Assembly: GCA_913057515.1 (NCBI GenBank)
Contig: CAJXOJ010000004.1
Coordinates: forward strand, 1-35,772
Source of the DNA: an uncultured Cycloclasticus sp.
Lineage (GTDB): Bacteria; Pseudomonadota; Gammaproteobacteria; Methylococcales; Cycloclasticaceae
DNA: 35,772 nt
Direction of reading: 5' to 3'
Below the pieces are notes generated by a model. The model did no database searches. It was not told the origin of the DNA and was given only the letters and a program-made list of their open reading frames with translations. A program made the translations under genes and the position numbers. Shown here one piece after another: positions 1 to 35,772 of this stretch (positions are counted from its first letter, which is position 1; each line of letters begins with the position of its first letter).

Positions 1-227
1 TTTTTGTCACTCTTGAACCTTGCGTGATGTGTTTGGGGGCTATTCAACATGCGCGTATTAAACGCATTGTGTTTGGTGCGTTGGATGAAAAAAGGGGCGC
101 TGTTTGTAGTGCGCTATCACTCACTAAAGCTACTTATGCAAACCATCATGTTGAGTGGACAGGGGGCGTGCTGGCGAAGGAGTGTTCTGAGTTATTAACC
201 GCTTTTTTTAAAAAAAGGCGTAAATGA
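1..227 (+). CDS. tadA: tRNA-specific adenosine deaminase TadA, C-terminal part (5' end outside window)
   Basis: This is the C-terminal roughly 74 residues of the enzyme that deaminates the wobble adenosine (A34) of tRNA-Arg(ACG) to inosine. The reading frame is open from the window edge (first complete codon at base 3). It carries the zinc-binding PCxxC segment of the cytidine/deoxycytidylate deaminase fold, seen as TLEPCVMCLGAIQHARI. This is followed by a VFGALDEKRGA stretch and the C-terminal helix ending FFKKRRK, all closely like E. coli TadA. The catalytic HAE motif lies upstream and is not visible, so activity cannot be judged. The gene ends with TGA at 225-227. The 93 bases to the next gene hold no clear terminator. 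Confidence 0.9.
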   Translation, partial: FVTLEPCVMCLGAIQHARIKRIVFGALDEKRGAVCSALSLTKATYANHHVEWTGGVLAKECSELLTAFFKKRRK

Positions 228-320
228 AAGGGCTATAGGATACTTTAAGGCGGTTATCAGCTTAATCAGGGTGACTTACTAGGTTATTGCAATTGTGTTG
301 ATCATAGCGCAAGGAAAATA

Positions 321-1154
321 ATGGCAAAATACAGTGAAACAAGATGGCTTGCTAGTGATGGAATGCCTATGCATGCCGTTAGGTGGCAGCCTGATGATGA
401 GCCGGTGATGGTGGTTTGTTTAATACATGGTTTAGGCGAGCATAGTGGTCGCTACCAAGACATGGTTGAATACTATACATCTTGTGGTATTGAGGTTGTT
501 TCGTTTGATTTACGCGGACATGGGAAGTCTGGTGGTCAACGTGGTCATAGTGATGATTTTCAGCAAATAATACGAGATATTGATCGGTTTTTGTATAAAG
601 CATCCGGTATTGATATAGGGAAGCCTCACTTTATTTATGGGCATAGTTTGGGTGGCACTTTAACGATCAAATATGCCTTGTCACACCCCGGTCAGTTTAA
701 AGGTGTCATTTTAAGTTCACCCTTATTTAAGCCGACGTTTGAACCGCCTAAATGGAAGTTGATGTTGGGTCGTTTGGTACAATCATTTTGGCCAACCTTG
801 TCACTATCTAGTGCAATAGATCCACGAGTTTTAACTAGAGATAAGGTACTGTTAGAAAGCCGTATGACAGACACTTTAATGCACGGTAAAATTTCAGCCA
901 AACTCGGTACTCAGATGTTAAACGAGGGGCAGCGTTTATTAGAAGAGGCATCGTTAGTCAATTTCCCTCTTTTGGTGATGCACGGCGATGCTGATGGGTT
1001 AACCAGTCATCAGGCGAGCGCATTATTTGCCAAGCGTGCTGGCCCGAAATGTACATTAAAAATATGGCAAGGCTTTTACCATGAATTACATCACGAACCA
1101 GAAAAACAGGAGGTGTTCAACTACTGTATCGACTGGATGAAGCGAGCCTTATAA
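321..1154 (+). CDS. alpha/beta hydrolase, monoacylglycerol lipase / lysophospholipase type
   Basis: This 277-residue cytosolic serine hydrolase belongs to the Hydrolase_4 (serine aminopeptidase S33-like) family, which includes monoglyceride lipases and PldB-type lysophospholipases. The oxyanion-hole segment HGLGEHSGRY (36-45) is characteristic of monoacylglycerol lipases. The nucleophile elbow GHSLGG places the catalytic serine at 109. The acid is probably Asp225 in HGDADGLTS, and the histidine is His254 in GFYHELHHE. No signal peptide is visible. The start is supported by AAGGA six bases before the ATG. Its 3' end overlaps that of the convergent mltF by six bases. Hydrolysis of monoacylglycerol or a similar ester is inferred from the motifs; the natural substrate is unknown. 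Confidence 0.8.
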   Translation: MAKYSETRWLASDGMPMHAVRWQPDDEPVMVVCLIHGLGEHSGRYQDMVEYYTSCGIEVVSFDLRGHGKSGGQRGHSDDFQQIIRDIDRFLYKASGIDIGKPHFIYGHSLGGTLTIKYALSHPGQFKGVILSSPLFKPTFEPPKWKLMLGRLVQSFWPTLSLSSAIDPRVLTRDKVLLESRMTDTLMHGKISAKLGTQMLNEGQRLLEEASLVNFPLLVMHGDADGLTSHQASALFAKRAGPKCTLKIWQGFYHELHHEPEKQEVFNYCIDWMKRAL

Positions 1155-2567
1155 AGCCGGTAAATTTTTATTTAAAGCGGGGTAGCTACTAGGTAGGTTT
1201 TGTTTACCTTTTATACGATTAGATTCAAGTTGATTTAACATGTTGTAATAGAGTCTAACATTTTCAACATAGGTAACAGGTTCTTTACCACGTGCGTAAC
1301 CATGCTTTGTTTTTTTATACCATTCCTTTTCTGCAAGAAGTGGTAGGTGTTGTTTTACGTCAACCCATTTGTCAGGGTCTTTACCCTCTTGTTGAGTCAA
1401 AATGCGTGCATCTTCCAAATGGCCGAAACCAATATTGTAGGAGGCGAGGGCCATCCAAGTTTTATCTGGCTCAGTAATGCGTTTTGGTATTTTTTTAATT
1501 CGTGTTGATAAATAGCGAGCACCGCCTTTAATGCTTTGCTCAGGATCCAAGCGGTCAGTGACGTTCATCTGTTTAGCGGTTGCTTTTGTTAGCATCATAA
1601 TGCCACGCACGCCGGTGGGGGAGATGGCATGTTCATTCCAATGAGACTCTTGATATGCGACTGCAGCAAGTAACTTCCAATCAAGCTTGTATTTATCAGC
1701 AGCACGCTGAAAAACCCCTTTCAACTTTGGTAGCCTACTTTTTGCGTGTTGCCTGAATGTACAAATTCCAACGTAGTTCAACTGTTTGGAGTAACCGAAG
1801 TGTTTATCTTGAAGTTGCTTGAGTACGCCATTGGACTTTATTTCAGCAAGGAATCTAACGGCTTCATTGTATAAGCTGTGGTCTTGACTTAAGGGGAAGG
1901 CCCAAGCGATTTTTTCAGGTTTGGATATATCAAATGCAATATTTAGATTGGGGTACTGGCTGTGAATTAGTTGAAATTGATTTGAATCTACAATGGTGTA
2001 ATCAAGTAAATGATTATTAACCATGGAGACTAACTCTAGAACAGTGCTGTCACTGACTTCATGCCAAGAGAGTTTTGGATGGGAGGTGCTAACTTTTCGA
2101 AGGTTTTCAGCATGGCTAGAACCGGCCAATACCTCGAAGAAAGGGCTGGTCAGTTGAGAAATTGATTTTGGCCGGCGTATTCGATTATGGTAAATAACTT
2201 GTTGTGTGACTTCATAATATGGCGGCGTAAAATGTAGTTGATTTTTCCGTCCAGGGGTGACGCTTAACCCAGCGGCTACAAAATCAGCTTCTTGCTTAGT
2301 GGTTAATTGTAATAACTGTTGAAAATTTTCTGCAAAGGTAAAACGGATGTTGACACCAAGGCTGTCGGCAAACAAAGAGGCTAGTTCGTATTCAAACCCA
2401 TAAGGGCCTGACTTATTAAGCATATAGGTCGTTGGGTCTACCCTTGTTAAAACGACCAGTTCACCACGATCAATAACGGACTCTAATGAGGATGATTGCT
2501 GAAAGCAGCTAGATAAAAAATACAGTGAAATAAAAAAAGAAAACTTGATGAGTAATGCTTTAGACAT
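1149..2567 (-). CDS. mltF: membrane-bound lytic murein transglycosylase F (MltF)
   Basis: A 472-residue outer-membrane lipoprotein that cleaves the MurNAc-GlcNAc bond of peptidoglycan, leaving 1,6-anhydroMurNAc. A short hydrophobic signal sequence ends in the lipobox LSSC with the lipidated cysteine at 21. Residues about 30-260 form an ABC-transporter substrate-binding-like module (SBP_bac_3), the regulatory domain typical of MltF. Residues about 285-450 are the SLT/lysozyme-like domain. The catalytic glutamate is Glu307 in AYQESHW, followed by the family's SPTGVRGIMML motif. Length and domain order match E. coli MltF. The gene stands alone on the minus strand and shares its last six bases with the convergent hydrolase, leaving no room for a separate terminator. 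Confidence 0.92.
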   Translation of the reverse strand: MSKALLIKFSFFISLYFLSSCFQQSSSLESVIDRGELVVLTRVDPTTYMLNKSGPYGFEYELASLFADSLGVNIRFTFAENFQQLLQLTTKQEADFVAAGLSVTPGRKNQLHFTPPYYEVTQQVIYHNRIRRPKSISQLTSPFFEVLAGSSHAENLRKVSTSHPKLSWHEVSDSTVLELVSMVNNHLLDYTIVDSNQFQLIHSQYPNLNIAFDISKPEKIAWAFPLSQDHSLYNEAVRFLAEIKSNGVLKQLQDKHFGYSKQLNYVGICTFRQHAKSRLPKLKGVFQRAADKYKLDWKLLAAVAYQESHWNEHAISPTGVRGIMMLTKATAKQMNVTDRLDPEQSIKGGARYLSTRIKKIPKRITEPDKTWMALASYNIGFGHLEDARILTQQEGKDPDKWVDVKQHLPLLAEKEWYKKTKHGYARGKEPVTYVENVRLYYNMLNQLESNRIKGKQNLPSSYPALNKNLPAL

Positions 2568-2726
2568 GATCTATAGATTAGTTGAGTTTTCAGTAAAAGC
2601 TAATTAATGACTACATTTGTAGGTGGAAAATTTAAGTTTACAGTTTGAAGGTCACTGTTTGATGGCGAATAGAGTGAGAGCGGTATAAAACAACCAGAAT
2701 GCTTGATGTCATCAGAGGGCAAAGCA

Positions 2727-2748
2727 GTGCCAGGTAATAACCTGGCAC
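2727..2748 (-). terminator. candidate terminator downstream of fructose-bisphosphate aldolase
   Basis: A perfect 9-bp inverted repeat (GTGCCAGGT at 2727-2735 and ACCTGGCAC at 2740-2748) encloses a 4-base loop, 58 bases beyond the aldolase stop. On the minus strand it is followed by a T-containing but not uniform tract (TGCTTTG), so termination is plausible but not strong. A smaller stem, GACAA/TTGTC at 2752-2765, lies between it and the gene. Confidence 0.5.
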
Positions 2749-2805
2749 ATTGACAATTTTTTGTCGCTTTGCAACTAGATGACTGATGTGTCAGTAGGCG
2801 TGTGC

Positions 2806-3870
2806 TTACTTAATGACTGGGTTCAGCTCCCCAGATTCGTAACGAAGAACCATCGCTTCAAGATCAATTGGTTTGATTTGACTAGCCTGTCCAGATGTTC
2901 CAAAAGCATTCATACGAGCCTCACAAATGCCTTGCATAGCTTCAGTTGATACCGCTAAAAACTTTCTAGGGTCAAAGTTTTTAGGATTTTCTGTTAAATG
3001 TTGACGGATAGAGCCAGTACTGGCTAGGCGTAAGTCGGTATCTATATTGACCTTGCGTACACCGTATTTGATGCCCTGTTGAATTTCTTCAACTGGTACG
3101 CCATACGTTTGGCCTAAGTCACCGCCGAAATCATTAACAATTTTTAGCCAATCTTGAGGCACTGATGAAGAGCCGTGCATAACAAGGTGGGTATTAGGTA
3201 GTCGTGCATGAATATCTTTGATGCGTTGGATCGCTAATGTGTCGCCAGTAGGGGGCTTGGTGAATTTGTAGGCACCATGACTGGTTCCAATAGCAATAGC
3301 CAGTGCGTCAACACCGGTTTGTTTAACGAAATCAGCTGCTTCTTCAGGATCTGTGAGCATTTGTTCGTGGGTTAGTACGCCAGCTGCGCCAACGCCATCT
3401 TCCTCGCCTGCTTCACCTGTTTCTAATGAACCCAAACAGCCAAGCTCACCTTCTACTGACACGCCGCAAGCATGTGACATCTCAACGGTCTTTTTAGTGA
3501 CGTCCACATTATACTGGTAGCTGCTAGGCGTTTTACCATCGGCTTCTAATGAGCCATCCATCATCACCGATGTGAAGCCAAGTTGAATAGAGCGTTGGCA
3601 AATAGCTGGGCTTGTACCGTGATCTTGGTGAAAAACAACGGGGATATGTGGGTATTGTTCAACGGCAGCAAGAATTAAATGTTTTAAAAATGAAGAGCCT
3701 GCATATTTTCTAGCGCCAGCAGAGCCTTGAATAATAACGGGGCTATTGGTTACATCAGCCGCTTGCATCACAGCATGAACTTGTTCCATATTATTAGCAT
3801 TAAAAGCAGGGACGCCGTAGTTATTTTCAGCAGCGTGGTCAAGTAGTTGGCGTAGAGAAATTAAAGCCAT
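2806..3870 (-). CDS. fba: fructose-1,6-bisphosphate aldolase, class II (Calvin-type subfamily)
   Basis: A zinc-dependent aldolase of 354 residues that interconverts fructose 1,6-bisphosphate with dihydroxyacetone phosphate and glyceraldehyde 3-phosphate in glycolysis, gluconeogenesis and, in some relatives, carbon fixation. The opening [10 protein letters not shown] and the overall length match the subfamily often named CbbA or Fba, about 354 residues. Catalytic Asp83 and zinc ligand His84 lie in FHQDHGTS. Glu142, His198 (TSHGAYKF) and His232 (MHGSSS) fit the remaining metal and substrate positions. I chose the ATG at 3870: AAGGAG lies seven bases upstream, whereas a TTG two codons earlier would sit against that site. 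The family assignment is firm; a Calvin-cycle role is not implied, since no RuBisCO or phosphoribulokinase gene is in view. Confidence 0.93.
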
Positions 3871-3877
3871 TTGCAAT

Positions 3878-3883
3878 CTCCTT
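3878..3883 (-). promoter_or_regulatory. ribosome binding site fixing the aldolase start
   Basis: On the minus strand this reads AAGGAG, seven bases before the ATG at 3870. It rules out the in-frame TTG at 3876, which would leave almost no spacing. Confidence 0.75.
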
Positions 3884-3903
3884 ATTAGTTGAGTTGTTTA
3901 GTG

Positions 3904-3922
3904 ACGAATGAGTAAGATTCGT
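3904..3922. repeat. short inverted repeat in the aldolase leader
   Basis: ACGAAT at 3904-3909 and ATTCGT at 3917-3922 form a 6-bp inverted repeat around a 7-base spacer, 33 bases upstream of the aldolase ATG. It could be an operator half-site pair or a small leader hairpin. Nothing else in the sequence decides between these. Confidence 0.3.
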
Positions 3923-3984
3923 TAAGATCACTAGTTTAACTTTTATAAGGAGCAGTTTCTATTTTAAATAAAGCTTCGAGCATA

Positions 3985-4016
3985 AAAAAGCCGTGATCAT
4001 CTGGCCACGGCTTTTT
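3985..4016. terminator. bidirectional rho-independent terminator between phasin gene and aldolase
   Basis: An 11-bp perfect stem (AAAAAGCCGTG at 3985-3995 with CACGGCTTTTT at 4006-4016) and a 10-base loop have T runs on either strand. It lies just after the stop of the leftward phasin gene at 4035 and before the aldolase leader. It should therefore insulate aldolase transcription from phasin transcription. Confidence 0.85.
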
Positions 4017-4034
4017 GACTTATCTCTAAAGTGC

Positions 4035-4358
4035 TTATTTTTTAGGTGTTAATGCACTCGTGCTTTCTTTAACGATGTTTAAAACTTGCTCGTTATAAGC
4101 TTTTGTATCTTCAAATAAAGCTTTGCTATCAGCAACAACTTTCTCAAGGCCAGACTGTGCTAGCTCAACTTGTTCTTTAGCAAAAGCATTAAGTGCTTCA
4201 GCATCTTTTATGTTAACAGCAGCTTTGATGCGTGCCTCAGTAAGTTCGGCGTAATTTTTAGCCGCTTCTTGCTGAGCGGCTGCCATTTTTTCAAATTGAG
4301 TTTTGTTTAATTCAATTAATTTAGTAATCGGTGCTAAAAAAGCATTAAAGTCGTTCAT
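4035..4358 (-). CDS. phasin family protein (downstream copy)
   Basis: A 107-residue, almost wholly helical protein of the phasin (PhaP-like) family. These are small amphipathic proteins that coat polyhydroxyalkanoate granules or act as general stress and chaperone-like proteins. The order FNAFLAPITKLIELN, then a Gln/Ala/Glu-rich helix, then KDAEALNAFAKEQ and FEDTKAYNEQV, is typical. There is no signal peptide or membrane segment. It is clearly paralogous to the next gene upstream, sharing the phrases LIELN/LVELN, IKDxxAL, ELAQS/ALAQS and the ending KEST/QEST. A GGAG site precedes the ATG. It has its own probable promoter at 4395-4423 and a strong terminator, which suggests an abundant transcript. 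No PHA synthase gene is in the window, so a granule role is inferred. Confidence 0.8.
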   Translation of the reverse strand: MNDFNAFLAPITKLIELNKTQFEKMAAAQQEAAKNYAELTEARIKAAVNIKDAEALNAFAKEQVELAQSGLEKVVADSKALFEDTKAYNEQVLNIVKESTSALTPKK

Positions 4359-4394
4359 GATATCTCTCCGTTAAGGTTTATTTAAGTTAAACAG

Positions 4395-4423
4395 AGTATA
4401 AAACATTTAATATTGCAGCGCAA
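4395..4423 (-). promoter_or_regulatory. candidate sigma-70 promoter for the downstream phasin gene
   Basis: Read on the minus strand: -35 TTGCGC (4418-4423), a 17-base spacer and -10 TATACT (4395-4400), about 37 bases before the phasin ATG. The -10 has five of six consensus bases; the -35 keeps the TTG. Confidence 0.45.
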
Positions 4424-4478
4424 CATTACGTTGTGTTGCCATCCAATATGTTTTATTGGGAAGAGCTCATGTGTTTTA

Positions 4479-4835
4479 TTATTTTTTAGTTTTAAGGCTT
4501 GTTTCTTTTTTTATTTCCTCTTTAAGCTGAGCGGTGCTTTCTTGGAATAGCTGAATCACTTCAGCGTTATAGCCTGTCATGGCTTCAAACATTGTACGGC
4601 TATTACCTACCATTTTTTCATAGTTACTTTGAGCTAAGGCCATTTGGTCGGTGACGAAACTTGCTAAAGCGACGGGGTCTTTAATGTCTGATGCGCTTTG
4701 TATGCGTTGCTGAACCAGAGCACGGTAATCTTCGGCCGCTTTTTTTTGGGCTTGCATAAGCGTATCAAAATGTTGAGTATTTAATTCAACAAGTTTTGAA
4801 ATGGGTTGGGTAAAACTCTTAATATTTTCAACCAT
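4479..4835 (-). CDS. phasin family protein (upstream copy)
   Basis: A 118-residue helical phasin, paralogue of the gene just downstream. It begins MVENIKSFTQPISKLVELN, has the same amphipathic pattern, and ends in a Lys/Glu-rich tail (KEEIKKETSLKTKK). AAGGAG-like bases (AAAAGGAG) sit seven bases before the ATG. Only 23 bases separate it from the stop of pyrF upstream, so read-through from pyrF is possible, although a phasin needs far more expression than pyrF and may have a promoter inside pyrF. The function, a granule surface protein or storage/stress helper, follows from the family; the sequence itself shows only the fold type. Confidence 0.8.
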   Translation of the reverse strand: MVENIKSFTQPISKLVELNTQHFDTLMQAQKKAAEDYRALVQQRIQSASDIKDPVALASFVTDQMALAQSNYEKMVGNSRTMFEAMTGYNAEVIQLFQESTAQLKEEIKKETSLKTKK

Positions 4836-4858
4836 TATGGTCTCCTTTTATTGAGTTG

Positions 4859-5581
4859 TTAATCGCTAAAAATAGCGCGAATGTTATCTTGGATATCCAA
4901 TGCAGCCTGTCGAGGGTCCTCTGCATCACGAATAGGCCGGCCCACCACAATATGGTCTGCTCCGTTGTGAAATGCTTGCTCAACACTGACAACACGCTTT
5001 TGATCATCTTCAGGACGATTATCAACAGGGCGAATACCGGGTGATACAACCAAGAAATTCTTGCCTAACGATTCTCGTAGCCCAGGTGCTTCTAGCCCAG
5101 AAGAAATAACACCATCACAGCCGAGTTCAATGGCCCGTTTCGCACGTGAGGTGACCAGTTCTTCAATATCACACTTAAATCCTAGGTCATCTAAATCACC
5201 ACGATCTAAGCTGGTTAACACTGTGACCGCGAGAACTTTTAGGCTGCCTTTCTGATCAGCGGCAGCTTGCATAATGGCATTGTTGCCATGGATAGTGACA
5301 AAATCGACCTTTTTATCACTAAGTTGTTTAACTGCACGGCCAACGGTTGCGGGTACATCAAAAAACTTGAGGTCGACGAAAATGCGTTTGTTTTGCTCGT
5401 TGAGCCAATCAATCAAGTCAAAATAATTGCCAGACATAAATAGCTCAAGCCCTATTTTGTAGAATACAACACTATCACCGAGTAGGCTCACTAAGGCCTT
5501 AGCGCTTGGGATGTCAGGCACATCTAAGGCAACAATAAGTCGTTCGCTAACGGGAATGGGTTTGTTTGAAAGCCATGACAT
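4859..5581 (-). CDS. pyrF: orotidine 5'-phosphate decarboxylase
   Basis: A 240-residue cytosolic TIM-barrel enzyme that converts OMP to UMP, the last step of de novo pyrimidine synthesis. The strand-1 motif IVALDVPD places the substrate-binding Asp at 20. The catalytic Asp-x-Lys-x-x-x-x-Asp set is seen as VDLKFFDVPAT, with Asp70, Lys72 and Asp75. The phosphate-binding end VVSPGIRPV and VVGRPI are present. The start is supported by GGAG eight bases upstream. E. coli has H-D-I-P-N-T where this protein has F-D-V-P-A-T, a change seen in other bacterial PyrF proteins and not expected to harm the enzyme. It is the first gene of the leftward group and diverges from the large sensor kinase gene. Confidence 0.95.
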   Translation of the reverse strand: MSWLSNKPIPVSERLIVALDVPDIPSAKALVSLLGDSVVFYKIGLELFMSGNYFDLIDWLNEQNKRIFVDLKFFDVPATVGRAVKQLSDKKVDFVTIHGNNAIMQAAADQKGSLKVLAVTVLTSLDRGDLDDLGFKCDIEELVTSRAKRAIELGCDGVISSGLEAPGLRESLGKNFLVVSPGIRPVDNRPEDDQKRVVSVEQAFHNGADHIVVGRPIRDAEDPRQAALDIQDNIRAIFSD

Positions 5582-5614
5582 GATGTGTCACTCCATAATG
5601 AATTAATGAAAGGT

Positions 5615-5643
5615 ATTATAACGATGTACAAAGTGCTTGCCGA
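5615..5643 (-). promoter_or_regulatory. candidate sigma-70 promoter for pyrF
   Basis: On the minus strand: -35 TCGGCA (5638-5643), a 17-base spacer and a perfect -10 TATAAT (5615-5620), 33 bases before the pyrF ATG. The -35 matches four of six consensus bases. Confidence 0.5.
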
Positions 5644-5694
5644 CGGAAATTTTAGTTGTTTGGTATTAAAACTAATATTGAGCTTTTCAACTAT

Positions 5695-5702
5695 GATATA
5701 AA
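5695..5702 (+). promoter_or_regulatory. possible extended -10 promoter for the sensor kinase gene
   Basis: The TG at 5694-5695 lies one base before TATAAA at 5697-5702, forming an extended -10 element 82 bases before the kinase ATG. No well-spaced -35 is seen, which extended -10 promoters tolerate. The call is weak. Confidence 0.3.
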
Positions 5703-5784
5703 TTATATGTGTATGAGTTGAAATAGTATGGCCGCGCGCCAAGCATGGAGTAAATGGACTTTGATAGCTATTCGTTAACGACTT

Positions 5785-8700
5785 ATGAATGTAAAAAAAT
5801 TTAGCCAGCAACTAAATAGAGCCCTTTTGTTGGGTGCGATATGTTTGTCGGTTGTCTCGTCGGGCTTAATCTCTTATGTTGCATATGAAAAAGAGCGTGC
5901 CGCATATATTAGCCAAAGTGAAGCGCTTACATCAGCATTAGCAAATCAAGTGCTTATTCCTTTTTCAGGAAGTATTGATGAACTATTGAGTCGCACATTC
6001 AAATCGTTTAAAGAATTTCAAAGCCTGCAAAAAATTATTTTGTTTGATGAGGAATTTCAGGAGCAATTTTCGTTAAAAAAAGACAGTGATTATGAGTCAA
6101 TTAGTGGGTGGCAAGATGATAGTCGACGAGGGGTTAATCTTGAGCGAGAAACTGAACATGCATTTTATTTTACCGTTCAAATAAACAAAAGTGGTGGGGA
6201 TACTAGACATTACTTGATGGTTATATTCGATCGTCCATCCGCTATAACCTCTATAGCGTCAATGTTCTTTACTAATATAGGTATTATTATTACTATCGCG
6301 TTCTTTTTGTCGCTCCTAACCAGTTTACTAGCTAGGCGGTTAACTAGGCTGTTAGAAGCCTTCTCGTCTATTATGATTCAAGCAGCTTCAGGGGAAACAG
6401 AGCTTAGAGCTGATTATGACGCGTCTGCTGAATTCAGCCAAATGTCTGAATCATTCAATCAGATGATGGAGGTGATTGAAAAAAGAAGTAGTGAGCTTGA
6501 GTCATCGAGAGACCAAGCTGTTCAAATTGCTAAGATTAAATCTGACTTTGCAGCGAATGTTAGTCATGAGATTAGGACGCCCCTTAATGGGATTTTGGGG
6601 ATGGTTAATCTATTAAAAGAAATGGGTTTGCCAGAACACCAACATGAATATCTAGAGGTGGCGAGTAAGTCGGGTGAATCTTTACTTCAGATGATTAACG
6701 ACGTGTTGGATTTTAGTAAAATGGAATCAGGTCATTTTGAACTAGAGCTAAAAGACCTTGATCTGAGATTATTACTGGAACAAATAGCCCTGTTATATGC
6801 AGAGAAAATTCAAGCGAAAGATCTAGAGCTTTGCTTAGATCTACCAATAGACTCTGCATTATTTATTCGTGCTGATGCCACTAGAATCCGACAAGTTATC
6901 GGTAATTTATTAAGCAATGCCGTTAAGTTCACAACGATGGGGCATATTACGCTCGCCATGAGCGTTGTGTCTAAGTCCAAGGGTCGAGCAATGATTGAGA
7001 TTGCGGTTACAGATACGGGTATAGGTATCCCTGAGGGTTCATTGACCGATATATTCAGGCCGTTTGGTCAAGTGAGTGCAGAAAATTCAAATGAATATGG
7101 GGGAACAGGGTTAGGATTGACGATTGTTAACCAATTGACAGAATTGATGGGTGGTTCTGTTGCTGTGACGAGTGAGGTGGATAAAGGCTCGTGTTTTAAA
7201 GTGCTACTTCCAATGCAAGCTCATGAGATAACTCTTGAAGAGCAGGCCGAAGAAGTCGAGTTGTTAGCAGGTAAAAGAGTTTTGCTGGTTGAGTCGTTTG
7301 ATTCAACAAAAAAATACCTCCAAGGTATATTGGGGTCTTGGGGAGTGGAATGTGAAGTGGTTGATAGCTTAGATGAAGCCGTGCTAAACCTAAACCTTGA
7401 GAGAGACTCTAGAGGACTTCCAGATGTCTGTTTATTCAATGTGGATTACAGCTCAGGTGATATGAGTGCTTTCCTTGCGAGTTTTAAAAAGAATGAGGTG
7501 TTTGCCGATACAAAACTCATTCCAATGGTGAGATTTGGGAGCAGGGTAAGCTCTATTGGTGATTCGGGTGAACTTTTTTCAGGCTCAATAGATCGCCCTA
7601 TGCGTTATGCAAAGTTGAGAATGACATTAGTCGATATATTTTCTGAAGGCAAAGGTCGTGACGAAGAACATCTTGAGAAAAAGGTTAAACCTCACGAGAT
7701 GCTGCAAAGTTTGAGGGTGCTTGTTGTTGATGATAATGCAACCAACTTACTGGTAGCAACGGCAATGCTTAAAGAACTGGGTATCGGGTCCGATGTTGCT
7801 AATAATGGTGAAAAGGCTTTGATAGCCTGTAAAGAAAAAACGTATGACCTTGTTTTGATGGATTGTAATATGCCCGTTATGGATGGTTATGAAGCCACTC
7901 AAGCCATTCGTTTATTAGGTGCGGGCATTAAACAACCCATCATTATCGCGTTAACAGCACAAGATAAGGAAGATCAGCTTGAGCAATGTATTAATAGTGG
8001 CATGAGTGGTTATTTATTAAAGCCATTTCAATTGCCGGATTTGCTGGCGAAACTTGAAAAAGAGCTTGGCTACCCTTTAAATGATGAGCATTTCTCTGAT
8101 ATTGAGCTGGAAGTTTCTGATGGCTCAGTGATTAGTGATTCGGTTTTTAAAGAACTAGTTATTAACACAGGGAGTGGGGTTCAACAAATTGTACAGTCTT
8201 ATTTATTAGACTGCCCGATTTATATCGTGACCTTAACTGCTGCGATGGAAGCCGGTGATACGACTAAATGCCTAGATCTAGCACATAAAATTAAAGGAAG
8301 CTCTCGTAATTTGGGTGCGGAAGGTCTCGTATCTATTTGTTTGGATATAGAAAATATTTGGTCTCAAAAAGTGCCTGATGCGCATACTATTGCATTACTG
8401 GTTGACCGTTTAGAGCATGAGTTCTCGCTAGTTGAAGCAACATTAAATAGCAGGCTAGCCACGTTGCAAATATCATCAAGGGGGCAAACAAAACGAACGA
8501 AGGAAGTTGTTTTAATTGTTGATGATGACCAAAGTACACGAATGACTGTTGCGAGTGTGCTAGAGCGAGAAGGCTATCAAGTGGAGTTAGGGGCAAATGG
8601 TCGAGATGCGGTTAGATTGTTTCAGATACTAAGACCTAACGTGGTTATTATGGATGCGATGATGCCTATTAAAGACGGCTTTGAGGCATGTAGGGAGATT

Positions 8701-10197
8701 AAGGCTTTACCCGGTGGTGCAAATGTTCCGGTACTGATTACAACGGCTTTAGAAAGTGAAAAATCTGTAGATTTAGCATTTGAAAGTGGTGCCGCTGATT
8801 TTGTTCCTAAACCCATCAATTTATCGGTTCTAAGGCAGCGAGTAAAGCGGTTGTTAGCTAAACAATCTGCTGATCAACATGTACATAAATTAGCGTATAA
8901 AGATGCGCTAACAGGGTTGCCCAATCGAGCGGCCTTTGTTGAACAGTTCCAGCAAGAACTTGAACACGCGCAAAGAACAGAAACACAGGTCGCTATCTTT
9001 TTTATCGACCTTGACCGTTTTAAAGATATAAACGATAGCATGGGGCATGGAGCGGGTGATATTCTTCTTAAAGCATTATCTGGACGTTTAAAGAATTGTA
9101 TTCGATCAGGCGATATGTTGGCGCGAATTGGTGGTGATGAGTTTGTTGTTGTATTGAGCGATGTGAAGGGTGAACTAACACCAGACCAGGTGGCTAAATC
9201 AATGCTAGCTGTATTAGAGGAGCCTTTTAACTTAGCTGGAAATGAAGTGTTTGCTGGTGTGAGTATTGGTATTGCCATGTATCCTAATGATGGCTTGTCA
9301 AAAGATGCCTTGTTGAAAAATGCAGATACCGCCATGTATACAGCGAAGGCAGCTGGTAGAAATACCTACCGAACTTATACGCAAGACATGAGTGACGTAT
9401 TAGAACAGAGACTGCGTATAGAAGCTGAGCTAAGAAAAGTGTTGGCAGATAATGAGTTATCGTTGTACTACCAGCCTAAACAAGACACGTTAACGGGTCT
9501 TGTTGTTGGTTCAGAAGCTTTGGTTCGTTGGGAGCATCATTTAAGAGGTATGGTGTCACCAGCTGAGTTTATACCGGTTGCTGAGGAGATGGGCTTGATC
9601 AAAGAAATTGGCCTATGGGTGTTGGATACAGCCTGTGCTACCGCTAAAAAATGGCAAACTGAGAGTGCTTACTATGGCACGGTAGCGGTTAACGTATCGG
9701 CGGTGCAAATGGCGGAAGAAAACTTTGTGACCTTGGTAAATACTTGTTTGAGTAAGTATGAGTTAGAGCCGAAGTATTTGGAGCTAGAAGTTACCGAAAC
9801 GATGGTGTTAGAGAATGTTGATGCCATGTTAGGGAAATTGAATGAAATTAAAGAAATGGGTGTGAGTATTTCTATAGATGATTTTGGCACAGGCTATTCG
9901 TCGTTTAGTTATATAAAACAATTACCGGCAAATACCTTGAAATTAGATATGGAATTCATAAAAGAAATACCTGCGAATAAAGCAGATATGGCTGTTGTAG
10001 ATGGTATGATTGTTCTCGCGCATAATTTAGGTATGAAAGTGGTTGCGGAGGGTGTTGAGTCGCAGGAACAGTACGACTTCTTAGCTGAACATAAGTGTGA
10101 CCTGATTCAAGGTTATTTGATTAACAAACCATTACCTGAAGACGCGTTTATTGAAGAGTATGGTGAGGTATCTAAAGAAACTGAAAGTAACCATTAA
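5785..10197 (+). CDS. membrane hybrid histidine kinase with REC-REC-HPt-REC-GGDEF-EAL (phosphorelay and c-di-GMP enzyme in one chain)
   Basis: A 1470-residue inner-membrane sensor. Transmembrane helices at about 13-33 and 160-182 bracket a periplasmic domain of about 125 residues with no motif I recognise. HAMP follows at about 183-235. HisKA has phospho-accepting His261 in NVSHEIRTPLNG. The HATPase has N-box NLLSNAVKF, G1 DTGIGIP (410-416) and G2 GGTGLGL (439-445). Receiver 1 (about 497-620) is degenerate: Asn552 stands where the phospho-Asp should be. Receiver 2 (643-760) is intact with Asp649, Asp650, Asp693, Thr724 and Lys746. HPt has His834 in AHKIKGSS. Receiver 3 (907-1025) is intact with Asp957 and Lys1009. 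GGDEF (1116-1120) has the RxxD inhibitory site at 1107-1110. EAL (1244-1246) keeps Asn1303, Glu1335, Asp1365-Asp1366, Lys1386 and Glu1422, so phosphodiesterase activity looks possible. The kinase half resembles BarA/GacS. The gene is monocistronic or leads the next gene; its ribosome site is weak. Confidence 0.93.
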   Translation: MNVKKFSQQLNRALLLGAICLSVVSSGLISYVAYEKERAAYISQSEALTSALANQVLIPFSGSIDELLSRTFKSFKEFQSLQKIILFDEEFQEQFSLKKDSDYESISGWQDDSRRGVNLERETEHAFYFTVQINKSGGDTRHYLMVIFDRPSAITSIASMFFTNIGIIITIAFFLSLLTSLLARRLTRLLEAFSSIMIQAASGETELRADYDASAEFSQMSESFNQMMEVIEKRSSELESSRDQAVQIAKIKSDFAANVSHEIRTPLNGILGMVNLLKEMGLPEHQHEYLEVASKSGESLLQMINDVLDFSKMESGHFELELKDLDLRLLLEQIALLYAEKIQAKDLELCLDLPIDSALFIRADATRIRQVIGNLLSNAVKFTTMGHITLAMSVVSKSKGRAMIEIAVTDTGIGIPEGSLTDIFRPFGQVSAENSNEYGGTGLGLTIVNQLTELMGGSVAVTSEVDKGSCFKVLLPMQAHEITLEEQAEEVELLAGKRVLLVESFDSTKKYLQGILGSWGVECEVVDSLDEAVLNLNLERDSRGLPDVCLFNVDYSSGDMSAFLASFKKNEVFADTKLIPMVRFGSRVSSIGDSGELFSGSIDRPMRYAKLRMTLVDIFSEGKGRDEEHLEKKVKPHEMLQSLRVLVVDDNATNLLVATAMLKELGIGSDVANNGEKALIACKEKTYDLVLMDCNMPVMDGYEATQAIRLLGAGIKQPIIIALTAQDKEDQLEQCINSGMSGYLLKPFQLPDLLAKLEKELGYPLNDEHFSDIELEVSDGSVISDSVFKELVINTGSGVQQIVQSYLLDCPIYIVTLTAAMEAGDTTKCLDLAHKIKGSSRNLGAEGLVSICLDIENIWSQKVPDAHTIALLVDRLEHEFSLVEATLNSRLATLQISSRGQTKRTKEVVLIVDDDQSTRMTVASVLEREGYQVELGANGRDAVRLFQILRPNVVIMDAMMPIKDGFEACREIKALPGGANVPVLITTALESEKSVDLAFESGAADFVPKPINLSVLRQRVKRLLAKQSADQHVHKLAYKDALTGLPNRAAFVEQFQQELEHAQRTETQVAIFFIDLDRFKDINDSMGHGAGDILLKALSGRLKNCIRSGDMLARIGGDEFVVVLSDVKGELTPDQVAKSMLAVLEEPFNLAGNEVFAGVSIGIAMYPNDGLSKDALLKNADTAMYTAKAAGRNTYRTYTQDMSDVLEQRLRIEAELRKVLADNELSLYYQPKQDTLTGLVVGSEALVRWEHHLRGMVSPAEFIPVAEEMGLIKEIGLWVLDTACATAKKWQTESAYYGTVAVNVSAVQMAEENFVTLVNTCLSKYELEPKYLELEVTETMVLENVDAMLGKLNEIKEMGVSISIDDFGTGYSSFSYIKQLPANTLKLDMEFIKEIPANKADMAVVDGMIVLAHNLGMKVVAEGVESQEQYDFLAEHKCDLIQGYLINKPLPEDAFIEEYGEVSKETESNH

Positions 10198-10278
10198 TAT
10201 AACTAACTGATCGTTAATGATGGCGGGCCTGCAACGGGTCGGTTATCCTAACGGATTGTTTTTATTAGCGAGTGATTC

Positions 10279-10845
10279 GTGCATATTATTTACTTACATG
10301 GCTTTTGTAGTTCGGTGGCTTCATTTAAAGCGCAGTTAGTTAAAAACTATATTGAGCAACTTGATGAGGACTCTGTGTTCCTTTGCGATTTACCGCCTTC
10401 TCCTGTTCAAGCAATGTCAATCATTGAGTCGCATATCGCGAGCTTAGGCGACACTCCATGGGGGCTGGTTGGTAGTTCATTGGGTGGTTTTTATGCCACT
10501 TATTTGAGTGAGAAGTATAATAAAAAAGCAGTACTAATTAATCCAGCAGTAGATGCTCAGGTGCTACTACGGCATGTGTTAGGTAAGAATGAAAACTATC
10601 ACACCGGTGAGGTTTTTGACTTTACTGAAGAGCATTTGAGCGAACTGGAAAAGCTGCACGTGCCGACACTGACCCATGCTGAAAACTTTCTTTTGTTAAC
10701 GCAAACAGGGGATGAGGTTTTAGACTTTCAAAAAGGCGTGGATTATTACCAAGGCAGTCGGCAAGTAGTGATTGAGGGCGGTGATCACGGTTTTACCGAT
10801 TACGCAAATTACTTAGATAAAACGTTCGATTTCCTATCGTCATAA
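10279..10845 (+). CDS. yqiA: YqiA/YcfP-family alpha/beta hydrolase (esterase)
   Basis: A 188-residue small alpha/beta hydrolase of the YqiA/YcfP family, compact esterases acting in the cytosol on short acyl esters. The start MHIIYLHGF matches the typical strand plus oxyanion motif of YqiA (LYLHGFNSS in E. coli). The nucleophile elbow GSSLGGFYATYL gives Ser67. The acid is probably Asp145 in TGDEVLDF, and the histidine is His170 in GGDHGF. The start codon is GTG; no ATG fits, and the conserved motif begins right after it. The ribosome site is weak (GCGAG). It lies 81 bases after the sensor kinase gene. E. coli yqiA neighbours parE; that link is not seen here. The natural substrate is unknown. 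Confidence 0.75.
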   Translation: MHIIYLHGFCSSVASFKAQLVKNYIEQLDEDSVFLCDLPPSPVQAMSIIESHIASLGDTPWGLVGSSLGGFYATYLSEKYNKKAVLINPAVDAQVLLRHVLGKNENYHTGEVFDFTEEHLSELEKLHVPTLTHAENFLLLTQTGDEVLDFQKGVDYYQGSRQVVIEGGDHGFTDYANYLDKTFDFLSS

Positions 10846-10853
10846 TCGATAGG
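10833..10853. repeat. stem-loop across the stop codon of the YqiA-like gene
   Basis: CCTATCG (10833-10839) and CGATAGG (10847-10853) form a 7-bp stem with a 7-base loop that contains the start of the stop codon. There is no T run after it, so it is not a convincing terminator. Confidence 0.35.
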
Positions 10854-10924
10854 TAGACACCAGAAAAAGTTGCTCTGAAACTCTTTAGTATAGGGTTGAG
10901 CTTCATTGAATTAGGATATAAAGC

Positions 10925-11743
10925 ATGATTGAAGGCCATATAAAGAAAATGCTCAGCAAGCTATCAGAGCCTGTTGAGTATGCATTACCCATTGGTGATG
11001 AGTTGATTCAGTTAAACCCCTACTTGGGAAAAACCATTAAGTTAACCTATCAAGGTGAAATCAACTGCTTGCACTGTGGAAAGAAAACCAAGAAAAGTTA
11101 TAGCCAGGGTTTTTGCTACCCCTGCATGACTAAATTAGCGCAATGCGATTTATGCATTATGAAACCTGAAACGTGCCACTATCATTTAGGTACGTGCCGA
11201 GAACCGAGCTGGGGTGAAGGGTTTTGCTTTCAAGACCATTTTGTTTACTTGGCTAATTCGTCTGGCCTAAAAGTGGGTATCACGCGCCACACACAAATAC
11301 CTACCCGTTGGATAGATCAAGGTGCAACGCAAGCATTACCTATCTTTAAAGTCAAAACGCGCTTGCAATCAGGTCAAGTTGAAATGGCCATGAAAAAACA
11401 TGTGTCGGATAAAACAGATTGGCGAAAAATGCTAAAAGGTCTTGCTGAGTCAAAAGACTTGCTTGAGGAAAGAGATCGGCTCATTGAAGCAGCGCAAAGT
11501 GAATTAAGCGCGATACAAGCAGCTAATAAAGACGGCGATATAACGTTTATTAAGGATGTTGAACCAGTAGACATTCACTATCCAGTTCTTGAGTACCCAA
11601 CGAAAGTAAGTTCCTTTAATTTTGATAAGACACCTGAAATTGAAGGTGTGCTGATGGGTATAAAAGGGCAGTATCTGATATTTGATACAGGAGTATTAAA
11701 TATACGCAAGTTCACTAGTTATAGGATTCAATTTGATGGATAG
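10925..11743 (+). CDS. DUF2797 family Cys-rich protein
   Basis: A 272-residue protein of the uncharacterised DUF2797 family. The N-terminal half is Cys-rich: CxxC at 48-51, Cys64/Cys67, Cys74/Cys77, then Cys84, Cys91 and Cys101, which looks like two or more structural zinc sites. Residues about 107-135 read VYLANSSGLKVGITR followed by TRWIDQGAT. This pattern resembles the core of GIY-YIG nuclease-like domains (a hydrophobic YL strand, KVGIT, then an Arg). That resemblance is my inference and would need a profile search. A helical segment at about 155-205 follows. There is no signal peptide. The 3' end overlaps the next gene by eight bases, so the two are translated from one message. The function is unknown. 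Confidence 0.75.
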   Translation: MIEGHIKKMLSKLSEPVEYALPIGDELIQLNPYLGKTIKLTYQGEINCLHCGKKTKKSYSQGFCYPCMTKLAQCDLCIMKPETCHYHLGTCREPSWGEGFCFQDHFVYLANSSGLKVGITRHTQIPTRWIDQGATQALPIFKVKTRLQSGQVEMAMKKHVSDKTDWRKMLKGLAESKDLLEERDRLIEAAQSELSAIQAANKDGDITFIKDVEPVDIHYPVLEYPTKVSSFNFDKTPEIEGVLMGIKGQYLIFDTGVLNIRKFTSYRIQFDG

Positions 11744-12944
11744 AGTAGAGGCGCCTAAAGTCGTCATCTTTTCACAGGGTGATGAAGTGATTACCGGGGC
11801 ATTGGTGGATACCAATGCCGCTTTTTTAGCTGACCAGTGCCGTACTCTGGGTTTTGATGTTATCAGACATATTACCGTGGCTGATGATTTGGCAGAATTG
11901 GTGCAGGTACTTAAAGAAATCGATGCCATGGCTGACCTTTGTTTATGCACAGGTGGTTTAGGCCCCACACAAGATGATTTAACAACAGAAGCCTTTGCTA
12001 AAGCGTTTGATTTGGAGCTTGAGTTAGACGCGGAGGCATTAGAAATGATACGTGAGTTTTTTGCCACGCTAAATGTCCCAATGGCGGATGTTAATGCTAA
12101 GCAAGCGATGTTGCCGAAAAATTCAACGCGTATTGATAATCGCTGGGGAACTGCCCCCGGCTTTACATCACTAGGGCGTACTTGCCGTTTTTATTTTATG
12201 CCGGGTGTGCCCTATGAAATGAAGCAGATGATAGATAGCTTTTTGCTGGATGACTTACAGCGCGAGTTTGCAGTGGAGGCGCCACGGTTAATTACCTTTA
12301 GAAGCATGGGAATGGGTGAGTCAGATATTCAACAAGCAGTGAATGACTTAAGCATTGCCGATGATATACGCGTGAGCTTTAGGGCGGGGATGCCAGAAAA
12401 TGAGTTGAAGCTACTGTTTCCTAAGCACTATAGCGAAGAAAACATTCGGCCCTACCTCGATGAGGTTAATAGCGCGTTACGTGGAAGTGTTTTTGCTGTA
12501 GATGGCCTAGATCAGTCAGTGAGTAATCTACCCGATTGCGTGGCTCAATTGATGAGCGAAAAGCACCAAACCTTAAGCCTGATTGAAACGATATCTCAAG
12601 GCGATATTGCTCGTCAGTGTCAGGCAGATTGGTTGCTTCAATCGTTGGTTTACCCACAGGTATCCGCTTTAACAATAGATTTTGACGCTGAACAGGAAGA
12701 GATCAGTGAAACACTGGTGGAGGCGGTGGCGGAAAAAAACCATAGCCGACACAAAGCCAGCTTAAGCCTTGTGCAAATGCATAAAAAAATTAACGATACT
12801 ACGGTCGCTGTTTATACCGCAGTGGCTGACAATCAACGCTCAATCTCCAACAGCAAAGAGGTGTGGGGTAGAGCAGTACGGCAACAAACAGTCGCATCGG
12901 CGCTGGCCTTTAATTTACTAAGAAAGTTTCTGCAAGACGTATAA
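11736..12944 (+). CDS. CinA-like protein: MoCF/MoaB-type nucleotide-binding domain with eroded C-terminal domain
   Basis: About 402 residues. The first 170 form the COG1058 domain of CinA (molybdopterin-binding fold). They show SQGDEVITGALVDTN, the CTGGLGPTQDDLT motif and the MPGVPYEM loop, all strongly conserved in CinA. In Thermus and other CinA proteins this domain hydrolyses ADP-ribose. A linker domain follows with SMGMGESD and SFRAGMPE motifs. The last 140 residues align only in outline with the NMN amidohydrolase (PncC) domain. Where PncC has an AESCTGG-type active site, this protein reads LIETISQGD, and the other PncC motifs (GGVVTYSN, GAVS, GxAGP) are absent. The deamidase half is therefore probably inactive. 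The ATG at 11736 was preferred to a TTG one codon earlier. The gene overlaps the DUF2797 stop and ends two bases before uup. Confidence 0.8.
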   Translation: MDRVEAPKVVIFSQGDEVITGALVDTNAAFLADQCRTLGFDVIRHITVADDLAELVQVLKEIDAMADLCLCTGGLGPTQDDLTTEAFAKAFDLELELDAEALEMIREFFATLNVPMADVNAKQAMLPKNSTRIDNRWGTAPGFTSLGRTCRFYFMPGVPYEMKQMIDSFLLDDLQREFAVEAPRLITFRSMGMGESDIQQAVNDLSIADDIRVSFRAGMPENELKLLFPKHYSEENIRPYLDEVNSALRGSVFAVDGLDQSVSNLPDCVAQLMSEKHQTLSLIETISQGDIARQCQADWLLQSLVYPQVSALTIDFDAEQEEISETLVEAVAEKNHSRHKASLSLVQMHKKINDTTVAVYTAVADNQRSISNSKEVWGRAVRQQTVASALAFNLLRKFLQDV

Positions 12945-12946
12945 AT

Positions 12947-14818
12947 ATGCCATTACTTAAGTTTGAAAATGTGAGTGTCGCGTTCGGTTTAAAGCCGGTG
13001 TTAGATAAAGCAAGCCTACAAATAGACGAGCAAGAACGGGTGGGCTTAATTGGCCGTAATGGCGAGGGTAAATCGACCTTACTAAAAGTGTTAGCCGGTG
13101 AGGTGCTCGCTGATTCTGGTCAAGTATGGCGTCAAGCTGGTGTGGTTGTCGCCACACTTGAACAATCTCCTAAACTACCCGATGCGGCAACTGTTTATGA
13201 AGCCGTTGCGGACAGTTTGGGCGAGGTGGGCCATTTAATTGCCCGCTATCATGATATGTTGCTAGACCCAGAGGTGGATTTAGAGGCCTTAGGTCGCATA
13301 CAACACCAGTTTGAAGCGCTAGATGGTTGGTCGTTACAGCAACGTGTAGACTCGGTATTAAGCCGTTTAAATTTACCAGCGGAGAAAAAAATAGATGAAA
13401 TGTCCGGCGGCTGGAAGCGCCGAGTAGGGTTGGCGCGTGCCTTAGTGGTTGAACCCGATGTGCTATTGCTGGATGAGCCGACCAATCACCTCGATATGGA
13501 GACCATTGTTTGGCTGGAAAAACAACTGGCTACATTTCGTGGCGCAGTTGTTTGTATTACCCATGACCGTGTTTTCCTACAAAACATAGCCAAGCGGATT
13601 ATAGAAATAGACCGTGGCCAATTAACCAGCTGGTCGTGTAGTTATGAGCAATACCTTGAACGAAAAGCAGCTGCGCTGGAAGCAGAGGCAAAAACAAATG
13701 CAGAGTTTGATAAAAAATTAGCACGTGAAGAGGTTTGGATTAGGCAAGGTATTAAGGCCAGAAGAACTCGAAATGAAGGCCGAGTTCGCGCCTTAAAACA
13801 ACTACGCAGGGAACGAGCTGATCGTAGGAACTTAGCCGGGCCGGCAAAGCTTGAGGTAGAAACAGGCGAGAAGTCAGGCAAGTTAGTTATAGAGGCGACA
13901 GATATCTCAGTTGCTTACGATGGGCGGAAAATGGTCGATAACTTTTCTTGCCGGCTAATGCGTGGTGACCGAATCGGCCTAGTGGGGCCAAACGGTATTG
14001 GCAAAAGCACATTAATTAAAGCTTTGTTGCAGGAAATTGAATTAGACTCAGGCCAGGTTAAACATGGAACGAAATTAAAAGTCGCGTACTTTGATCAGCA
14101 CCGAGATATATTAGACTTAGAAAAAACAGTGATTGATCTGGTATCAGATGGTCGTGAAAGTATCACCATTAATGGGCGTGATAGACATATTATTAGTTAT
14201 CTAGGTGATTTCTTATTTGCCCCAGAAAGAGCAAGATCACCTGCAAAAGTCTTATCAGGTGGGGAGCGCAATAGAATTTTATTGGCAAAGCTATTTAGCC
14301 AACCAGCGAATTTTATTGTGATGGATGAGCCAACTAACGACCTTGATGTTGAAACACTAGAACTTCTGGAAGAGCTTTTGGTTGACTACGATGGAACATT
14401 ATTACTGGTGAGTCATGATCGTAAGTTTTTAGAAAATGTGGTGACTAACTTTTGGTTTTTTGAAGGTGATGGCATTATTACCGACTATGTTGGGGAATTA
14501 CCTAACTGGGCGAAAATTATTAAAGACAGTAGTTCAGTAGAGCCAGCTGAAAAAGTCATTAGCGAAAGCAAGCAGCCAGCTAAGAGTAATAAAAAACCAA
14601 AGTTAAGCTTTAAAATTCAAAAAGAACTGGATGAGCTACCCAAGCAAATTGAAGAGCTTGAAACGGCACTAGCAAGCCTGCAAGCATTAACCAGTACAGC
14701 AGAGTTTCATACAGCAGATCGAGAAGAAATAAAAACCAAAATGAATGAACTGTCATCTATAGATGAGCAGTTACAAGCCAAGTACCAGCGTTGGGATGAA
14801 TTGGAATCACAGTTGTAA
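12947..14818 (+). CDS. uup: ABC-F family ATPase Uup
   Basis: A 623-residue soluble protein with two ABC ATPase cassettes and no membrane domain, typical of the ABC-F proteins that act on the ribosome. Uup has been linked to suppression of transposon precise excision and to ribosome and replication-fork functions. Cassette 1: Walker A GRNGEGKST (36-44), signature MSGGW (152-156), Walker B LLLDEPTNHLD with Asp176 and Glu177. The basic Arg-rich linker at about 255-295 is the ABC-F interdomain region. Cassette 2: Walker A GPNGIGKST (347-355), signature LSGGE (436-440), Walker B with Asp460 and Glu461. The C-terminal 70 residues form the coiled coil (LDELPKQIEELETAL) that distinguishes Uup from EttA. 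It is translationally linked to the CinA-like gene upstream, with a 2-base gap. Confidence 0.93.
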   Translation: MPLLKFENVSVAFGLKPVLDKASLQIDEQERVGLIGRNGEGKSTLLKVLAGEVLADSGQVWRQAGVVVATLEQSPKLPDAATVYEAVADSLGEVGHLIARYHDMLLDPEVDLEALGRIQHQFEALDGWSLQQRVDSVLSRLNLPAEKKIDEMSGGWKRRVGLARALVVEPDVLLLDEPTNHLDMETIVWLEKQLATFRGAVVCITHDRVFLQNIAKRIIEIDRGQLTSWSCSYEQYLERKAAALEAEAKTNAEFDKKLAREEVWIRQGIKARRTRNEGRVRALKQLRRERADRRNLAGPAKLEVETGEKSGKLVIEATDISVAYDGRKMVDNFSCRLMRGDRIGLVGPNGIGKSTLIKALLQEIELDSGQVKHGTKLKVAYFDQHRDILDLEKTVIDLVSDGRESITINGRDRHIISYLGDFLFAPERARSPAKVLSGGERNRILLAKLFSQPANFIVMDEPTNDLDVETLELLEELLVDYDGTLLLVSHDRKFLENVVTNFWFFEGDGIITDYVGELPNWAKIIKDSSSVEPAEKVISESKQPAKSNKKPKLSFKIQKELDELPKQIEELETALASLQALTSTAEFHTADREEIKTKMNELSSIDEQLQAKYQRWDELESQL

Positions 14819-14844
14819 TAAATAAATCAACGGGCTGAATTAAC

Positions 14845-14853
14845 TGATATAAT
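14845..14853 (+). promoter_or_regulatory. extended -10 promoter of tRNA-Ser
   Basis: TG at 14845-14846, one base, then TATAAT at 14848-14853 is a perfect extended -10 element, 47 bases before the tRNA. The following TTACCGCCC is GC-rich, as at many stable-RNA promoters. No good -35 is seen. Confidence 0.55.
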
Positions 14854-14863
14854 TTACCGCCCA

Positions 14864-14886
14864 AAAACGCAGGCTACCCGCGTTTT
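14864..14886 (+). terminator. hairpin between uup and tRNA-Ser (uup terminator or tRNA leader)
   Basis: AAAACGC (14864-14870) and GCGTTTT (14880-14886) form a 7-bp stem with a 9-base loop and a short T run. It could end uup transcription, 46 bases past its stop. It also sits downstream of the tRNA promoter and would form in the 5' leader of the pre-tRNA. Confidence 0.5.
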
Positions 14887-14899
14887 GTAGATTGATCTT

Positions 14900-14987
14900 G
14901 GAGAGATGTCAGAGTGGCCGAATGAGCACGCTTGGAAAGCGTGTGTACCGCAAGGTACCGAGGGTTCGAATCCCTCTCTCTCCACCA
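14900..14987 (+). tRNA. tRNA-Ser (anticodon GGA)
   Basis: An 88-base serine tRNA reading UCC and UCU codons. Acceptor arms are GGAGAGA (14900-14906) and TCTCTCC (14977-14983). The anticodon stem is CACGC/GCGTG with loop TTGGAAA and anticodon GGA at 14934-14936. The long variable arm expected of a class II tRNA includes GTACC/GGTAC. The T arm is GAGGG TTCGAAT CCCTC (14960-14976). CCA is encoded at 14985-14987. The discriminator base at 14984 is A, whereas E. coli serine tRNAs carry G there. Confidence 0.96.
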
Positions 14988-15274
14988 TTCAGCTTAATGT
15001 TAACAATCTTAACACTTACCAAATATAGCGCCTACCGAGTCTTAATTGACTTTAAACCGCAAAACAATGAGCTGAAAAGCCGAATATATTTGTTTAGCGC
15101 CTGTTATTCTTCGGCCACTACTGCCATTAATGAATTTGCTTCGTTAATAGCTACTATTGCTATGTGTAAAGCCACTAGCTAAGTCAGTTGTTACATAGGC
15201 TCCGGTTTAAGCTCTTTTTCATACGAAAAGATGCACAATTAGTGGTGCAAAGCTAGCTAGCATGAAAGGCCCAG

Positions 15275-16141
15275 TTAACTCGCTTTTTGAAGGCGGTCGA
15301 ATTGGTTCATGGTTAAGGCATAGAGCCATAAAATGGCTACCATGGTTACCCCATAGATGGATGGCACCATGGCAACATCGGTGTTATTGAGTAAAAAAGG
15401 ACTGATTGCAATGGTGACACCGAGCATCGCATTTTGTGCGCCAACTTCAATGGATAAGGTTCTTGTTTGGCGTTTTTCAAGCTTTGAGAGCTTAGCGATG
15501 AAGTATCCTAATGAAATTGAGAGGAGATTCAAGCAAACCGTTAATAAGCCGACCTGCACGAAGTGTTGAAACCAAGTGCCGCCATTTTGCATGAAAATAC
15601 CCATAATGAGGAAGGGTAAGAAAACACTGCAGCCTCTTCGGACCCATTGCTTAGAGGCGGCTGCAAAACGGGGTGCATACTGTAAAACTAACATGCCAAG
15701 ACTCACCGGAATAACAGTGATTAGCATGATTTGGCTAGCCGTTTTAAGGAAAGGTAAGCTGAGATGAATAGTTTCATCATTGAAGTAGATCATACTCAGA
15801 TTAAGAACAACCGGTAGCGTAAAGACGGTGATCAAGCTTGAAATACTGGTCATGGTGACTGATAAAGCGAGGTCCCCACGCGCAATAAGGGTAAACATAT
15901 TAGACAATACGCCACCAGGGCAGAGCGTTAATAGCATAATGCCAATGGCTATTGCACCACTTAAGTTCAACACATAACAAAGCAGAAAGCCAAGTAGCGG
16001 CAACATGATTAATTGGCCCACTAAACCGGCTAATGCGGCCTTTGGAATCGTAAATACTCGGCTAAAATCTTGGATAGTAAGCCCAAGACCCATGCCAAAC
16101 ATCAGTAAAGTTAAGAGAATAGTAACAAGGTAGCTGATCAT
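15275..16141 (-). CDS. bile acid:sodium symporter (BASS) family transporter
   Basis: A 288-residue integral membrane protein with about nine or ten hydrophobic helices and short loops, of the BASS / SBF family. These are sodium-coupled transporters for organic anions such as bile acids, pantothenate or keto acids. Family marks are MGLGLTIQDF near the N-terminus, LCPGGVLSNMFT in helix 4 and EVGAQNAMLGVTIA in the second half, where the Glu and Gln belong to the sodium-binding region. The start has no good ribosome site, but hydrophobic sequence begins at once, as expected. It stands alone on the minus strand, diverging from htpG. The bacterial substrate cannot be told from the sequence. Confidence 0.85.
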   Translation of the reverse strand: MISYLVTILLTLLMFGMGLGLTIQDFSRVFTIPKAALAGLVGQLIMLPLLGFLLCYVLNLSGAIAIGIMLLTLCPGGVLSNMFTLIARGDLALSVTMTSISSLITVFTLPVVLNLSMIYFNDETIHLSLPFLKTASQIMLITVIPVSLGMLVLQYAPRFAAASKQWVRRGCSVFLPFLIMGIFMQNGGTWFQHFVQVGLLTVCLNLLSISLGYFIAKLSKLEKRQTRTLSIEVGAQNAMLGVTIAISPFLLNNTDVAMVPSIYGVTMVAILWLYALTMNQFDRLQKAS

Positions 16142-16279
16142 AATATTTTTATAGTTATTTTGTATTAAGCGTAATGTTGTACCTCAGTTTTTTAACCTAA
16201 ACAAGCAATCATTTTAAAAGTGCTCGTGAAGAAAGCCGGGTTTTGCGGATGTAATATTTTTATTGGCATGATTCCAAGG

Positions 16280-16307
16280 CTTGAAAATATTTCACAAGGC
16301 CCCATAT
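16280..16307 (+). promoter_or_regulatory. sigma-32 (heat shock) promoter of htpG
   Basis: CTTGAAA (16280-16286), a 13-base spacer and CCCCATAT (16300-16307) match the RpoH consensus CTTGAAA-N11-16-CCCCATNT at every defined position. It lies 42 bases before the htpG ATG, in front of a known heat-shock gene. Heat induction via RpoH is therefore a strong inference. Confidence 0.92.
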
Positions 16308-16348
16308 AAGATTTTGTAGATAAACTTGATGGATAAAAGGTAATTTTA

Positions 16349-18256
16349 ATGACTGAAACAATAGAAAAGAATGAGAAGCAAACACTAGGCTTTGAGGCAG
16401 AAACTAAACAAGTTTTAGACTTGGTGATTCATTCGCTTTATAGCAATAAAGAGATTTTTTTACGCGAGCTAGTTTCAAATGCATCTGACGCGGCGGATAA
16501 GTTACGTTTTGCAGCACTGTCAGATGAAAGCTTGTATGAAGCTGATGGCGAACTGAAAGTTCGTTTAGCGGTTGATAAAGAAGCGCGTACGTTGACGATT
16601 TCTGATAACGGCATTGGTATGACGGTGGATGAGGTTAAGAAAAATATCGGTACGATTGCTCATTCGGGGACTAAAAAGTTTTTTGAATCGTTAACCGGTG
16701 ATGAAAGTAAAGATAGTCAGATGATTGGTCAATTTGGTGTCGGCTTTTACTCAGGTTTTATCGTTGCTGATAAAGTTACCGTGATAACACGAAAAGCAGG
16801 CGAGGATAAAGCCACCGGTGTTAAGTGGGAGTCTTCAGGTGAAGGTGAATACACCATTGAAACAACTGAAAAAGAAGCGCGTGGTACGGATGTAATTTTG
16901 CACCTAAAAGAAGGTGAAGACGAGTTTTTAGAAAGCTACCGTTTGCAATCAATTGTTCATAAGTTTTCTGAGCATCTAGATATTCCTATTGTGATGAAAA
17001 ATGAGAGTAAGGATGAAGAAAAAGAAGATGAACCCGATGATATTACCGTTAATAGCGCAACAGCATTGTGGACAAAGGCCAAGAGTGAGTTAAAAGAAGA
17101 GGATTACCACGAATTCTATAAGCAAACGCTGCATGATTACCAAGACCCCTTGGCTTATACGCATAGTAAAGTGGAAGGGACCAACGAATACACATTATTA
17201 CTCTACGTGCCGTCTAAGGCACCGTTTGATATGTGGGATAGAGAAGCGACCAGTGGCGTTAAACTGTACGTTAAGCGAACCTTTATTATGGAAGGTGGCG
17301 AATTAATGCCGCGTTACTTACGTTTCGTAAAAGGAATTATTGATTCCGATAGTTTGCCTTTGAACGTATCACGTGAATTATTACAGCAAAGTAAGCAGAT
17401 TGATTTGTTGAAAGCAGGGGCGGTTAAAAAGGTCTTGTCGTTGATTGAAGGCTTATCAAAAAAACACCCTGAAAAATTTGACATATTCTGGGCTGAGTTT
17501 GGTTCAGTGCTAAAAGAAGGTCCAATCGAAGATACAAAAAACAAAGATCAAATTGCTAAATTGTTGCGTTTTGCATCAACAAAAACAGATGGTAAGCAAA
17601 CGCTAACCTTGCCTTCTTATATTGAAAATATGCAAGAAGGGCAAAGTAAAATTTATTACCTAACCGGTAGTGCATACGCGACAGTTAAAAATAGCCCGCA
17701 CCTTGAAGTCTTTAAAAAGAAAGGTATTGAAGTGTTGTTATTAACCGACCATGTTGATGAATGGTTAGTGCAACATATGCCTGAATTTGATGGTAAAACC
17801 TTACAGTCTGTGGCCAAAGGCGATCTTGATTTGGGCGAGGTTAATAAAGACGATGCGACTGATGAGACAACTGACGATAAAAAGGATGATGAAGCATTAA
17901 ACAGCATTTTAGAACAAATTAAGACGACCTTAGATGGAAAAGTTAAAGATGTGCGGGTGAGTTCACGATTAACCGATTCCCCTGCCTGTTTAGTAGCAGA
18001 TGAGCATGAAATGGGCGCGCATATGGAGCGTATTATGAAAGCGGCAGGGCAAGATATGCCAGCTAGTTTGCCGACCTTTGAAATCAATGCCGACCATGCA
18101 CTTATTCAACGTTTAAAAGAAGAAACCGATGATGAGCGGTTTGCTGACCTTTCAAACCTATTATTTGAGCAAGCGTTATTAAGTGAAGGTGGGCAGTTAG
18201 AAGACCCTGCAACATTTGTTCAGCGCTTGAATAAACTATTGCAATCTTTGCTATAA
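16349..18256 (+). CDS. htpG: molecular chaperone HtpG (Hsp90)
   Basis: A 635-residue cytosolic Hsp90 homologue that binds ATP and remodels client proteins with DnaK. The N-terminal GHKL ATPase domain shows NKEIFLRELVSNASDAADKL (Glu and Asn for hydrolysis and Mg), DNGIGM and GQFGVGFYS. The middle domain carries LPLNVSRELLQQ with the ATP-contacting Arg. A C-terminal dimerisation domain ends QRLNKLLQSLL. An acidic run at about 223-232 sits where the charged linker lies, and a second at about 500-515 (DDATDETTDDKKDDE) separates the middle and C-terminal domains. Length equals that of typical bacterial HtpG. A consensus sigma-32 promoter lies just upstream and a strong terminator just downstream, so it is its own heat-shock transcript. 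Confidence 0.96.
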   Translation: MTETIEKNEKQTLGFEAETKQVLDLVIHSLYSNKEIFLRELVSNASDAADKLRFAALSDESLYEADGELKVRLAVDKEARTLTISDNGIGMTVDEVKKNIGTIAHSGTKKFFESLTGDESKDSQMIGQFGVGFYSGFIVADKVTVITRKAGEDKATGVKWESSGEGEYTIETTEKEARGTDVILHLKEGEDEFLESYRLQSIVHKFSEHLDIPIVMKNESKDEEKEDEPDDITVNSATALWTKAKSELKEEDYHEFYKQTLHDYQDPLAYTHSKVEGTNEYTLLLYVPSKAPFDMWDREATSGVKLYVKRTFIMEGGELMPRYLRFVKGIIDSDSLPLNVSRELLQQSKQIDLLKAGAVKKVLSLIEGLSKKHPEKFDIFWAEFGSVLKEGPIEDTKNKDQIAKLLRFASTKTDGKQTLTLPSYIENMQEGQSKIYYLTGSAYATVKNSPHLEVFKKKGIEVLLLTDHVDEWLVQHMPEFDGKTLQSVAKGDLDLGEVNKDDATDETTDDKKDDEALNSILEQIKTTLDGKVKDVRVSSRLTDSPACLVADEHEMGAHMERIMKAAGQDMPASLPTFEINADHALIQRLKEETDDERFADLSNLLFEQALLSEGGQLEDPATFVQRLNKLLQSLL

Positions 18257-18293
18257 CTTATAGGGCTGTTAGCGCCGATTAAGTGAAAAAAAG

Positions 18294-18316
18294 AAGGCGG
18301 CCCAAGTGGCCGCCTT
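18294..18316. terminator. bidirectional terminator between htpG and the His/Tyr-rich protein gene
   Basis: A 9-bp GC-rich stem (AAGGCGGCC at 18294-18302 with GGCCGCCTT at 18308-18316) has a 5-base loop. For leftward transcripts the hairpin is followed by TTCTTTTTTT, an excellent terminator. For htpG the T run is shorter. It separates two convergent genes. Confidence 0.85.
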
Positions 18317-18356
18317 TGAGTATGTGAGAATAGAATCTCACCAGGGAGGAACAATA

Positions 18357-18776
18357 TTAAAACCTTAAATATAGGTTGAGCCCAGGGTTGTAATAATTAA
18401 GGCGGTTTAGTGTATTGTTAAGTCGCTGAGCTCTGTAGTAATCGTTCGAATGCCTAGCCCGGTAGTTAGTATAGTTATAATATTTTTGCTGGTATTTATT
18501 ATGGCCGTAGTGTTTGGGGTGGTAGTTGTTGCTTGAATAACGGTGGCGATAGCGATCATACTGTTGCTGCTTGTAATGCTGTTTATTCAAGTGCTTTTTC
18601 GCGTGCCAATTTTGTTGGTGCCGATCGTGTTTATTGTCTTGCTGGCGTGAAAAACCACTGTAATGCTTAGTATTATTTGAATGATCAGAGTGTCTTCTGT
18701 CCGCTAAAGAGGCGGTGCTAATAATTAGCAAAGAACAAAAAATAAATATTGAGAATGCGTTTAGTGTTTTCATCAT
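18357..18776 (-). CDS. secreted small protein rich in His, Tyr, Asn, Gln and Arg
   Basis: A 139-residue protein I do not recognise. A clear signal peptide (hydrophobic FSIFIFCSLLIIS) is followed by a likely cleavage site after Ala25 (ASLA). The 114-residue mature part has 13 histidines and 17 tyrosines, with many Asn, Gln, Arg and Lys and hardly any acidic or aliphatic residues until the end. There are short repeats of the kind HYK, YHPKHYGH and YYNYTNY. The C-terminus is less biased (LNNTLNRLNYYNPGLNLYLRF). It is probably periplasmic or extracellular and strongly basic. Metal binding (Ni, Cu, Zn) by His or oxidative Tyr cross-linking is possible but unproven. Two adjacent ATGs can start it. 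The ribosome site AAGGAT is locked in the 18777-18827 hairpin. A strong terminator follows. Confidence 0.7.
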   Translation of the reverse strand: MMKTLNAFSIFIFCSLLIISTASLADRRHSDHSNNTKHYSGFSRQQDNKHDRHQQNWHAKKHLNKQHYKQQQYDRYRHRYSSNNYHPKHYGHNKYQQKYYNYTNYRARHSNDYYRAQRLNNTLNRLNYYNPGLNLYLRF

Positions 18777-18827
18777 CTTATCCTTAACTGCAATAGCAGT
18801 TCTGTTAATGTGCAGTTAAAGGATAAG
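18777..18827 (-). promoter_or_regulatory. leader hairpin sequestering the ribosome site of the His/Tyr-rich protein gene
   Basis: A 16-bp inverted repeat (18777-18792 with 18811-18827, one extra base in the latter arm) ends directly at the start codon. In the mRNA the 3' arm carries the ribosome site AAGGAT and the 5' arm is its complement. A competing local hairpin, AACTGC/GCAGTT (18786-18791 with 18796-18801, 4-base loop), uses the top of the same 3' arm. The two folds exclude each other at that part, as in a translational switch or RNA thermometer. The arms and bases are visible; regulation is inferred. Confidence 0.6.
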
Positions 18828-18887
18828 ACTTAGCGATGAATTGAAACTGAATGAATTGAACGTTATTTGAAGGCAGGTGCTTGAGTT

Positions 18888-19277
18888 TTAAGGTAGCTGA
18901 ACAGGAGTGCTCGGTTGCCAGTTATCCGCTTTATGTTCAGCAACAACGGTTGTATAAACACCGCCTCGAACATTAAATTCAGCCGATAGGCGCATAAAGC
19001 GTGGCTCGCAAGCGGCTACTAAGTCGGCCAATATTGAGTTGGTGACGGCTTCATGGAACGCACCTTTATCTCGATAAGACCAAACATAAAGCTTGAATGA
19101 TTTAAGTTCGATACAGCTTTCATTCGGTACATATTCAAGAGTAAGTGTCGCAAAATCAGGCTGCCCTGTTTTTGGGCATAAGCATGTGAACTCCGGCGTA
19201 TCGATACGAATGGTGTAGTCACGGTCAGTGTTTGGGTTAGGGAATGTTTCTAAGTCAGTGTTGGGTTGTGTGCTCAT
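18888..19277 (-). CDS. queF: NADPH-dependent 7-cyano-7-deazaguanine reductase (QueF, short type)
   Basis: A 129-residue enzyme that reduces preQ0 to preQ1, the nitrile-to-amine step of queuosine synthesis for tRNA wobble bases. It is the unimodular (type I) form, as in Bacillus, with a tunnelling (T) fold. The motif [14 protein letters not shown] holds the thioimide-forming Cys34 and the proton donor Asp41. ELKSFKLY (57-64) is the QueF family signature for NADPH binding. FHEA supplies His75 and Glu76 for substrate binding. The family length, about 130-150 residues, fits. No other queuosine genes are in the window. The ribosome site is weak. It is transcribed away from smc and towards the His/Tyr-rich gene. 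Confidence 0.93.
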
Positions 19278-19411
19278 TAAAATATCGTCGATGTTGTCTT
19301 AAAAAAATCATTTTACAATGAATATAAAAAGAACGGGGTTAAAGACGCTTTTTAACGGATAAATTAGCCAGTATTCTTTGTGAAAAAAGCACAATCCTGT
19401 ATCGTTAGCCG

Positions 19412-22400
19412 ATGCGTTTGGAAAAAATAAAACTATCCGGTTTTAAATCATTTGTTGACCCAACGACGATTCCTTTTTCAAGTGATTTAGTCGGTATTGT
19501 TGGGCCAAATGGTTGTGGTAAATCGAATGTTATTGATGCCGTCAGGTGGGTATTGGGTGAAAGCTCAGCCAAGCATTTGCGCGGAGACCAAATGGCAGAT
19601 GTTATTTTTAATGGTTCTATAACGCGTAAACCAGTCGGGCAGGCATTTGTTGAGCTTATTTTTGATAATAGCGATGCAACCATTACTGGCGAGTTTGCAA
19701 GCTATCGCCAAATTTCATTGAAACGACAAGTGAACCGAGAAGGTCAATCAGTTTATTTTTTAAACGGTTCGCGTTGTCGTCGTAAAGACATTACCGACTT
19801 ATTCCTAGGGACTGGGCTTGGGCCGCGCAGTTATGCCATTATTGAGCAAGGAACGATTTCTCGTTTAGTGGAGGCTAAGCCAGATGAGCTTCGAGTGTTT
19901 CTTGAAGAAGCGGCCGGTATATCGAAATATAAAGAACGTCGCCGCGATACGGAAAACCGAATGCGACGTACGCGAGAAAACTTAGAGCGTATTGCTGATT
20001 TATGTGAAGAAATTGATAAGCAATGTCGTCACCTAAAGCGTCAAGCGAGTACCGCAAGAAGATATAAAGAACTGAAATCAGAAGAGCGTCAACTTAAGGT
20101 GGAGTTATTGGCGTTGCGCTGGCAGGGCTTGCATGAGCACGATGAGCATCAGCAACAAATCATCACGCAACTAGAAACGAAAGTAGAAGCAACATTGGCT
20201 GCTCAACGAGAGCTTGAAAAAAATATAGAGACGCAGCGTGAGCAGCATAATGTTCAACGTGAAAATTTAGCGGCGGTACAAGCAGAATTTTATGCCATTG
20301 GGTCGGATATCGCCAAGCTAGAGCAAGCCATACAACACCAGCAAGGTTTAAAACAACAGCAACAAGATGATTTGGCGCGCTTTAATACGCAGCTTGAGCA
20401 GTCGCAACAAGAACTGGCCGACAGTGAAGGGGAAATAGCGGAAACCAATAAGCAGATTCAGGCGACTGAGAGTGCGCTGCTAGAGGCAAAGCAGCATGAG
20501 GAAACAATAGCTGAATCATTAGTTGGCCATGAGCAAGCGATGAGCGATTGGCAGAAGGCTTGGGATGAGTTTACCGATCAAGTGGCTGAGCCGAAAAGAA
20601 AGATAGATGTTGAAAAAACAAAAATAGCTCAATTAGATCGACAACTGATGCAATCAGCGCAACGTCTTACGGCAACACAAAGCGAGCAAAATAAACTGCA
20701 AAAAGTACTAGAGGACGGTGATTTAACTGGCTTGCAGGAGCAGCACGATTCCTTGAATACAAAATATTTAAAAGAGCAAACATTGTTGCAAGAAAATCAG
20801 CACAATACATCCGCTCTACGAACCTTAATGAATGATGAAAGTGATGCTTTAGCTGAGTTGCGAGAAGACTCCTCGCGCGTCGCGGGCCGGCTAGAATCTA
20901 TTATGGTATTGCAGCAATCTAATTTAAGCGACTCCCAACAATCTATTGACCGATGGTTAGCTGATAGGGGATTGGAAAAAGCGCCTAAGTTAATTGAGAA
21001 AATCGATGTGCTTGCGGGTTGGGAAAAAGCCATAGAAACGGCCTTGGGTAAAAGGTTGCAGGCTGTTTGCGTTAGCGATATGGATGCAGTGTTAACGGTC
21101 AACCTAAAACCTCCTGTGGGTGAGTTAACATTGTTTAACATTGCAGAAGCGCCAAAAAAAGCCGTTAAAAAAACATCGCTAGCCAGTTTAATTAGCTCTG
21201 AGTTAGCGCCAATGGTATTGCTTGAAAACATCCACTTTGCTGAAACGATTGATCAAGCAAAAATATTGTTAAGATCACTTGAGCCTTATGAGTCTGTGAT
21301 GACCAAAGAAGGGGTTTGGTTAACGACCGATAGCGTTAGTTTTGTAGATAAAGAGAACGAAAACAGCGCCTTGGTGCTTGAGAAAGAAAAAAAATCTCTT
21401 ACTAAACGATTGCAAAAGCTGTCAGAAAAAATTACACAAAAAGAGGCGGCATTAGTGAATTCGCGTGCTGAACTGGCTGAGCTGGAAAATGTCGGTCGTA
21501 ACTTGCGTCAACAGGAAACTAACGCGGTTCAACAGGTGTCGAAGCTAGCGATGCAAATTAATGATAAAAAGTCAGCGCTTGAGTCAGCGCAGCAACGCTT
21601 ACAACAAGTGGCCGCCGATGCTGAACAAATAACGCAGAACAAACATGAAGATGAACAGAGTTTGCTAAACAGCAAGCAAGCGCTTGAGCGAGCCACTGAG
21701 CAGGCTGCGCAAATAGAATTGCAGAGAAATCAGTTGCAAGAAGAGCGCACGACAACACAATCAACACTTGATGGGGCTAGACGAGAGCTTCAGCGCTGCC
21801 GTGAGTTGACGCATCGTTTGGTGTTAAAAATAGAATCTTTACGTTCATCCCAAGCGCTGATTAACCAAAAATTACAAACGGTTAAAGAACGCATGGCGCA
21901 GGCGACTGATAAAGTGGTTGATTTGAAAACGCAACTAACTATGAGTAATGAGCCGTTAGATGGGCAGAGGTTAGCGTTGGAAGGTTTGTTAAAAAAGCGC
22001 GTGGCTATTGAAGATCGGCTGGTCAGCATGCGCTCATCTACTGAGTCAATCGATCAGCGGATTAGGCAATTGGAAACAGCCCGGCATGATGCTGAACAGA
22101 AAGTGCAGCAGGCTAGAGAAAATGCGTCTGCTGCCAAGGTGAATCATCAAGAGGTATTGGTGCGTAAACAGACGTTGGTGGAGCAACTGCAAGAGTCTGA
22201 TATTGAGTTGCCGGACACTTTAGGCAATATGTCGGAAAATGCAAACGAGCCAGAATGGCAAAATAATGTGCTGGTATTGGCTGAGAAAATAAACAAACTG
22301 GGTTTGATTAACCTCACCGCGATAGAAGAGTATGAGGCGCAATCAGAAAGAAAGCAGTACCTAGATAAGCAACAACTCGATTTAACCGACTCGTTAAGAA

Positions 22401-22912
22401 TATTAGAGTCTGCCATTGATAAAATTGATAAAGAAAGCAGAGCGCTATTTAAGCAGACCTTTGATAAAGTAAATGCGGGTTTTGAACAACGGTTTCCTAA
22501 GTTATTTGGTGGTGGGCACGCCTATTTGCAGCAAACAGGTGAAGATTTACTGGAAACTGGTGTTACCGTAATGGCGAGGCCGCCAGGTAAGCGTAACAGT
22601 TCAATTCATTTGTTATCGGGTGGTGAAAAGGCATTAACAGCCGTTGCGCTGGTTTTCTCAATTTTTGATTTAAACCCATCGCCTTTTTGTATGCTAGATG
22701 AAGTGGATGCACCGTTAGATGAAGCAAATGTTGAGCGTTTTAGTGATTTGGTAAAAGAGATGTCGGATAATGTTCAGATGATTTTGATTACCCATAATAA
22801 AACGACCATGGAAATGGCTAATCAACTGGCAGGCGTTACGATGAAAGAGCCAGGTGTTTCAAGATTAGTCACTGTGGATTTAGAAGAAGCCGCTAAAATG
22901 GCGGCCAGTTAA
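19412..22912 (+). CDS. smc: chromosome segregation ATPase SMC
   Basis: A 1166-residue SMC protein that, with ScpA and ScpB, compacts and helps segregate the chromosome. The N-terminal head has Walker A GPNGCGKSN (31-39) and the motif SYAIIEQGTISRLVEAKPDE. Long heptad coiled coils rich in Gln, Glu and Leu occupy about 170-500 and 660-930. Between them lies a hinge at about 515-650 (GWEKAIETALGKRLQAV). The C-terminal head has signature LSGGEK (1068-1073) and Walker B CMLDEVDAP with Asp1096 and Glu1097. The presence of SMC rather than MukB separates this organism from the enterobacterial group. It is first in the rightward smc-zipA-ligA cluster, 30 bases before zipA. Confidence 0.96.
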   Translation: MRLEKIKLSGFKSFVDPTTIPFSSDLVGIVGPNGCGKSNVIDAVRWVLGESSAKHLRGDQMADVIFNGSITRKPVGQAFVELIFDNSDATITGEFASYRQISLKRQVNREGQSVYFLNGSRCRRKDITDLFLGTGLGPRSYAIIEQGTISRLVEAKPDELRVFLEEAAGISKYKERRRDTENRMRRTRENLERIADLCEEIDKQCRHLKRQASTARRYKELKSEERQLKVELLALRWQGLHEHDEHQQQIITQLETKVEATLAAQRELEKNIETQREQHNVQRENLAAVQAEFYAIGSDIAKLEQAIQHQQGLKQQQQDDLARFNTQLEQSQQELADSEGEIAETNKQIQATESALLEAKQHEETIAESLVGHEQAMSDWQKAWDEFTDQVAEPKRKIDVEKTKIAQLDRQLMQSAQRLTATQSEQNKLQKVLEDGDLTGLQEQHDSLNTKYLKEQTLLQENQHNTSALRTLMNDESDALAELREDSSRVAGRLESIMVLQQSNLSDSQQSIDRWLADRGLEKAPKLIEKIDVLAGWEKAIETALGKRLQAVCVSDMDAVLTVNLKPPVGELTLFNIAEAPKKAVKKTSLASLISSELAPMVLLENIHFAETIDQAKILLRSLEPYESVMTKEGVWLTTDSVSFVDKENENSALVLEKEKKSLTKRLQKLSEKITQKEAALVNSRAELAELENVGRNLRQQETNAVQQVSKLAMQINDKKSALESAQQRLQQVAADAEQITQNKHEDEQSLLNSKQALERATEQAAQIELQRNQLQEERTTTQSTLDGARRELQRCRELTHRLVLKIESLRSSQALINQKLQTVKERMAQATDKVVDLKTQLTMSNEPLDGQRLALEGLLKKRVAIEDRLVSMRSSTESIDQRIRQLETARHDAEQKVQQARENASAAKVNHQEVLVRKQTLVEQLQESDIELPDTLGNMSENANEPEWQNNVLVLAEKINKLGLINLTAIEEYEAQSERKQYLDKQQLDLTDSLRILESAIDKIDKESRALFKQTFDKVNAGFEQRFPKLFGGGHAYLQQTGEDLLETGVTVMARPPGKRNSSIHLLSGGEKALTAVALVFSIFDLNPSPFCMLDEVDAPLDEANVERFSDLVKEMSDNVQMILITHNKTTMEMANQLAGVTMKEPGVSRLVTVDLEEAAKMAAS

Positions 22913-22942
22913 ACGTAGCTAACATTATTTTAAGGATAGGAA

Positions 22943-25695
<2,753 letters not shown>

Positions 25696-25721
25696 ACGAC
25701 GATTTAGAAACGCAGGTCTGT

Positions 25722-26825
25722 ATGCTGCAAAGTCATCTGGATGGCATGATTTTGCGTGTCAAAAAAAATGAGGAGATGTTTAAGCGCTTCCAAGAGTTGG
25801 ATATGCGTTTATTATCTCTTAACTCGTTAAGGGAGTTAGTCGAGCATATTTATACAGATGCTCAGCTGGTGTTTAACCTTGAGTCTTTGTCGTTGGTGTT
25901 GGCGGATGAGAAAAGTGAAATCAAACAGTTTTTAACCGAAGATGGCTTTAGGTTTGATGAATATCAAAGCGTCATTGTGCTATCGCAGACGGCTGTGTTT
26001 AAGGATAAGTTGGGCCTCTCTCAACGTATTGTGTTGGGCGATGCCGAGAAGGTGCTGCCAAAAGAATTTTGGCCTGATAACACCAGTAGACCTAAAACAG
26101 TCGCGATTATTCCCTTATTAAGGCGTGGCGTTTACCTTGGTTGCATGGTGTTTGGAAGTGATGAGGTCGATCGCTTTCAAGCGGAGATGGCAACCTACTT
26201 TTTGGATCGCTTGGGTAAGGTGCTCAGTGTTTGTATGGAAAACACATTGAATTATGAGCAGCTGAGGCGAAACAGTTTATTTGACACCTTAACAGGGGTT
26301 AATAACCGCCGGTTTTTTGAACAACGTATGGATGAAGAAATTTTGCGTTCGCTGAGAACGGGGGACAGTTTGTCTTGTTTGTTTATTGATATCGATTTTT
26401 TTAAGAAGGTTAACGATAATTATGGTCACCAAGTCGGTGATATAGCGTTGCGACATGTGGCAGAGCAATTGCGAAGCCAATTAAGAAGCAATGATATTTT
26501 AGCGCGATACGGGGGGGAAGAATTTATTGTTGTGCTACCCACGGCATCTGAAAAAAAAGGTATAGAAGTGGCTGATAGGATGCGCGAAGCCATTGCAAAG
26601 ACACCGTTGAGCCTTACCAGTGGCGAGGTGTTAAATTTAACGGTTTCGATGGGTGTTTCAACATTTGTAGTAAATGAACCGGGCGTATCAAAAGCCCTAG
26701 GCCGATCGGTGTTGATTGAAGTGGCTGATAAAGCACTGTATGCAGCAAAGAAATCGGGTAGAAACTGTGTGGTCAGTGGCGGTGAGTTGGTGGCTATTTC
26801 AGGCGCTAAAAGCCAGTCATCTTAG
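25722..26825 (+). CDS. diguanylate cyclase with N-terminal DUF484/GAF-like domain
   Basis: A 367-residue soluble protein. Residues about 1-180 resemble the DUF484 family, a GAF-like sensor fold: an N-terminal coiled coil around LRVKKNEEMFKRFQELD, then beta-rich sequence with VAIIPLLRRGVYLGCMVFG. Residues about 182-355 form a GGDEF domain with DTLTGVNNRRFF, IDIDFFKKVND and the active-site RYGGEEF (262-268), the GGEEF form found in active cyclases. An RxxD product-inhibition site lies at 255-258. It should make c-di-GMP from two GTP. The upstream frame stays open without any ATG, GTG or TTG until a stop, so the ATG at 25722 is the start. It begins 26 bases after ligA and is probably cotranscribed. 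Confidence 0.88.
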   Translation: MLQSHLDGMILRVKKNEEMFKRFQELDMRLLSLNSLRELVEHIYTDAQLVFNLESLSLVLADEKSEIKQFLTEDGFRFDEYQSVIVLSQTAVFKDKLGLSQRIVLGDAEKVLPKEFWPDNTSRPKTVAIIPLLRRGVYLGCMVFGSDEVDRFQAEMATYFLDRLGKVLSVCMENTLNYEQLRRNSLFDTLTGVNNRRFFEQRMDEEILRSLRTGDSLSCLFIDIDFFKKVNDNYGHQVGDIALRHVAEQLRSQLRSNDILARYGGEEFIVVLPTASEKKGIEVADRMREAIAKTPLSLTSGEVLNLTVSMGVSTFVVNEPGVSKALGRSVLIEVADKALYAAKKSGRNCVVSGGELVAISGAKSQSS

Positions 26826-26940
26826 AGCGTATACAGTTCAACCAATTATTGTCTTTTTTAGGGTTTCCTTATCTAGTCTCTGTTTAAGCTCAATAGAATG
26901 GCTATTGCTCAACAAGATTGTTTTTCAAGGCCAAACAAAA

Positions 26941-26970
26941 TTATCAAGCAAGCCGGTTTTCGGGTATAAT
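26941..26970 (+). promoter_or_regulatory. sigma-70 promoter for gyrA
   Basis: TTATCA (26941-26946), an 18-base spacer and a perfect TATAAT (26965-26970), about 110 bases of leader before the gyrA ATG. The rest of the 261-base gap (26826-27086) holds no other clear element apart from the GAGGAG ribosome site at 27071-27076. Confidence 0.6.
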
Positions 26971-27086
26971 TTCAGCTTTATTTTTCATAAATTTGTTGGC
27001 AATAAAAAGACCGTGTTAAGACGGGGTATTTATTGTTTTCTTAATGTTTTTATTGAATTATTTGGCGTCTGAGGAGATACCGCTAC

Positions 27087-29681
27087 ATGTCTAAGCTCGT
27101 AAAAGAAACCATCCCTGTCAATATTGAAGACGAAATGCGTCAGTCATACTTAGACTACGCGATGAGTGTTATTGTTGGTCGAGCCTTGCCAGATGTGCGT
27201 GATGGCTTGAAGCCAGTGCATCGTAGAGTATTATTTGCAATGAATGTGTTGGGTAATGACTGGAATAAGCCCTATAAAAAGTCTGCACGTATTGTTGGTG
27301 ATGTGATTGGTAAATATCACCCGCATGGTGATACCGCTGTTTATGACACCATCGTTCGTATGGCGCAACCTTTTTCAATGCGCCACATGTTGGTGGACGG
27401 GCAAGGTAACTTTGGCTCGGTGGATGGTGATTCGGCCGCTGCGATGCGTTATACCGAAATCAGGATGTCTAAGCTGTCACATGAAATGCTGGCGGACCTA
27501 GATAAAGAAACGGTCGACTTTACTGCTAACTATGATGAGTCTGAGTATGAGCCCAGTGTTCTGCCAGCGCGTGTGCCTTTATTATTGGTGAATGGCTCAT
27601 CAGGTATCGCGGTGGGCATGGCGACGAACATTCCCCCTCATAACCTAGCTGAAGTAACATCGGCATGTTTATTATTAATTGATAATCCAGAAGCGACAAT
27701 AGATCAACTGATGGAGTGTATACCTGGGCCTGACTTTCCAACAGCCGGTATTATTAATGGAGCAAGCGGTATACGCGAGGCGTATGAAACCGGGCGAGGT
27801 AAAATTTATTTGCGTGCGAGGTATCACGTAGAAGGTGAGGAAAGTTCAAATAGCAAGCTGTCAATTGTAGTAACTGAATTGCCGTATCAAGTGAATAAAG
27901 CGCGCTTGATGGAAAAAATTGCTCACCTTGTTAAAGATGGGAAAATAGAAGGTATTTCCGGCCTACGTGACGAGTCTGATAAGGATGGTATGCGCATGGT
28001 GATTGAGCTGAAACGTGGTGAAGTGCCTGAAGTCGTTATTAATAACTTGTACCAGCATACGCAGCTACAAAATGTTTTTGGTATCAATATGGTGGCCTTA
28101 ATTGATGGCCGACCTAAGTGCCTGAATCTTAAGCAAATACTGAATGCTTTTATTGATCACCGAAGAGAAGTAGTGGTGCGTAGAACGATTTACGATTTAC
28201 GTAAAGCCCGTGAACGTGCGCATACTTTAGAAGGTTTGGCAGTTGCTTTGTCGAATATTGATGAAATGATCGCGATGATAAAAGCAGCGAAGACCCCTGC
28301 TGAAGCGAAAGTCAGTTTGCTAGCGGCATCATGGCAGCCGGGATTGGTATCTGAATTATTATCTAAAGCCGACTCGAGTCGCTCTCGTCCAGATAAGTTA
28401 GAACATCAGCATGGCTTGGTGGATGGCTCTTATCATCTATCACCTGCTCAGGCACAAGCTATTTTAGAGCTGCGTTTGCATCGTTTGACTGGTCTTGAAC
28501 AAGATAAGATTCTACAAGAGTATAAAGATCTTCTAATCGTAATCGATGATTTGCTTGATATTCTGGCGAATAGAGTGCGTTTGATGTCTGTTATCAGTGA
28601 TGAATTGAAAAAACTGATTGAAGAGTATCAAGAAGACCGTAGAACGGAAATTGTTGACAGGTTCTTGAATTTAACCGCTGAAGATTTGATTACCGAAGAA
28701 GATATGGTAGTCACTTTATCGCATGAAGGTTATGTAAAATCACAACCGCTGACCTCCTATACAGCACAGCGTAGAGGTGGAAAGGGTAAGACGGCGGCGA
28801 ATACCAAGAACGAGGACTTTATTGATAAGTTGTTTATTGCGAACACGCATGACACCGTTTTGTGTTTCTCCAGTAAAGGTAAGGTGTATTGGTTGCGTGT
28901 ATTTAATTTACCAGTGGCGAGCAGAGTGGCAAGGGGTAAACCTATCGTCAACCTCTTGCCGTTGGAAAGTGATGAGCGAATTAATGCCATTTTGCCTATT
29001 CGAGAGTTTAATGAAGATGAGTTTATCTTCATGGCGACCGAGTCGGGAACCGTGAAAAAGACCCTGATCAAAGAGTTTGAAAAACCCCGAGCAAACGGCA
29101 AAATAGCGATCGATTTGCGTGATGATGATACCCTTGTGGGTGTGGCTGTCACCGATGGTGAAAAGGACGTCATGCTGTTTGCGAGCTCAGGCAAAGTGGC
29201 AAGCTTTAAAGAAGCCGATGTTAGGGTGATGGGTCGAACAGCGACGGGTGTACGTGGAATGCGCTTGAAAGAGGAAGAGCGAATCATCTCGTTAATTATC
29301 TCAGAACCAGGCACCGTTTTAACACTCACTGAAAATGGCTATGGTAAACGTACACAGATTGAAGAGTACCCGATTCATAAGCGCGGTGGTCAAGGCGTTA
29401 TTGCTATGCAAACTAGCGAGCGTAATGGTGGGCTAGTGGGCGCAGTGTTAGTGGATGATACTGACGAGCTTATGTTGATAACCGATGGCGGTACGCTTGT
29501 TAGAACGCATACCAACGAAATTTCTATTTTGGGTAGAAATACACAAGGTGTACGTGTGATTCGACCAGGTAAGAATGAAAAAGTTATTGGCTTAGATCGT
29601 ATAGCGCGTTTAGAAGATGAGCATATAGATGAAGAAGGTGAAGATGAAGACGCTTCACCAGCCGAAGAAATCACAGATTAA
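27087..29681 (+). CDS. gyrA: DNA gyrase subunit A
   Basis: An 864-residue subunit of the A2B2 gyrase that introduces negative supercoils. The winged-helix domain holds the DNA-cleaving Tyr122 in RYTEIRMS. The quinolone region reads [15 protein letters not shown], with Thr83 and Asp87; Thr83 is the natural residue in Pseudomonas and similar bacteria and is not by itself evidence of resistance. A tower and coiled-coil gate follow. The C-terminal beta-pinwheel opens with the GyrA box QRRGGKG needed for DNA wrapping. The tail is acidic ([14 protein letters not shown]), typical of a regulatory C-terminus. The start has GAGGAG ten bases upstream. serC begins 19 bases later, so gyrA probably heads or feeds the serine/aromatic operon. 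Confidence 0.97.
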
Positions 29682-29700
29682 TTGTTTTAAGGAGATTTAA

Positions 29701-30783
29701 ATGTCCCGCGTTTATAATTTTAGTGCCGGCCCAGCAGCTGTGCCGTTAGAAGTATTAGAAAAAGCACAAGCTGAAATGCTTGATTGGAATGGCTCAGGCA
29801 TGTCAGTCATGGAAATGAGTCACCGAGGTAAAGAGTTTATTTCCATTGCAGAAAAAGCGGAAACTGATGTAAGGGAGCTGATGAATATACCAGCTAATTA
29901 CAAAGTGCTTTTTCTACAAGGCGGTGCAACAACACAGTTTTCAATGGTGCCGATGAATTTATTGCGTGGTAATGATAAAGCCTGCTACGTCAATACAGGT
30001 GCTTGGGCTAAAAAAGCAATTAAAGAAGCCAAAATACATTGTCATGTACAAGTATCAGCAAGCTCAGAAGATGATAATTTTACCTCTATACCTGCTGTAG
30101 AAAGTTGGAATATAGATCAAGATGCGGCTTATTTACATTACACCAGCAACGAAACGATTGGTGGGGTTGAGTTTCAGACAACGCCGGAAGTGGGTGGAAT
30201 AGATTTAGTGGCAGATATGTCATCAAATATTTTATCCAGAGCAGTTGATGTTAGTAAGTATGGTGTAATTTATGCGGGTGGCCAAAAAAATATGGGGCCA
30301 TCAGGTATTGCACTAACAATTGTTCGTGAAGACTTGATTGGTCATGCGCAAGCAGGCTCACCTTCAATGATGGATTATAAAAACCATGCAGATGCCGACT
30401 CAATGTTTAATACGCCAGCAACCTATAGCTGGTACTTGATGGGCTTGGTTTTTGAGTGGATTAAAGAAAATGGTGGTGTCTCTGCAATTGAAGCGCGCAA
30501 TATCCGTAAGGCGGAAAAATTATACGCCGCCATTGATGGGTCAGACTTTTATGCAAACCCTGTTGAGCTGGCTTCACGTTCTCGAATGAATATTCCATTT
30601 ACCTTGGCAAACTCAGAACTAGATGCGCTGTTTTTAAGTGAGGCAAAGTCAGCTGGTTTGGTTACCTTAAAAGGGCACCGTTCAGTCGGCGGAATGAGAG
30701 CGAGTATTTATAATGCGATGCCAGAAGAAGGTGTAGATGCCTTGATCAGTATGATGGCAGAGTTTGAAAGAACTAAAGCGTAG
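29701..30783 (+). CDS. serC: phosphoserine aminotransferase
   Basis: A 360-residue PLP enzyme converting 3-phosphohydroxypyruvate to phosphoserine with glutamate; it also serves pyridoxal phosphate synthesis. The opening YNFSAGPAAVP and SVMEMSHRGKEF are family marks. Lys196 in GGQKNMGPSG binds PLP. The FLQGGATTQF (71-80) phosphate loop and the C-terminal HRSVGGMRASIYNAMP substrate-binding motif are present. Ribosome site GGAG lies seven bases before the ATG. It follows gyrA closely and precedes serA, so two of the three serine pathway steps are side by side. Confidence 0.96.
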   Translation: MSRVYNFSAGPAAVPLEVLEKAQAEMLDWNGSGMSVMEMSHRGKEFISIAEKAETDVRELMNIPANYKVLFLQGGATTQFSMVPMNLLRGNDKACYVNTGAWAKKAIKEAKIHCHVQVSASSEDDNFTSIPAVESWNIDQDAAYLHYTSNETIGGVEFQTTPEVGGIDLVADMSSNILSRAVDVSKYGVIYAGGQKNMGPSGIALTIVREDLIGHAQAGSPSMMDYKNHADADSMFNTPATYSWYLMGLVFEWIKENGGVSAIEARNIRKAEKLYAAIDGSDFYANPVELASRSRMNIPFTLANSELDALFLSEAKSAGLVTLKGHRSVGGMRASIYNAMPEEGVDALISMMAEFERTKA

Positions 30784-30815
30784 ATAAACAATTAATTAGT
30801 GATAGGTTAACGAAC

Positions 30816-31979
30816 ATGTATAAAATACAAACATTGAATAATATTTCGGTTAAAGGTCTCGAGAAGTTTCCACGAGACACCTATGAAGTAGCTTCAGAAA
30901 TGAAAAATCCGGACGCTTATATGCTTCGTTCTTTAAAGCTACATGATATGGATATTCCTAGCAGTGTAGTGGCGGTTGGCCGTGCTGGAGCGGGTGTTAA
31001 CAATATCCCCATTGAAAAAATGAGCGCCCTTGGTATACCCGTTTTTAATGCGCCTGGTGCGAATGCAAATGCGGTTAAAGAATTGGTACTAACTGGCATG
31101 TTATTAGGCTGTCGTAATATCTGCCAAGCTTGGGAATGTGCTAAAAACCTTGAAGGTGACGATGAGTCAATCAGTAAAGAAGTAGAGCAAGTTAAAAAGA
31201 ATTTTGTCGGTTTCGAATTACCAGGCCGCACCTTAGGTGTGATTGGTTTGGGTGCAATCGGAACATCAGTAGCTAATACCGCTCAAGACTTAGGAATGAA
31301 TGTTGTGGGTTTTGACCCTGCCATTACAGTTGAGCGTGCGTGGCAACTATCATCATCAATAGAGTCGGCTAATACAGTTGATGAGTTACTAGCAAAATCT
31401 GATTTTGTAACGATTCACGTACCTTTTAATGAAGGCACGAAAGATTTAATTAATGCGCGTCGTATTGCTACGATGAATGACAATGCTATTATTTTAAATT
31501 TCTCACGTAATGGGATCGTTAACGATGAAGATGTTGTTGCGGCGCTGGATGCCGGTAAGCTTTATGCTTATATTTGCGACTTCCCAAGTAATTTATTAAA
31601 AGATCACCCGCGCGTTATTACTTTGCCGCATCTAGGTGCCTCTACTGCCGAAGCAGAAGAAAATTGCGCAATTATGATTGCCGATCAGTTGAAAGACTTC
31701 TTGGAAAATGGAAATATCAAAAATTCAGTAAATTTTCCAGCAGTTAAAATGCCAAGAGTAGGCGGTTACCGAATGGCGATTGCCAATTCAAATGTACCAA
31801 ACATGGTCGGTCAAATTTCTAGTATTCTGGCAGAATCAGGCCATAACATATTGGATTTATTAAATAAATCTAGAAACGATTTGGCTTATACCTTGCTGGA
31901 TGTTGACACGGAAATAACCGAAGAGGTTGTTAATCAAATCAAAGCTATTGATGGTGTTCTTTCGGTTAGAACTCTCTAA
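30816..31979 (+). CDS. serA: D-3-phosphoglycerate dehydrogenase, short ACT-containing type
   Basis: A 387-residue NAD-dependent enzyme for the first step of serine synthesis, 3-phosphoglycerate to 3-phosphohydroxypyruvate. The Rossmann motif GVIGLGAIGTSVANTAQ (141-157) and Asp168 end-of-strand acid bind NAD. Catalytic Arg231 (NFSRNGIV) and His272 (LPHLGAST) are present. The catalytic Glu found in E. coli SerA (VFPTEP) is not: the aligned stretch reads DFPSNL, with Asn259 at the Glu place. Sequences of this kind (CDFP/TDFP) recur in a distinct short subfamily, from memory. A C-terminal ACT domain (about 317-387) suggests serine or other amino-acid control. It sits between serC and pheA with a 32-base gap to serC. 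Confidence 0.9.
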   Translation: MYKIQTLNNISVKGLEKFPRDTYEVASEMKNPDAYMLRSLKLHDMDIPSSVVAVGRAGAGVNNIPIEKMSALGIPVFNAPGANANAVKELVLTGMLLGCRNICQAWECAKNLEGDDESISKEVEQVKKNFVGFELPGRTLGVIGLGAIGTSVANTAQDLGMNVVGFDPAITVERAWQLSSSIESANTVDELLAKSDFVTIHVPFNEGTKDLINARRIATMNDNAIILNFSRNGIVNDEDVVAALDAGKLYAYICDFPSNLLKDHPRVITLPHLGASTAEAEENCAIMIADQLKDFLENGNIKNSVNFPAVKMPRVGGYRMAIANSNVPNMVGQISSILAESGHNILDLLNKSRNDLAYTLLDVDTEITEEVVNQIKAIDGVLSVRTL

Positions 31980-31988
31980 GGAGCCTTT

Positions 31989-33074
31989 ATGAGTGTTAAT
32001 GATCCATTATCTGAGTTACGAGATGCTATCGATGAGCTGGATAGTCAATTATTAACACTGTTCAATCAGCGAGCTGATTTGGCAAAAGAGGTAGCAACAG
32101 TTAAGTTGCGTGATGGAGAGTCCGTTGATTTCTACCGGCCTGATCGAGAGGCGTCTGTTTTAAGGCGTGTTAAAGATCACAACCCCGGCCCTTTGAAAGA
32201 TGAACATGTTGCGCGTATTTATCGTGAATTAATGTCTTCATGTTTGGCATTGGAAAAACCGTTAACGGTTGCGTTTCTTGGTCCATCAGGAACGTTTACA
32301 CAAGAAGCGGCATTAAAACATTTTGGACATGCTGTGCATGCAGTTGAAGCGACGACTATCGCGGATATTTTTCATGAAGTTGAAAATGGTGAGGCGCATT
32401 ATGGTGTCGTTCCTGTTGAAAACTCAACCGAAGGTGTTGTTAGTCATACATTGGATACGTTCATGAATTCCTCACTACATATATGTGGCGAGGTTGCGCT
32501 AAGGATACACCATCATCTTTTATCCACTACTGATAAGCTGGATGAAATTAAGGTGGTTTATTCGCACCAGCAGTCTTTAGGTCAGTGCCGACAATGGTTG
32601 ATGAGCCATCTATCAGGGGTTGAAACAGTTGCCGTTAGCAGTAATGCTGAAGCGGCTCGGCTGGCTAACGAAGAAGAGGGCGCAGCGGCTATTGCCGGTG
32701 AAATTGCGTCAGATATTTATCAATTAAATAGATTGGCCAGTAATATCGAAGATGAGTCGAATAACACCACTCGATTCTTAGTCATTGGTGAGCAAGAAGT
32801 CCCACCCAGTGGCGACGATAAAACTAGCATGATGATTTCTACTAAGAATATAGCGGGTGCATTGCAAGGTGTACTGGCGCCATTTGCATATGCAGGTATC
32901 AGTTTAAATAAAATTGAGTCAAGGCCATCCAGGCAGGCAGCTTGGGATTATGTTTTTTTTGTGGATATTGACGGTCATAAAGATGATGAAAAGGTGGCCA
33001 CGGTGATGCAAGAACTATTGCCTAATGTCAATCTATTAAAAGTATTAGGATCTTATCCAAAAGCTGTTATTTAG
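31989..33074 (+). CDS. pheA: bifunctional chorismate mutase / prephenate dehydratase (P-protein)
   Basis: A 361-residue enzyme taking chorismate to prephenate and then to phenylpyruvate, for phenylalanine. The AroQ-type chorismate mutase domain covers 1-90, with Arg11, Arg28 and Lys39 at the expected catalytic places. Prephenate dehydratase spans about 92-270, with FLGPSGTFTQEAA, the VPVENSTEGVV loop and the catalytic NNTTRF motif (258-263). An ACT regulatory domain follows to the end and carries ESRPSR (310-315), the phenylalanine-binding feedback site. Ribosome site AAGGAG overlaps the end of serA, nine bases apart, so translation is close-coupled. Confidence 0.96.
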   Translation: MSVNDPLSELRDAIDELDSQLLTLFNQRADLAKEVATVKLRDGESVDFYRPDREASVLRRVKDHNPGPLKDEHVARIYRELMSSCLALEKPLTVAFLGPSGTFTQEAALKHFGHAVHAVEATTIADIFHEVENGEAHYGVVPVENSTEGVVSHTLDTFMNSSLHICGEVALRIHHHLLSTTDKLDEIKVVYSHQQSLGQCRQWLMSHLSGVETVAVSSNAEAARLANEEEGAAAIAGEIASDIYQLNRLASNIEDESNNTTRFLVIGEQEVPPSGDDKTSMMISTKNIAGALQGVLAPFAYAGISLNKIESRPSRQAAWDYVFFVDIDGHKDDEKVATVMQELLPNVNLLKVLGSYPKAVI

Positions 33075-33108
33075 AGCGTGTTTGGTTAAGTTTTCCTTAA
33101 ATTAATTT

Positions 33109-34248
33109 ATGATGAATATGTCTAAAGAGAATCTTTTTTGCGATTTAGCGTTTGAGCCAATTAATGGCTTGTTTCCGTATCAGCCGGGTAAGCCCATTGA
33201 TGAACTTCAGCGGGAATTAGGTCTTAAAAACATTATTAAACTGGCGTCAAATGAAAATCCTCTGGGTCCTAGTGAGAAGGTTAAAAAAGCCGTGCATGAT
33301 GCCTTAGGTGATATGTCGTTATACCCAGATGGCAATGGCTTTTATTTGAAGAAAGCGCTGTCTGAAAAGTTGGGCCTTCCTAGCAGTATGATCACCTTAG
33401 GGAATGGTTCGAATGACGTGCTCGATGTTATTGCACGAGTATTTTTAACAACAGGGCGTGAATGTGTTTATTCAGAATATTCATTTGTTGTATATGCGAT
33501 TGCCACACAATCAGTAGGTGCTACGGCTAAAGTAGCGAAGTCTTTTCCCGTTGGTTCAGCCGGTGAATATGGGCATGACTTAGCCGCTATGGAACAGCTT
33601 GTTGGTGAAAAAACGTCGGTTATTTTTATTGCTAATCCAAATAACCCAACAGGAACATGGATTGAACCCGATGAGCTTGAAGGATTTATAAAAAAGATAC
33701 CGAGTCACGTTATCGTGGTGGTGGATGAGGCTTATGGCGAATATCTTGAGCAAAAGAATTGTGTTGATACGACTAAATGGTTGGCAAGATACCCAAACCT
33801 TATTATCACAAGAACCTTTTCAAAAGCTTATGGCTTGGCTGGTTTAAGGATTGGGTATGCAGTTAGCCACCCTGATATTGCTGATTTACTTAATCGGGTA
33901 AGACATCCTTTTAACGTGAATTCACTTGGTTTAGTAGCGGCTGAAGCTGCCTTGAATGACGAGGCGTATATTGATAAAAGTCGCAAACTTAATCAGCAAG
34001 GGTTAGATCAACTATCAGTGGGCTTTAAAAAACTAGGGTTGAACTATATTCCTTCTATTGGAAATTTTATCTCGGTTAATGTTGGAGAGAAAGCAGGCGA
34101 TATTTATACAAAACTGCTACATGAAGGTGTGATTGTACGGCCAATATCCGCATATAAAATGCCGCAGCACTTAAGAGTGTCGGTGGGTTTGCAGAGCGAA
34201 AATGATGTATTTTTGAGTGCTCTTAAAAGAGTCATGCAAGATGTTTAA
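33109..34248 (+). CDS. hisC: histidinol-phosphate / aromatic aminotransferase (HisC type)
   Basis: A 379-residue PLP fold-type I enzyme of the HisC family. SNENPLGPS (47-55), YPDGNG (72-77), NPNNPTG (176-182), Asp206 and Tyr209 in VVDEAYGEY and the PLP lysine Lys239 in TFSKAYGLAGLRIGYA are all present. The assigned reaction is imidazole-acetol phosphate with glutamate in histidine synthesis. Here the gene lies between pheA and tyrA, so a main role in transaminating phenylpyruvate and hydroxyphenylpyruvate (or arogenate formation) is likely; HisC proteins often do both. The start is uncertain: ATGs at 33109, 33112 and 33118 are in frame and no good ribosome site is seen. It overlaps tyrA by eight bases. 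Confidence 0.88.
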   Translation: MMNMSKENLFCDLAFEPINGLFPYQPGKPIDELQRELGLKNIIKLASNENPLGPSEKVKKAVHDALGDMSLYPDGNGFYLKKALSEKLGLPSSMITLGNGSNDVLDVIARVFLTTGRECVYSEYSFVVYAIATQSVGATAKVAKSFPVGSAGEYGHDLAAMEQLVGEKTSVIFIANPNNPTGTWIEPDELEGFIKKIPSHVIVVVDEAYGEYLEQKNCVDTTKWLARYPNLIITRTFSKAYGLAGLRIGYAVSHPDIADLLNRVRHPFNVNSLGLVAAEAALNDEAYIDKSRKLNQQGLDQLSVGFKKLGLNYIPSIGNFISVNVGEKAGDIYTKLLHEGVIVRPISAYKMPQHLRVSVGLQSENDVFLSALKRVMQDV

Positions 34249-35110
34249 AAAAATCTGCATTATCGGTGTTGGGTTAATAGGTGGCTCAATAGCTAAAGCC
34301 TCAAAAAAACATAAATTATGTGCTGATATTGTTGGTGTTGGTCGTCATGAGGAAAAGTTACAAAAGGCACTTCAATTAAACGTTATTGATCGTTATGAGT
34401 TATCAATTGCTGAGGCGGTAAAAGGTGCCGATATTGTGGTTATTTGTTCGCCAGTAGGTTCTTTTGAATCAATCTTTCAAGAGCTGAAAGGTACATGGTC
34501 GAAGGATTGTTTATATACCGATGTTGGCAGCACCAAGGGCAGTGTGTTAAGTGCTTTAATAGACGTGTTTGGTGAAGTGCCAGCTAATTACGTGCCTGCG
34601 CACCCCATTGCAGGCTCTGAAAATAATGGCGTGGAAGCAGCCAGTGACAGTTTGTTTGATGGTAAGCGCAGTATTTTGACGCCGGTTGAGCAAACAAGTC
34701 AGCGTTTTGTTGAAATATCAACAGCATGGTGGCAGTCATTGGGGGCTATCGTTTCTACTATGACACCTCAACATCATGATGAAGTGTTTGCAGCGACGAG
34801 TCACCTGCCTCATGTGTTAGCTTTTTCATTGGTAGAAGTGTTAAAAAACAAACAAGATGATCGTGAAATTTTTGAATATGCCGCAGGTGGTTTTAAAGAT
34901 TTTACACGTATCGCCTCAAGTGACCCAGAAATGTGGGCAGATATTTGTTTGGCGAACGGGCCTGAATTGACGAAGACGATGATGGAGCTTGAACAACTTA
35001 ACCAAAAAATAGCCTCGTTAATTTCAACGAAAGATAAACAAGGGTTGCTGGAAATATTTAAATCAGCGCAAGGCGCGCGTGAGTATTTTTTAAGCCTGCA
35101 AAACAAGTAA
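34241..35110 (+). CDS. tyrA: prephenate / arogenate dehydrogenase
   Basis: A 289-residue dehydrogenase that oxidatively decarboxylates prephenate (or arogenate) to make the tyrosine precursor. The Rossmann motif is GVGLIGGSIAKA (9-20). The strand end reads VGVGRHEEK: a Gly sits where NAD-specific enzymes have an acid, with Arg36 next, a pattern that hints at NADP use. His121 in HPIAGSE and His188 in SHLPH are the family's active-site histidines. There is no chorismate mutase or ACT domain, so it is the monofunctional form. I take the ATG at 34241 rather than an upstream GTG at 34217, because the MFKKICIIGVG start is typical. It overlaps hisC by eight bases and precedes aroA by six. Confidence 0.92.
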   Translation: MFKKICIIGVGLIGGSIAKASKKHKLCADIVGVGRHEEKLQKALQLNVIDRYELSIAEAVKGADIVVICSPVGSFESIFQELKGTWSKDCLYTDVGSTKGSVLSALIDVFGEVPANYVPAHPIAGSENNGVEAASDSLFDGKRSILTPVEQTSQRFVEISTAWWQSLGAIVSTMTPQHHDEVFAATSHLPHVLAFSLVEVLKNKQDDREIFEYAAGGFKDFTRIASSDPEMWADICLANGPELTKTMMELEQLNQKIASLISTKDKQGLLEIFKSAQGAREYFLSLQNK

Positions 35111-35116
35111 AATTAA

Positions 35117-35772
35117 ATGAATAAAATGATCTCTGGCCCAAGTAATGGGTTAACTGGCAAATTCCGTGTTCCTGGTGATAAATCAATCTCTCATCGTTCC
35201 GTTATGCTTGGTAGTTTGGCTGAAGGCGTAACAGAGGTAAGTGGTTTTTTAGAGGCAGAAGATGCCTTGGCTACCTTAAAAGCGTTTGAAGATATGGGCG
35301 TTAAAATTGAGCGACTGGGTGAAGGTCGGCTACGCATACATGGTGTCGGTTTACATGGACTAGTTGCGCCTAAGAATGATTTGTATGTAGGTAATTCAGG
35401 TACCTCAATGCGTTTGTTATCCGGTATTTTGGCGGGTCAGACATTTGATAGCGTGTTGGTGGGTGATGCTTCGTTGACAAAACGCCCTATGCGTCGAGTG
35501 TTGGACCCCTTAGCATTGATGGGCGCTACCGTTGAAAGCACAGATAAAGGCACATCACCGTTAAGAATACAAGCAGGTGTACCTTTAAGGGGAATCCATT
35601 ATGAGATGCCGATGGGGAGTGCTCAAGTTAAGTCTTGTTTGCTGTTAGCAGGTTTGTATGCGAACGGAACGACAACAGTGGTTGAGCCAGCGGTCACAAG
35701 AGATCATACAGAGCGAATGTTAAAGGGGTTTGGCTATGAGGTTAAAACTGAAGGAAATTCAGTATCACTTCA
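35117..35772 (+). CDS. aroA: 3-phosphoshikimate 1-carboxyvinyltransferase (EPSP synthase), N-terminal part
   Basis: The first 218 codons of aroA; the gene runs off the window. EPSP synthase joins PEP to shikimate 3-phosphate, the step before chorismate. Visible motifs are PGDKSISHRSVMLGSLAEG (Lys and Arg for both substrates), NSGTSMRLLSG (the PEP and glyphosate loop, with its Gly kept), GDASLTKRPMRRVLDPL and SAQVKS. The wording is closer to the class II (CP4-like) set than to E. coli AroA, but class I and II cannot be settled from half a protein. It begins six bases after tyrA and ends the visible aromatic operon; cmk and rpsA often follow in this lineage but lie outside the window. Confidence 0.95.
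   Translation, partial: MNKMISGPSNGLTGKFRVPGDKSISHRSVMLGSLAEGVTEVSGFLEAEDALATLKAFEDMGVKIERLGEGRLRIHGVGLHGLVAPKNDLYVGNSGTSMRLLSGILAGQTFDSVLVGDASLTKRPMRRVLDPLALMGATVESTDKGTSPLRIQAGVPLRGIHYEMPMGSAQVKSCLLLAGLYANGTTTVVEPAVTRDHTERMLKGFGYEVKTEGNSVSL

Follow-up and report, generated by a model that had tools for sequence, protein, structure and literature searches.

The window, the whole 35,772 nt stretch of DNA analysed, comes from an uncultured Cycloclasticus sp. (contig CAJXOJ010000004.1). At 5785-10197 on the forward strand, an ORF with an ATG start encodes a 1470 aa protein that combines a sensor, a hybrid kinase, a phosphorelay and a GGDEF-EAL output. In the group formed by this protein and its orthologs, neighbourhood comparison identified pyrF (4859-5581, reverse strand) as the divergent upstream neighbour and a yqiA-like gene (UPF0227; 10279-10845, forward strand) as the conserved downstream neighbour.

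Domain architecture and sensor

An earlier sequence-only reading had described a single chain running from sensor to EAL, and ORF analysis, Pfam and family HMMs confirmed both the length and the domain order. All domains are on the forward strand. Hydropathy places two hydrophobic, transmembrane segments, aa about 10-34 (5812-5886) and about 153-186 (6241-6342), on either side of a periplasmic part, aa 35-158 (5887-6258). Then follow HAMP (PF00672; aa 181-232, 6325-6480), HisKA (PF00512; aa 252-316, 6538-6732) with the phospho-acceptor H261 at 6565-6567, and HATPase_c (PF02518; aa 364-478, 6874-7218). The degenerate receiver REC1 (aa about 495-620, 7267-7644), identified by family HMM and residue counts, has N552 at the phospho-site. 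REC2 (PF00072; aa 645-757, 7717-8055) carries D693 at 7861-7863, and HPt (PF01627; aa 801-867, 8185-8385) carries H834 at 8284-8286. The output receiver REC3 (aa about 905-1026, 8497-8862), located by family HMM, has D957 at 8653-8655, and the PleD receiver is among its best PDB matches. Pfam matched Response_reg to two stretches, with a position tabulated for the best only (645-757); the family HMMs span 495-619 for REC1 and 906-1025 for REC3.

The chain ends with GGDEF (PF00990; aa 1037-1193, 8893-9363) and EAL (PF00563; aa 1214-1449, 9424-10131). RIGGDEF (1114-1120), the RSGD I-site (1107-1110), EALVRW (1244-1249) and DDFGTGYS (1365-1372) are intact, as are all eight of the positions that we take to be catalytic in EAL. 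With the GGDEF and RxxD residues, for which we likewise used presumed catalytic sets, the complement is complete, and bifunctional activity is predicted. As both domains are intact, the net activity cannot be read from the sequence. A residue check found H261, D693, H834, D957 and the two output domains each as the earlier reading had them.

That reading had also matched the periplasmic part to no sensor domain. This holds for the window copy by sequence alone, but not for the family: at E<=1, the Pfam domain sCache_4 (PF09984) is recognised in 19 of 36 N-termini from the family (best 1.8e-9), E. coli BarA scores 174.8 bits against this domain, and the best PDB match of the family sensor profile, at 8e-4, is 5o7j, named as the GacS sensor in PMC8639471. 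For the window's sensor, the structure model predicts helices plus a sheet in a well-folded domain (pLDDT 84.2). The best PDB matches to this predicted fold are extracellular sensor domains, such as that of KinD (4jgo), though similarity is low (TM about 0.4, with three of them below E 0.001); lower-ranked matches are to unrelated small-GTPase and Roadblock folds, and 5o7j is absent from the best 50. The model supports a Cache/PDC-like sensor, with weak PDB matches. The alignment shows that the window's sensor is shorter, missing a segment of ~20 residues present in relatives, and the sensor is kept in all 11 proteins of the ortholog group. It is probably a diverged sCache domain of the BarA/GacS type.

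Relatives, split versions and origin of the fusion

Ten other genomes of the genus contain full-length orthologs (58-84 % identity), and other families contain relatives (about 33-42 % identity), which argues against a chance assembly of domains. The architecture had been thought unusual. Of 201 genomes sampled from the order, 39 had matches over most of the length, as did 20 of the 369 sampled from the class, where the matches were mostly fused; class and phylum searches were made at E<=1e-150, a threshold that unrelated assemblies with the same domain order would escape. The architecture is therefore recurrent within Gammaproteobacteria, and one-chain HK-RR-HPt-RR proteins are already a known class. 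A plasmid search gave no match at E 1e-100. Among the best 80 of 598 relatives (two GGDEF-domain patterns), no ORF of at least 200 aa held a GGDEF-EAL chain linked to a kinase or HPt. Within the open-access part of the literature, the family is named in no title or abstract opening found, which is weak evidence of absence.

A gene for a solute-binding protein lies directly upstream in 43 of the 45 relatives that could be assessed. No such gene adjoins the window gene or its ten orthologs (0/11), where pyrF occupies its place. In L044, an ORF of 1839 aa had suggested an N-terminal fusion of the binding protein. This candidate was dropped, as the binding-protein ORF is a separate, overlapping one; the 1839 aa reading most likely owes its long N-terminus to spurious ORF extension in GC-rich DNA.

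Some relatives are split. In L059 and L060 the cut falls at the HPt/REC3 junction and the two genes overlap; in L085 the cut is the same and the genes are 12 nt apart. The regulators of two further split relatives, L198 and L201, contain PAS. L061 was rejected as a stand-alone regulator because its ORF reaches the contig end. In the kinase tree, several of the nearest unfused kinases adjoin a separate REC-GGDEF-EAL or REC-GGDEF gene. Since related kinases stand beside such a gene and the cut lies between HPt and REC, the fusion protein looks like a joined operon rather than a captured BarA/GacS output. The proposal that an output had been captured by fusion is broadly supported, but the kinase involved is no ortholog of BarA/GacS. 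BarA is the best NCBIfam match on the kinase side (435.9 bits over 224-861), but this is well under the 890-bit cut-off of the profile (NF008318), and in a quick kinase tree the window kinase and E. coli BarA fall on separate starred branches; orthology was rejected on these two grounds.

We infer fusion of a kinase-HPt gene with a neighbouring REC-GGDEF-EAL gene rather than fission, with the reservation that the root of the tree is uncertain, so that the tree does not distinguish the two. An AU test gave p 0.027 against one origin of all fused kinases, a modest and tree-dependent value that is due to L057.

Relay conservation, proposed mechanism and alternatives

One ORF holds the HisKA His, a receiver Asp, the HPt His and a second receiver Asp, the one-chain HK-RR-HPt-RR layout. 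In 60 aligned rows, with gaps omitted, H261 is kept in 56/56, D693 in 59/59, the HPt His in 56/59, the REC3 Asp in 54/59 and the EAL Glu1244 in 59/59. Every phospho- and catalytic residue is intact in the window's ortholog group. The REC1 phospho-site is Asp in 44 of the 57 rows with a residue there, and Asn in all 11 proteins of the group. In each of the three rows without the HPt His the REC3 Asp is missing too, and the Asp is never kept where the His is lost. In the trees, the five REC3-dead rows form a starred clade, inside which the three HPt-dead rows form another, the pattern expected if HPt serves REC3, although each of the two residues may have been lost just once, in a single clade. 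The internal relay suggested earlier is supported as plausible, and comparison with relatives strengthens it further at the level of sequence. Residues 640-1030 were modelled with AlphaFold, giving two receiver folds about a four-helix bundle, the HPt (mean pLDDT 83.2). The individual domains are sound, but with a pTM of 0.41 and low-confidence linkers the model does not demonstrate HPt docked on REC3.

Some genomes, the window's own among them, hold a second copy (copy B) besides the window type (copy A), and the two were compared in the five genomes that have both and in which copy B is dead. Identity in REC3 is 90.7 % for copy A and 59.8 % for copy B, in HPt 73.7 % and 51.3 %, and in GGDEF plus EAL 82.4 % and 82.5 %. 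The sensor is the least conserved domain of copy A (44.8 %). Copy B keeps the binding-protein gene, a conserved sensor and intact GGDEF and EAL; its five proteins lack the REC3 Asp, which is replaced by Glu in four of them, and three also lack the HPt His. Judged from these sequences, the order of decay in copy B is loss of the output-receiver Asp, then of the HPt His.

We consider it likely that the protein is a one-chain phosphorelay that runs from an sCache-type sensor, controls the fused GGDEF and EAL domains and was born of the joining of an operon. We infer phosphotransfer, the direction in which it runs, the sign of the effect on c-di-GMP and contact between binding protein and sensor as follows. 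The periplasmic sensor would set autophosphorylation of HisKA/HATPase at H261, and phosphate would pass to D693 of REC2, H834 of HPt and D957 of REC3, within the chain or across a dimer, with the dead REC1 bypassed. REC3, once phosphorylated, would set the balance between the attached cyclase and phosphodiesterase, most likely raising cyclase output by analogy with CdgS and CfcR. HPt could also phosphorylate free receivers, and the genome has a gene for a UvrY/GacA-like regulator (226.7 bits, cut-off 280). The putative parents are a kinase-HPt gene and the REC-GGDEF-EAL gene next to it. For most family members, the solute-binding protein encoded directly upstream probably serves the sensor; in the window's group that gene would have been lost from the locus and the sensor would have drifted, so the window protein probably answers a changed signal.

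It is unlikely, though the missing binding-protein gene (0/11), the shortened sensor and its 44.8 % identity would fit, that copy A has become uncoupled and signal-blind, with a decaying sensor and a constitutive kinase: the sensor is retained in 11/11 and the window's is predicted to be well folded, and a new ligand would equally fit fast sensor change. That the sensor steers GGDEF-EAL chiefly through conformational changes passed directly along the chain, as in NspS-MbaA, appears quite unlikely; the relay would then be vestigial or have no more than a modulating role. Copy B, with intact enzymes and a conserved sensor despite its dead relay, indicates that the family can keep its enzymes without the relay, but copy A is the opposite, with REC3 and HPt conserved and the sensor least so. 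An improbable reading is that the copies share one receptor, copy B taking the signal in and copy A passing it to c-di-GMP via mixed dimers or across chains, with the Asp-to-Glu change fixing copy B's own enzyme. Copy B's share would be the binding protein, conserved sensor, kinase and REC2, its REC3 and HPt being dead; copy A's would be the conserved HPt and REC3, with a drifting sensor and no binding-protein gene.

That the protein is the organism's GacS/BarA, its HPt phosphorylating a separate GacA/UvrY and the GGDEF-EAL tail a side branch, is highly improbable: BarA is the top kinase-side match and a candidate regulator exists, but the score is far under the cut-off, the starred branch differs from that of E. 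coli BarA, and the genome encodes another BarA-profile kinase, L176, though this one is long-branched and follows a PF04392 gene. The match of L176 starts at profile position 3; its candidacy as the organism's BarA is weakened by the PF04392 gene just upstream.

Comparison with known systems

The layout up to HPt, and the sCache_4 matches of its relatives, are shared with BarA/GacS; unlike BarA/GacS, the window protein is non-orthologous by cut-off and tree and carries its own output, and its relatives are linked to a binding-protein gene. Periplasmic binding proteins are paired with hybrid kinases in LuxP-LuxQ and TorT-TorS. LuxQ and TorS are not known to have GGDEF-EAL, nor MbaA a kinase or relay. 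NspS-MbaA pairs a periplasmic binding protein with a receptor that controls c-di-GMP (PMC8967002, PMC5646818), its point of resemblance to the family.

According to the cited part of PMC9927289, CdgK of Anabaena PCC 7120 is also a HisKA-HATPase-REC1-REC2-HPt kinase, with a dispensable REC1, and its relay runs from HisKA to REC2 and HPt and ends at the REC of the GGDEF protein CdgS, raising cyclase activity, with a modest effect of the Asp on catalytic efficiency (12.6 vs 9.5). It differs in being cyanobacterial, in two proteins and with CHASE/PAS/GAF sensors, and that part mentions no EAL for CdgS. CfcR of Pseudomonas putida, as the cited part of PMC4951495 has it, is a REC-...-GGDEF-EAL regulator whose cyclase needs the REC Asp and a separate kinase, CfcA; the genes are separate, and CfcR has a PAS, which the window protein lacks. 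The census of HKRR1HPtRR2 'one protein phosphorelays' (982 proteins, 618 species) covers the class in which kinase, receiver, HPt and second receiver share one chain; it counts HK, RR and HPt domains, and its cited part names neither a GGDEF-EAL output nor the present family (PMC4558063). From the cited parts of these papers, one-chain relays were already known as a class, and the same relay logic was known in two proteins, CdgK/CdgS (PMC4558063, PMC9927289).

New here are the split relatives, the probable sCache sensor, diverged in the window protein and linked to a binding-protein gene in relatives, and the mirror-image second copy. A pathway from periplasmic sensor to second messenger in a single chain occurs in 15 groups at family level among the Gammaproteobacteria sampled, and the split versions persist as natural controls. 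Because opposite ends of the machinery are conserved in the two copies of a single genus, relay and direct coupling can be tested against each other in c-di-GMP receptors.

Domain order and conserved residues

The 1470-residue ORF (5785-10197, forward strand) matches, in order, the Pfam families HAMP, HisKA, HATPase_c, Response_reg (two stretches), Hpt, GGDEF and EAL, which bears out the domain order proposed in the sequence-only reading, and all of the residues named there were found at their positions. The three receivers are referred to here, in chain order, as REC1, REC2 and REC3, the last being joined to GGDEF-EAL. REC1, located between the HATPase and REC2, is degenerate, with an Asn (N552) at a phospho-position that is Asp in 44 of 57 aligned rows; the window's ortholog group has Asn throughout (11/11 proteins).

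The family alignment has 60 rows, including near-copies and the two halves of the split locus L085 as separate rows, and gaps were left out of the counts. The H261 position is His in 56/56 rows and the D693 position Asp in 59/59, while the HPt His is retained in 56/59 and the REC3 Asp in 54/59. The three rows lacking the HPt His (L002, L083 and L084) have also lost the REC3 Asp, and none of the aligned rows lacks the HPt His yet retains the REC3 Asp. The second Gly of GGDEF is replaced by Ser in 2/59 rows. Apart from L087, in which the reading departs towards the end, every row has all eight EAL positions. The two rows with Ser, L065 (4375-8469) and L066 (4887-8981), are fused members that lack REC1 and have GSDEF together with intact EAL positions. 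L087 and L086 (split ORF) are apparently broken family genes; the listed completeness of their genomes is 99-100 %.

An AlphaFold model of residues 640-1030 (mean pLDDT 83.2) predicts a four-helix bundle between two receiver folds, but with a pTM of 0.41 and low-confidence linkers it does not give the relative placement of REC2, HPt and REC3. The window also encodes a separate GGDEF protein of 367 aa (25722-26825, forward strand), between ligA and gyrA.

Distribution and relationship to split genes

Searches used the window protein as query and were homology-based, so the counts cover homologues only, not unrelated proteins of the same domain order. Matches were found in 39 of 201 sampled genomes of the order, in 10 of 48 genera (E<=1e-180), in 20 of 369 sampled from the class (E<=1e-150) and in 2 of 398 sampled from the phylum (E<=1e-150), both within the same class. 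These samples overlap, with the window's own genome in all three and G006 and G286 each in two. In the class sample, 14 of the 20 matching genomes have the fused form (kinase-HPt and REC-GGDEF-EAL in one chain), including G392 and G541, where the contig cuts the 5' part; contig ends truncate the gene in two more (G413 and G511), and the other four are arranged differently. Of these four, G336, G355 and G465 have REC-GGDEF-EAL genes and G373 encodes a REC-REC-GGDEF-EAL-REC protein. Fused members are spread over 15 family codes in the order and class samples. Hence, the architecture is recurrent, and one-chain HK-RR-HPt-RR proteins have already been censused (982 proteins in 618 species; PMC4558063); an HK-GGDEF fusion was described in 2005 (PMC1183210). 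Among the titles and abstract openings listed from an open-access subset of the literature, none names this family.

A quick-method tree of the kinase-plus-HPt region (63 rows) was rooted with six BarA-profile kinases chosen as outgroup. One starred clade holds 41 of the 42 fused proteins, and the outgroup, which includes E. coli BarA, is a separate starred branch. L057, the one fused protein outside the fused clade, is placed among unfused kinases, and constraining all fused proteins together was rejected (p 0.027). Unfused kinases close to the fused clade often have a separate output gene beside them. A REC-GGDEF-EAL gene adjoins L059, L060, L085, L198 and L201, a separate REC-GGDEF gene adjoins L202 and L207 and is ~900 nt away in L206, and other REC genes adjoin L200, L204 and L205. 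No neighbouring output gene was seen for L199, and three stretches surrounding outgroup kinases (L209-L211) showed no REC gene next to the kinase; contig ends truncate the neighbourhoods of L197 and L203. The kinase and regulator genes overlap in L059 and L060; in L085 they share a frame and are separated by 12 nt. Split genes are cut at the HPt/REC3 junction, which in fused proteins spans 9-24 residues (median 16; 76 ORF entries, duplicates included).

The earlier proposal that a BarA/GacS-type kinase captured its output by fusion is supported in outline by the split kinases beside separate output genes, but the kinase is not a BarA/GacS ortholog, as E. coli BarA lies on the other starred branch. 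Judged from these sequences, the window-type gene looks like a joined operon, with the direction, fusion or fission, dependent on an uncertain root. At L204 (2850-7413), the gene that follows a related HPt kinase is of the REC-sigma54-activator type, and the output type encoded next to kinases of this branch therefore varies. The fused member L064 (1048-6755, cut at a contig end) directly adjoins another hybrid HPt kinase.

The periplasmic sensor and the upstream binding-protein gene

Residues 35-158, flanked by two hydrophobic segments, had been described as matching no known sensor domain. This is true of the window copy alone, as its N-terminal 180 residues matched no relevant Pfam family, but not of the family. 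Among 36 family N-termini, 19 match sCache_4 (PF09984; best 1.8e-9) and four match CHASE8 at E<=1, and the top PDB match of the family sensor profile is 5o7j (E 8e-4), the GacS sensor (PMC8639471). E. coli BarA scores 174.8 bits against sCache_4. The predicted model of the window sensor (pLDDT 84.2, pTM 0.73) comprises five strands and two helices, one of them long. Its top Foldseek match is the sporulation kinase D sensor domain 4jgo (E 5.9e-4, TM about 0.4), followed by further extracellular sensor domains, with unrelated folds lower in the list; 5o7j was not among the 50 matches listed. This makes it very probable that the window sensor is an sCache-type domain that has been shortened and has diverged; its apparent GacS affiliation comes from sequence matches. 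The structure models lend some support to the sensor assignment and do not bear on the relay.

Solute-binding proteins and the kinases they activate are in many cases encoded side by side (PMC11113362). Solute-binding-protein genes homologous to the PF04392 gene that adjoins L002, the second family member in the window's genome, were identified with an HMM derived from 12 of them. Of the 45 fused genes that lie outside the window's ortholog group and have upstream DNA available, 43 have such a gene directly upstream in the same orientation, including L079 (partial binding-protein ORF), L086 (broken gene), and L044 and L045 (dependent on the kinase start codon). The exceptions are L038 and L057, and L046, L047, L053 and L058, cut at contig ends, were not counted. 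The split kinases L059 and L060 also have this gene; it was not found upstream of L085, L198, L201 or E. coli barA, nor upstream of the window gene and its ten orthologs (0/11). All 11 are flanked by pyrF on one side and yqiA-DUF2797 on the other. As L019 and L020, the nearest relatives outside this group, retain the binding-protein gene, it was most probably lost in the window's lineage.

The window's genome (89.9 % complete) contains two PF04392 matches overall, beside L002 and beside L176 (also L213; contig C18, about 42505-45300), a 788-aa sensor-HisKA-HATPase-REC-HPt kinase that matches the BarA profile. The PF04392 gene just before L176 was missed by the family HMM and is probably of another subfamily. 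Two small phasin-like genes (4035-4835, reverse strand), between a class II aldolase gene and pyrF, suggest polyhydroxyalkanoate storage.

Two copies in one genus and the proposed relay

L002 (1441-5889, reverse strand; 1482 aa; from contig C2) is 35 % identical to the window protein over residues 153-1455 and overlaps its binding-protein gene (5882-6847) by 8 nt. It has lost the HPt His and has Glu for the output-receiver Asp, with GGDEF and EAL intact. Nine second copies (copy B; the window type is copy A) were found among 18 genomes of the genus. Four (L056, L079, L082 and the G047 gene, read as two contig-edge halves) retain the HPt His and REC3 Asp, two (L080 and L081) have lost the REC3 Asp alone, and three (L002, L083 and L084) have lost both; Glu replaces the REC3 Asp in four of these five and Asn in one. 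In the C-terminal-half tree, the five form a starred clade in which the three lacking the HPt His are a nested starred clade, and likewise in the kinase tree, which suggests that the loss of REC3 function preceded that of HPt.

Among the copies of the five genomes holding a dead copy B, GGDEF+EAL identities are alike (A 82.4, B 82.5), as are those of the kinase (77.0, 78.5). REC3 (90.7, 59.8) and HPt (73.7, 51.3) are better conserved in A, and the sensor (44.8, 67.7) and REC2 (67.2, 76.3) in B. Relative to GGDEF+EAL, the 95 % intervals for the A-B difference are 22.8 to 39.1 (REC3), 13.3 to 31.8 (HPt) and -31.9 to -13.7 (sensor), from a column bootstrap that treats columns as independent and leaves the shared tree uncorrected. 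The REC3 and HPt differences remain with the motif residues left out. This mirrored decay is the part most worth following.

All five dead second copies are accompanied by copy A, and the second copies in G053 and G047, which lack copy A, are intact, as are two with copy A (G006 and G059), numbers too small for significance in genomes that are incomplete. Were one receptor divided between the two copies, copy B would take the signal in and copy A carry it to c-di-GMP, in mixed dimers or across chains. We consider this improbable: copy A occurs without a second copy, at the threshold used, in four genomes (G013, G023, G027 and G062) and so does not need B everywhere, which counts against such a division as a general rule.

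The best reading of the window protein is a relay in which phosphate would pass from H261 to D693, H834 and D957, where it would alter the balance of GGDEF and EAL towards net synthesis or breakdown. The closest experimental support comes by analogy from CdgK/CdgS and CfcR. In cells, CfcR depends on its REC Asp to act as a cyclase (PMC4951495), and in CdgS the REC Asp gives a moderate gain in cyclase efficiency (PMC9927289). CdgK/CdgS requires the HisKA, REC2 and HPt residues, and phosphate transfer from HK-REC1 to REC2-HPt of CdgK was seen in vitro (PMC9927289). The path proposed here, from HisKA via REC2 and HPt to the REC of a GGDEF protein, would be the same, and the degenerate REC1 of the window protein has its counterpart in the dispensable REC1 of CdgK (PMC9927289).
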